A stretch of 64,000 bases of DNA from Branchiostoma floridae (lineage: Eukaryota; Chordata; Leptocardii; Amphioxiformes; Branchiostomatidae): contig NC_049982.1 in the NCBI RefSeq assembly GCF_000003815.2, forward strand, positions 12,283,785-12,347,784, read 5' to 3'. Both the position numbers and the translations under genes were made by a program. Each line of letters begins with the position of its first letter. Within the stretch, counting starts at the first letter, position 1. Below the pieces are notes generated by a model, which worked only from the letters and a program-made list of their open reading frames with translations, did no database searches and had not been told where the DNA came from. Shown piece by piece: positions 1 to 64,000 of the stretch.

Positions 1-164
1 CAATGGTACAGGTGAGTCTCAACTCACTCAGCACAAGCAGTTCATATACAGCCAATTATGAATAAGTATACTTGGCAGTAGTTCCACCTATATATTTATC
101 TATGGCTTTGTCTTTTCGGCTCTTATTGAATTGGGGACATAGGAAAACGATCATGGTAAATAAA

Positions 165-430
165 TAGCCTCTACCAGGCTCCGCGGATCGCTGGTCAAAT
201 AGAGCTAGAGGGAATACATGTCAAATGTATGTAGTATGCTAGGGGATTCGGCCGCCCAGAGGAGTCAGTATGCAATCCAGGGTGGAAGCTACTGCCAACT
301 ATAAATGTTTATTTATTCATTATTGGCGTTCTGATTCCTCTGGCCGGCCGACTCCCCTTGCGTAACATTCCCTCTAATTGTCCAATTTCGAATTTGACCA
401 GCGATCCGCGGAGCCTGCAGGTAGAGGCTA
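165..430. repeat. Foldback (MITE-like) element with about 45-bp inverted ends
   Basis: The left end reads TAGCCTCTACCAGGCTCCGC and continues into GATCGCTGGTCAAAT. The right end is its near-exact reverse complement, ATTTGACCAGCGATCCGC followed by GGAGCCTGCAGGTAGAGGCTA. A second inner pair, GGCCGCCCAGAGGA and TCCTCTGGCCGGCC, also folds. The flanks are AT-rich with TA at both edges, consistent with a TA target duplication. No coding capacity is present, so this is a non-autonomous DNA element of unknown superfamily. Confidence 0.75.
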
Positions 431-570
431 GTAAATAAGTATTTATTTATAAATAAGTACTAGTAAATAACCGTCATGCTAGTTATGCAGTTAACGGCGT
501 CATATAGAAGTAACTGAGTAAAGTACGCATTATCCTTGGCTGACCTTGCAAACATCAAGAAAGGCTACTA

Positions 571-803
571 GTACTTGAGTTGGCGGGGATTTAATTTCGC
601 GGTAGCGGGAAAAAGGACTTTTCGTGGTGGTTTTAAGTTCGCGGTAGCGCCATGAACTGTAGTCTCTTACTCCCATCAAGGAGGTGATATAACCTCCTTG
701 CTCCCATGGAATAATGTTCGCGGTGGTTCTAAGTTCGCGGTGAAGTGACCTCCGCGAAAACCGCGAACATTAAACCACCGCGAAAGTTTCTGCATTTACA
801 GTA
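571..803. repeat. Foldback repeat, family ending in TGCATTTACAGTA (copy A)
   Basis: The segment shares its internal motifs (TTCGCGGTGGTTTTAA, TTCGCGGTAG, GCCATGAACTGTAGTC, GGTGAAGTGACC, CCGCGAAAACCGCGAACAT) and right end with the element at 27,818-28,037. The GGTTCGCGGT-type motifs are repeated in inverted orientation, so the whole folds back. The left terminus is diverged. No protein is encoded; it is a dispersed non-autonomous element. Confidence 0.75.
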
Positions 804-3800
804 TCTTACAGTTATGGTTATCATATATTCTAGACATCTTGTTCACAATTGAGCATCCACGCAGTAAATGTTGGCTTTGTCTCGGCAGCTCGTGGGCTGG
901 GAACGCCGGAACAGAGGTCTTCAGGTCACCGGAAGGGTGGGGCAAATTTAATAGCATGTTCTATATATGATAGGTTAAGGTCAGAGCAGCACTTATTATT
1001 ACTTAATGTAGACAGTACAAACGATATTATGATCGTTAATGTTTTCATGATTCTTTTACAATATTGATTGGCGTGAACAGTAACCGTCATTTCGTGGCGA
1101 CGTAGCAGAGTTTATTTCGAACAAAGACTCGTCCCGCCCCCATGTGACTTTGGACTTGTCCTACCCCAACAGCAATGTACACATGTACCTTGTACCTTGA
1201 TCCCTTAACCCAGTATTCCCGGGTCGTGGGGGCGCTGCATGGTGACGCTGTGAATCAGGTTCCTCCGTTCCATTCGGCCCTGCGTCAGCGGGAGGAACAC
1301 ATGTATATTTATGATAATTGCGGCAACGTTAACACCGGATGTGGGTAATTTTCCAGGTAATTGATTCCCACAAAGCAAAATAGTAATAAATCGAGACACG
1401 CTCAAACGTATTTACGTTAACTTTTTATGTCACAAATGTTCATATTTGCTTCATCACATCCTTCTATTCTGTAGTACATGTATACTAGTAATATACATAT
1501 ATTGGTGATCATATGTTCGGCCAACACAACCACTCATTCCTTCAAAAGCATACTCAAAAGCATATAAATTTCACATTCTAAAAGTCGGATATACGCAACA
1601 AGTATTTTGCGCATCTTGAGACTGTTCTTCTGAGTACACACGTAAGTTTCGGATTGGAGGGAAATGCCTAAATGAGGTACATAAACTGGAACTAAAACAA
1701 CACATATTTTTAAGTAAATTACACGGGACATTTGGTGGAGAATTTACGAATCCATGATTCCCTGGTGCCCGCCATTCCATGAAGAACTGCTCTATCATGA
1801 AAGCCTGGGTGTCGCGAAAGCTAGAACAATTTAGCGTTGTCTATTTCTTATCAATGAAAGCTAAGGGTCAGAACTTTCCATAATCATCCTGCTGAATTAC
1901 TATGGAAAAACTCTCAGGTCAAGCGCGAAGAGTCTCCCTGTGCTTTCTTTTCATTGCTTCAATCATAGTACAATATGATTAACGTTGAGGTTGAATCAGC
2001 TTCTTTCTTATCCATGTTAGATCATCATAATAGATGTGATACAATCGATGGCAGGTGAATATTACAATGAACTGAACACATAAAGATTATCTGGAAATAA
2101 AGCGGGTATATACATTTTGGCAGTGCCTACACGATGTGGGGGTGGGGTTTTCATACCTTGCTTTACCATGTACAATAAACCATCCACGCTAGAACTACCT
2201 GTCGGAAGCTTTGTCCGATTGAGTACACTACATTGGGACCGCGGTATTTTTGTTTGGTTGTTTGGGGACGCCGGAAGTGAGTGGGTTGTCGGGGCACAGG
2301 GAAGGGTGGAACCAATTAGGCGATTCTATTTCTTTTTTAGGTAAAGTCCAAGCAGCATAGATTTTCATACATAATAAATGACCTGAGATTACCACTGTTC
2401 TCTCATTCTAAATACAAGCCGACAAACAAAAGATACCTTCAACAATACGAATATAATCTTAATTAAGGAAATGTTTTAGGTGTTGCCGAAAAAGTATTGC
2501 ACGGGATCCTACCGGAAGTAACTCTGTGGTGGTCCAGCCCAACGTATTGTTATCATAACTTTGACAACCACCTGACGAACTGTGTTCTCATACAGATTCT
2601 CGTCAAGAGAGAAAGTTGATTCCCGCCAATCAGTGAACCATTTCACCACGCAAAATTGTTTCTTAATCAGAGTTCAATAATGATTGTCACTAGAGTTATG
2701 TAAAGAATTTCCCCTTGCCTCAAGGGACAACTACATTTAGGTAAATGGTCATTCTTATTGCGGAGACATATTGGCAGATGCATTGGTGGTGGACTTAAGA
2801 ATGTTTATTCATTTCCTGTTGTTCCTGGAAGGCGCTAGTCAGCAAGTACAGTGTTCCACTTAACTTCTAGCCAATGTTGGTAGAGTTACTTCCTACTTCG
2901 TGCCACGGTGCTCGGATCTCCACGTGGCTGCAGTCGCATAACCCCGCGTAAGCCGCACACGGCTCCGCACTAGGGTGGACGTCTCCTATGTTCGCATACA
3001 TGAAAGACTGGGACTTAACTACGCGCTATGGTTCGGAAGAAACTACGATGGTTGAAATTCTTTCACAGGTGGGTAATGACTACGCAGTTTTATTTGCGTG
3101 TCCACTATGGGTCTTTTCGATCGAATTTTTGCTGACCAAAGAGGTCCTTTTTTCAACCTCCTTGGGCTGACGGACCTGACCGGGCGGGATAGTAAGGCCA
3201 GGGGCATGAGGGGGCTTCGTTCCTGTTCTCTGCTAGATGATCATGCCTGCATTTGATTTGTCAGAATTGTTCTTCTTTTCAGATAGTCCCGGCATATCCG
3301 GGGGTAACCAAACTGTGGTTTTGGGTAGGTAATTAGGACATTCAATTTTTTTACCTAACCCAAGAAGGTCATGTTTTCGGTAGCGTTTGTTTGCGTATGT
3401 CAAAAAGATATGGATGACTTGTCATGAAAGTTGGTTTGTCCTATCGAAGAAATGCTGCGATTTTTCATTTTTTAACGGTAAGTTAATTTGAACGACTTAT
3501 TAGCCTGCTTTGCATGATTAATGAGAACATTGTACAATCTTTACGTGGAAAATGGTGGCATATCCATACTAGTGACACATGTAGGCGAGATGGCTGAGGA
3601 TATCATCAGACATTAATAAGGTAATGTCACAATATCTTCATGAAGAAGGATATTTTCAACATATGTGATTTGAAAATAGAACATAATGACCTTGTATAGG
3701 TTACGTTAATGATATTAAACTTTATATTTGCAAAGACTGCACAAATCTTATTGATTAGTAAATATTCAAATAGTAAGTTTTGGGACATGCATCATGCAAA

Positions 3801-3875
3801 TTAGGTCAGTGCGCGCGCATGTGTGTCGTGGTAATGTTAGTAGGTATGTGTGTGGGGGGGGTGCGTGCGTGGTGT

Positions 3876-3902
3876 GTCTGTCTGTCTGTCTGTCTGTCTG
3901 TG
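3876..3902. repeat. TGTC microsatellite
   Basis: A run of about six perfect TGTC/TCTG units lies just downstream of a GTGT/G-rich stretch. It is a simple repeat with no further meaning visible. Confidence 0.9.
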
Positions 3903-4280
3903 TGAAATGATTCGTAATGCATGACCCTCAAGGTAGTCCAAAAAGATGATATTAGACCTGGCTTCAACTTGGACAGGTGATACATGTACAACGCGTTCCT
4001 GAGTAGAGAGTGGGCGGGTTACATGTGGCGCTCCCTTCTTAGTCTTCTATGATCAAGTCCACCCCCTTGACGTTAGTACTTTTCCACCACGTGCCCCCCA
4101 ATTCTTCACTGATCTCCAAACAACTTCTAACGTTCTGATTGACGTTGACGTTCTTGTCAACATTCTCAGCATTGATATATTCACTTATTTCAGGTTGATT
4201 GACATGAATTTCTGACGTCGAAATGGACATTTCATGATTTATGTATGTCAGAGTATTCTTCAAGCAGAGGTTCGGCTCCG

Positions 4281-4404
4281 CTTTTTCATGTGTTTTTAGG
4301 TGTTGTATCGGGCTTTCTATTTTGTACGTTTTCTTTAAGTCCGCGAGACGAAGAAAACGTACAAAATAGGACGCCCGATAAAACCCATAAACACATGTAA
4401 AAAG
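4281..4404. repeat. Near-perfect 55-bp palindrome (foldback)
   Basis: The left arm runs from CTTTTTCATGTGTTTTTAGG through GGGCTTTCTATTTTGTACG to TTTTCTT. A roughly 12-nt spacer follows, and the right arm returns as AAGAAAACGTACAAAATAGG through CGCCCGATAAAACCC to CACATGTAAAAAG. The arms differ by a handful of bases only. Open frames across this region are artefacts of the palindrome. It is most likely a short foldback transposon relic. Confidence 0.75.
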
Positions 4405-5825
4405 ACAGCCAAAGCCCAACCTTTGCTGGGAGAGTATACGAGAGTTATTTCTTCGTGTAATAAATGGAATAGGGTGTAGGAGGGGGCATGGCTCCCTAGC
4501 ACCGTGATAGAATAAGAAGAGGATATGGTCCCTGACATTCTTTAATTATTTATTAGTTTTTACAAATAAGCCCCGGACGCCGCCTCCAACTTCTCTTTAG
4601 TCACCTGTACACTTTACTTTGTGATAACACCTGTAGGCGGCAATTAGGACTTCCGGTGCAGAAAGACCTGTCTTCTCCTTAAAGGGGGGAGTGTCAGTCA
4701 TTGACTCTCACTTTCTCACAAGCCGGGCTGACGGTGACACAAGCCGCAACAAGTTCAACATTCTTGCCAAAATGTTAAAGTCAGATAGCAGTTAAAATCT
4801 GAATAGCAGCTATTGGATATTTGACCGAGACCGTTGAACATACGTATCAGGTTTCATGACGCGAGTCTCAGTTGTTTTTCCCAAGATCAAGGTGAGTCTC
4901 GCCGGGCGTCGATATACTTGACGATCTTACTGGCCTCAAAACTACTTGTCTAACTTATAATGGATAGGAAAGTATCGTGATTGACAACACTGTGTACTGT
5001 TTACTGTTATATATGGCCATGGCTAGCGCAAAGATTTCAGACAGGGTGTCCACGCATGTTTTGTGGGCGGGGCTATATTTTCTGTTCTGCGCGTGTGTGT
5101 ATGGGCACTAAGTGTGAAAACATGTATGCCCTTTATACAAGTAAATGATCGAGCCATACATCTTATCTAATAATCATAGCAATCGATTTGGCTCAAGTAA
5201 TGTTCTGATTATGCTACTGCCTGAACACCGGGTTTGCTGCAATGTGCAACGTATAGGTATGTGAGGCGACGCAAGTTGTCTTGAACATGGCCGCCATTGT
5301 ATTTCAACTGACACAAACACTTGTTCATGTACAACACTCAGCAGCAACTATTAATCTATATTGAAGCTGTTAGCTGTAGACAACATCATATACTACATAT
5401 GTATATGGCATATGCTGGTTTGGTTGCTCTTGCCTTGCGGGGGGTGAAGTCGACCCTTCATTGGGTTGATTTTCAAATCCAGAAAGATAAAATCATTGAT
5501 ATAATCCTTTCAGTACGATTGCAAAGCCGAGCTGGAATGAAATCCACCTAAAGGGTGGTTTCGGGACTGCTACACCTTCACGCTGTTCTCTTGTCGCTCT
5601 TTTCATTCTCCAAACAGAGGATTTTGTGACAACTTGCTGTGTTTGTGTATATCAGGATGATGGTAGAATTGTAGAATTGCATTTTGCCATGGCAGCGGCC
5701 AAATTCTTTACAACCCACTCACATGTTTTGAGGGCCATTTGACAGTTTCTCGCCGAAAATGTCTTGCAGTTGCCATAACTTAACTTAAGGAGAAAAATAC
5801 AACAATAATCGAGTACAACAGCTTT

Positions 5826-5849
5826 ATATATATATATATATATATATAG
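5826..5849. repeat. TA dinucleotide microsatellite
   Basis: An uninterrupted run of about eleven TA units. It is a simple repeat. Confidence 0.9.
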
Positions 5850-6750
5850 ACCGATGTTAGATTTATTTTAGACATGATTGACGTGGGTTTCTCCACGTGC
5901 GAGATTCCATTCTTGGGATTCATGCGTTCAGATGTTAAAAATGATTTTGTTTAAAAACAGTTCAACCTTAATGAAACGTTGCGTTAAAGATATAAATACC
6001 TGAATCATAGCCTTCTTCGATTTCTGGCCCATGATGGAAAATAGCGAACCGGCGCTAGCCCTCCCCCCAGTCACGACTACTGAAAATAGTTTCTGAGTCA
6101 ACATGTTGGTCACGACAACAGGAAAAATTCAGTCTGTTACTCACGTTGTTAGCACAGGCAGGGGGAGCTATGACTACAGAAGTGGCCGACAGAGTTTCAC
6201 TCATACCAAGGAGGTTTCACTCACACTAACATCCTTGCTCATACCATGACGCCTTCAGCATATCATTACTTTTGTCACTCCTGCCACTATAATCTTACCG
6301 ATATATACTATAATCTTACCGATATATACTAGTGCGGACTGATTCTAGAGCTCAGGGTACTCATGTTGGTAACAATCAAGGTGAATCTGACGCCTGTAGT
6401 AATGGAGGAAAGTAACATGCGGAGAAAGAAATTGCCGGTCAAACAAGAAACATTCCGGCTGCCCAGTAGGTCATAACTCCACAGTCTGATGAAACGCGAA
6501 GAGTATAAGAAGAATATAATTATAAGGTGTCTCAATGATTTAATGACAGGGAGAAATGTTTCCAAATCGTAGATTTTCTACCGTAAACCCGTTGATATCA
6601 TATGCAGGACATCACACCTACAGTCTCTACACGCCCATGAGTCACCACGTCCTGCGCTTCACTTTTCGTAGAATCAACATGATGACAAAAACGACTACTT
6701 CTGCAGTACTGTTACTATGTAGGTCTACCAATCCACCACGCCGACACCAC

Positions 6751-6832
6751 CACCATGCCGGTCGGGACTTGGCGGACCAGACGGTTCTTTATTGTGTCCT
6801 ACTGGCTCGCCAAGTCCTAGTCGGCTGCGGTG
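6751..6832 (+). ncRNA. pri-miRNA-like stem-loop, cluster member 1
   Basis: The 5' arm CGGGACTTGGCGGACCAGAC pairs with the 3' arm CTACTGGCTCGCCAAGTCCT, and the basal CACC pairs with GGTG. The stem is therefore about 30 bp with a loop of about 20 nt, in 82 nt total. The stem resembles five other hairpins in the next 4 kb. Member 1 and member 2 also share about 200 bp of upstream flank, so this pair arose by local duplication. Strand is arbitrary because a hairpin folds from either strand. A miRNA identity is an inference from shape, clustering and arm conservation; a foldback repeat family is the alternative. Confidence 0.4.
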
Positions 6833-7256
6833 AGAAACGCCTGTCGATCCCCACCGCCAAACGTTTCGCCGATACTCACCGATATATTCATTCCCTACCC
6901 ACTAAGTCATAGCTCCACAGTACTAGTGTGATGTAACGCGCCGAAACACAATGAGTGAATGAATAAATGAAGACCTTTATTGTACATACATACCCACTAG
7001 GTTCAATACAGGTCACAACAAAAGATACATTGAATATATACAATGAATCTACAATACTCAATGTATCTATTTAACGACGGAGAAAAATGTTGCCAATTCG
7101 TAGATTTTCGTACCGTAAAGCCGCTGATCACACATACGGTCTCCACACACCCCTGAGTCACCACGTCCTGTACTTCACTTTTCTAAGAATCAACATGATG
7201 AGAAAAACAACTCCAGCTGTACTGTTTAAGGTCTGCCAATCCACCACCACCATGCC

Positions 7257-7341
7257 AGCTGTAGCCGGTCGGGACTTGGCGGACCAGACGGTTCTTTGTC
7301 GTGTCCTACTGGCTCGCCAAGTCCTAGTCGGCTGCGGCGAG
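7257..7341 (+). ncRNA. pri-miRNA-like stem-loop, cluster member 2
   Basis: Almost identical to member 1 in both arms (three or four changes) and extended at the base by CTGTAGCC pairing with GGCTGCGG. It lies 507 nt downstream of member 1. The shared flank (GTAGATTTTC, GAGTCACCACGTCCTG, AGAATCAACATGATGA) shows that the duplicated unit is larger than the hairpin. It may be a microRNA precursor or a repeat; expression is needed to decide. Confidence 0.4.
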
Positions 7342-8754
7342 AAACACCTGTCAATCTCAACCGCCAAATTTTTCACGACTCTTTCCTGACTACGAATTTT
7401 TGAGGAACAAGTTGTAATTCGCATCAGGTACACAGCAACGGGCCAGGGTAAAATGAGCTAAACCCGCGCGTAAAGGCGCAAAACAATACTACAAGTAATG
7501 TGCAGTACATGTGAGAAAGTATTTGGTCTGGGTGCGTTTTTGTTTTCTTTGAGTGTGCTACTTGACAAAACTCGTCAAAACTTGTAATTTCCACATTATT
7601 GGCTTTCCCACAAACTTAGTAATGGCTAACACGAATGCCCGACTACAGAAACTACCACTACTGCAGCAGCAACAATACTAGTAACGTAACAACAATAACA
7701 TGCTGCAGTCAAGGTTTTACCTTTGGGTAAAAGAAAAGTGTCTGGTTTAATTTCTACATCCATTATTGTACATGACATACCAATGCGATGTTACTTCTAC
7801 CGATGTATGAACAACTTGTTCAGAGAATCTCCACTTATAAGTACAAGTTAACTTTATTTAGACAACTTTCATAGCTGATCTACTAAGCTTTGAAGCTTGA
7901 TGACAGTATGCTGTTGTTATGACTGATAATACTACTGCAGCTAACAATGTTTAATTAGCATTTGAGAATGTTAATGTTCTACATTTAAGAAGAATGTAGA
8001 TACAAGGATGCTATATAATCATCGGTAGAAACTTAGAAATTTTCTTCTTCCCAGTCTGTTTGATACTATCAATTGTGCTTACTTGTTCCATTGCAAATCC
8101 TTTGCCATGTAAAGACTTTCAAATTAAGATGCATGTAGCATAAAAAAATCCCCACTAGTCCAAGATGTATTTTTCTTAATATTCTTCTTCATCTTGCTAA
8201 AGTAATGGAACCAAATGCAACCCGAGTAAGTGTTTGACTCATAACGTGGCTGCTGACCAGGACGTCAGAGTTTACAACGTTACTCTGACCAATAAAGTTA
8301 CTAATGTTGCCTCGCGGGGTGGTGGGACAACGCGGAATCCAGTGCCGAGTAGTGTATGACTATTTTCTATCTACCTATACAATGTTTATAGCGTTAGATG
8401 CCTATATCTTATCTACTTTATATCTTCTGAAATTCATTGGCATGTAGGATATACTCCCACGGCGTCCACACCTTCTGAGTCATGGCGTTCTGTGTTGCAC
8501 ACGGTGGGGGAGAACAGGCATAGAACCGTGCTACATTCTCTACACCTCCAGATTCACCACACCTTTTGTAGAATCAACATGGTGATGAAAATAGTTTCAA
8601 TGTTACTCACCTGCTGTAGATATAATCTTCTATGTACACCTTTTGAGTCACTGTATGGGCTACACTTTTCCTATGTAGAATGAGCTAAAAAATAATAAAC
8701 GCAACTGCAGGGGCATTGTAGGTATTTGGGACGGGAGCGACAGTCAGTATCGCC

Positions 8755-8838
8755 CACTGTAGCCAGTCGGGACTTTGCGGGACAGACGGTTCTATATCGT
8801 ACCCAACTGGCTCTCTAAGTCCTGACCGGCTATGGTGA
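8755..8838 (+). ncRNA. pri-miRNA-like stem-loop, cluster member 3
   Basis: The 5' arm CAGTCGGGACTTTGCGGGAC and the 3' arm CAACTGGCTCTCTAAGTCCT pair with a few mismatches. The base is CACTGTAGCC against GGCTATGGTG. Part of the upstream flank of members 1 and 2 (TTTTGTAGAATCAACATGGTG) is still recognisable at about 8,565-8,590. Length is 84 nt, matching the other members. Confidence 0.4.
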
Positions 8839-9567
8839 CTCTCATCGACCACAGCTCCACTCGATCTTAACCGTGAGTTTTGCAAGATAACTTTCTGATC
8901 GCTTGAACGGAACAGTTAACTCTTTTAACATTTCCGAGAATTTGCTGAAAGAAATCCTCTAGCACGGAATATAATACACATACACGTAGTGTATGCATAA
9001 CATACATACAGCAGAAGACATGTACCAAACATATTCTTTTTCTTTTCCTTTTCTTTAACTAAAACAATACTGTTAGGTCATTCCATATTTGTTGGTATAA
9101 GAAGACACGTCGACAGCCAGGAAAAGGAGTGCCTGTATTGCGGATATACAACTCATACAACTATAAAAAACAAAATAAGATAAGTTCATCTGAATGAAAT
9201 ATGCGCCTTAATCTTTGTGCCAAATCGTAACTTCTTCTATAACATGAGCCTGCATGCTATGATTAAAAAAATGGCATCGCCGTTTGACTCAATCTCGTGT
9301 GAGAATTGATTTGAGAATTAAAACTGATGTTAGTAAAAGTCTACAACTGTGTGGGCGGAACGATGTAACCGTACATTAGGAACTATATATATATAATTCG
9401 CATTTCTTAGGCCGTGGGCCCAATCATGCGGCTACATATCTACAGACCTTCAAATGTATACATAAAGTCAGTCAATCTTATTAACTTTAGCATTCCACAT
9501 CCGCCTATTTCTAACATTAGGAACTAAAGATTTCCCTATATATGCTTTAAGTTTAACAAAACATGCT

Positions 9568-9652
9568 CACCGTTACCGACCGGGGCCTCGTGAGTCAGAC
9601 GGTTCTATATATCGTATCCTACTGGCTCTCAAAGTCCTGATCGGCTGCGGTG
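9568..9652 (+). ncRNA. pri-miRNA-like stem-loop, cluster member 4
   Basis: The basal pair CACCG / CGGTG brackets a stem formed by CCGACCGGGGCCTCGTGAGT and CTACTGGCTCTCAAAGTCCT. The 5' arm is the most diverged of members 1-5, while the 3' arm stays close to consensus. If this is a miRNA family, the 3' arm would be the better candidate for the mature product. Length is 85 nt. Confidence 0.38.
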
Positions 9653-10034
9653 ACTTTCCGACAGTGTGCTGAATGTTTGCTTCCATAAAATGTAGAGAGG
9701 AAGGTTAATAAGCACAACGTGTCATTCTATCAACGCTTTCCGGATCTTCTTGTCTGAAATAGTATACTGTATTCAGAATAAGATGAATAAACAGACAAGC
9801 GAAATTGTGTATGATAGAAAATATTAGATCTAAGGATTAAAGGAAAGAAGAGTAAAAATTCACGAAAAGAAATAGTTAAAGCTTTCGTAAATACAGTTCT
9901 GACAGCATTCTTGCCTAGATAAGTCACATTCGCAAGTTCGTCTTGAAAGTCACCAGAGCAGTCTAAATCCATGTGGATCCAAGTATTCCCTCAGTACATG
10001 ATTTGGCGACACAATGCACGTGCCAAATGATGCC

Positions 10035-10117
10035 CACTGTGGTCAGTCGGGACCTCGTGGGCCAGACGGTTATGTAACAGACCCTACTGGCCCGCTAAGT
10101 CCTGATCGACTGCAGTG
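10035..10117 (+). ncRNA. pri-miRNA-like stem-loop, cluster member 5
   Basis: The base is CACTG / CAGTG. The arms are CAGTCGGGACCTCGTGGGCC and CTACTGGCCCGCTAAGTCCT. The pairing GGGCC / GGCCC is a covarying version of the GGGCC/GGCTC site in other members. Length is 83 nt. The flanks are unlike those of members 1-3. Confidence 0.4.
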
Positions 10118-10283
10118 ACTTCATTTTTCGATGCCAAATATTGTAGAATAATAACAACCGTTGCCATTTTTGGTTTGACCTTTGACCACTGATTTTGTTC
10201 ATGACGCCTCGGTTTACTCGTATATACTGTATGGTGTCCACTGGTTGTCGTTACTGAATGTAACATGTTTTCTTTTGTTGTTC

Positions 10284-10372
10284 ATGTATAGTGGGCCCCT
10301 TGGAAATCAACTCCTAATAAGTTGAAGGGGCTAGCCACTTGTCTTGAAATTGATAAATAAAGGAATAAAGAA
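10284..10372 (+). repeat. LINE 3'-end fragment
   Basis: GGGCCCCTTGGAAATCAACT, a short symmetric stem (CCTAATAAGTTGAAGGGGC) and a tail rich in AAATAAAGG resemble the 3' ends of the LINE copies at 11,760-11,870 and 50,890-51,018. It is a short 5'-truncated insertion without coding sequence. Confidence 0.6.
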
Positions 10373-10763
10373 ACCTGTTGACTCCACGGTATTTTCGATC
10401 CACTGTTAGCAAGAAATATACATGTAATATTTTAGATTCGATAAATCCGAGTGATAAAAACGTTGTCGAATCATTTGTCAGCATGCTCTTCTCCGATTTC
10501 TGTTTCAATACGAAAAGGAATACAAACTGTAGACAAACTGAACCTAGAATTTCAGTCGGTACACGACTCAGTAATATTAGTAGTTGTTCAGTTGCCCCAA
10601 ACTATACTCCTGAGCTCTTACTCGACATGGCGTACCGTATATGATCAACGAAATATTGGGAGTGTAGCTGTGAAGAGCGCAGCTTAGTTCACCCATATAC
10701 AGTGGACAAGTCCTGTACCCGATTACATAGCGATGCAGAAGTTGGAAGATGAAATGCTGACTT

Positions 10764-10833
10764 GTGAACAGTGACTTGTGGGGTCAGTCGGTAGAAAGAG
10801 ATTTTCCTACTGGCCTGTCAAGTCGGTGTTCAC
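10764..10833 (+). ncRNA. pri-miRNA-like stem-loop, cluster member 6 (divergent)
   Basis: The base GTGAACA pairs perfectly with TGTTCAC, and above it GACTTG pairs with CAAGTC and GGGTCAG with CTGGCCT. Primary sequence has drifted from the other five, especially in the loop and base, yet a long stem remains. Preserved structure with changed sequence is what selection on a hairpin would give. Length is 70 nt. Confidence 0.42.
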
Positions 10834-11040
10834 ATGAGCAGCTCATACAGCTCACGCAGAATACGGTTAATCGCTTTAGACGATATTCAGCTACTGAATG
10901 AGTCACCTGTTGGATCTCATTACATCTTGAATCGTGTTGCCATTCCACTGCAGCACCGTTTGTTAGTGCGTGTCTAGTAATACATGTTAGTCTCAATTCT
11001 TCAAATATCTGTAATTGATTCATGTCTTACCCATGTAGAT

Positions 11041-11870
11041 ATGATGCACAGTAAAGCATCTCAGCGTATTGGTTTGCTTAGAAGAGTACGACCTTATCTT
11101 TGTACAAATGTTGCTAACATGCTGTATGATCCTGTATAATGTCATCGTTTTACCAGTGCTGGAATACTGGGTCATCTGGGACAACAGCAGTTTAACACTC
11201 TAACAACGCCTACAGGTTCTTCAGAACAGGGCCGCAAGGATCCCAGAGCTAACGTCGAAGAACTGCATTCTACACTACGATGGGAACTCAAGACTTATTC
11301 ATTATGGTGTACAAATGTTTGCATGGACTAGCACCTAGCTGTCTACTCAATACTTTTAACCATAACAGTTAATTACACAGTTATATTAAACACCAGACAG
11401 GCTCAACAGTAATACGCAGACCAAAAATGAAATACACATCTCGAACAGGCCAACGAACCTTTTGCTTTCAGAGCTGTTTCCATCTAAAATTCAACATCAC
11501 AAACCACTCTGAATTCATTCAAACGAGCCTTACAATCTGACCTCTGACCCCTCTGATCAAAGCAATGACCTAGTATTTGTTTTTCAGTTGAGCTTGATTT
11601 TAAAGTTTGTTTTTGTTTTGTTCTGATCTGTTCATATAGTGTAATTTTTGTTGCAATCCGTTTCTGTAATTAATGATCTTGAGTTGTTAGTATTTACTTT
11701 GATATGTTGAACTAGTTAGAAACGCTTTTTACGATTATTTACGTTTTATGTTGTATGATTATTGTTCACGTTGATTGAATTGTCACAGGGCTCCCTTGAA
11801 AGTCAGTCTGCTAGACTGAAGGGACTACTCTAAAAGATCAATCAATCAATAAATAAATGACCGCTTATTT
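11041..11870 (+). pseudogene. Decayed 3' end of a CR1/L2-type non-LTR retrotransposon
   Basis: Translation with frameshifts shows the region after the reverse transcriptase core: LGLLRRVRPYLCTNVANMLY near 11,070, a broken 'VLPVLEYWVIWDN' stretch near 11,150, and LFIMVYKCLHGLAPSCLLNT near 11,295-11,355. These blocks are typical of the C-terminal end of CR1/L2-like ORF2 proteins. The element then runs through a 3' UTR to GGGCTCCCTTGAAAGTCAGT and a tail of ATCAATCAATAAATAAATGA. Stops and frameshifts are numerous, so it is dead. The same 3' end recurs at 50,890-51,018. Confidence 0.8.
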
Positions 11871-12944
11871 CAATGTCGTAATTCACACTTCATTCTGATT
11901 CACACTTCATTCTGCGAAGACAATCACGTAAGATCGGTTCAAATGGACGTCAAGTTTAAAAGTCTTTATCAACTCTTCGTACTAACTGTTAGCTTCCATA
12001 CGGCAAAGTACTTGATAATTACAGAACCTGAGAAACGCTTGGTCCGATGGCAAGCATAAATCCAGACTTCCTGTAACTCTTGATGCGCAATTGTCATGGT
12101 ACCGGCTGTAAAAACCCCACATCACAAGGAAACCCGGGAACTGAAATTTCAGCCTCATGATGTTTGGAATCCCAAAGAATAGAAAACCTTCGCTCATCAT
12201 TTGGCATTGCACATATATGATCACAAATGGCTTTCTATGTTCTTGCTGGAATGAAAGAAAGAATACATAGCTTTCGCCATTTACTAAGTAGTCAGATTTC
12301 GCGTTGACAAACGAAATGACCACATTTGTTTTCAGCAAACTTTGCCATATTGTAACTTAAATAAGTAGAAAATAGTTGTCGTTTATCGTGGACGTTGCTT
12401 TTTTTACAACAAATACAGAATATATTCCCTTCAACTCTGACCGTACCCAACTTGACAAGTTCCCTGGTACTTTAGTTAGAAAAAAGATAGAAGCACAAAA
12501 ATCATATTAGTTATGCAATTAGCTAAAGCATTTACAAAGCGAGACGAAGTACATACTAGTATACATTAGTCATATGGTAAGATCATTCGTTGAACCTCCT
12601 TGCCATGATCAACCTCCTTACCATGACCTGTACTTTCATTAACTTTACTACTCGCATATTAAAATTGGTGTGATAGCGGTGCTTTCAATGCACTTATACG
12701 GAGTACTCAGACTCTCTCAGGCTTTTCAGTTTATTGATAAAGTTAACGTTGCATTTATTGCCTTCGCCAAGAAGGTTTTAGAAGTAGCGTTTGTGGGTGT
12801 GTTTTATTTGATTAGTCACAAAGTATACGATCCACACGCGTATTACCGAGTACCCCCGTAACTGTTTGGGCCCTTCCGCTTGTTATCCCTAACATCCGGG
12901 TACTTTAGAGCCGGTCCTAGCCAGTTCCACGTGATCAAACTGCA

Positions 12945-15900
12945 ATGCAGGGAGCTGAGATGGCAGCCACTATGGACGCGAGCTCTCAGCTACCAAACGG
13001 CGATGTTAAACAGGTAAAAATGAACGATGATCTCTCAGAGTGTCCATAAATACACGTAGCGAGTATCTGTTATGGTAATGAGCCCGTGCTAGACGTATTT
13101 TGGTGAGGAATCGTGCAATGTTACTCTGCTGTTCCCCTCGTCTTCAGGACTGCGTGTCCGCCATTTTTTCTTCGCCTAATGATTCGTGCGAGAACTGTCC
13201 AAATTGATTTTGGGCAGCTGCAGAACCCAGCTTCAGAACATATTTCTACGCAATTTCTCAACAAGGTGTCTTTAATCTGAGCTCGAATCCTTCAAGAATC
13301 GGATGTATCGATGGATCACGCAGTTATAAAGGATAGATATTTTTGGCACAGCCTATTTTCTCTGCGGCGCAGTAAACGGCGGCACCATTCCAAGGCCGCA
13401 CTGCCGAAAATGGCCACGCACCAGGCATGCGAAATTGTGGACGTGAGTTATGTGAAGAACGTGTTGTGCAACACCGTAACCCTTCCTACGTGCCTGGAAA
13501 TCTCAATGTTTACGGTTATCTGTAATAACACCGGTTAAATCATACAGCGTTTTGTAACTGTACATCGCACCAAGGTTCGCACCTGCACAAAGAGTTGTGA
13601 GGGGGTGATGCCCAGTGATAAGTTTCCTTTAGCTGTAAACTTGTTCCGTAGTCTCTTGACCAAGGTTTCCTGGTACATGATGCAAAAGACCAGAAAAAGT
13701 AAAATTATTCACCCAGGAATTTGGCAATTTGGCCTTCATGTAGAATTCATACGTAAAGAGCTTGCTTGTTGCAGACAAGGGTTATATATATAGTCAGATC
13801 AGCCCATGGCATGGCAAGAAGCGGCAAGGATAATGATGGCAGTGAAGCCCAAAGGGTAGCCTAATGGGAAATTGGCCGATTCTTAGCATATGCTTAGTGT
13901 AATGATGAAACGTCACCTTTGCTTTAAAATAGAATATCACACACTTAACATGAACAGACCGATTGTTTTGGCATATACATTCACATGCCCTTATTACTTA
14001 GTGTTTTTATTGTGTTTGTCTATTCAAATATATACAGACATCAAATTGTAGTACCATAGGAAAAACATGCAGGGTAGGCAAGCTTATTTGGTTTTCTGTG
14101 CACCTCGGAGCCCTTCCCCCCAAAAATACACTGGGTATTTTATTTTACACATTTGAAGACAATTAAAACTGAGTCTCAAGTTAAGATCCATGAAATGAAA
14201 TTTGAGTATACTATTTTTTTAGTTACAATATGTAAACATAAGCAAACAAAATTAGATACCGAAATAAAACAAATAAAAGTTTACACATTTGATGTTAAAT
14301 GAGTCAAATGAGATAAGGAAAGAAAGTACTGTAGTTGATAAGCATGTAAATGCACGAGATTTGTAAATGCTTGAGTAGCATCAAGTTGATCAAGCTAGAT
14401 GACAAGTGATCTTGCTTTGAAAAGAAGTTCAGGTAGACTGTCCCCTAACTTTGCACTTCTGTTTTCTTGCAGAATGGAGATGGTGAGCCCCTGTCAAAGA
14501 AGATCAAGACAGAAGATATAAAAGGTAAAGCTGTCTTGCTGTGTTATGTTTTTACTTACACAATGCTTCTTATATTGGCCATGCATGTCTTGCGCTCAAT
14601 GCACCAAGTCTGTACCAGTGCTAACCGAGTAGAATTACCATTGTATATGCAAGACCAGATAAGGAAGGGAGGACATCAACCAAAAGATTGAACCTTTTAG
14701 CCAGGATTAGGTGAACTTTCTTACATGTAAATATTTTAGCTTCCTCAAAATGTTCCGTACTATATTCTCTCCCTATAAGGTGTTTTTACAGGAGAAAGAT
14801 AAACGACTTTAAACCTGAACTGCTGAAGAAGGAAAGCTGTTGAAACCTGAAGGATTTATCAGGTTGTTAGCAGGTTTGGTTGTTGACCCATTTTGGCTTG
14901 TTGGAAGTCCGTTCCACCCTCAGCAACAGGCTCATGTTTCTTGGAATGTGTGAAATTGGATGACTGGCTGTAGCATACCTAACTCACTTCACAAGGTAGT
15001 GTGTGGATCTCCTCTGTGTTGGCAGTTCATAGCAGCTTGTTTGCACTGTTTCTATTTGTGACCTCTATCCATGGTCTGCTGTGTCATCTTATCAATGTGG
15101 ATACATCTTGCTCGGAGATTTTTTTCTCTGTTTTTGAGTTTCTGTAGAGCGTACGGTCGGAGCCATGTTGTCGTGGGGTTTTCCGACACCAAGGCTTCTT
15201 GAAGACTTGCTGAAAGGTAACAGTAGTGAACTGTAATAGAGCATGTGTGCCCCGAAAGTGATTACATCTTATTCTTAATGTCAGAAGAAACTGTCATGGT
15301 GTCATGGCCATGCCAGGGGTTTGGTGTGGTTCGCTATAGAGCCCATTGGGTAGGGCCTGTATTGTGTAAGGCCATGACAGTTTCTCCTCTATTGGATAGT
15401 CTTGATAGTGCTAACTGTTATAGGACAGTACAACTTATGCTCGTTAAGCCAGTGCCCTATAGAATGGTCCACACACTTAGTATAGAAAGGGCACTGGCTT
15501 CTCGAGTGTAGGTAGGGTGGTATAGAGCACTGTCTAGGTTGTGCAGTTTTATGTTTTTCAGGTTATATGCTCTTAAGGGTACTTAGGTATCTCCTTGTAC
15601 TAACCATGTTTTTCTTCTTTCCAGTTCTTTCTTGTTTCTCCTGCAGGTGCATGCACAACTCAAGGAATTCTAGGTTCCTCAGTTGTCAGAGTCAGCAAGC
15701 ATAGTACCCAGGACAAGTTTATGGTTGATGCTATAAAGCATCTCTGCTTATATTAGTATTCTTCCTTACTGTGTTGATACTATAGGCTAAAGTGCTGTTG
15801 TTGGGTGAATGCTGTCAGTGCTTGAGTGATTGTTATTTGGTTCCAAGAAACATGAAGCCGAAGCTGGCAGGTCCTCCCTTCCGCAGGATTGTTAGTAGTG

Positions 15901-18900
15901 GGCAGTCAGCCTGCATGAACCTGCCATGTTAACAGGGCTTTTTTGTTTCTCTTTCTTCTTTTTCTCTTGTTTGTTGCCACAAAGATCAGATGGTAGAACG
16001 AACGCGAGGTTTGACGTATGACGTTGGGTGACGCCCGCCAATGCGGCGAACAGCGGGCAACACAACAGCTCCAATCCACCGCCATGCCACTCCACATCTT
16101 AGGTTCCCTGTCATCGCCATTTTAAGACTGTAGTCCATTTTTATCGTTACCTAGCACTGTTCGTGTCTAGACAAACCATAACTGTTGACAGGGATAAAAA
16201 TATGTTCTGTTTTTATTGAGTCCTAAAGCTGAGGCCACTATAGATGCGTTATTTGCTTGTCATTTTAAATTGTGGGAGCCATGATTTGAAGTAAGGGCAA
16301 GAATTGATAAGACCATCTACAGCAAACCTCATCCCGTGATTCGTGCTCAACTTGTTAGATATTTGGGAGGGGACGGTACTTTTCTTTGGGGAGTGAAGAG
16401 GTCTCAAAATAGAAGTTTGCATGTGTATGGGGAATCAAGGGCTCGCTTGAAATCTGCCATACTATGAATAGCTGTGACATGGCTTTTTTGTGTAACTGTT
16501 GGGTGTGGGAGGTGGCATAAAGCCCTTTGCGACCACTAACTGATGCATTTTGTCTCCCCTTCCTGTCTTTTTCTCTTGTGTATTTTTGTATGATGTAGTA
16601 ATAACCCAGCAGGAGTGACACCATGTGGACCGGATGGCGCGCTCATGCTTCATATGGCGCATCCGCCCTTTATGTTGGCCGCTATGGCCGCCGGGACCGC
16701 GATGGGTAACACAGCGGAGAAGAAGGTTTTGTGTTAGCTCTTCCCAGTGTCAAAGTGTCTCTTGTCCTCTACATACAGCATATTCCACACACACATTGCC
16801 AGGCAAAGTAAACTAAATAAAACCACCTGAAATCAATTTCTCATAGGCAAGACTTTTCATTCTTGAGCTCTCTTCTATCTCCGACTTTGTTTTTTTGTTG
16901 ACTTTTAAAGATTTTGTGGAAGTTTGACTCAGCTTCACATCCCTTTAACTTCAATATTAAAGGTTAACTCTGAAGAGAGTAATAGACTGTGTTCAAATCT
17001 CCAATTACACTATATAATGGGGACACGCACACGTTCAAACACATAGATTTGTGTCTGCCAATCAAAATAACACTCTCTCCCTGTACTTGAAATGGCAGAC
17101 ACATTTAGGTAGTAATCTAAGTAACTAAGGAGACTTATTCATGGTTTCAGGCGATGAAGGAAAGGGAAAGGCCCCTGGGCTACCACCACTGACCAAAGAT
17201 CAACAAGAGGCAGTGACAAAGGCAAAGAAGTATGCTATGGAGCAGAGCATCAAAAGTGTGCTGGTGAAGCAGACCATTGCACACCAGCAGCAGGTATAGA
17301 AATGTCTCTATTGCTCCATGAGTAGTGGGTGGATTTTTCTTTTTGTCTTCCCTTTGATGAAAGGCAAAGAGTAAGGTGATTTGTCAATGTAGACATGTAA
17401 GCAAGGAAGCAATAGTCATTGAATTAAAGGGATTGTATCAATATGTGCTGAAGAAGATAGGCTGAAATATTGTAACACCAGTCTTTACATCACAGTCATA
17501 GATAATGGTGCGCACTAAAATCATTTTAAACATTCCATGTACATGTGGAGACTTTGTCCAGTTGTGTGAATAGATGCACATTGGTCTTTTATTAACTCCG
17601 ATCTTGATTGTTCTTCAGCAAATGACCAACTTACAGATTGCAGCCCAGAGACAAAGAGCCTTGGCCCTTATGTGCAGGTCAGTATATGCATTAGTTGAAC
17701 AGTAGCTGAACTCTCACATTGTTCATGAATTTTATTAATGTCTAATTTTTGTGATATTTTCTTGATTTATCTTGTCCACTCTGCATATCATCTCAAATTA
17801 TCTAACTTCACAACTTTTTTAGAATCTATGTTGGATCCATCTACTATGAGCTGCGAGAGGATACTCTGAAGCAGGCCTTCAGTCCATTTGGTCCCATCAA
17901 GAATATAGACCTGTCGTGGGACCCGCTGACCATGAAGCACAAAGGCTATGCCTTCATCGAGTACGAGATCCCTGAAGCTGCCCAGCTGGCTCTGGAGCAG
18001 ATGAACGGGGTGATGTTAGGTGGAAGAAATATCAAGGTATGGGGTCGGCTGTGGTAAAGGTAATCACTGCTTATGGAAAGGAAAGTGGCAAGTACTGTGA
18101 CATGTCACAAATACCTTTTAGCAGTTTAGCCTTGGAAAAGTAATGTTGTGTTTCCAGTTTTGGTCTTTGATTTAAAAAAAAAATAGGGCATTGAAAATGT
18201 AATGGTGCATGAAGCTAGGAGTTTGGGATGGTTGGGAAAAACAGTAACAAGTAGGCAGGGTTGAAAGTTGATGATATTTCTACTAGTCTATGTTGTAAAA
18301 TTTTTCATTTTTTTATAAAGTAGAAGATAGAAAAGAGGTTTGTAACAATATTGATTTATGTACTTATGTTGCATTATGTTGCATCAAGCTAACAGTTTGT
18401 TAATCAGTGTTAAAAGTTTTTTTTACTATGTTTACTATACATTTTAGCAGAGATGACATTTCATGATATTGATAATGTTAAATGTATTTTCTTTGACATT
18501 TACTTTCCCATTTTGTGTTGAAAATGTTTGACCTATGTCACAAGTATTAACCTCATTTTTGAGGCATGACTAGAATTTGACCCCTCGAGCATCTCAAGCA
18601 GACTGACAGTTGCCCCAGGCGTGCTGCTGTACAGGATTGTTGTGATTAGTCCGCTGAAAAGATGCTACAGGATGTAGTGATCGTGTGGCAGCAGTACTTG
18701 ACAACCTGTCTTACAGTGGCCTGCAAACATTTTGCACCCCCCTCCAAATTATCTTGAAGATGTGCACAGAAGTTACTTTGACAACTCCAAGCTGATATGT
18801 CTAGCCACAAACTTTTGCTAACATATCTGACAGGCTTTGCCACGGCAAGCTGTGCCCTGCCCCCCTCCTCCCCATGACAAGGCTAGTTACTGAGAGGTTG

Positions 18901-21900
18901 TGGAATGGACCTCCATACGTAGCGGGACTCAATGTTTGCCGTTTCTCAGGTGGGTCGCCCCAGCAACATGCCTCAGGCACAGCCTATAGTCGAGCAGTTG
19001 ACTGAGGAGGCGAAGCATCACAACCGCATCTATGTTTCCTCGGTCCATCCTGACTTGTCGGCTGACGACATAAAGAGGTCAGCATTGCTGCACTTAGTCG
19101 TGTTAAACCCCATTTGTCATGTCTCCTTCTGCAGGTTGGTCGCCCTAGCAACATGGCGTCGGCTCAGCCAATAGTAGATCAGCTTGTAGAGGAGGCCAAG
19201 CATTACAACCGCATATACGTTTCCTCAGTGCACCCCGACCTTGCGGCTGATGACATAAAGAGGTCAGGGTTTTCACATAATGGAGTGCCCAAGGAAGATA
19301 ATCAACCCAGACCCTCTCACCAATGTGTAGTTAAGACTTTTCACCTTAGCTAAGCTCACAGAGATAGCTATCACTGCTGTGGTGCTTCATATGTCACCAT
19401 GACAGTACCACGACATGTAATAACTGCAGTACAGTCTTTCCTTTCTTTCCTAAAGGCGAAGTCGTCATCTGTACAATGTTNNNNNNNNNNNNNNNNNNNN
19501 NNNNNNNNNNNNNNNNNNNNNNNNNNNNNNNNNNNNNNNNNNNNNNNNNNNNNNNNNNNNNNNNNNNNNNNNNNNNNNNNNNNNNNNNNNNNNNNNNNNN
19601 NNNNNNNNNNNNNNNNNNNNNNNNNNNNNNNNNNNNNNNNNNNNNNNNNNNNNNNNNNNNNNNNNNNNNNNNNNNNNNNNNNNNNNNNNNNNNNNNNNNN
19701 NNNNNNNNNNNNNNNNNNNNNNNNNNNNNNNNNNNNNNNNNNNNNNNNNNNNNNNNNNNNNNNNNNNNNNNNNNNNNNNNNNNNNNNNNNNNNNNNNNNN
19801 NNNNNNNNNNNNNNNTGTGTTTGAGGCATTTGGAAAGATAAAGTCTTGTGAGCTGGCACCAGATGCAGTCACTGGAAAACATAAGTAAGTATTGCTTCGC
19901 TTTCCTAACATAAAAACTGTGTGATGTATTCCAGAACTGTTAAAATCCTGTTTACTGTTTTGAATCACTGTCATATCCTTGTAATGGATTTTTAAAGTTT
20001 CTTGTGAGAACATGATAATGATATTTTATGGTTTACCTTTCACAGAGGTTATGGGTTTCTAGAGTATGAAAAGCCACAATCTGCACAAGACGCCATTGCA
20101 TCAATGAACCTATTTGACCTTGGAGGACAGTACCTTAGAGTAGGAAAGGCTGTCACACCTCCCAAACATGTAAGTACATGACTTTTTTGTTCTATGCTCT
20201 TCTTTTCTTAGTACATTTGTACTGACATTTCATGAAGATCATATTTTAGTTACTGACACATGCCGTGCTTGACAATTTGAACACAAAATTATGTCCTACA
20301 GTTTTATGGAATGGAATCATGGCATTGTTTCTTGTTTGAATGAAGACAGGACCTTATGCTGGAATGAAAACTTACTGCTCTCTCTCAAATCGATATGCAC
20401 TTAGTAAATGCTAAACTTTTGCAAAAAGCCTTCAAATGTTGTTGAATTATACAGATATGGCAGTCACTAAAAAGATGATGATTATGTGCTGATTATAGTA
20501 ATGAAAACTGACATGTGTACAATACCCTCTCCCCTGCAGGCGCTGAACCCACAGTTACAGATCTCGTCCCCGGCTGGACCAGGTGGGCTCCCACCAGCTG
20601 CTGCTGTAGCTGCTGCAGCTGCCACAGCCAAGATCACTGCCCTGGAAGCTGTGGCCAGTACGGCTGCTGTCGTATCAGGCGTGCAGCCAGGGGTGAGTAC
20701 GATCAGCTCGACGTCACAGGTAAATATGATCTAAGTAGTCAAGAACACTTGAGTGATTGAATTTTCAGGTATTGTCATACATACTTGAGTCAAGGAGGTG
20801 ACTGTCAAAGTAATGTCCTTGTGTTGTAATGTATTTTCTGAAAGGGACCTTAGCCTTGATATTGAAAAGCTAGGTCCTTCTGTAGCCAAATTTTTTGTTA
20901 CAAGTTGTTTGTGGTAGTTGTTGTAAAATGATTTCTAGAAAGTTTTACTGTCCAGTTTTGTAAAAAAAAACAATAACTGTAGAAACTTACTAGTTGCTGC
21001 AATTAAAGAAATGTTAGAGATGTCTATCCTTTGTACCTGAGTGTGTTATGACTACCTGCTCCTTTGTGTTTTGTCAGTTTTAGTGATTTGTTGCTGTTGT
21101 GTTGTCTTTCTGTCAAAGTTGCGTATTATGTGTAGAAAGTGTTTTCAATCAAGGTTTGAATGTCTTGCACTCAACAGCTTCTCTCCCAGTCGATGCCAGG
21201 TCAGCCTGGCCTGTCCATTCCTGCCCCGGGGTTGGTGCAACTTCCTCAGCCAGTCATGGCGTCATCTGCACCAGGTCTCATCACAGGTGGGTTATCAGTA
21301 CTTGTTTTTCTTTTATGGCAAGAGATCTTTACAAAAATTCTTGCTGTATTCTCGACAAAAGAATATGGTGTATGGACAAAACGGCACATGTACTCTTCTG
21401 AGCCATCAAACATTTCTACCATAGATAAGCATGTTGTGTAACACATTTGGCAGCATATTTTTAATACAGTACTAATGTCTAAGTGTTTTCTTCATCAGGT
21501 GTTACACCAATGAAGCCAGCTGTGACCACCACATCCTCAGCAGGACCAGCTAATGAGGAGCAGAGAAAAAAGGTTGAAGATGACCTACCACAGACACTGG
21601 GTCAGCAGGAGAATCTCTCCATCTCAGGCAGCAACGCCCGCCACATGGTCATGCAGAAGCTGCTCAGAAAATCAGAAGTAAGTTCACTGGATGATCTAGT
21701 GTTAAGTTATCATGGTTTTCCAGGTCTGATTTGTTCCAAGACTAAAAACAGTGCTATTGAATTGAGAAATTTATAAGTCTGTTGGGTGCTCAGTGATGGC
21801 ATGAAAGTGTAGGCTTTGTTGATGTGTCACAAAAATTAGACATTTTATTAACCCCATCTCTCTGTCTTTCAGTCTAATGTGATGATCCTAAGAAACATGG

Positions 21901-22449
21901 TAGGGATTGAGGACTTGGATGATGAGCTGGAAGGGGAAGTGACAGACGAATGTGGCAAGTATGGCCAAGTCAACAGGGTTATCATCTACCAGGAGAGACA
22001 AGGAGAGGAGGAAAATGCAGACGTCATCGTCAAAATATTTGTGGAGTTCTCTGAATCTTTTGGTGAGTCGTGGAGAAGCAGATACATGTGTCTGTTACAT
22101 TTTCACTACTGGTAATGGAAACTTCCATGTATGTACTTTCATTCTGGATCGTACTGTGTTATGTTGAAGCTTGAAAGCCAGTTATCTTATTACTGAACCT
22201 GTTTGTTGTTTTCTCAACTCTCTATTATGCTTTCTTTCTGCATGTATGCCTATGATACTTGGTACCCCTCAATAAATGAATACCATAAAACTTTGTCACA
22301 AGGATCTTAATTGTGACAAATATATTTTTCCCCATACAGAGGCTGAACGAGGTGTCCAGGCCCTGAATGGCCGGTGGTTTGGAGGCAGAAAAGTCTCAGC
22401 AGAGTCGTATGATCAGCTGAAGTTTGATTCACAGGATCTATCAGGGTAG
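12945..22449 (+). CDS. PUF60: PUF60, poly(U)-binding splicing factor (13 coding exons)
   Basis: PUF60 binds U-rich RNA and helps U2AF define 3' splice sites in the nucleus. Coding exons: 12945-13013, 14473-14524, 17151-17293, 17619-17677, 17823-18036, 18950-19077 or 19135-19262 (alternatives), 19816-19884, 20046-20169, 20540-20692 (or to 20719), 21178-21286, 21499-21677, 21873-22062, 22340-22449. All have GT/AG ends and matching phases and sum to about 532 residues, against roughly 559 in human. Residues about 60-90 hold the conserved [20 protein letters not shown] helix. RRM1 (about 108-180) has IYVGSI and [11 protein letters not shown]2 (about 206-285) has RIYVSSV and KGYGFLEY. An Ala-rich linker and a C-terminal UHM (about 434-532) with the RWF motif follow. 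An in-frame ATG at 12,960 is a possible alternative start. The vertebrate 17-residue alternative exon before RRM1 is absent. Confidence 0.96.
15287..15500 (+). other. Two perfect-arm hairpins in PUF60 intron 2
   Basis: AGAAACTGTCATGG (15,287-15,300 region) is exactly complementary to CCATGACAGTTTCT (about 15,372-15,385). AAGCCAGTGCCCT (15,446-15,458) is exactly complementary to AGGGCACTGGCTT (15,488-15,500). The two stem-loops lie about 60 nt apart in the intron. Intronic structured RNA, a small-RNA precursor or a foldback relic are all possible; no family was recognised. Confidence 0.5.
18950..19077 (+). CDS. PUF60: PUF60 alternative exon 6A
   Basis: This exon encodes the linker after RRM1 and the first strand and helix of RRM2: [20 protein letters not shown], then [20 protein letters not shown] and IK. 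The acceptor is TTTCTCAG and the donor AG|GTCAGC. It is 128 nt long, enters in phase 0 and leaves in phase 2. It is homologous along its whole length to exon 6B 57 nt downstream, while the flanking introns are not alike. Either exon joins correctly to 19,816. Confidence 0.93.
19135..19262 (+). CDS. PUF60: PUF60 alternative exon 6B
   Basis: This is the second copy of the same exon: [20 protein letters not shown], then [20 protein letters not shown] and IK. The acceptor is CCTTCTGCAG and the donor AG|GTCAGG. It is also 128 nt, phase 0 to phase 2. It differs from 6A at about seven residues (for example PQ to AS, E to D, T to V, H to Y, S to A) and at many synonymous third positions. The intron between the copies (19,078-19,134) is only 57 nt. 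Confidence 0.93.
19481..19815. other. Assembly gap (335 N)
   Basis: The gap lies in the PUF60 intron after exon 6B. Its right edge coincides with the first base of the next exon, whose T completes the Ser codon begun by AG of exon 6A or 6B, so the splice acceptor itself is missing. Further exon copies could be hidden here. Open frames that cross it are meaningless. Confidence 0.98.
20693..20719 (+). other. PUF60: 27-nt alternative donor extension of PUF60 exon 9
   Basis: The exon beginning at 20,540 has two good donors in the same phase: CAGGG|GTGAGT after 20,692 and CACAG|GTAAAT after 20,719. The longer form adds nine residues, VSTISSTSQ, to the linker before the UHM. Both forms keep the frame, so either or both may be used. 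Confidence 0.5.
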
Positions 22450-23508
22450 CTACGAGCCCATCATCGACAGATAGGATAGAAACCAGTGAAAGGCACTGTA
22501 GACATTATCTCAAAGCCATTGAGAATAGGCGACATATCCCAGTATTTCTGGTTGTTACTTGAACAGATCATGTAGCAGTCTTGAATTTTACTTGTCTCCG
22601 TCTTTGACCAAGTGTGCAATTAATGAGGACTCCCACAAAGCATATAAACATATACTATGCATATATACTCTTGCCAGTAGCTGCTGTCAAGATGACGGTG
22701 AAATCAGACATCTGTATATCATGTAACCCGCATCTGGATATTATCTACAGTAACTGAGAAGAACAAGATCTTTGTTGTAGCCTACATTGGTCACTGTGCT
22801 ATACAGTGTACTGACGATATAGATAATAGTAATTCCCTCACCTCAGTAGAAACATAACCTGATGTACAACATGTATATCTCTCCCCCATGTGCAGCTGTG
22901 AACTTATATGAAACACCAAATAATGAAATAATATACTTAGCTCATAGGACTGTGAGAAAATCATGTTTTTCTTCCAAATGGGATCCTCATAATACTAGTA
23001 CATGTATGTGTAGGCTCTGGTAAATATACAGTGTACCTTGATCGGTCTCAATGACCAACTTTCCCTGTTATAAAGCAACAGAATGTGTTTGTATAGCCTT
23101 TGTGTTACACAGTTTCGACATCCAAGCTTAGGAAAGAAATTTTCTTCACTGAATAACTCTTTATACAGTTGCTTTACTGACAGAGCATTGTTGAAGTTTC
23201 ATTTATGGACACTAATCAGTGTGCATTATTTTCTGTCATTTCCTGAAATAAGAGCAACAGCTGGAGATGTATAGCCCTTGTATAGACCTCTTCATTGAAT
23301 ATCTTTATGCCTCGAATGGTATGTTACATTTGCGTTACATATCATTCCAAAAAGAACCCGTAAAAAGTTTCATTATAGCACTGCAATTGTTATGAAATTT
23401 TTGTTGTCTCATGCTGAATGGACTTTTTCGAAAATAGAATAGTGACAGATTCCTGTGTAGCACTTATGCTAAGGGAAATGCCCTCTGTTGTTATGAGATA
23501 TAAAAAGC

Positions 23509-23568
23509 AAACCTGCTGCTCAGCCAATCAGTGCTCAGAATTGGTTTAGCCAGTCGAACAGCAGGTTT
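23509..23568 (+). other. Stem-loop in the presumed PUF60 3' UTR
   Basis: AAACCTGCTG at the 5' edge is the exact complement of CAGCAGGTTT at the 3' edge. An inner CCAAT/ATTGG pair extends the fold, with an asymmetric bulge. The total is 60 nt. It could be a regulatory UTR element or a chance or repeat-derived foldback. Confidence 0.45.
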
Positions 23569-23689
23569 TTTTAGGTTCATATGATAGTGTACAAAATAGA
23601 TGTTACATGTTTGGTACATGTGGAGAGATGGAGAGTTTATGTGGTCAAGTGCCTTCAAAAATGTGTGATGTACAGTCTCCAGGTTGGCA

Positions 23690-23695
23690 AATAAA
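23690..23695 (+). terminator. Candidate PUF60 poly(A) signal
   Basis: Canonical AATAAA about 1.25 kb after the PUF60 stop and before any downstream gene. It is supported by position only. Confidence 0.4.
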
Positions 23696-25029
23696 GGATT
23701 CCTTTTGTACAGAAATTGTATCTTCATCTCTTTCACTGGCTACTGTTTCTTAGACTTTTGCATCTGATGGACAGCCACTCATACTCGAGTATGCAGTGAT
23801 AGTATCACAACAAATACATGTTATCAGCAAAGAGCAAGTAGTTTTCACCCAATGGAATTTTCATACATTCATTACTTTCTGATCAGGACAGGCTGTATGC
23901 TGTGTGGATTTTTTTGGGCCACGATTCATTAGACAAAATGTTGAAGATATTTTAGATGTTCTGCAGGTAGGTAAGCATAAGCAGTGCCAAAAATATAGCA
24001 ATAACGGATAAAAATAACTTCTACCTTTCTCAGGAGGTATAACAGACACCTTGATTGCTCTGGTACATGTACAAAGCAGTTTAGGCCAGAATTGGTAAAA
24101 TATAGCTAATAAAATGTAAAGAAAATCAATTGAGAGTATCAATTGAAATGGTCTTCAGTTGTGTATCTAGACATCATACCCAAAAGGAATATTGATTATG
24201 TTGGCCTATATATTCAGGCAGCTAGATGTTAATATTTTAGGGATGGATGTTAGCATTTCAGTTCTCCCAATTACATTCTTTATAAAAAAATCACATGTTT
24301 AAGCTAACCAGGCAGAATATGGAAGATTTTCTCATCAATATGATTTCTAGATTTAAAGTTCACAAAATGACCAGTTTGAACAATATTGCAATGAAATTAT
24401 TCTTCTAAATCAGTTTCTTGCCTATTTTTGTTGCCTGTCGCATTTCCAATAGCTAACTGACTAGTCACTGGAATAAGTGGGGCATCACAAGTACCCATTT
24501 ATATAATAAGTGAGGGATGGTCTGATACAGATGAACCAGTCTTCAGACCAAGGCCAGACAGGGCATTGATGAAAATGACCTCATCCATCAGACCATACCA
24601 TTATAATACGGTGATCTCACAAATATTTACTTTGATACCTACAGAATACATAACCTTATTTCTCTCAACTATATCGACAAAACCTTCTCTTTGGGGTGTA
24701 AGCTTGCAGGTTAGATGTTTAGTCTTACGTATATTGGATAAAATTCGATTTACTTCGAGGACCCTTTTCCCTGTTTAAATGGTATCTCCCCATAACCCCA
24801 ATGTGACCCTGTTGACGTACTGCAGACGTGTTGATGATCAGGGCAGGTTGTTTGCGGTTTTATCGCCACTACGAAAGATTTCACCCCAATTTTCTGCGAC
24901 AAAACCTTAAGCAATGTACCAAGGGCAGGTTTAGGGATTTAAGAAGAGCATAGTCAGTACTGGTTTGGTGCGTTCGTAGAAGCTGCAGACACCTGGGCTG
25001 AGCGCCCCCCTTCTAGCCAAATAACGAAC

Positions 25030-28000
25030 ATGGCGGACGCATTCGTAATTTTGACGGTCATCAGTGTCTTTCTCCTCCCGGTTCTGGGGTTTGCATTGCT
25101 GATTCTCATCCCTGCTGCTGTTGGAGTTTCACTGGGAATTCGGAAACTGTACCTGAAGGTCCTTCTTCGTGTCTTTGAGGTAAATGAAGATTCTTAGTCG
25201 TAAGGCTGTTGGTGGGTGGCATATGCTCCCCACCCTCCTGAAAGTAAAGAGCTTTCTAATTTAGCAGAGCCTATTGGAAGTTGTCTAATAGTAGACAACA
25301 CAATGAAAAGGGACTGTTGAAGATAACATTCCTTTTTTTAGGCATGGAGTGAGAGTTTTGTGGAGAACCTTTTTATTGTGGTTTATGTAGCTTACAAATC
25401 TTATGACACACATTCAAGGACTTGTTTATCCTGTCAAGTGACTCTCACTGGACCAGTTCATGTTTACCGTACATGGACACACATATTTCACTATGTCACA
25501 TCGGGGTCAAATGGTCAGCCCAATCTCATGCCATTGCAATTGCATTGATACCAGGTGTAATATTTCAGGCTACATTAATTAGCTTTTCACGTAAAAGTTT
25601 CTCATGATCCCTTTCACCAAAGGAGGGGCTCTATAAATGATATCTGAAATCCTATTTGGACTTTGCCTTATTGTAAGCTTACTGTCAATAATTAACATAC
25701 TGTAACTATGCAGCTTAGGACAGCATCATCAGAGTACAGTATGTAAATGTGCTAACTTGGTACTGTATGCAGACAGCAGCTTGTGTAAACATGAAAAGCA
25801 ATACCTTAATTGAAACTTACCTGGTCCAGTAGTTCTGGGTCTATGACATTGAAAGATAACATCACCAGTAATGCCAAAGTTACAGTTCTCCTGAGAATGG
25901 CACCTTCCCACCAGGAATGGTAACCTTGATATGTGACCTTTGAAGTGTCACATGCATGGGTGTCAAACATGAATAGATGGGGATAAGTCATTGCAACAAA
26001 TGTAAACATTGAAATAAGTGTAGAACTCAGAGTCAGACAGTATTATCAAGTGTCAGGAAAACTATATGCATCTTAACATACTACTCATACCTATTTGTTT
26101 CTTGAACATTGAAGCTGAATTTCTTTAAAAATGCCTTTCAAAAAACATGTTGATTATCTTGTGTTAACTATTAAGTATGTTTGGCTCAAAATAGTACTTT
26201 CAGATTTCTTTTCAACAGAAAGAATTAGGTAAACCAATTAAAGTTATTCTAGTCCTTGAATGTTAAATTTTTTGTTTCTTTTAAAGGCCTTATAAAATTT
26301 TGTCTATTTACATATTTTCTTTAGTTTGTTTAATTCCATCATGAAACTTCATGCTCTACTACTCCAACTTTGTCGTTAGAAAGATCATGAAACATATTCA
26401 ATAGTGAAATCATGAGTATACATCTTGACTTCTTGAAGGGGACATCCTAATTTTTGTTTGCTTTATTTTCATATAGCTAAGAATTTGAGTCTTATTTCAA
26501 TCTCACTGAAGATGATGATAATGATGATGTGATTTTTGCAGCAATGATCTATTAAAAATGGGGCTTTGCACTTTAAATCCGGCTTCTTCTAATCTCAATG
26601 TCATAAGTTCCATGATATATGTGCTACCGACATGTAAAAAGGCCATCCAAGCAGATGTAATGATGTGGCTCAGTGTTTTATGTACATGTATGTTGTGTTC
26701 TAGTAGTAGTGTACTAGTAGTAGTGAACCTATCCTCTTCTCTGAGAGGGAGCTTGATTATCTGCATGGAGATATGACCCCTTGTTAGCACATGCAGCGTA
26801 GGTCCATGTTAGAATATGCAAATGTACAATGTAGGAGTTTTCTTTTACACAACCAGTTTTTCTCACCTGCTGACGTTTCTATGTCTGTCAGACATCTTCC
26901 TCAGAGCTTCTAACTGGAATTCTGCTTCTCGCCGCTATATGAAGCTCCAGTTAGAAGCTCTGAGGCATCGAAATGTCAGCAGGCGAGAAAAAAAAACTGG
27001 TTGTGTAAAACTAAAAGAAAACTCTTATGTCCTATGACTTACCAACCTGATGAAACTATTTTCGAATGTAAGTTATACAGTTGACATGGTGCACGTGCCT
27101 TTCAGTGTGTACCTTCTTGGCATGTTAGCCTTCTGTCTCAGCCAAGAATACAATGTCACAATAGACTCCTGAAATGTTCACGTGCTGTCTGGCACAAAAA
27201 GGGCATTGACCTTGTCTTTTCAGACTGGCACAGTCTTGCATCATCATTTGCTTACAGCAAGGAGGCTCTATTACACATACTTCCTCTGTGTTGTTCAGAA
27301 GAGTTAGCTCTGCAGAAGTTATTGTCAGGAGAATGGCACTTCTTACATCTTCAGCAGTTTTTCTGTGGGGATTCTCTGTTTTTCCCATTATTGTTTCTTT
27401 CACTACAATAATCATTCCTTTTTTTAGTTCCCTGGGGCTATGTAAGGTATATATTGACTGCCTTGAGTGGGCTTTTGAGGTAAGATGACTTTTATATGGT
27501 CACTACATTTAATCTTGGTCTTGATGAGGAAACATGTAGTTATTTGAAAAAATGTGAGAAAATGTGCACAGTCTTTATTCCCACATTTCTACACAGGTTC
27601 TTATATATGATCCTCCTTTGACCATTTCTTGTTTTTTTTCCAGTTTGCTACAAACAGAATACAGCAGCATGACAGTCGACAGGACCTGAATGGAAACAGA
27701 GGGGAGCAGTTACCTGATAACAATGCAGCTGCACTAAAGGACAAAAATAGTAAGAAAAAAGAACTTTACCTGACACAAAAGTTGATAATAGTACTATTAC
27801 TACTACTAGTGCCCATGTACTGTAAATGCATTTAAGTTCGTGGGGATTTAATTTTGTGTTAGCAGCAAAATGGAGTTTTTCGCGGTGGTTTTAATTTTTT
27901 ATGTTCGCGGTAGTGCCATAGACTGTAGTCAAAAACTATAATGGAAAAATGTTTGTGGTGGTTTTAGTTTGCGGTGAAGTGGCCACCGCAAAAACCGTGA

Positions 28001-31000
28001 ACATAAAACCACCATGAACATTTCTGCATTTACAGTAAGTTAGTTGATGTCAGTATAAAAACAAATCCATATGATACATATAGTACCATCAATGCTGTTT
28101 GTATTTTTAGACTAGTTTACAGGAATACCTTATAATAATATGAAAGTCTGTTAACCAATATATTGATATGTCCTCAGGTGTCGCTCTGATACAAGAAGAA
28201 GAGAGGACGACACTTAAAAAAGTCAGATCATTTGGAACACTGAGAAGAGAGTTTGAATTGTCTGATTGTTACCACTTCTGCAGACAAGGCATTGAGGTTA
28301 GTACATAGTTCGCAGATTTAAGGATGTGGACTTTGTACGTCTGACTTTACATTTATAAATTCTTCAACTGCTAACTAGGTCATTGCCAAGGTTGATAACG
28401 GTTCTTTTCTGTCAACTTTATTCTGCTGACAATGCAATTCTTTAAAGCCCCTAATGGCATGCTGCCCCTTGGAAACTTGCATCATAGAAGATTCAAAGTT
28501 GAATAGAAGTCAGTATTAATTGAAGTTGGTAATATAATCTATCCATATTATTGCCTTGGGGTAAACATATCTGCAGGGAATAATAAGCAATGCCTGTAAG
28601 GAACGGCCGGCCTATGTGAGCCTTATTTCACACCATCATATAGTGTGGACATTGACTTTGGACAAGGTCTTTATGATTCAAACAAAAGTTTGAGTTTGAG
28701 TTTATTTAGATCCACAAGTAGCCCCATAAGAGGCTATTCTTCCTGTGGTTTACACATTCATAATATTACACATTACATACGTACAGTTAAAAACATACAG
28801 AGACATACAAAGTAACAATAGATAGCAGAAGTATCATAATAAGTCTGTTTCACATTTTAAGAATGGATGATTGTTTTACAATTACAGGCTATCGCAGATG
28901 ACAGTGTAACAAAATGCTTTTCAGCTGCTGGTAAGCCATGTTGATGTTGTTTTTTTCAACTTCCAAGGTGTTGAAGATTTTACATTTTGTTTGAACTTAA
29001 CTGAATGGACATTCTTGGAGTGCACAACTAATCTTTCTCAATTTACCTGTAGAGTTGCCATCATGGAATCTTCTAACAAGAACAAACACACATTACGAGT
29101 TTGTAAGGTAAGACAGTGTTTCCAACAAGAATTTATGCTGCTTTGAGTCCAGATTGAATGTTCTGCAGTCATTCTACTCATGTTTAAGAACCCATGAGAG
29201 ACAGCAAATAGTAAAAACTGAAATATCTAATGATTTAAGGTTTGAAGAGTCTTTTTGTATAACATGCAATATATAATATATATAATGAGGTGAGTTACAT
29301 TTTGTTAATTGTATTATTGTCTAGTTGAGGATACTGTTTGTAGGAATATCACAATACTATACTATAGAGTATTTTTAGAGTCTTAATTATCATAAAAAAC
29401 CCGTGATATTTTACTTGCAGCATGCGACTCACAATCCTATGGGTGATAGGGTTCCTCTTCAGGTACTGCTGTCTTCTGCCCATGAGGTAAGTGCTGTGCT
29501 GTGTGGCCGACAATGCTCAGCTCAACCTTATGTCAACATTCATTATGTTTGAACATGAAAAAAGAAGGCATGCAATTAATCTTATGCATAAGATCTTTTG
29601 TGTTCAGCATGCTTTTTTGTCTCAGTGATATTCCTGGCTGCTACTTCTGAATGTGCTTGCCTATTCTTGCATACTCAAGACATCTCGTGCAAATGTTTGT
29701 TAGCTATTGATTCCAAAACTTAACTGTTAAATTTCACTTTCAAAATTCATAATGAAAGGTAATCAAACCACAAAATATGAATAAAACTGTACCAAATTCT
29801 GTTTGATTCCGAGTGATTATTGCAACATTGGTATGATAACTGTAGTTGTATTCTAATGTAATTGAAGAATAAAACACAAAATGTTTTTACAGGACACATC
29901 AAAAATAATCCCTTTGTCACTGGATAATATGAAACATGGATTATTGACCTTAACTTTGGTATGCACAAATACTAGTACTAGTATCTATGTTTTTTTCTAT
30001 TTCTTCATTTGTCCAGATTTATTCTTACTGTTGTGAGCGTGAACATTTTTCTAATGACAACTGCTGCTATAGGCTTGATGCCTAACTCTCGGTGAGTCTG
30101 CCCTGGTGTTTTTTTATCTGTCACAATGGAGAAGTGTCCGCTTTCTTTCAGAATCATTTATACACACTCAAACATTCATGTACATTGTACAGGCGGATTC
30201 TGCCACAAACACCGGGTCCTCTTTCTAATACTGCAAAGTACCCCATTGTTGTACTTTGAAGAGAACTACTGAGGAGGGAGCTGACACATCTCCATAGGGC
30301 AATGTACTGTGATTAAGATGATGGGTGGATGGATGAATTTCATGCACAGGTTGCTGTCAGTTTCTGAAATTGATACTCTCTCCTTGACACCCCTTAAGGA
30401 GAAGAAAAGCTAAGGAAGACACATCTCAGTTACCCTTGTGGTATTCAACCATTCACCCATCATTTCGTGATGAGATTTGAAAGTTGATTAAATCGATGAT
30501 CACATTTCAGATTGCTGCTGGCTACAGTCAGTATCGGCATCTTCATGGTCGCCACGGCAACCCTTAGTATCTTGCCTAACAATAGGTAACATAATGATAA
30601 TGTTGTGCTGTGTACACTGTTGCACCTCCATTTTTGTCTTCTGCACATAGCTGTTTGTAAGGTTTTAAAATGTCGGGTATTTGGTACTAGAGGTTTTATC
30701 CTTTTTTTTTGTAGTGAGGCATACTCATTATGACCAAGCCTTGTTAGGGATGCATATGAATATGTGGTGCCACAAGTACATGTAAGATTACTATTTTCCA
30801 GCTATGATGAGCCTGTCTCTGTGCTCTACTGCTGTTAACTATTGCATGGTAGGCAACTTGTGCATGCCAGGTTTTGTGCCTGGAGACATCATTGGGGACT
30901 CCTTGCTCTGAGCTGTTGCTTTGTTTTAAACATCTTTCATTGCTTGTGAATATTTTTCCAGTCACAAGAGACATGTCAGCAAGTATGTCAGCCTGATGTG

Positions 31001-34000
31001 TTACCGGATCCTGGCCAGAGCTTTTTCTGCTGTGGTCACCTACCACAACAAGTGAGTAGATCTACCAATATCGTCTTGTCATATCTAGTTGTTTATCATT
31101 TATATTTTGTATGTGGACTAACTTGGGCATAGTCAATTCTTGTTTGGTACATAGATGTAAAATAGACTGTAGAAAGGACTAGTATCCGATCCTTTTAGTA
31201 TTGTTATACTGTCATGTCTTCCCCCATAGAGAGAATCGAGCCAAGGGAGGAATCTGTGTGGCGAATCACACCTCTCCCATCGACGTCATCATCTTGGCTT
31301 GTGATGCCTGCTATGCCATGGTGAGTAACCAATAAAGAACTGGACTGATCTAGATTTGAAAGCAGAAAAAAATGAATTTGAGTGTTTGGAAGATTTTTGT
31401 GCTTTTTTCCTTGTTAGTTTATTTCTGATTGTTATAATGACTGGCCTGTCTTGTAATTTTCCCACAGGTTGGTCAGGTCCATGGTGGGTTCACAGGGATG
31501 ATTCAGCGTGCCATGTCAAGGTCAGAGGCTCACATCTGGTTCCAGAGGTCAGAGAGCAAGGACAGACAGGCTGTCAGCAACAGGTGATCTGACATGTTGG
31601 CCTTCTAGTAAAGTTCTAATGATTATTTACTATCCACTTAAAGGGGTTTAGATGTTCTATATTCTTTATGCCAAGTCCCTTCTCCTGTGCATGGCTCATA
31701 GTCATATGTATACTATGTATCGTTGTCATATTTCAGTGTGCTGATTACTGCACTCTAACACCCTCTCATGCTGTACAGGTTTCAAGTAACCATGTAACAA
31801 TAGTAAGGCCACACCAATTTAATTTCTTGGTTCACGGATTCGCTCGCTCCTATTTTTTGGAAAAAAAATAAAAATAAAAATTACCATTCAGCAAATTTTC
31901 ACAATTACTGAAACCATTCACCAACTTTCTGGTGTAGCAAATTGGCCTTTATATTATAAGCTCCTTAAAGTGTGGGTACAGGTGTTGTTACTGTACAATA
32001 ATAGTGTTTTTGTACTTTTTTCAAGCTGAAAACTTTTTTCTTTATGTTTTGGATTAGCCGTTACCTTTACCCCAACCATTTTACAATATTTAGTTTTATT
32101 TTTATTTTGCCCTTTCGCTCCATATTTTTTATGAAAAAATCCGTGAACCAAGAAATTAAATTGGTGTGGCCTAAGTTTGAGAAGTAAAACTGTTTTTGGG
32201 TCTTTGCAGGTTGAAAGAACATGTTTCAGATCCTGACAAGCTGCCCATTTTGATTTTCCCTGAAGGTGAGCCACTGTTCCTTCAGTTTTTGTACAGGGAC
32301 AGGGATGATTCTGATCCATTTATTTATCTATTAAGAAGAAATAGTGTGATGACTGGGGGTGGGTACCAGTACATTTTTTTTACTTACTGTGTTGAAAAAT
32401 ACTGACCTAAAAAATCAGTGGAAAATCATCAGATCATATCGGGAGTTGCTCACATGTTACCGGTTTAAGACAAGAAGAAGAGCAAAGTAGATTAGAGTTA
32501 ATTGTCATTTCTAATTTCTATAGCCAAACTTGCAGAGGTAGTCAGTGTTGTGTACTTGAACATAGGATTTTAAAATTCTAAAAGCGGATTCCTTTGTAGG
32601 AAATGGACCATTGTTTTAATATCGCCCATTCACAGACAGTCAGGACCTGGACACGAACTGGACCTGTACCTTAATTTTCAGTCCTGGTACCCACCCCTAG
32701 TGGTGACTGTTATTTAGGATACTGGAAGTTGGCATTCAGTGTTTTTGTATGGTAGAAAGGTTGACACAGTGATGTGTGATCATCTTTGTTTTCTTGTGTT
32801 TCTTCAGGAACTTGCATTAATAACACATCAGTCATGATGTTCAAAAAAGGGAGTTTTGAGGTGGGCGGTACCATCTACCCTGTTGCTATCAAGGTAAGTA
32901 CACCAGTCTTGTATGAGCAAGCTTCAACCTCTTAACAAAGCTGTAGTCATTCTTAATGGTGTGGTTTTCTGCTTGTGAATGTATGATACTTTTATGTTAC
33001 CTTTTAGACAGTCATATCTGTTCTGATATGTGAATCTTCATGTTCTAATGGTTCTGTCAAGCAAACCCATTTTCTTTGGTTTGTATGATAAACACTAGTG
33101 TTAGCTAAGGTTTTATTGAAGGGTATAAAAGATTTTTCTTTTTTTCAATTCAATTTGACATTATCATGCCATTTCCAGTATGATGCCAGATTTGGTGATG
33201 CATTCTGGAACAGCAGCAAGTACAACATGATCCAGTATCTGCTCCACATGATGACATCCTGGGCCATTGTCTGTGATGTCTGGTACCTGCCACCCATGCA
33301 CAGAAAAGTGGGTAGTTTTCATCAGTCCCTGGCCTGGGTTCCGTCCATCTTTGAATGTTTCACCCCACATGTCTGTGGTACATGTAATAAGTGTAGGCAG
33401 TGATGAACATGTAGTCAGTGGAAGGGGGTGACTTTGATAGTATCAAACATTGGGAAAGTTAAAGATTCAGTATTCTTCTTATTGTTAATGATATAACTGG
33501 AAACTACTTGACTTGTTTGTTACCTTGCCTAAGTTTTGTGACCTTATATCAAAACTTTAGAATCTTGTCTGAAGTTCTTTAAAAATTCCAGTCATATTAA
33601 GGGAATCCATCCAAACTTGGTAACATAAAGTAAACTATCACCTCAGCTTACCTATCTAACCATGCACACTTTGCATGCTGTTTGGACGGTACTTGTGTTC
33701 TGTGCTATTATGTGTATATGTATCATGCTGGTAGGTGTATATATATCAGAGCAGAGTGGACCTGATCTGGGCAACCTGCCAGTGATGATGATGATCATGC
33801 TAAAAAAACTTTTGTGAATTGTGCACAGGAGGGGGAGTATGCTGTTGAGTTTGCCAACAGAGTGAAGCATGAGATAGCACAGAAGGGCGGGCTGGTGGAC
33901 CTGCTGTGGTGGGTCATTTCATTGTCTTTTCTTCCTTAAAGGGGCATTCCAGTCCACACGGGAGTGTTATTTTCCGATAGATATTAATTTTAGGAAGTGA

Positions 34001-34849
34001 TAACTGCATTACTACTTCACATTATACGATAAAGTACCCAATTGCTCCGCATGCCTCAAAAGCATTCACTCTTCTACTAAACTCCCCAAGTACCCTCTAA
34101 TTGAATTAATCATATGGCTGAATACAATGCAAAACTTTTAGGTAAGTTTACAAAACTAATTTCAGGTTCGCTAAGAAATCTCGTCTTGTTCTTGTATTCT
34201 TTGCTATCTTATGAGCAATTTGCCTTCTCGGTGTGCTTAGCGTACCTCATTTATCCCGAAAATATGTACGATAAACAAAGTGTCTATGCGTATAGGGAAT
34301 GCATGGGTAGGGTCTGCATGGGTTTAGTGAGTGTCATTATTGTTTTATAAACCACACATCCCAAGGTGAATTCCACAAAATTCGGCTGGTTATGTATTCA
34401 TTGACACATTATCTATTGGAAAACAAGACTCCCTTCTGGAGTGGAATGCCCCTTTAATAGTCTTTTTCATACTTTGTAAATGGAAGTGTACAGCTTCTTG
34501 GAGCTCCTCAACAATTCCTAACAATGAGTCTTATATAAAATGAAAGAGGCTCAGCTTCATAAAACCTCCTTGGTAAAATGAAGAGGAGCACTTACTAGTA
34601 GTGATCCCACAATTCATGAGTACAAAATGTAAATGGAGTCAGATGGAACAAGTGAAACATTTTGCAATGTTTAGATAATAATTGTCAGTAGTATAGGTAT
34701 ATTTATAAGGCTTGGTTTTGTTTCCTTTTGATTGATTTTGTCTAACAAATCTGTTTCTCAGGGATGGGCAGCTGAAAAGGATGACAGTGAAAGAGGACTT
34801 CAAGAAGGAACAGCAGAAAGAGTACAGCAAGCTCCTCAAAGTGGAGTAG
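25030..34849 (+). CDS. GPAT4: Glycerol-3-phosphate acyltransferase, GPAT3/GPAT4 type (15 coding exons)
   Basis: This ER enzyme makes lysophosphatidic acid from glycerol-3-phosphate and acyl-CoA, the first step of glycerolipid synthesis. Exons: 25030-25179 (or 27333-27479), 27644-27749, 28178-28296, 28888-28930, 29053-29107, 29421-29486, 30017-30091 or 30511-30585, 30962-31051, 31230-31320, 31468-31583, 32210-32265, 32808-32893, 33179-33307, 33829-33908, 34762-34849. Phases agree throughout, giving 449 residues, against 456 in human GPAT4 and 434 in GPAT3. Acyltransferase blocks are intact: NHTSPID (His248, Asp253), a block around GMIQRAM (275-281), FPEGT (320-324) and IYPVAIK (345-351). An N-terminal membrane segment and a second membrane region around residues 155-205 precede the catalytic domain. 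It may be the single pre-duplication orthologue of vertebrate GPAT3 and GPAT4, so the symbol is tentative. Confidence 0.94.
26833..27026. repeat. Long foldback in GPAT intron 1, possibly Penelope-like
   Basis: The left arm (AGTTTTCTTTTACACAACCA, GTTTTTCTCACCTGCTGACG, TTTCTA, AGAGCTTCTAACTGG) returns in inverse as CCAGTTAGAAGCTCTGAGG, CGAAATGTCAGCAGGCGAG and AACTGGTTGTGTAAAACTAA. On the minus strand the frame around 'EALRK...DRHRNVSR' resembles the segment that follows the polymerase of some Penelope-like or LINE elements. Inverted copies are common for Penelope-like elements, but the assignment is weak. Confidence 0.55.
27333..27479 (+). CDS. GPAT4: Alternative first coding exon (1b) of the GPAT gene
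   Basis: An ATG at 27,333 opens 49 codons ending in a donor (TTTGAG|GTAAGA) in phase 0, the same phase as exon 1a. The peptide begins MALLTSSAVFLWGFSVFPII, has a strongly hydrophobic centre, and ends SLGLCKVYIDCLEWAFE. Exon 1a ends SLGIRKLYLKVLLRVFE, so the two align over the membrane segment and its exit. It lies 164 nt upstream of exon 2, and an alternative promoter or a non-coding leader exon would be needed. The ORF upstream of the ATG is open only to near-cognate codons. Confidence 0.72.
27818..28037. repeat. Foldback repeat, family TACTGTAAATGCA (copy B)
   Basis: It is bounded by TACTGTAAATGCA on the left and TGCATTTACAGTA on the right, exact inverted termini with TA at each edge. Internal TTCGCGGTGGTTTTAA-like motifs are inverted relative to each other and shared with 571-803. 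It is a non-autonomous DNA element in GPAT intron 2. Confidence 0.8.
28683..28845 (-). repeat. LINE-like 3' end in GPAT intron 3
   Basis: Read on the minus strand it ends in AAATAAACTCAAACTCAAAC, a short tandem tail of the AAACTC type, preceded by CACAGGAAGAATAGCCTCTT and GGGGCTACTTGTGG. This layout fits the 3' terminus of a 5'-truncated LINE insertion. No coding sequence remains. Confidence 0.55.
30017..30091 (+). CDS. GPAT4: GPAT alternative exon 7A (membrane segment)
   Basis: 75 nt between GTCCAG and CG|GTGAGT. With the AG carried over from exon 6 it reads RFILTVVSVNIFLMTTAAIG then LMPNSR. This matches the hydrophobic second membrane segment of GPAT3/4 proteins that ends in a PNG/PNS turn. 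It is homologous and equal in length to 7B. Confidence 0.9.
30511..30585 (+). CDS. GPAT4: GPAT alternative exon 7B (membrane segment)
   Basis: 75 nt between TTTCAG and AG|GTAACA. With AG from exon 6 it reads RLLLATVSIGIFMVATATLS then ILPNN, with the final split codon giving Ser. It is the same length and phase as 7A (enters and leaves in phase 2), with clear residue-by-residue homology and no similarity in the flanking introns. It lies 419 nt after 7A and splices directly to 30,962. Confidence 0.9.
31807..32171. mobile_element. MITE, TWA target type (copy 1)
   Basis: The left terminus GGCCACACCAATTTAATTTC continuing TTGGTTCACGGAT is matched by the exact inverted right terminus ATCCGTGAACCAAGAAATTA continuing AATTGGTGTGGCC, about 33 bp. 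It is flanked by TAA at 31,804-31,806 and TAA at 32,172-32,174. A 3-bp TWA duplication is characteristic of PIF/Harbinger elements. 365 bp, non-coding, in the GPAT intron before 32,210. Confidence 0.88.
33940..34453. mobile_element. TTAA-flanked MITE in the last GPAT intron
   Basis: The left end AGGGGCATTCCAGTCCACAC then GGGAGTGTTATTTTCCGATAG is inverted on the right as CTATTGGAAAACAAGACTCCC, then TTCTGGAGTGGAATGCCCCT, about 42 bp with several mismatches. TTAA is present on both sides (33,936-33,939 and 34,454-34,457). A TTAA target points to the piggyBac group. 514 bp with no transposase. Confidence 0.85.
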
Positions 34850-34867
34850 CAGACAATGAAGCGGGCT

Positions 34868-34902
34868 AATAAACATGTTTAATTTATCAGTCAAGAAATA
34901 AA
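34868..34902 (+). terminator. GPAT poly(A) signals
   Basis: Two canonical AATAAA hexamers, 19 and 48 nt after the stop codon at 34,847-34,849, imply a very short 3' UTR. Confidence 0.6.
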
Positions 34903-34959
34903 AGAACTGGTTAATACTGTGCAGTGTGCTTCGTTAATATCCAGCGGCCACACTATTAA

Positions 34960-35355
34960 GGCCATGTTGATTTGATTATATGGATGACATTTGGGCACAT
35001 ATCAATTTTCAACTGTCTCCAAAGAAAAAAAAATTTGAACCACACTGTAAATTGTCCAATGTAGCTGCAAAGTGAGCCATAGATTACAAAAAGATATCGG
35101 AAAATGTATACTAATGTAAAAGAATATCACCGTCAATTCCAAGGTCAAAGAAGAAAGATTCAAAAGAGTGAAAATGAAAAACCTATTGTTTGGCATACCA
35201 TATTCTGTGTGTTTTGTCATTGTTCAACCTTCCTGACCAGTTTTGTTCTGTAATGAAGGCAACTTTTTTTTGGCAAAACATTTTTATTTGCACACTTGCA
35301 TGAGTTTTGGCTGTACCATGGTCCAGAGGATACTAGTAATCAAATCAACAAGGCC
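34960..35355. mobile_element. MITE, GGCCATGTTGATTTG family (copy 1)
   Basis: The left end GGCCATGTTGATTTGATTAT is inverted at the right end as GTAATCAAATCAACAAGGCC. The body is shared with 36,844-37,187 (for example CAAAGAAAAAAAAATTTGAA and GTCAATTCCAAGGTCAAAGA). TAA precedes the left end and TAG follows the right, so the target duplication is imperfect. Non-coding. Confidence 0.75.
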
Positions 35356-36843
35356 TAGGTGGAAACATGAACAGCTGTCAAGTGAAATTTTATGGTCCTT
35401 TATGGCTTTAATACTTATTATGATAGATAAACTTTTCTGGAAAAAGGGAAATGTAATGGTGAAGAACATACATTTACAAGTATGTATATTGCATAAATCA
35501 TCACAATCTACTGAAGAGGAATAAAACAGAGGTTTGACATGTACCAATTTACTTAAAACTTTAGAAGTTAAAGGAAATCATATCTTGTTGCATTGATATC
35601 AAGCAAAGTAGAGAAGCTGTCAAAATGAGTACCAGTATCATGTGGTGAAAAGAAATCGATTTGTTTAAGATAATTTTTTCTATGATATTCTAGTATTCAA
35701 ATTTGCATGAAAACAGGTAATTCATGTACAGTATGTTGTCATGTACTGTGAAAAAGTTTAATTATGATGGTTGGAACAGATGTACATGTGGATTCCCTGG
35801 TATAGGCTCTGAGATTTATTATATTACCAGCAATATGCTCTGTGAGTACTTCTGGAAATTATAGCATGTATATTGTGGTTAATATAGATCTGACAATGTT
35901 GCTTCCAAAGACGTTTTGTTGATTATGAGCCTTGAGGAAGTGTATTACTCAAATGTCCGGTGATAAAATGTGACATTCTTGTTGATAATTATTATGTGGA
36001 ACAAGCTATGGAAGACTCTATTGAAGTTGATTTCTAGGTTTGTAAAACCTTCAAGAGCCTAATAGTATGGTGTTACTGATACACGAATTTGCCAGGTCAG
36101 ATTGCTTGAAAAAGATGGAGCATTTTGTAAACATCTTCAGATGACTATGAATAATAATTAGAATGTCAAATCTTATGATTGCAATTTGGTTAATTTGACC
36201 ATCCAATCATCTAATACTTCTGAAAAGAGAAATTATGGTGTGATATGTATGTACTTGCAATCTTTTGTATTTTATACCTGTGATTTGTGTCAACAGCAAA
36301 ATGGTACAAAATTGGCAAAGATGGATGAAGCACAGAGGTGAATACTTATTTGATCATACAATGCTCATTTTACATGTGCCTTTGTATAAAGAAAGGTTTG
36401 AGGTCCAATTGGGAAATACTTGTAGTGCCAATGATAAATCTGAAAGAATTCCTTGACTGCAACTCCAGGTGTCAAATGTCCTAGCTGTAATCACTGCTGT
36501 GTTGTACTGTATTTGATGGTGACTGTATGTGTATGTTCATTGTGAAAAGGGAAAAACTTAACACAAAAACTCAAGAGAGGATTGAGTGTACCAGCCAACT
36601 TAACTGACAATGTGTTGGTACTGCTTCAGGCTTTGTTGGAACAATGCTGCATTGTTTCAAAATCAAGATCTTACATAGCTGGCAGTATTGGTTTTAAACC
36701 TACACGCAACATTCCTGTATAGGGCGCTGTGAATAGTCTTAGGTGCTTTAAACAAAGATTAGATAATCAGTGGATTATAAGTGCATCGTGCTAACCCTAC
36801 TTATTTTATTGTGTAAATTGTACCTGTAACAGTCCCTTGATTG

Positions 36844-37187
36844 GGCCATGTTGATTTGATTATATGGATAACATCCATGCACGCATCAACTTTCAGCCGC
36901 TTCCAAAGAGAAAAAAAGTTTTGAACCATACAGTATATTGTACAAAGCAGCTGCAAAAGGAGCAAATATATGCCATAGAGTGCACAAAAATATTGGAAAA
37001 AGTATACTATCATAAAATGCCAATGTCAATTCCAAGATCAAGGAACAAGATTGCATTCAGTCATCTTTCCTGACCACTTAGATTTCATAATGTAGGCAGC
37101 ATTTATTTTTGGCCAAACTTTTTTTTTATTCTCATCAGTTTTGGAGTTCCAAGAGGATATCATCCATGTAATAAAATGAACGTGGCC
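36844..37187. mobile_element. MITE, GGCCATGTTGATTTG family (copy 2)
   Basis: It aligns along most of its length with copy 1: GGCCATGTTGATTTGATTAT at the left, GTCAATTCCAAGATCAAGGA in the middle and a decayed right end CATGTAATAAAATGAACGTGGCC. Open frames on either strand are not conserved between the copies, which argues against coding. Confidence 0.72.
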
Positions 37188-38101
37188 TTACAGCAAAATT
37201 GCTCTCCTACTACCGTGTACATCTTATATGCATTTTTGTTTTTGTGCTGACCTCAAATTATTTGTATACACAGTTAAGCCCATCTGAGCTATTTCTCAAC
37301 AGGAATCTGATAATTTTACGGTATTATGGATGAGACTTTTATTCGACTTAAAAGTATTCATTAATGCTGGAAATCTTGTGTCAATTTACCATTCTTGAAG
37401 AATCTGTACAATTTCACAATAAACAAGAAGTCAAACACACCTAATGTGTAGTAAGTGGTTCTACAACACAATGTTTTACATGAATGTTTTAACTTCTTCC
37501 ACAGCATCTAACCCTCAAGTATTTACCCCACTGTGAGTTATTGAAATGGATTCCAGCAAATTTGGACTAGTACATGATAATACAGGAGAACAGCTAAAAT
37601 ATCTCTTTGGAAGACAATACATACTTGTTTTCAATTTCACATAAACTGAATCATGGTGGCTTGGCTACTAATGGCATATTTGTGTATTGATTTTTTTAAA
37701 TTTGAAGTGTGGATATCATTTTTATATAGCTTATCCACCTTCCAACTTGGCCCTGTTGACAGTTATTCTAACCCTTCCCACAGCTATCTCAGCTACTGGG
37801 AGCATGTGCAGGATATGTCAGTGCCAGGGACAAATAGGCTTCCAGAGGATATTGTGCACAAAACTGAAAGATCAAACTGAAACACTGAAATAGTGTTACA
37901 GCAAATCTTTAATCAAGATGTTGAACTGGTGAAATATTCCACAACTAATATACCCGTGAAACATGTCTTGGGGAAAAAAAGGTGTCAAACAGAAACCTGA
38001 ATATATCTTGCATGCCATAAACACATACTTAATTATGTTAAATATATTACTAAGAATGTTGACACAGTAACTGTTAGTTCTGCCTTCATTGCCTCCATGT
38101 T

Positions 38102-41100
38102 TTAGCATCTCTCGAACACCTTGTAGAGGTCTGGCAGGTTGGCGATCTGCAGGACACTTCTGTCTTCTGCAAACATCTTGGGAGGTAGCAAGGAGGCACG
38201 GAAGGCAGGAAACAATGCATGCTCTACTGTCCACTTCCAGGACTTTGAGTCCTCGCTGGTTGATGCCAGGCTAGATCTGATGGCATAGAAGAGCCCACAC
38301 TCTCTTGCAAAGCTCTGGAAGCATTCTTTTTCATTATCCCAGTCAACTTCCGTTGCTAGTCTCAACACAAACATTGGCAGGCCTTCTAATGGTGGGATGT
38401 AGTTGTCCAACAGTAAAGGCAGGGTGCAGAGGTTTCCATCCGAATCAATTTGCAAAGAAAAGTAGTCCAGAAGCATTGGTGCCTTCTGCTGCAGGAAGGT
38501 CACAATGTACTGTGACAGCTCTTCCTTAGACCCATCCTCTTCAGTCCAACCACTCTCTTCACTATCTAAAGCCAGCATGGCCAGCTCACCAATTGGCGCT
38601 GGCTCTGACAGACGGAGCATGCCAAAGTTTCCAAAGTCGAACAGAGCCAACTGGTAGAACAGCTCCTGGCTCAAGCGGCGTGTGCTGACGAGGTAGAGCT
38701 TGGTTTGGTGCTGGACAAGAGCTCGTGTTGGATCCACACAGCCCACAAACTTCAGCTGGGTCACCATCTCCCTCAGGCCTGTGTGCATATTATCTTTGAT
38801 TTCCTGATGAAGAGTCAGGACACTGGTGAGAGTGATGGGACGTCGTTGGGGAGATTTGTTTCCTTCACCTCTGCTTTCATCTTCTGCAAAGACATAGAAT
38901 AGGCAAAGTTTTATTCACGAGAAGCTAGGTAATGCATGCAGCTAAGGACAAGAACCTGTTTAGAAGCAATGTTTTACTACAGGTTTATGAGAAAAATGTA
39001 TAGAAACTAGAAAGGCTGACATTTGCTTGAGAGCATGTACAACATAATTCAGCCATCTCTCTCCAAAAATTATAATTTAAAACAACGGAGATAACGTGTT
39101 TTGAAGATTTGACAGGAGAAACATTTACGAATACAATATAAATATAAATACAATATGTTTCACCATACCTGTGGTATGGCTGAAATATAAATATAACACT
39201 TATAATAATTTATGGGAGATAGCTTCATTCACAGGCTTCAATTGAAAGGACTGCTTTTTTTCAAAATTTATCATATGCTTGAAAGTGTGAAGTGTGAAGA
39301 CTATCCGACTGCTGATCCCAGCAGCAGTATAATAAAAAATGGATACGAAAGTAAAACAATTTTTTGTTGGCAGTGGTGTGGCAGTGGTGCTGCAGTGGTG
39401 CGGCAGATTTGACAGGAGAAAGAAGAAGAAAGAAGAAACATTACGAATACAATATACACTCGTTCTCATTGTAATGTAAAAAATGGCATACCACCAATTA
39501 TTGCTTCCTCAGATTCCTCCTCTATTCTTTCCTCTCGTGGTCTCTTCTTCTGCTTTTTATGCTCTTCTGTTGCCATGGGAACATCAGTAGCATCAGCATC
39601 CGTCGTCGTGGATGTGGATGGTATGGCTGAATCAACTTCTGCAACTGATGTTTTTGCAGAAACACTGGGAGAAGAGATGATAGGATCTTCTGGTTTCTTC
39701 AGGAATGCTTCAAGTTTCTGGTCCCTGTGGTCTGTTCGGACCAGCTGATGGGCATAAGTCTTGGAAGATGTGCCTGAAGAGGTTCCACTGCTGGTAACCT
39801 CTGACACAGGTACTATAGCTCCAGGCAGTAGAGCCTGCAGAAAGCAGAACATTCGTCATCACTAAAGCTAAAAGATGCACAAATAGCAATCAACTTGGTC
39901 ATCTAATCACTAGGTCTGGTATAGGTAAAAATCTCACATATAATCTTAATTTCCATACTAATCAAAACCCATGCAAGTGGTGTTATAGCAACAAAAGCAT
40001 TCTACCATGATTACATGTATCTGCACTTCAATATGGTTCAGAACTCTAGCATATAGTGTTATTCATTATCACTACTTCAATCTTTGAGCTTTATAAAACT
40101 CAATAGTGGTTACTTGAGCAGGTAGGATGATCTAAATTCAATATTGTGAAACGTATGAGCTATAATAATTCAATTATATGTAAATAACTGTAAATATGGA
40201 CCCCCAAATGGCGATAACAATGTTATGTGAATAGGTTCTATTGAACACCAACATATACTGACCTGAGTAAAGAATGTGCGGGATGAGTTACATCCCAGCA
40301 AACTGGTCTCCACTTGCTTCTGTATTGCCTCAATAATGACATCCTCATGGAGGAAGTGCACCTCATGTTTGGTGGGGTGGACGTTCACGTCAACATGGGA
40401 TGGCATGATCTCCACACTCATGTAAACGAACGGATGCATGTTTTTTGGAAGGTAGGCAGAGTAGACGGCCTCCAGTGCTTTCCGCAGGGCAGTGGAGTCC
40501 ACCAGGCGATGGTTGATAAAGAGAAGGAAGATGAATTTCTTGGTGGAATAGTTTGCATTGGAGATGTAGCCTTTCATTGAAAAAGCCAGCCTGCTGTCGT
40601 CACACTTGACCTCGATGAGCTCCCTGGCGACTGCGGGGCCGTACACCGTGCGGATGTTATCTATGGTGGAGGAGGTAGGGGAGGTACGCAGTTCTGCCAT
40701 GCTTTCTCCCTGCTTCTTCAGTGTGAATCCCACACCAGCGTTATGGATGGCATATCGGCTCATGACCTCAGCGACCTTTGCATGCTCCTCTCCCGGGCTC
40801 CTCATGGCCTTGCGTCGTGATGGAACATTATAGAACAAGTCCTCCACTGTAATCTGTGTGCCTTGGTTCCCAGCACATGGTTTTGGTGTTGCCAGTGGTT
40901 TACCATCTGAGTAACTAGCCTTGTAGGCACATTTAGAATCTGCTGTTCTTGTTACGATGGTAACATGGGCCACGTGGCTGATGCTGGCTAGTGCTTCTCC
41001 TCTGAAACCGTAGGTGGCGATGGATGTCAAGTCTTCGAACTTCTGCAGCTTACTGGTGGTGAAGCGCTCGCACACGATGCCCATGTCGTCACGCCTGATG

Positions 41101-41457
41101 CCCGTTCCATTGTCCTGGATCTGTAACAGCTTCAGACCCCCTGACTTCACAACAACCTGTAGGAGCATTCAATAGAACAGTGTCTTACCTTGACAGGGCA
41201 CATAGAAATACATGTACCAAGGTCCTTACAAAACGTCCTTGGAATACAAAGTTAACTTCCTATTTAATAAATTGTTTCTCATGTTAATATCTACAACAAT
41301 GACACAAACTCCATTTCCTTACCTGAATGGAAGATGATTTAGCATCCAAACAGTTCTCAAGCATCTCCTTCACAGCATTGGCTGGTCTGACAATGACTTC
41401 TCCTGCCGCTATACGGTTCACAACAGTCTCCTCCAATCGGCGAATTGTTCCAGCCAT
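38102..41457 (-). CDS. MLH1: MLH1, MutL-type DNA mismatch repair ATPase (4 coding exons)
   Basis: MLH1 pairs with PMS-type partners to form MutL heterodimers that act after MutS in nuclear mismatch repair and in meiotic crossing-over. Minus-strand exons: 41457-41323 (45 codons), 41156-40263 (298 codons), 39834-39492 and 38883-38102. Splice phases agree (0, 0, 1), total 717 residues against 756 in human. The GHKL ATPase motifs are intact: Glu31 and Asn35 in [15 protein letters not shown] at 60-65, the GFRGEAL lid near 95-101 and [12 protein letters not shown] near 140. The S5 fold ends in [14 protein letters not shown] Ser/Thr-rich acidic linker (about 345-460) with a basic KKQKKRPR cluster follows, then the dimerisation domain with [16 protein letters not shown] and the invariant C-terminal FERC. 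A good acceptor at 41,485 suggests an intron in the 5' UTR. Confidence 0.98.
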
Positions 41458-42253
41458 GGCATAGGTTGTTTAAATTGAATTTCCTGTGAAAACACATAAG
41501 GTTCCTAAACTTGATACTAGTAACCACATATCATATTGTAACATTTAACTAATACTAATACTAAAGCTTTAACTTCTTCGAACGTTCTTCCAACAAAGTA
41601 CCAGTAAACTGTACCTTTCAATCCGTTAATCAACCTCCTAAAGTCGCCATATACCTTATATAATGTACTAGATTACAGAGAAGGAAGGAGGTTTTAGTTA
41701 CTTGATAGAAGAAACTAAAAATGATGTTGCCCCCCTCCCCCAAAGCTCGCTGCACTTTCTTGGAGNNNNNNNNNNNNNNNNNNNNNNNNNNNNNNNNNNN
41801 NNNNNNNNNNNNNNNNNNNNNNNNNNNNNNNNNNNNNNNNNNNNNNNNNNNNNNNNNNNNNNNNNNNNNNNNNNNNNNNNNNNNNNNNNNNNNNNNNNNN
41901 NNNNNNNNNNNNNNNNNNNNNNNNNNNNNNNNNNNNNNNNNNNNNNNNNNNNNNNNNNNNNNNNNNNNNNNNNNNNNNNNNNNNNNNNNNNNNNNNNNNN
42001 NNNNNNNNNNNNNNNNNNNNNCACAGGTAGCCGTGACGTTTACACGCTCGGGCTGATTTTTCCGTCTGCGGGCGGGAAGCTCCGTTGCTTAATCGCGCTT
42101 TCTTGCCTCCAGATCATGTCGATCTGCTCTTTTCGTAGAATCTAAGCCGAGGAAAGAAGGAGAGTGACCCGTCCTGTCCACAGAGCACTGTGGTTTTACG
42201 TCTGGGAATCGGGAGCGCCCGTGATCGGCGCCCAAGTTGGGGAGTTGTTCGCC
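41458..42253. promoter_or_regulatory. Shared MLH1/INPP5A promoter interval
   Basis: The start codons of MLH1 (minus) and INPP5A (plus) are 796 bp apart and face away from each other, so this interval must contain both promoters. The right part (42,022-42,253) is GC-rich. The gap at 41,766-42,021 probably covers the core. Non-coding 5' exons of MLH1 may lie here as well, because TGTGTTTTCACAG at about 41,485 on the minus strand looks like an acceptor. Confidence 0.7.
41766..42021. other. Assembly gap (256 N)
   Basis: Unsequenced run in the MLH1/INPP5A promoter interval. Open frames that span it have no meaning. Confidence 0.98.
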
Positions 42254-45200
42254 ATGGGGGATGCCGAGCGGAACATGGGGCCTGGGATGTTACTCGTGTC
42301 TGCTAATGTGGGCTCCATATTTGAAGATGTGAGTATCTGCCGTAACCGTCTGTCCGTTCTGTTATTGTAGATTTAATCCAGTCCCTTCTGGATCAAATAG
42401 GAGGGTGCAAAGTGATCACGATCGCCCGCAGTTGCTGTTTTGGCCCGGTCATTTGTTTTGTTGACGTTTTCACACGCCATGTGAACAAGCGAACTGTTTA
42501 TATCCGGTCAGGTTTACGTTTCTTACAATGCTCTATTTTAGACACATCTAAAGACCTCCCATATTTTCCCTTTCAGCCGGATAACATGCTACCGGTGTGG
42601 TTGACGGAATTCCTTTCGGTGAGTACCGCTCTTTTCTCGAACGGAAATTACCTCCCGTGTTTAAACAACCCCTTCCAATTCCACACACCTCGTTTGTGGA
42701 CAGTGTGTACATATGGAACAAAAGTTTTGTTTTGTTATATAGATACTAGGGCGAGTCCGACCTTTCCTACAATGCAACCATTCCCCGTAAAAACGTAGCC
42801 CACTTCATTTTAAAGGCTACCCATTCCATCTAGTAAGCTATCCTGTGGCTGCAGGCAGGGTAAGGTAAAACAGACTTGTTGGTGTTACCTAGTGGGCGTG
42901 CCTGGGGTGCACAAATAAGTAGGTGGAGTCTTGTTGCTAGGCACCTGGTCAATTTCTCAAGTAGTTGAGCAGATAGTTTCAGTCATTTGGTAAACATATT
43001 AAAGGTGCAAAATGTCCACTGGTGGATTGTAAGATGTGAGATTCTGTTCCTTACTTTTTTTGCACACTCAGTCATTCAGTTCAATTCTGTTTAGTTCATC
43101 CTCATATGAAACATCCTCAGTCATTAATCATGTGAAATGACAGTCACCAGAGTAGAGGATTACATTATATATTTATATATATATATTAAGTTACATCCCT
43201 AACATGAGAGATGTCACAGTGGTCACTTTGTTTTTGTGAGACTGAAATCAGAGTACAGGGAAGAGAGAGATTTCCTAGACCGTGACACAGAGTCACTGTT
43301 TAAACTTAGTACATTTGATTTTAACTTTTGCTGTGAATCTTAAAACACAAACTCTTATAGGAAGGAAAGTACTGACAGTACAATGTATGTCTTAAATGAT
43401 TGATACACATGTTTTCATCTAGCAACAAAAACAGCAGACTAATAATTAAAGGCATCCTCATATTGCGGGTTATATGATAAAAATTGTCAATAAGTTTTAT
43501 TGATATTGGGAGTGCATGTATAATTAAAAGGTCAGAGTCAGATAACAGGAAACAAAACATAAAGTTGGTATCACATTTCATTCCTGATCTTATTGCTATG
43601 ATGTATATTTCATGAGTTCCTTCATCATCCAACAGGTGTGGATGTTAGTATTTGTATCAGGCATATCTATCTAACAATCTCCTTTTCATTCCTATTGTAT
43701 TTATGCTGAAGTGATAGTTTGTAGGTTCCTGAAGAAATTACAAACGTGTGAAAGTTGGTGTCAAAATACATACCTCATTTCACTTTTAAATGTCAGCACT
43801 TCATCCAAGTTTAGATAAATTTTCTTACACAAGGGCTTCTGTCAAAGCTTGTGAGATTTCCTCCTGAAAAGAATATTCTTCACTTGCTTAATCAAATAAG
43901 AAAATTGTGGAACTAGGAAGAGGTGCTCCTGGCTTTTCTACCAGATCAAAATGGAAAAAGAGATATCAGATAGTGAGTGTTGTTTGTTTGCTTGTTTGTG
44001 TTGCATACCCGGTAAACTGCCTTAAGGCGTAATACACCAGGTTTGTACTGAACAGTACAAGTTGCATATCCAGACAGATTTATTTGATTCACTCACACCG
44101 GAAAGGACCCCTACTCTTTTCAATAAGTGCGATGGGTACTTAAACGTGCTCAATGTGTGGCTCTTCTCAAACACGGGACCTCCAAAGTCTCATTTAATGT
44201 CCCATCCAAGGGATGGCCCTAACCAAACTAGGTATTCATTTTCACATGAGTTAAGTGAGGAAATTTGTGTAAAGTGCCTTTCCCAAGGGCACAAGGTCGT
44301 TGACACATCAACGAATTCGAACCCAGAATCAACACCCTGACGATTGCACCACACGACCCCACACAACAATATTGCCAACTTTACTTGAGGAATTAAAAAA
44401 AACAGATGAGCAAAGATTTTTGACATGTTAGGCTTGATGGCTTTTCTACCAGATCAATATTGAAATCAAAATTAACTGCAGATAGTGAGTGTTGGAACAA
44501 TATTGCCAACTTTACTTCAGGAATTCAAAATGAATGAGTACAGATGAATACAGATGAGCAAAGATTCTTTAACGGGTCAGTTTTGATTTGTTATTTTCCT
44601 TACATTACCATGGCATAATACCATTATAAGCGTTCCTAGTTGATTTTCTACAATGGCAGGTAGGGACGTCAGGTATGCTCTGCTATATTCATGTGCACTC
44701 ATGAGCGATACTTCAAAACAGAGAGGCTCTCCAAACTCTATTTGAGTTTAGCCCCTTACTCATTTTTACAGTTATCTTTCACTCACAGAGAGTGTAGAGA
44801 TTAAGAGGGACCTTTCATTTTCCACTGGAAGCTTTTATAGCTCTGTATAGTGGACATCCCTCATCCCTCCAGAAATACTGACTGCAGCGGCACAAAGGCC
44901 CTGCTCATACCAGGATTCACAAATAACACAGACGGGAGATTGATCCCAATGGTTCAAGTCTGACTTTGACTAAGGAGGGGTGGGTCTCTACCTCAGGAGG
45001 TAAATTCAGAAGATTAGATCGGGATAAATCACATGCCTGGGTAAATCCTGATTCACGAATCCTAGTATGAGCAGGGTCAAGTCGAAGACAAGTCTGCTGG
45101 TAAATATCTATATCAGTGTCTAACTTGCCTCTATGTGTATTTTTGTATTGTATATGGATATGTTTGTGGTCACGATATCAGCCTGCTGCCTAGTGTCCAC

Positions 45201-48200
45201 ATTGTATTGTACTTGTCGCAACCTGAATAAAGTTAAAGTTAACTTGCCTCAACCTGGTCAGTTGAGGGACTTGGTAGGTGGGTGGACGGTTCTTCTGTGG
45301 ATAAGAAAGGGGCCACTAACTTATTGTACCCAGGCTACATCATACCTTTTATATAATTTTCTTCTTATATTGCTGCTAGTAGTACATGAAGTTTCTTAAT
45401 CTTATCAGTATATTCAGATCCTTTCCAGAAGGTAGTCTGCTTATCTTTGATAATTAAAAAATATCAGTTGCCATCTGTTTTTTAAAGTTTATTTCGTGAT
45501 CTGGGTTGTTTTGACCACAGCAACACTCTGCTGTGTAATAGGCTTGGGGGTATTTTGATCCCACCTGGTGAATTGTAATTGCTTGTTTTATGTCAACTTT
45601 CAGACAATGTATCACCCTTTAGGCAGTGAATACATTGACCCAACAAGTGTATGATATATGCAGATCATTATCAGGTCTTGGTGTGATGCAAATATCCCAT
45701 AACTAAATATGATTGTATATCATGCAACCATCTACTTGCAGTTTGTGTGTACCTATCTTTGCAGAATTGAAAGAACTTGTAAAGTTCTGTGAATTTGTGG
45801 GGGAAGAATAAGTTATGAACTTCTGGCTTTGAAGTAAATAGATTTGTCACACCTTTTCTCTAAGTTAGCACCCTTTCCTCTGACAGGAAAGTTACTGGAC
45901 AACTGTTGCTTTGTTGTGGTTGTGTTAACAGGCAGTCGTGCCAACAGGAGCTTTCATGTTCCGTGAGTCTGAATATTTTATAGTGCTGAAAAATTTATGA
46001 CTACAATATTCCAAATTATGGCCATCAAGGCATGCGAACAGTCCTTGGTTACTCATGCATTGTTGAGTTACTTTTAATAGCTTTATTTGAGTGGAAGAGA
46101 AATAGTTACTGGAACATTGCCTATCATAATAAGTGTTTGAAATGGGGGTGTATGTTCAATATACACCTGTCAAGTGCTTTTTCATTGTGTTCTTTGAAGA
46201 TAGTTAGAAGAATGAACACCTCTCTATGCGTCTGTGTCTGATAAAAAAATACAGTGTTACTGATTTTCCATACATAGTTACTGTTGTTGCGTACTTTTCA
46301 TAGTCCAAGTTCCAGTGGGATTGATCATAAATTAGTATCTTTGGTACCCAGAGAATAGAAACGATTAAAAGTGCACATCACTGAAAAGTTATGTTAGTAA
46401 AAATTTTGTATTTGTGTGGTATCTTTTATCTGGATATCATAAAACTAATATATCATTTCAGTAGTTTCATTTGATACCTAAAGATATAGAGTCCTTAGAT
46501 ACTGTAACAGTACCTTGCATACATGAAAGGAAGATAGCACTGACAGAACACATGTAATCTATAGTACTGTACCTGTTTCCACCCTGTCGGAATGAACGTT
46601 GTGTCATTTACTCATTATGTGTACTGTAAAGTAAGTGAGGTGAGACCACCTGTTGACCTCTGTTATATTCTATGGACAAATGACACCTTCTTAAAGGCTT
46701 TTGTCCTCAATTTTGTGTATTCAAAGAACAGAGCTCCAGGGGGCCAGGTGAAACATTATTATCTCTCAGGTGCTGTATTCCCAGAAATGCTGTTTGTTGC
46801 CTGATCCTGTTGATGTGTTGTATTTCTAAATGGTACAGCTAAACCAAGATAAGATAAGATACATGTACGTGGGTTCACGAGGGCCATGCTTTATATATTA
46901 CATGAGTGCTTTTGAGACTAACAAAGTCTTGAATTATGTAAAATGTTATTTTATGTTGTTGATCACACTCTTGGGGAAAGAAAGAATATAAATATAGATG
47001 GATCATCTCACAAAGGAATGGATCATCAGTATTTTGTTTCGATGACAAAGTGTCATAACTGTTGTCATTCAATATACAAATTTTACTGTATTTGTATGAT
47101 GCTAAGAATGCTGAAATGTTTTTCAGAAATGTAACATCATTTGCTAAAATGTCACGTGTGCAGGCCCTGCAGCACATGTATAGCATCTTGTCCTGTGTAA
47201 GTCTTCTTGTGACAGTACAAATCTGGTACTTGGTTTTCATTTTTGCCCCTTGACTTGAATATGTGTACATAAAGTCAAGAGAATGTAATTGATACTGGTA
47301 AAAGAAGATGAAAGCATTCCACATGTTCTTTGAGATGTTAATTTCATTAATAATTCTTACTGAATGGGCCGGTTCACATAACTGAAAATACTAAAATTTC
47401 TGGTTGTACGACAATGACATGTTTCACCCCCTCAGGTTGTCAAATGAATGCCCGTATCTTAAAAAGTATGTAAAAGCCCTGTCTTCGACTTTTTCCTATA
47501 AATCAAAATTTATCATCAGACAAGATTTTGGTGTAAGAGGTTTTAGTTGTTAACATGTTGCACTGTCCACTGCAATGCTGATACTGTAAACGAGATATAT
47601 CTTCTTGATACCACAAAAATGTGAACCCTTGATCTGATAGCTGCCACCCATGAGCAGCTCCGGGATCATGGAAAATTATATTCATATGACATATGCAGTC
47701 TAGGAATACAGCTCTACAGTTGATCTGCATTATATTTGAAATCCAGATTGTGTGTGGATAAACTAGACAGTTGATTTCTAGAGACAAAAGGAGAACAGCA
47801 TGTATACTGTAATATGTAAGCCATGTAGAGAAGACACGTATAACGTTGGTTCACCTTTATCCGAGGGTAACCTAGTATATTCATTGTTTGTAAGAGAAAA
47901 CATATGTAGGGATGTTAACTCAACGGACGGTGGTTTCAAATCTGAACATTTTGAAAATGTTGCAAATTTGAAACCACAGTCCGCAGACTTAATACTCTTG
48001 AATACTCTTAAAAGACAACGGATAAAGGTCACCCCACGGATAAAGGTGAAGTAGCGTCACATTTTGTATTTGCTTTGACTTCCATTTATTTGTACATTCT
48101 GATTGGTTTATTCTTAGTCCATAACTTTAAGCTGTGAAAGTTAAACAAACACAACTCAAGTGGTTGTGTCTCAAACCATTGTCACGATTCCATCAGAGTA

Positions 48201-51200
48201 CTAAGTAATTGTCATGTTTTCCCAGTATGAATACACAAGCAGACGACAGTAAACATGCCAATAGAAACCTGATCTGCCCATTCTGTTGATGTACAGGTGT
48301 GGTAGCATTGCTGCCTTTGTAGTACCTGCATAATGTATGTTGGGGTATGTCATTTATACTTTCAAAAATGTTGGTGAAGGTTTGGCTAAGGTATAAACTT
48401 GTACTTGGTGAAAATTTGTTTTTCCTTAGTTAGGAGTTTATCTCTTTTGGAAACATGTTTTTGTGCCATTGAAGTTGAAAAGAGACAAGTGGCTAATGAT
48501 GCATTTTTTTGGCTGGAGTACAGTATATGGACTACATGTCTTTTTAGTGTCTCCATGTTTAGAAATGATTATAGCAATGTTTAGAGATTTGTGCTCGTCC
48601 CAGGAAATGAAGAAGCTCTGCTTTGGATATACATTTATTGATTGACTCAGGGGATAGAGTTGCCGGATCTTGTTTATATACATACCTACTGCTAAAACCT
48701 GCCTATTTTTCCATGAAAAGGGGAGATAGTGCAATTGCAAACTTATTTCAGTTGATACACGTGGATGCTAACTTATACTGTTGTAGGACTGTCAAAGAAA
48801 GTAGAATAGTACCACTGTCATATCTATGCAAATTTAACTGTTATTCTTTGTGACTTATGCAAATGCCATCAAGCAATATAACAGTCATTTATCTTTGCAC
48901 AATGTACACCAGGTATGCGTCATCGCGATTATATTAGGCCACACCAATTTAATTTCTTGGTTCACGGATTCGCTCGCTCCTATTTTTTGGAAAAAAAAAT
49001 AAAATAAAATTACCACTCAGCAAATTTTCACCATTAATGAAACCATTCACCAGCTTTCTGGTGTAGCAAATTGGCCTTAACATTATGTACAGGTGCTGTT
49101 ACTGTACAATAATAGTGTTTTTGTACTTTTTTCAAGCTGAAAACTTTTTTTCTTTATGTTTTAGATTAGCCGTTACCAACCATTTTACAATTTTTATTTT
49201 TATTTCGCCCTCTCGCTCCATATTTTTTATGAAAAAATCCGTGAACCAAGAAATTAAATTGTTGTGGCCTTAAGCATAATATGAAGTATTTTCTGGTGTT
49301 TTGAGTCCCTATTCTTATGAAGACATTCTGTTGGCAATGCAAGGCAAACCTTGGCAGAAAATCAAAATAAGGCAGACACCAGCAGCATTAAAACATGCGT
49401 TTGACAGCTAGTTATAGAAATCAAATCAGGCAGGTGTGAAATCATCAACCATTAGGAGAGAGCTTTTATGTTTTCCGATCATCTGTAAGGCGATGGCAAT
49501 GATAACATCTATATTAAAGAGTAATTTTGCAAATTCTTGGGCTAGCCAAATGTTGTCTTGGAGCTTGCCACTTTGGTTGCCACAATGCTACATAACCAGA
49601 TGGAAATGAAATACAGTATGGCATCAATCCAATGACAACAACAAAAGTATTTTAGTATTTTGTACACAATTATGACCTTATTTGTATAACGTGATCCTGC
49701 TAATATGTTTATTTTTTGCACACAGAATGGTGGTGGCTGACAGAAAGCCATCAATCAGAGTATTTTGATGTGTGATAAGATCTTGTGATGAGTTTGTATA
49801 ATGCTGGCTTAACATTATACTTTGACAATTACATTTGAGATAGCTAATCCCCTGATTTAAGTCACATATCAACACATGGTATATATCTGCTTAGTGAGAT
49901 TTTGTTGTCTTTTAGCCATCGCTGTAACGCTGGGAGTCAGATGCTGTTTCAATATATTTGCATACTGATAGGGTTAACCCAAGCATCTCAATGCAGATTG
50001 CTTCTCTGATCTAATTTGCTTTAACTACAAACCTTGCCGTGTACTTATTAGTGCTGAAATGAACGTGTAGAGGGTCCCAACAAGACAGGAAATGGACAAT
50101 TGTGTATCATCAGCTTGTACCTGAAATATCACACATTCACAGGCAAATAATTGGATTGCTGTGATATCTTGCTTCATGTAAAGGCTGTGGAATTATTGGC
50201 TTGCAGTGCCAGTGGCATACATTTTGTACATTCATGTGGCCAGCTGGTATGTTCACACATTCTCAAGTTAGTAAAGTGACAACTCTAAAAGAACAGCTAA
50301 GGACAGAGAGAAACTCTGAGTCTAAAAACTTGCCACGCCTTAAGCCTTACCATATCAAGGAGCTTTGATAAAAGCTCCTTGCCATATAGACAAACATAAG
50401 ATTAAGAATTCTTCTGATGTGCAACATAGAAGCTGTTAAACCCTGGAAGTGTCGGATGAATTTGCAGTTATCTTGTAAGCTTTACAAGGAGTGTCACTTT
50501 GTAAGTAAGAATGATCTTATCAGCTATGAAACACCCTCTAATGATGATGATGATGATGATTACTACCTGCAAGACTAATCAGAAAGGGCTGATTGCAGTT
50601 AAGAGCCAAGAACTTCTTCAAATGATAAATATCTGTACTGTAAATCGTTGACCCAGTCTTCAATTTGTACCAAATTGATATCCTTGAACAAATGGTTGTG
50701 CTAGGTGTAGAGCTGATTGTGAATTGTAGTCATATTCATTAATGCCTGCACTGAATATGAGGTAGCTTAATGTAATCTGCTGTTTCATAGAAATAACTTT
50801 AAAAACGATGATGAAGAATAGATTTTCTCAGTATTATGTAAGGTTAACAAATGCACTACTCTCAAATTGTTCCTAAGGGATCAACAAATCTTAACTTACA
50901 ATATTTTATGTTGTATGAATATTGTTCACATTGATTGAATTGTCACAGGGCTCCCTTGGAAATCAGTCTGCTAGACTGAAGAGACCACCCTACAAGATCA
51001 ATAAATAAATAAAAAACACAACTGGAAATAGTACTATATATATTTCAAGAAAAGCAATCATTTTGTCCTGCATGATTGCTAATGCTATAGCAGTCTTGTC
51101 CAAAATGCTGTATCAATACCATTAATCAAACCAGTAACCCTCTTGGATCAGCTTTAAATCAAACCCAAATCGTGACATGGGTCTGCATTCATTGTCCAAT

Positions 51201-54200
51201 TAAGGCACTAATCTGCTTGAGCTCCAGGCTGACAGGTCGCCATTTATCACTCAGTACATCACCACACAGGGACTGATCAGGAGGGATCATGGGAGGACAG
51301 CTGGGTCTCAACATGGTTGCGTAGTATCATTCCCACCGATTACAAAGTTGCCCTCCATCTAACATTGATCATTACCTCCATGAAAACAGAGGTATTGTTC
51401 ATGGTCTGTGTGTTTGTCCTGACGTGTGTTCACAGTATATTGCAGAGTGGCAGGATGTGAGGGAGAGAATGGTGTACATGCAACTGGGAGATTTACTACA
51501 GGATGGGAACACTGGTTTGGCCTGGGTGCAAAATTAATGCTGCAGACTTAGCCTGGGTCGAAAGTCTTACAAGAGGACAGGAAAATGCTTAGATCGAATT
51601 ATCAAAAAAATTGTAATAATTATTAAAACAAGAAGTTCAGAAAAACTTAGATATATATATATATTTCACAGCAGTATGAGATCTCTTTATTATATTCATG
51701 GCATATAAAAGATGAAGCTGTCTCTATATGGCCATGGGTATCTAAAGCAGACATACATGTAAGTTTGAAAAATTTAAGTTCTAAAACTGAAGTTGTACCT
51801 GCAACAGTTGTGGCAGCAAGTTATCAGACAGCAGAAAACAGTACCTTCAGTAGCCTCCACAACATAAAAGTTACTCCTGCAAAAAACTAATAGAAAATCA
51901 TCTTCTGGGGAACATGTTAGAGTGGTGGCAGGACACAATAACAATGCATTGAAAGTGATAGTCGTTCTTATATAGTGCATATCTATGGATTCTATATCTT
52001 CATTGCAATGTAATATGAGTATATGGGGTGCAATATACACTGATAAACTACATTTTTATTATTTGTCTTTTGTTAGGATTATTTGTCTGAGAATCAAGTG
52101 ATTTTATACATGTGGCCTATACATCTATATGTACCATGTAATGGACTTGTTGGCACAAGACCAAGAGGAAATGTGCAATCAGTGTGCTGAAAGTGCAATG
52201 TATATTGAGTACAAGTCATAACTCAGTTAGGCATGTACTTGTGTTGCTTTATGAGATCAGTACTCTCTGAACATTATATTGTTGAATATGTCACAAATGC
52301 CTCTATACTGGGAATGACATGCATATGCCCTCCTAGTGGCTACTGTACATATGCCCTAATTCTGCATGCACTAGTATTTGGTTTAATAAACATCAAGACT
52401 TGTTGCTTTTTCCTCCTACACATGTATTCCAAAAATGTGTCATTTGCATGTAGATGGTGATCGTAACCCTAATGAAACTTTTCCCAATCAACATTTTCTG
52501 TCAAACATGTAGTTGGGGGCGTTGGCTTTTAATTTCCTGCCTTCTCCAGTCATTGTTACTGTGTTAATTATTTATGTGTAAATTTATACAACTCACTGAT
52601 ATTTTCACATCCCTACCTTCGCTTGTATTATGTACATTGTGTATATGACATAACATGATCGCATGCAGTGAATCTTTTTCTGTTGTTCTCTTAAGAGGAA
52701 TAAGAGTCAGACCTTGCCAAATTAACTTATCTCTCTTGTTTGAAATCTGCCCTTGCTATCATTGACGTGGGGTTAACAAAATGTTGTCAACCCCTTTCTG
52801 TCACCATGTGTATTTACTCAATCAGGTCTGTGGACGTAGCTTTCTAGAAAGTGTCTTTATCACATTTATCTCACTACTTAGTTAAGTAGTCTGATTAAAA
52901 GAATTGAAATTTGTATCATCAGGTAGAAAATAGTTTGGTCTTAAAAGTGACAATGGTTTTGCGTTCACAGCTTGTTTGCTATAGGATTTGACCCTTGTGT
53001 AATTGTAGTACTACATGTCTTGTAGATGTCACTTCAGCAGATGTTTAATTTCTAGTCATTTCAAAGGTCAAAGTACCCAGGGCGGAATTCGCTTTCATCC
53101 TCAGTAACCATGTGATATGGTACACATGCCTGCTGTTGGGGCATACCAAATGTAACAACAGTGCAGAGTTGCGGTAGTGACATAAGTGCTTCATGTAACT
53201 TAGTTCACCTTTATCCATGGGGTTACCTATATCTGTTATTTTTTAATTAAAACAAGCTAACAGGCTGTTATATAGGGATATCAAGTCAATGGATGGTGGT
53301 TTCAAACTGCAAAACATGTATTTTAAGATTATTCTTATTTTATTTAATATTGCAATTTGAAACCTCTGACTGTCTACATCGATTTGATATCCCTAATGGA
53401 TCCTTATCCCCTTAAGTGTTATATGTAATCTACAATTCAAACCCTCACCCTGCCCCAAATTCATATTGTTTTGGCTTTTATGACTGAAGCAATTGAGGGA
53501 CTAGAGGTGGGTGAAGTGGAGTGTTATATTAGGTGGACCATTTTAATTGATATAAGGATCGGCTGGTTTTATACAATATTCAACACCTTGTATCATTAGT
53601 ATTTGTCCTTTGAGCAAATGGTTCATTTGACCTTCAGTCAAGCTTGATTGCAAGGTCATATCACTAACTATGGGTATGGTGGGAATTCTTCCATTTGCAT
53701 CTAATTGCATACTTGTCTATCAGTGTAATGTTGTTGATAACTTTCTACTTCAATTTTTGCAGGATTGTACTTACGTGATTGTTTACATTCCCTAGTTTGG
53801 ATTAATTTACATCTGCATCTGTAGTGACTTCCAAATACCACAAGTATAAAAATTCTTGTTATTTACCTCTTTGGAATTATAGTACTTTCTAATAAATTAT
53901 GCAAATTTGGTCTTCATCTACCAAATGAATGTTATGTTATTCTTTCTCTGTTACATACACGTATGTCACAGGTTCAAATAGCCTTATAATGAAACATAGC
54001 CTGTTTTAAAATTCCCTAATTAAGTATGCAAATTGGGTCTGATTTGCATAATTATACTCTAAATATGTTATTCCTATTGGAAATTACCACTCAAAAATCA
54101 CATTGCGTACCCAGAACTTGGAATATCAAAACCAAAGTTCCCCTGCAGTACCGTACAAGTCGCTAGAGGGCCTAAAGTCTAATCATTTCCAGGTCTCATC

Positions 54201-57200
54201 AAAACCTACTCACATACCAAATATCAAAAGAATTCAATCAGGCTGTCTCGAGTTATGTTGTTGATCTACACACACACACACACACACATACACACATACA
54301 CACACAAGCTATACCAAAATCATAATCCTCCAGGGAAGGTAAAAGCAAGGTCATTAAACTGGCACATGATATATCTTGTTTATTTTTGCAGGGCTTAAAT
54401 GATAAGTCATTTCATCTACAGCAGAGCAATTTAATGCAAATTAGTCACAACCCTGTAGCACCAGAAAATTGCTTTGGCAAACTCTAACCCACATCAGCTT
54501 TGAAGTCAGTTGATTCTCCCATACAAGGTACTCTAAAAGTTAATTTTGTGAGCCCCAATTTATGGACACTCAAATATTCCATTAACCAAAGCAATTACTT
54601 GATATGAATTCAGCCTCTCCTGTATGGTACTTTTGTACTGATACATTTGTAATGGAGGTCAAGTGACTTTGCATGTTCAGTCAAGTAGGGAAGAATTCAT
54701 GCACTCTGTATGAAGGACAGCAACAATTGTACCTCACAATATGTATGTGCTCATGTCAAGGACAGCTGTAACTTTCTCCCTACTTCCATGTGCATGTCTG
54801 GCACTGAATTTGGATTGTGTATGGGGTTAGTCTTAGTGAACAGGGAAAATGTCTAAAAACATGATGAAACTTTTGGTTTCTGTGAAGAGCCTCATCACCA
54901 AGTACTGTATTTTCAATTGCTATGTACCTTTATACAAGTACATTGTAAATTGTTTTGTTGCTTTTATGTTTAGTGTTAGTTTTATTCTTTTCCCCAATAA
55001 GCGCAACCTTAAAATGAGTAATATCTTGGGTGTTTTTTATTGGGGGGGGGGCGTGGCGTAGGTTCTCTTGAGTTGGGAAAGGGAGTGTGCCAAGCAAGGG
55101 AGTTTGCTCTGGAATTGAGTTGACCGTGAAATTCACTTCCACTCCCTTTCCATCTTGAGACGTGGCGAAACTTCCTTCCACAGCAAATTCCCTTCCACAG
55201 CAAACTCCCTTCCTTGGCAAACTCCCTTCCACAGCAAACTCCCTTCCTCGGCAAACTCCCTTTCCCGGCACAAGAGAACCTAGCCAATGTTGAAAATTGC
55301 GAATCAACGCCTTCCCCCACCCCTAAAATAGAAACCAGCCCCGTTCAAAGACTGCAACAGAGACAATGTAAGAATAGTGCACAGTAAGCATGACCCAAAA
55401 GTAACTCTAACAATATCCAAAAGAGATATTTTTTGTATCTTTTATCCTTGTCAGGACATACAAGTATAAAATGCACTCAAAAAGGTAAGTTAAAGTTAGA
55501 GTCCTTATGTGAGAATGATCAGAATTGGCGGGGTTGCCAACGGAAATATTCACCCAAGCATAACCCCACAAGCAGGAAATGCGTGCTGTTTGTTTTGGTG
55601 ATGTGCAAAAGAGTGCTAGTGACTTGACACACTTATTCAGTGGCACATTGGCACAAAAACAAACAAAATGCCATCTAGACTATAGCCATTTTTATCCTTG
55701 ACAGCCACCCTCATATGAGCAACAAAAGTGAGACATGATGGACAAACAAAAGTTCTGCACACAACTCTGTTAATCCACCTTTTATTCATGTTAATACCCA
55801 CTGCTACTAATTTTAGAAGTATTATTATTTTCTATTTTGTTTCGTTAACTTGTACCATTGACCTGAGGCTCACTTTAAACTGATTAATCTGGTCTGGGCT
55901 CTGACAGGTTGCATTTGTCTGGAATGAAATGTCACGGCCGATCAGACAGATAAGCCGTCTTTCCGTTGCTAAGGCACGCGATGACGCAAGAGACCAGAAG
56001 TCATTGAAAGTGCATAAGCACAGGATTTATGTTTAATCCCCAGACTTGCTGGCCAAGTGATTACTTAGTCCACTAATCTAAATAAAAGCTAGTTCGTTAC
56101 ACACGATCAGCTTTGGACTTTCCCATCTAAAATCCCTTCATAATAACTCCTCTCTGGTGCTTGTCCTTTGCAGATGACACAGCTTCTTAGGTTCACTTAG
56201 GATCACATTGTTGACTGTGGCACACTTTTGAAGGTGAATGCCCTGAAACTACACAGTGGGTCATGCAGGCATAGGTAAAGATAACTTTGAGGCAAACAGC
56301 CTTGAACACCTGCATGCTCAACAATATTAGTCCATGACATAAATGGGTAGTAGGATGATGCAATGAGTAATGTTACATAGATGATGTTTGGTTCTGAAAA
56401 TATACATGTACATGTTTCATAGGAACCGTTTCTCCAAATTGCAGAAATTTTAGCTCCTCACTTAACTGATCCCATGCAATCCATTTGAACTCATACAAAC
56501 ATGCAGCTGCAAGGACCTCACTGGTGAAATTTTGCACATCAGTGTAATATTTTGTTATTATAACTTATGAATTACTTATGTTCAACTGGCACAAGCTCTC
56601 AACTTTAATTTCCCCACAAAAATTGTCTCTCTACACACAGACGTATTATGGTCATGCCTAGGGAAAGGCTATGCACCAATGTTGTACCTACAGTACTACA
56701 ATGTACTTGACGCTTCTCCCAACTGCAATGCAAGGGATATATTGATGCACCTACACTTGTTTAGGTTAAGACATTTAAGTGCACATAGTGCTACTAGTAA
56801 TTCACATGTAAACATTGTCTACCTCCTAATCTATGAGGAAATTTGTCACTCAAAAAGGCCACCATCATTTGCACCAAGTTGTTGAAGTCTTCTTACGATT
56901 AACTTGAGCGAACACCAAAAATTTGATGATTCTATTTTATAGCTGAAATACATGCATAATTTTGTGTATTAAATAAATTCAGATGTCATACTGCTACCAA
57001 CTTTAATACGCAAGTAAATCATTGTCGAAGGTTCAGACAGTCATCCCAGCTATATGTCTTCTTCCTTGTTATAACCAGACGGGTATCAGTTCTTGGCTGC
57101 TGTGCCAGCTTCTATCAACAGCACTTGCTTTGAATAGTTCTCACAATTAGAACAAGTTTGTTCCATTTGCAAACTTAATTCATTGGTGTTGCTAGACTGT

Positions 57201-60200
57201 CTGTACTAGTTAGTATCAGGAAGTCACATGTTTGTTTAACCTACAAACCATAAGGTACATGTATATCCTCTGCTGTACAAACAGAGGATGATCCTGGTTA
57301 GAAGGTAGCATTTAGGCTCAAGTCCGTGACATTCCCTGTATTTGGGACAAAAAGCTGCTGTCGTGAGAGACCTAAGCTTTCCTGGAGCAGATGTTCAATG
57401 TAATATGAAGACATGCACTCAGGAGAAAAATGTCAACACCTTCTACCTTTGGATCACTTAAGACTTTAGGTCATTTGGGACTTCATACATGCCAGGCATG
57501 TATTTCAACAGAGGATGTATTTCTGTGAGGCACAAAATGTCAGATGTCAGGCAAAAATAATCTGTGTGCTTGTCAGTATACATACATATATTGAGTTGGA
57601 GTGTGTGTTGATTTGTGTAGTACAGGATTGACATTTAGAATACTAAATAATAAAGGCAGATTGAAGCCTTATTATTGTCAGTTAGCCTCAATCATAAAAA
57701 TTGATGGTACCTTCGTTAGTGTACTGTATTACTCAATTTTAGCAACTTGTATCTCTGTGGGTTTATCTTGATCAATGTTTCAAATTTTAAAAGTCAGTGT
57801 ATGAAGACAGCATGTGTTGCTTGTCTGTGTAACACAAACTCTAGGGCTGTAGCAGGTCCCCAGAGGCCAGCTGGATGTTGGGTGGCTACTATAAGAAAGA
57901 TTTAATCAGGCTACTGTGTTGCTATCACAATTAATTCAACTAATTCAAATAACCTTGTGGCCACTGTCTAAAAAGTGTGCTGCTGCCCCTGTTCTTCTGT
58001 TGGTTGATATAAGTAAGGACAGTTGTATTTGGATGGGAGTCTCGTTTAACTTAAGCCATGTGTGCTGAAAGGGCATGTCAGCAGAGTAAAAATATTTTCA
58101 ACTGGGATTTACCAACGACGTTATATATGTCTTGTACAATGTTACGTCCAATCCTCAATTAACCAATCCTCAGTAAATTTCCTGGATGGGAGCCTGCACT
58201 TTTTCTATGTTCAGATAGATGGCTCTTCTGTACTGCCGTCATTGGGAAATGAGCTCAGCAGACATTCAGCTCAGCGATGATTCAGAATAGTGCTTTGTAT
58301 GTGCTACAGATTGTTAAAGAAACAAGAAGTTGGTTTTGTAGATGCATATTAAGGGTATTTCATAAATGACTCAATTTTCACCAGTAATAGGGCCTTCACA
58401 CTGAAACCGCATTAGCAGGAATGAAGCAGAACCAGCCGGAATGAAGTATTTGCAAAATTGGTGCAACATTCAGGGCCATTCCGAATGGGAATTCCAAATG
58501 GACCTTATATCCCCTTCACACGAGAAGGAATGAGCCAAAATGCCGTCAGAATGAAAAGTCTTTTCTATTCGTAGGAAATCGTACTGTATTCGAGAAATTC
58601 TTTCTGCATTCCAGATATTCTTTTGGCCACATTCGGGCAGGATTCGAAGTGGCTTGCAGTTTCGGTTCTCCATCGAATGAGATAAGAATGTTTCGAATGC
58701 TGTTGGAATGCCGCAGAATGCGGTCATACTGCAGTTAGAATAGTTAGAATACACTTCGAATGCCATTCGATATTTCTCCACTTCGAATGTACCTCGACAG
58801 TTTTTAACATGTCAAAAACTTTCGGGCCAGCCTTGGAAGAACGGGCACAAATAGCTGGAATGCAGTAAGAATGTCTGGAACACACTACAAATTGCCAGGA
58901 ATATGCCAGGAATAGAAAAGAATTTTCATTCCGATGGCATTCCCGCTGATTCTTGCCCTAGCGTGAAGGATACATGAGAATAGCCAGTTAGCAATCAGCT
59001 CTATTCGTCACTGTTGTTCTTCTATATAAGCTTAAGCCATATTGTGACAGGTGTGCTATGTGCATATGAGGGGTGATCAATAAGTCCTCGGCCTCACCCA
59101 GAAATAATAATCACAACTCAGATTTCGAAGCACAACATTATAGCATGAAGCCTTTTATCAATATCGTCTAAATTTCAAATCATTGCAGTCATTCCTTTCC
59201 AGGCATTTGTTTTTTGCTAATTAGAAGGTAAGTGGTGAGAAAAACAAGGGTGAATTTTGCTCAGACATGTGTTGGTCGAGTTCCCCATGCCCTAAATAAT
59301 AGTAAATTCTTTATCATCAACAAAAAACATTGTTAAAATGTTTGATAATGATTCTCTTCCAATTTCAAGCAGAAAAAAGTGAGTGTCTGACTTCCAGCAG
59401 CGCAAGTTAACCCATACCTCAGGTCGCAGCTCAATTATTGACGTTTTTTGTCCTTCTCCCTCACCTAACGTTACTGGGTGTCGCCAGCAAAGTAATGATC
59501 ACACTAATTTGAAGTTTGGTATACATTCATATAAGACTTTATACTTGACATCTATGCCTAGAAATCTGAGTTGTGCTTATTATTTCTGGGTGAGGCCGAG
59601 AACTTATTGATCACCCCTCGTATATGAAGCAGCAATATAAAGAGTTTGCCTGGTTCAGTAATCATTTATGGACTAGAGCATTGCTCAGAATTAAAGGCCA
59701 AATATTTTTGTAATAAGTAAACATAGAAAACAAATCAGAAAGTACAATGTAGTAGTTGGCTTTTCTATGAGGTCCTTTCTCTTGAGAGTAAGATGTAATG
59801 TTACAATGTACATGCATCATGAGTCCTCTCCAAATGTTTTTCTTTTTCTTCACAGACAATCAACAGAGTTCGCCCGCAATTCATAGCCATGCACTGTCAG
59901 GAAATAGGCGGCAAGAACTACGAAACGTCCATGCAGCATGTAGATGTTTTTCTAGAGTAAGTGATCATTCACACATCTCTGTGTTAACTTCATATTTGAA
60001 TACTGTAAAACAATTGTCAAAATTCCATAAAATAGAACATTTTAGCAACTTCCGTTTATTAGTGCCTTGCTTTAACTTACAGGTTTAAGAAAATACCCAG
60101 TTTTTAAAAACAACGGATATAGGTTACCCAACGGATAAAGGTGAAGTAGCATTATGCCGTACTACTAGTGGTACTTAAAGAGTACATATTGAAAGCTAAT

Positions 60201-60361
60201 TTGACTGGTATAGTGGTAATTTTACAGGACATTTAGTAATTTACTTACATTCTAATCCTGTGTGTATCTACAGACGACTGTTGAGCAGTGAAGAGATGCA
60301 CGGCTACGATAGAGCCAGGATTTTCTTGGATGAAGATTTCAAGACGGTGGAGTCATTCACG
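42254..60361 (+). CDS. INPP5A: INPP5A, type I inositol-1,4,5-trisphosphate 5-phosphatase (5' part, exons 1-4)
   Basis: This phosphatase removes the 5-phosphate of Ins(1,4,5)P3 and Ins(1,3,4,5)P4 and so ends calcium signalling at membranes. Visible exons: 42254-42328 (start in GCCATGG context, MLLVSANVGSIFED), 42577-42618 (PDNMLPVWLTEFLS), 59856-59956 (TINRVRPQFIAMHCQEIGGK then NYETSMQHVDVFLE) and 60274-60361 (RLLSSEEMHGYDRARIFLDE then DFKTVESFT). Phases are 0, 0 and 2, and the order and boundaries match the N-terminus of INPP5A. HCQEIGG carries the metal-binding Glu of the exonuclease/endonuclease/phosphatase fold. About 103 residues are present; the catalytic GDFNFR and GDHKPV motifs and the C-terminal prenylation signal would be past 64,000. 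Intron 2 is 17.2 kb. Confidence 0.93.
44190..44365 (-). repeat. Decayed SINE/tRNA-related repeat copy
   Basis: Sequence such as TCCCATCCAAGGGATGGCCC, AGGTATTCATTTTCACATGA and AAAGTGCCTTTCCCAAGGGC is shared with the longer SINE at 62,750-63,253. The TTCGAACCC box near 44,315 corresponds to a minus-strand GGTTCGAAT B-box, here diverged. Confidence 0.7.
47845..48056. mobile_element. MITE, TTCACCTTTATCCG family (copy 1)
   Basis: The left end GGTTCACCTTTATCCGAGGG and the right end CCCCACGGATAAAGGTGAAG are inverted repeats. Inner arms GGACGGTGGTTTCAAAT and ATTTGAAACCACAGTCCG also pair. The same termini occur at 53,197-53,425 and, as a fragment, at 60,098-60,150. No coding potential. Confidence 0.75.
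48937..49269. mobile_element. MITE, TWA target type (copy 2)
   Basis: Near-identical to 31,807-32,171 with some internal deletions: GGCCACACCAATTTAATTTC at the left and GAAATTAAATTGTTGTGGCC at the right. TTA flanks both sides (48,934-48,936 and 49,270-49,272). 333 bp in INPP5A intron 2. High identity to copy 1 indicates recent activity. Confidence 0.88.
50890..51018 (+). repeat. LINE 3'-end fragment, same family as 11,041-11,870
   Basis: TATTTTATGTTGTATGAATA, TTGATTGAATTGTCACAGGG, CTCCCTTGGAAATCAGTCTG and a tail of ATCAATAAATAAATAAA match the 3' UTR and end of the retrotransposon at 11,041-11,870. A short 5'-truncated insertion. Confidence 0.8.
53197..53425. mobile_element. MITE, TTCACCTTTATCC family (copy 2)
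   Basis: The left end GTTCACCTTTATCCATGGGG and the inner GGATATCAAGTCAATGGATG / CATCGATTTGATATCC arms match the architecture of 47,845-48,056, including GTGGTTTCAAA paired with TTTGAAACC. The right end is decayed. Confidence 0.65.
54050..54345. repeat. Dispersed repeat with CA microsatellite
   Basis: The stretch ACCAAATATCAAAAGAATTC, CTCGAGTTATGTTGTTGATC followed by a CA-rich microsatellite at 54,271-54,306 resembles the 3' part of retrotransposon-derived repeats in which the tail grows into a microsatellite. The family could not be named. Confidence 0.45.
55059..55282. mobile_element. MITE with an internal 20-bp minisatellite
   Basis: The left end TAGGTTCTCTTGAGTTGGGA then AAGGGAG is inverted at the right as CTCCCTTTCCCGGCACAAGA then GAACCTA. 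Between about 55,165 and 55,262 a unit of the form CAAACTCCCTTCCACAG (with CTTGG or CTCGG variants) repeats about five or six times. Open frames on the minus strand read through the repeat and are not genes. Confidence 0.75.
58393..58969. mobile_element. Foldback element rich in GAATG/CATTC motifs
   Basis: The left end CCTTCACACTGAAACCGCAT then TAGCAGGAATG is imperfectly inverted at the right as CATTCCCGCTGATTCTTGCC then CTAGCGTGAAGG. The interior is unusually dense in GGAATG, GAATGC and their complements, so it can fold in many ways. No coding sequence. Superfamily unknown. Confidence 0.65.
59067..59620. mobile_element. TA-flanked MITE with 55-bp inverted ends (Tc1/mariner-like)
   Basis: The left end TGAGGGGTGATCAATAAGTC then CTCGGCCTCACCCAGAAATAATAA is repeated in inverse at the right up to TTATTGATCACCCCTCG. 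TA lies on both edges (59,065-59,066 and 59,621-59,622). A TA target and GATCA-type termini suit the Tc1/mariner group. 554 bp, no transposase. Confidence 0.85.
60098..60150. repeat. Fragment of the TTCACCTTTATCC MITE
   Basis: AACGGATATAGGTTACCCAA then CGGATAAAGGTGAAGTAGCA matches the right terminus of 47,845-48,056. Only the end survives, in INPP5A intron 3. Confidence 0.6.
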
Positions 60362-63300
60362 GTAAGAAGTACCATGTTCTTTGAGAATAGACCAAACAGT
60401 CTTGGCCAAACAATTGTTGGGAACAGCTATAGTCATAGTTTAGATATGGTAATACTAATAGCACCAAGAGAATGAGAGACAGACAAAAGTGCAAGATAGA
60501 TACAATCTTCACTGACATCGCTGTATAATGTTATAATTTTTTTGTTGTAATCTTGAAATCATCATCCTTAATCTACAACTTTGTCTCTTACAGTAACAGC
60601 TTTGGCAATCAAATCATGTTTAGTCCTTTAAGTTATCTTTTGTAGCCTCAATTGTAAGTCATAAATTGACAGGGACATTGATATCCCACCGTAGCACAAA
60701 GGTTACACAGTATTGAACTTACTCCGTCTGCCTCTTGGGACTGGCACCTGTTAGCATGGGTATCGCTGTTCAGTTCTACTTCATCCAGATAGGGGGCTCT
60801 TTGTCTATTTTTTCTGGCAAGGTATTATTTCAGTCACTTGCACAGATGGACCAGTTTTGAGACATGTGGACTCACACATGTACATGTACTAGCAACCACT
60901 CTGCAAAATGACCACCTGGCCACTGTGTTATTTTATCAAGAGGCCACCTGTCTTCTGTAGCATTTCTTCAAGTCTCCTAAGTGGTTACTAAAGACAGTTT
61001 GACACAGTTGTATTTTGTATTGTGTTATTACACATACATATTCCTGAAACAATTTACTGTTTTAATCACCATTGTGTATTCTGCAATGACGTGAGAAATG
61101 ACTGAAGCCTAACTGAGCAGATTGGATGAAAACTGGTGAATTCACCAGACGAGTGTTTTAATACCAGGTAATCTATGTTTAAAATCCAATCAAGTCATGC
61201 ATCCTGTAGATAATTGCAGTTAAATGCAGTGCATGTTGACTTGCAAATACAGGGAATTTTGATTTGTAATTGCAGGGTATGTTGTACGTAGATTCGTTTG
61301 AGAGACAATTGAGGGTATTGCTATAAATAGATAATTGAAAAATTGTCCCATGTTCCTCAGGCGTACCAGTGTTGGTGCAGTGTATAATTTATTTTTATTT
61401 TAAGCATAGACAGAGAAGACTGTGTATGTACAGAAAAGAACTAGATTATGTATTATTGGATGGTATGCTTCATTCTGAAAAAAATAGCACTGAAAATTGT
61501 AGCAGTTATAGAACCAGTAAGTTGAGAAATAGTACTAATGTGCTATGACATTTTCACTCTGACCAATGTGACATACTGGTAGCACGATGAGATCTATAGG
61601 GGACTTAGTCTTAAGGGGGCACACCCCAGTTTATTTCAGGTTTCAGTTGAAGGCTGGACAAGTCTAGCGGTTGTCTCTTCCAGAGGATTATTCTGCAGCA
61701 AAGTAACTGTTTATTGGCTGAGGGAATAACTAAGTCCTTCAATGGTACCGCTTTAATTTGGGTAATTTACATATTCTGGATAAATTGTTTATGCATTTAT
61801 AAGTAAAAAAAGTCGTATTAACTATTTACCAGTTATTTGAAGTTAGCCAGCTAATTTCAAGATCAAAGCCAGTTGAGGCTGAAAAATACTTAAGCATACA
61901 AGTATTATAAGTTGACAATGATATTTGTGCTATGCTATAACGTATGAGCCACTTATGATTAATAACAGCATCCACAGTGCTCTACCGTGGGCCAGTAGCG
62001 GAAGAACTGGGGTGTGCACTACTGATATGTGTCATCAGATGTTGCTTGAATATCAAATAATTTACATAGAAACAAACATATCAAACTTATTGAAGTCCTA
62101 CTTCTGTCTGTCCCAATACTGCATTTATCCATACAGTTCACAGCACTGCCTCTTTACTTTGCAGAAGAAGATGCCACGGTAGTTTGCATACATTAAACCG
62201 TTTTTTGACTACATGCATGCGACAAGAGAACCAAGTAGTGGGACATGCAAGTAAAATATGCAGGGCATCATGTAAGGCTTATCGGTACTTCTTTGAAACA
62301 TCAGAGAGACCAATTTACTTAAAAGCATTCAAGCTGGAACTGGTTATTACGAATGTGTCAAACTGTTCAGAAAGTCATTTGAATGTACATGTACCTCACG
62401 GGAAGGAAGTAATTGGCAGCAATCATGGATAGTATTTCATGAAGAAGAAGGAGCCGATATTTGCAATCAACCACAGGGTGGTCTCCACAGGCATGTACAT
62501 GTCTGATCTGCAATGTGTATAAATTTGCATCCTATGAATGTCATTCCATGACCTCTGTACGTATGTGTGTATAACAAAATTCTCATCAAAATGCATAACT
62601 TTGACAATCTTCAAATTTCATGGCCTTTTCTGCTATGGAATGGGGGCCCAAATATTGAAAATGAAATATCTACACAGTTTGTTTGTTAATTATAGATTCA
62701 GCATGTTGCATTGTGCTGTGAAAGGTAATTTATGTATTTAGTTAGTTATTTATTTATTTATTAGGATTCTCCATTTGGAGGGTATGGCGAAACAGGTGTT
62801 AAGGACACCTTTTCAAAGCCGCCATACACACATGTGCACATGTTCGCACATGTCTACACGCGGCGGGGTTATACCGCCCCTTACGGGGTGATATACCCTT
62901 TCGCTGGCTGATACGGTATGGAGGTTCGCCAGGCCTCCAACCGGGTGATTTGAAGTGAATCACCAACTCCAGACAGAAGGGTTTGCTCCCTCACACCGCA
63001 CCATCGCACGTGTGGGGGTTCTTTAACGTGCATAGGGTGTGACTCTCCCCATACACGGGACCTCCATTTAACGTCCTATCCGAGGGACGGCCCTAGCCGA
63101 AGCTAGGTACTCATTTTCACCTGAGTATAGTGAGGAAATTCGTGAAAAGTGCCTTTCCCAAGGGCACAAGACCGGTAACATAGTAGCTGGATTCGAACCC
63201 GCAACCTCTCGGTCACGAGGCGAAGACAGTACCACTGTGCTACGCGGCCCCACAATGATGTAATGATGTACAATTTGCATGAAAATGCTCAAACCCCTTT

Positions 63301-64000
63301 AGTTATCAAAAGGACAAAGATTAAATCATCTTACCAATCAAAATCATCATTGATTGATAAAATTGAAGGCATAAAACTAATTTGAATGTGGCTAGAAAAA
63401 CAAAATGACTACCGGTAATCAAAGAAAACAAGAAGAGGGCCAAACAAAAACTGCGTTGAGACAATAACTAGCGGAGAACAGTCCGTGTAATACGGTAGTG
63501 CATTGGACACCTTGGTGATTCATCTTTGTGTGAATCAATTTCTATGTGAAGAAAGTCACATGTGACAGACAGGCTTAAAGCAATTGGATCCAACAAAAGT
63601 TAGATCTTGCAGACCCGATAACTTAGACAAAGTATGCTCAGTGAAGTAGAAACCTGAGAAATTGGATTTTGTCCCGTACTGTAGTGGAAACTAATACTAT
63701 TGCTGTCATTCAAGCATGATGGATAGGGAGGAGGACAGGGGAAGTTATTGAGCACTGTCTGAAAACATTCCAGAGTAAGTCATAAGTCATGCCATTGGTA
63801 TTCATAGATTTCTTCTCAAAAGCCCATTTCTGAAGTTTGAAAGTTAAAATGTTAGTTCACTGTTGTTGAAGAACAATAGTTCTATCTGTGACTAATGCTT
63901 CTGTCAAAGATGAGATATTGGCTAATTTTGATACTTATTTTTTTATTATCTTCAAAGTCATTCTGATTCACCCTTATGGGGTAGAATGACAGTTGCATAG
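60362..64000 (+). other. INPP5A intron 4 (to window end)
   Basis: After the donor at 60,362 no further INPP5A exon could be identified before 64,000. One candidate near 62,132 was rejected. The stretch contains the SINE at 62,750-63,253 and otherwise AT-rich sequence without recognisable genes. Confidence 0.6.
62750..63253 (-). repeat. tRNA-derived SINE, near full length
   Basis: On the minus strand it starts GGGGCCGCGTAGCACAGTGG, with an A-box-like TAGCACAGTGGTA and a B-box GGTTCGAATCC about 45 nt later, the internal promoter of a tRNA gene. A body of about 420 bp follows, containing GGGAAAGGCACTTTTCACGA and GTTAAAGAACCCCCACACGT. The 3' tail is an AATA repeat (AATAAATAAATAA at 62,750-62,765). 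The head is no longer a functional tRNA. A related decayed copy lies at 44,190-44,365. Confidence 0.85.

Follow-up and report, generated by a model that had tools for sequence, protein, structure and literature searches.

A candidate pair of mutually exclusive tandem exons in the RRM1-RRM2 linker of lancelet PUF60

Mutually exclusive tandem exons are neighbouring homologues whose lengths and phases are compatible and whose splice sites are complete, and of which a mature mRNA carries exactly one. A reading frame that breaks when both or neither exon is included is a common, though not universal, further mark. In vertebrate U2AF1, a 3' splice-site factor, the equal-length tandem exons Ab and 3 encode part of an RRM-like domain (UHM); passages of PMC5224494 describe seven residue differences between them, and stop codons and decay when both or neither is used. 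In human OGDH, exclusivity of exons 4a and 4b is enforced by branch points only 25-41 nt from the upstream donor, as set out in a section of PMC7969005. Two further classes, U2/U12 incompatibility and competing docking/selector sites (Dscam-like), are described in part of PMC6071210. PUF60 is itself subject to alternative splicing in humans, where isoforms lacking exons 2 and/or 5 differ in 3' splice-site choice (PMC6093180, in excerpt). Here we describe a tandem exon pair in PUF60 of the lancelet Branchiostoma floridae and compare it with these systems.

A tandem exon pair in lancelet PUF60

We analysed a 64-kb window (C4:12283785-12347784) of the Branchiostoma floridae assembly, which comprises 513 Mb in 431 contigs; positions below are those of the window. 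With the RRM2 region as query, all five best PDB sequence matches were PUF60/FIR. The whole human PUF60 protein gave matches spanning 17177 to 22443. RRM1, RRM2 and the C-terminal UHM are all present with PUF60 as the best match, supporting the gene identity proposed in the initial annotation. At 17619-17677 the lancelet gene is missing 17 residues found in the human protein, presumably those of human PUF60 alternative exon 5.

Within this gene, on the forward strand, the upstream exon (17823-18036; 82% identity in tblastn against human PUF60) carries RRM1 up to ...GGRNIK and ends in phase 0 at the donor AAG/gtatgg. After an intron of 913 nt (18037-18949) comes alternative exon A (18950-19077), preceded by tttctcag and followed by gtcagc. 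A spacer intron of 57 nt (19078-19134) separates it from alternative exon B (19135-19262), which is preceded by cttctgcag and followed by gtcagg. Each exon is 128 nt long, runs from phase 0 to phase 2, encodes 42 residues plus AG, and is bounded by AG before and GT after. The two adjacent exons, their phases, splice sites and spacer are thus as the initial annotation had them, and have the geometry of mutually exclusive tandem exons. The downstream exon (19816-19884) continues RRM2 with SVFEAFGK... and ends at the donor TAA/gtaagt. In the intron before it (19263-19815), 335 of the 553 positions are N (19481-19815); this gap stops exactly before the first base of the downstream exon, so that its acceptor lies hidden inside the gap. 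The gap could possibly conceal another exon copy. Local alignment with exon A found no third copy in either flanking intron, the downstream one being covered over its readable 218 nt.

Exons A and B are identical at 101 of 128 nucleotides, and the 27 differences fall at codon positions 1, 2 and 3 in the numbers 7, 2 and 18. At the protein level 36 of 42 residues are identical and six differ, one fewer than the roughly seven first estimated. Counted by the NG86 method, 17 silent and 10 replacement differences lie over 28 and 98 sites, respectively, giving a dS of 1.24 (bootstrap lower limit 0.60, upper limit saturated), a dN of 0.11 (0.04-0.20) and a dN/dS of about 0.09 (bootstrap median 0.08, 0.01-0.23). 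In simulations of a copy free of constraint, the median number of differing residues was 20 at dS 0.6 and 30 at dS 1.24; at neither value did any of 2,000 simulations show six or fewer residue differences. On neither side do the introns flanking A and B show more similarity than shuffled sequence does (z 0.0 and -1.1), and the exon flanks yielded no remnants of the duplication. Judged from these comparisons, exons A and B are an old, constrained tandem duplicate, in line with the purifying selection proposed at the outset from the silent changes and unrelated introns.

Two rival accounts of the pair have to be weighed against this reading. An assembly artefact would have fused two haplotypes, or two paralogous genes, into one contig; there is an assembly gap nearby, and for lancelets a heterozygosity of 3.2-4.2% and a silent diversity of 0.0397 are given in PMC12862219. 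Even so, 27 differences in 128 positions would arise with P of about 1e-12 at 4% heterozygosity and about 3e-6 at 8%, the introns are unrelated on either side, and 18950-19262 contains no N. Nor does the genome hold an obvious second source: among the best candidates scored across the 513 Mb, a query of 401 bases around the pair retrieved no sequence but its own, and the exon A protein retrieved A and B alone at E values up to 10. An artefact is therefore extremely improbable. The initial annotation had also set merged haplotypes aside; we reject them as very unlikely on the grounds of divergence, unrelated introns and the lack of a second locus in that search. Alternatively, one copy could be a dead or nearly unused exon, and a used and an unused exon cannot be told apart from sequence. 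Against this, both copies retain a low dN/dS and intact splice sites despite silent divergence near saturation. We reject a decayed copy as very unlikely on the strength of this constraint on both A and B.

The age of the duplication can be gauged from its silent divergence. A lancelet substitution rate of 4.65e-9 per site is given in PMC12862219, in a passage that states no time unit; we assumed that it is per year. On that assumption, a dS of 0.60-1.24 would place the duplication roughly 65-130 million years ago, with no firm upper limit. Part of PMC6305399 dates the split of B. lanceolatum and B. floridae to about 72 Mya and the ancestor of living lancelets to about 100-104 Mya, both with very wide intervals. 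Set against these dates, the estimated age implies that at least some other Branchiostoma species should carry the pair.

Frame, spacing and splice signals

The reading frame constrains how A and B can be combined. Inclusion of both exons leads to a stop within the frame-shifted exon B, bearing out the initial claim that double inclusion breaks the frame, and skipping of both leads to a stop after two codons; an open frame is thus kept only with one exon of the two. Both early stops sit upstream of later exon junctions, a position that as a general rule leads to nonsense-mediated decay. Decay of mRNAs with both exons or neither is therefore expected, and rare products of either kind would be cleared in this way.

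The spacer between the exons adds a second constraint. Of the As that precede the acceptor AG in the spacer, none is more than 42 nt from the exon A donor. The seven branch-point candidates listed for it are 15-42 nt from that donor, and the best, A19106, sits 29 nt downstream of the donor and 28 nt short of the acceptor. For joint U1/U2 assembly, a passage of PMC7969005 cites a threshold of about 50 nt. Any of these As, if it served as the branch point, would have the spacing of the steric, OGDH-like class, in which the branch point is less than about 50 nt from the upstream donor. Splicing of A to B should be hard because any spacer branch-point A is so close to the A donor that the U1 and U2 particles would clash on the spacer, hindering the joining of the two exons. 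With a generic branch-point matrix, three sites within exon A outscore the best spacer site (4.91 versus 3.48); a branch point inside exon A, if it served exon B, would preclude A-to-B joining altogether.

The spacer is also the shortest of the 11 PUF60 introns; the other ten, of which one is mostly gap, measure 145-913 nt. The initial annotation had regarded the 57-nt intron as probably too short to splice easily. As a barrier it is not absolute: excerpts of PMC8363638 describe splicing of a 56-nt human HNRNPH1 intron with SPF45, and introns of 43 and 49 nt. Finally, the donors gtcagc and gtcagg and the AG acceptors look by eye like ordinary U2-type sites, which places the pair outside the U2/U12 incompatibility class, where one site is U12-type and the other U2-type. 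Taken together, and as judged from the DNA, we put at roughly 80% the probability that exons A and B arose by an old tandem duplication and are used in a mutually exclusive way.

How the choice is made, and why the pair is kept, could be read differently. Choice might be governed by competing base-pairing between introns, at docking and selector sites. Pairing of exon B with the spacer beats 97 of 100 shuffles, although it is one of seven pairings tested, and the fold of 18900-19300 has a z of -2.07; both signals are weak. The pairings between introns themselves look ordinary: 66 of 100 shuffles do as well as the upstream intron with the spacer, 40 as well as the spacer with the downstream intron, and 17 as well as the upstream with the downstream intron. 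No competing intron-intron pairing above chance was found in these sequences, which include the readable 218 nt of the downstream intron, and we consider this mode of choice quite unlikely. The stops may matter more than the proteins if the pair is kept mainly as a poison switch, with which PUF60 would cut its own output through double skipping or double inclusion and the protein difference would be secondary. Both the both-in and the both-out product do carry early stops, and human RBM39 uses a poison exon this way (PMC10477243, in part). In PUF60-depleted human cells, moreover, those PUF60 transcripts that persist are without exon 5 (a passage of PMC6093180), and human PUF60 affects the exon pairs of U2AF1 and OGDH (passages of PMC5224494 and PMC7969005). 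Yet a poison exon has no need of a conserved peptide, and both A and B are constrained as protein. Their acceptors are not unusually U-rich either, with 9 and 10 U in 20 nt against 5-11 in nine other PUF60 acceptors, and binding of lancelet PUF60 to the exon pair is hypothetical. We therefore hold a role mainly as a poison switch to be doubtful, perhaps one chance in several, and autoregulation of PUF60 through the exon pair to be plausible, if unproven. In our preferred reading of a mutually exclusive pair, splicing probably adjusts PUF60, which is a splicing factor in its own right.

Predicted consequences for the PUF60 protein

By the common topology of RRMs, the exon pair encodes the RRM1-RRM2 linker, strand 1 of RRM2 and the start of helix 1. 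The initial annotation was right about the linker and strand 1; it had also included helix 1 as a whole, of which only the start is encoded here. The residues that differ between A and B are at exon positions 8, 9, 15, 18, 24 and 37. The first four belong to the linker. By the same topology, residue 24, His or Tyr, immediately precedes RRM2 strand 1, and residue 37, Ser or Ala, falls at the start of helix 1.

To relate these positions to the human protein we used our own alignment, in which exon residue k corresponds to human residue 201+k in the numbering of PMC7703929. In passages of that structural study, R204 and N207 are reported to touch bases through their main-chain groups. These align to exon residues 3 and 6, which are identical in A and B, as is RRM2 strand 1. 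The same passages describe two linker helices that cross and stabilise or fix the orientation of RRM1 and RRM2, and dimers induced by nucleic acid; another crystal study reports no RRM1-2 dimer contacts (PMC10229228, in excerpt). Exon choice would yield two forms of PUF60, alike in their RNA-contact residues and different in their linker residues. Because the linker helices set the placement of RRM1 relative to RRM2, exon choice probably alters how the RRMs pack or dimerise, and with it the 3' splice-site preference of the two isoforms. The six mild substitutions might also be functionally neutral. Lancelet PUF60 offers a natural pair of linkers for studying RRM1-RRM2 packing against 3' splice-site choice.

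Related factors and known exon pairs

We examined three related factors in the same genome. RBM39, called a PUF60 paralogue in a passage of PMC6093180, has tandem exons of 93 nt each, at 3245-3337 and 3394-3486 of the locus G000:C6:13599500-13609000. Like the PUF60 pair, these lie in a U2AF65-related factor, encode part of an RRM, have a spacer of 56 nt and are set in unrelated flanks. Of their 93 bases 58 are identical, and of their 31 residues 18, with a dS of about 1.75 and a dN of 0.35. Unlike the PUF60 exons, they lie in RRM1, at strands 2-3 by RRM topology, differ at 13 of 31 residues and keep the frame with both or neither included; exclusivity there is therefore not enforced by the frame. 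The 9.9-kb lancelet U2AF1 locus (G000:C1:4867500-4877400) has one good match to the exon duplicated in vertebrates, a single exon at 3576-3508 with 67 nt between AG and GT that is the homologue of Ab/3, and a scan for tandem pairs gave 0 matches there. Pieces of U2AF2 RRM1-RRM2 gave a single match each, apart from one overlap. Reading 1 kb showed these two overlapping matches to be distinct exons in succession, and the lead was rejected as a duplicate. Hence, of the four related factors, two (PUF60 and RBM39) have a tandem pair, U2AF2 having been covered in part, by its RRM1-RRM2 pieces and that 1 kb.

The scan sought equal-length tandem pairs of open frames between AG and GT, with thresholds set after the PUF60 and RBM39 pairs were known. 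Across both strands of the 64-kb window, the PUF60 pair was the sole match. In 20 random 9.9-kb stretches from eight contigs of the same genome, 198 kb in all and too small a sample to gauge the genome-wide frequency of such pairs, there were 12 matches. In eleven of these, unlike in the PUF60 pair, the flanks on one side or both are related (z of 3 or more); the twelfth, with flanks at z 0.0 and 2.0, lies within a tandem-repeat array.

Several other features of the window were recorded in passing. Within 6553-7374, 8752-10115 and 34960-36929 (forward-strand coordinates), self-comparison showed pairs of similar stretches on either strand and in more than one frame, a pattern that interspersed or tandem repeats would produce. 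On the forward strand, 30015-30092 and 30509-30586 have similar hydrophobic translations (42% identity over 26 residues) 416 nt apart, a pair absent from the output of the stricter exon-pair scan. The reverse strand has open frames of 270 and 332 codons at 38102-38914 and 40170-41168, clear of N gaps.

A broader and tentative proposal, which we regard as unlikely on present evidence, is that U2AF65-related 3' splice-site factors repeatedly gain mutually exclusive RRM-type exons, as in lancelet PUF60 and RBM39 and vertebrate U2AF1, and that the lancelet PUF60 and RBM39 switches, with their 56-57 nt spacers, regulate themselves and each other. If this were true, the cell would reset its 3' splice-site preference through isoform choice in the choosing machinery itself. 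The lancelet pairs make it possible to test whether 3' splice-site factors tend to evolve RRMs that can be switched, and whether the switches are self-regulating.

In open-licence literature, as represented by titles, the beginnings of abstracts and some passages, we found no report of the PUF60 or the RBM39 pair. Tandem exclusive exons as such are already known from U2AF1 Ab/3 and OGDH 4a/4b, and the PUF60 pair would be a further instance of them. It resembles U2AF1 Ab/3 in belonging to a 3' splice-site factor, in its equal-length exons and in the stops that follow from using both or neither. It differs in gene and domain and in exon length, 128 nt here against 67 nt there, and is neither in the same gene nor an orthologous exon; lancelet U2AF1 has the corresponding exon once, and the U2AF1 and PUF60 duplications are therefore separate events. 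The human PUF60 isoforms likewise show that splicing of this gene can alter 3' splice-site choice, although they omit exons rather than choosing within a duplicated pair, and the exon 5 peptide lies near RRM1. As with the OGDH branch points, the candidate branch points of the PUF60 spacer are close to the upstream donor; in OGDH, however, the spacer is longer and a great distance separates branch points and acceptor, whereas the PUF60 spacer is 57 nt overall, and OGDH is not a splicing factor. In an invertebrate chordate, the PUF60 pair would be the counterpart of what vertebrates have in U2AF1, another gene of this machinery, with RBM39 as a further case.
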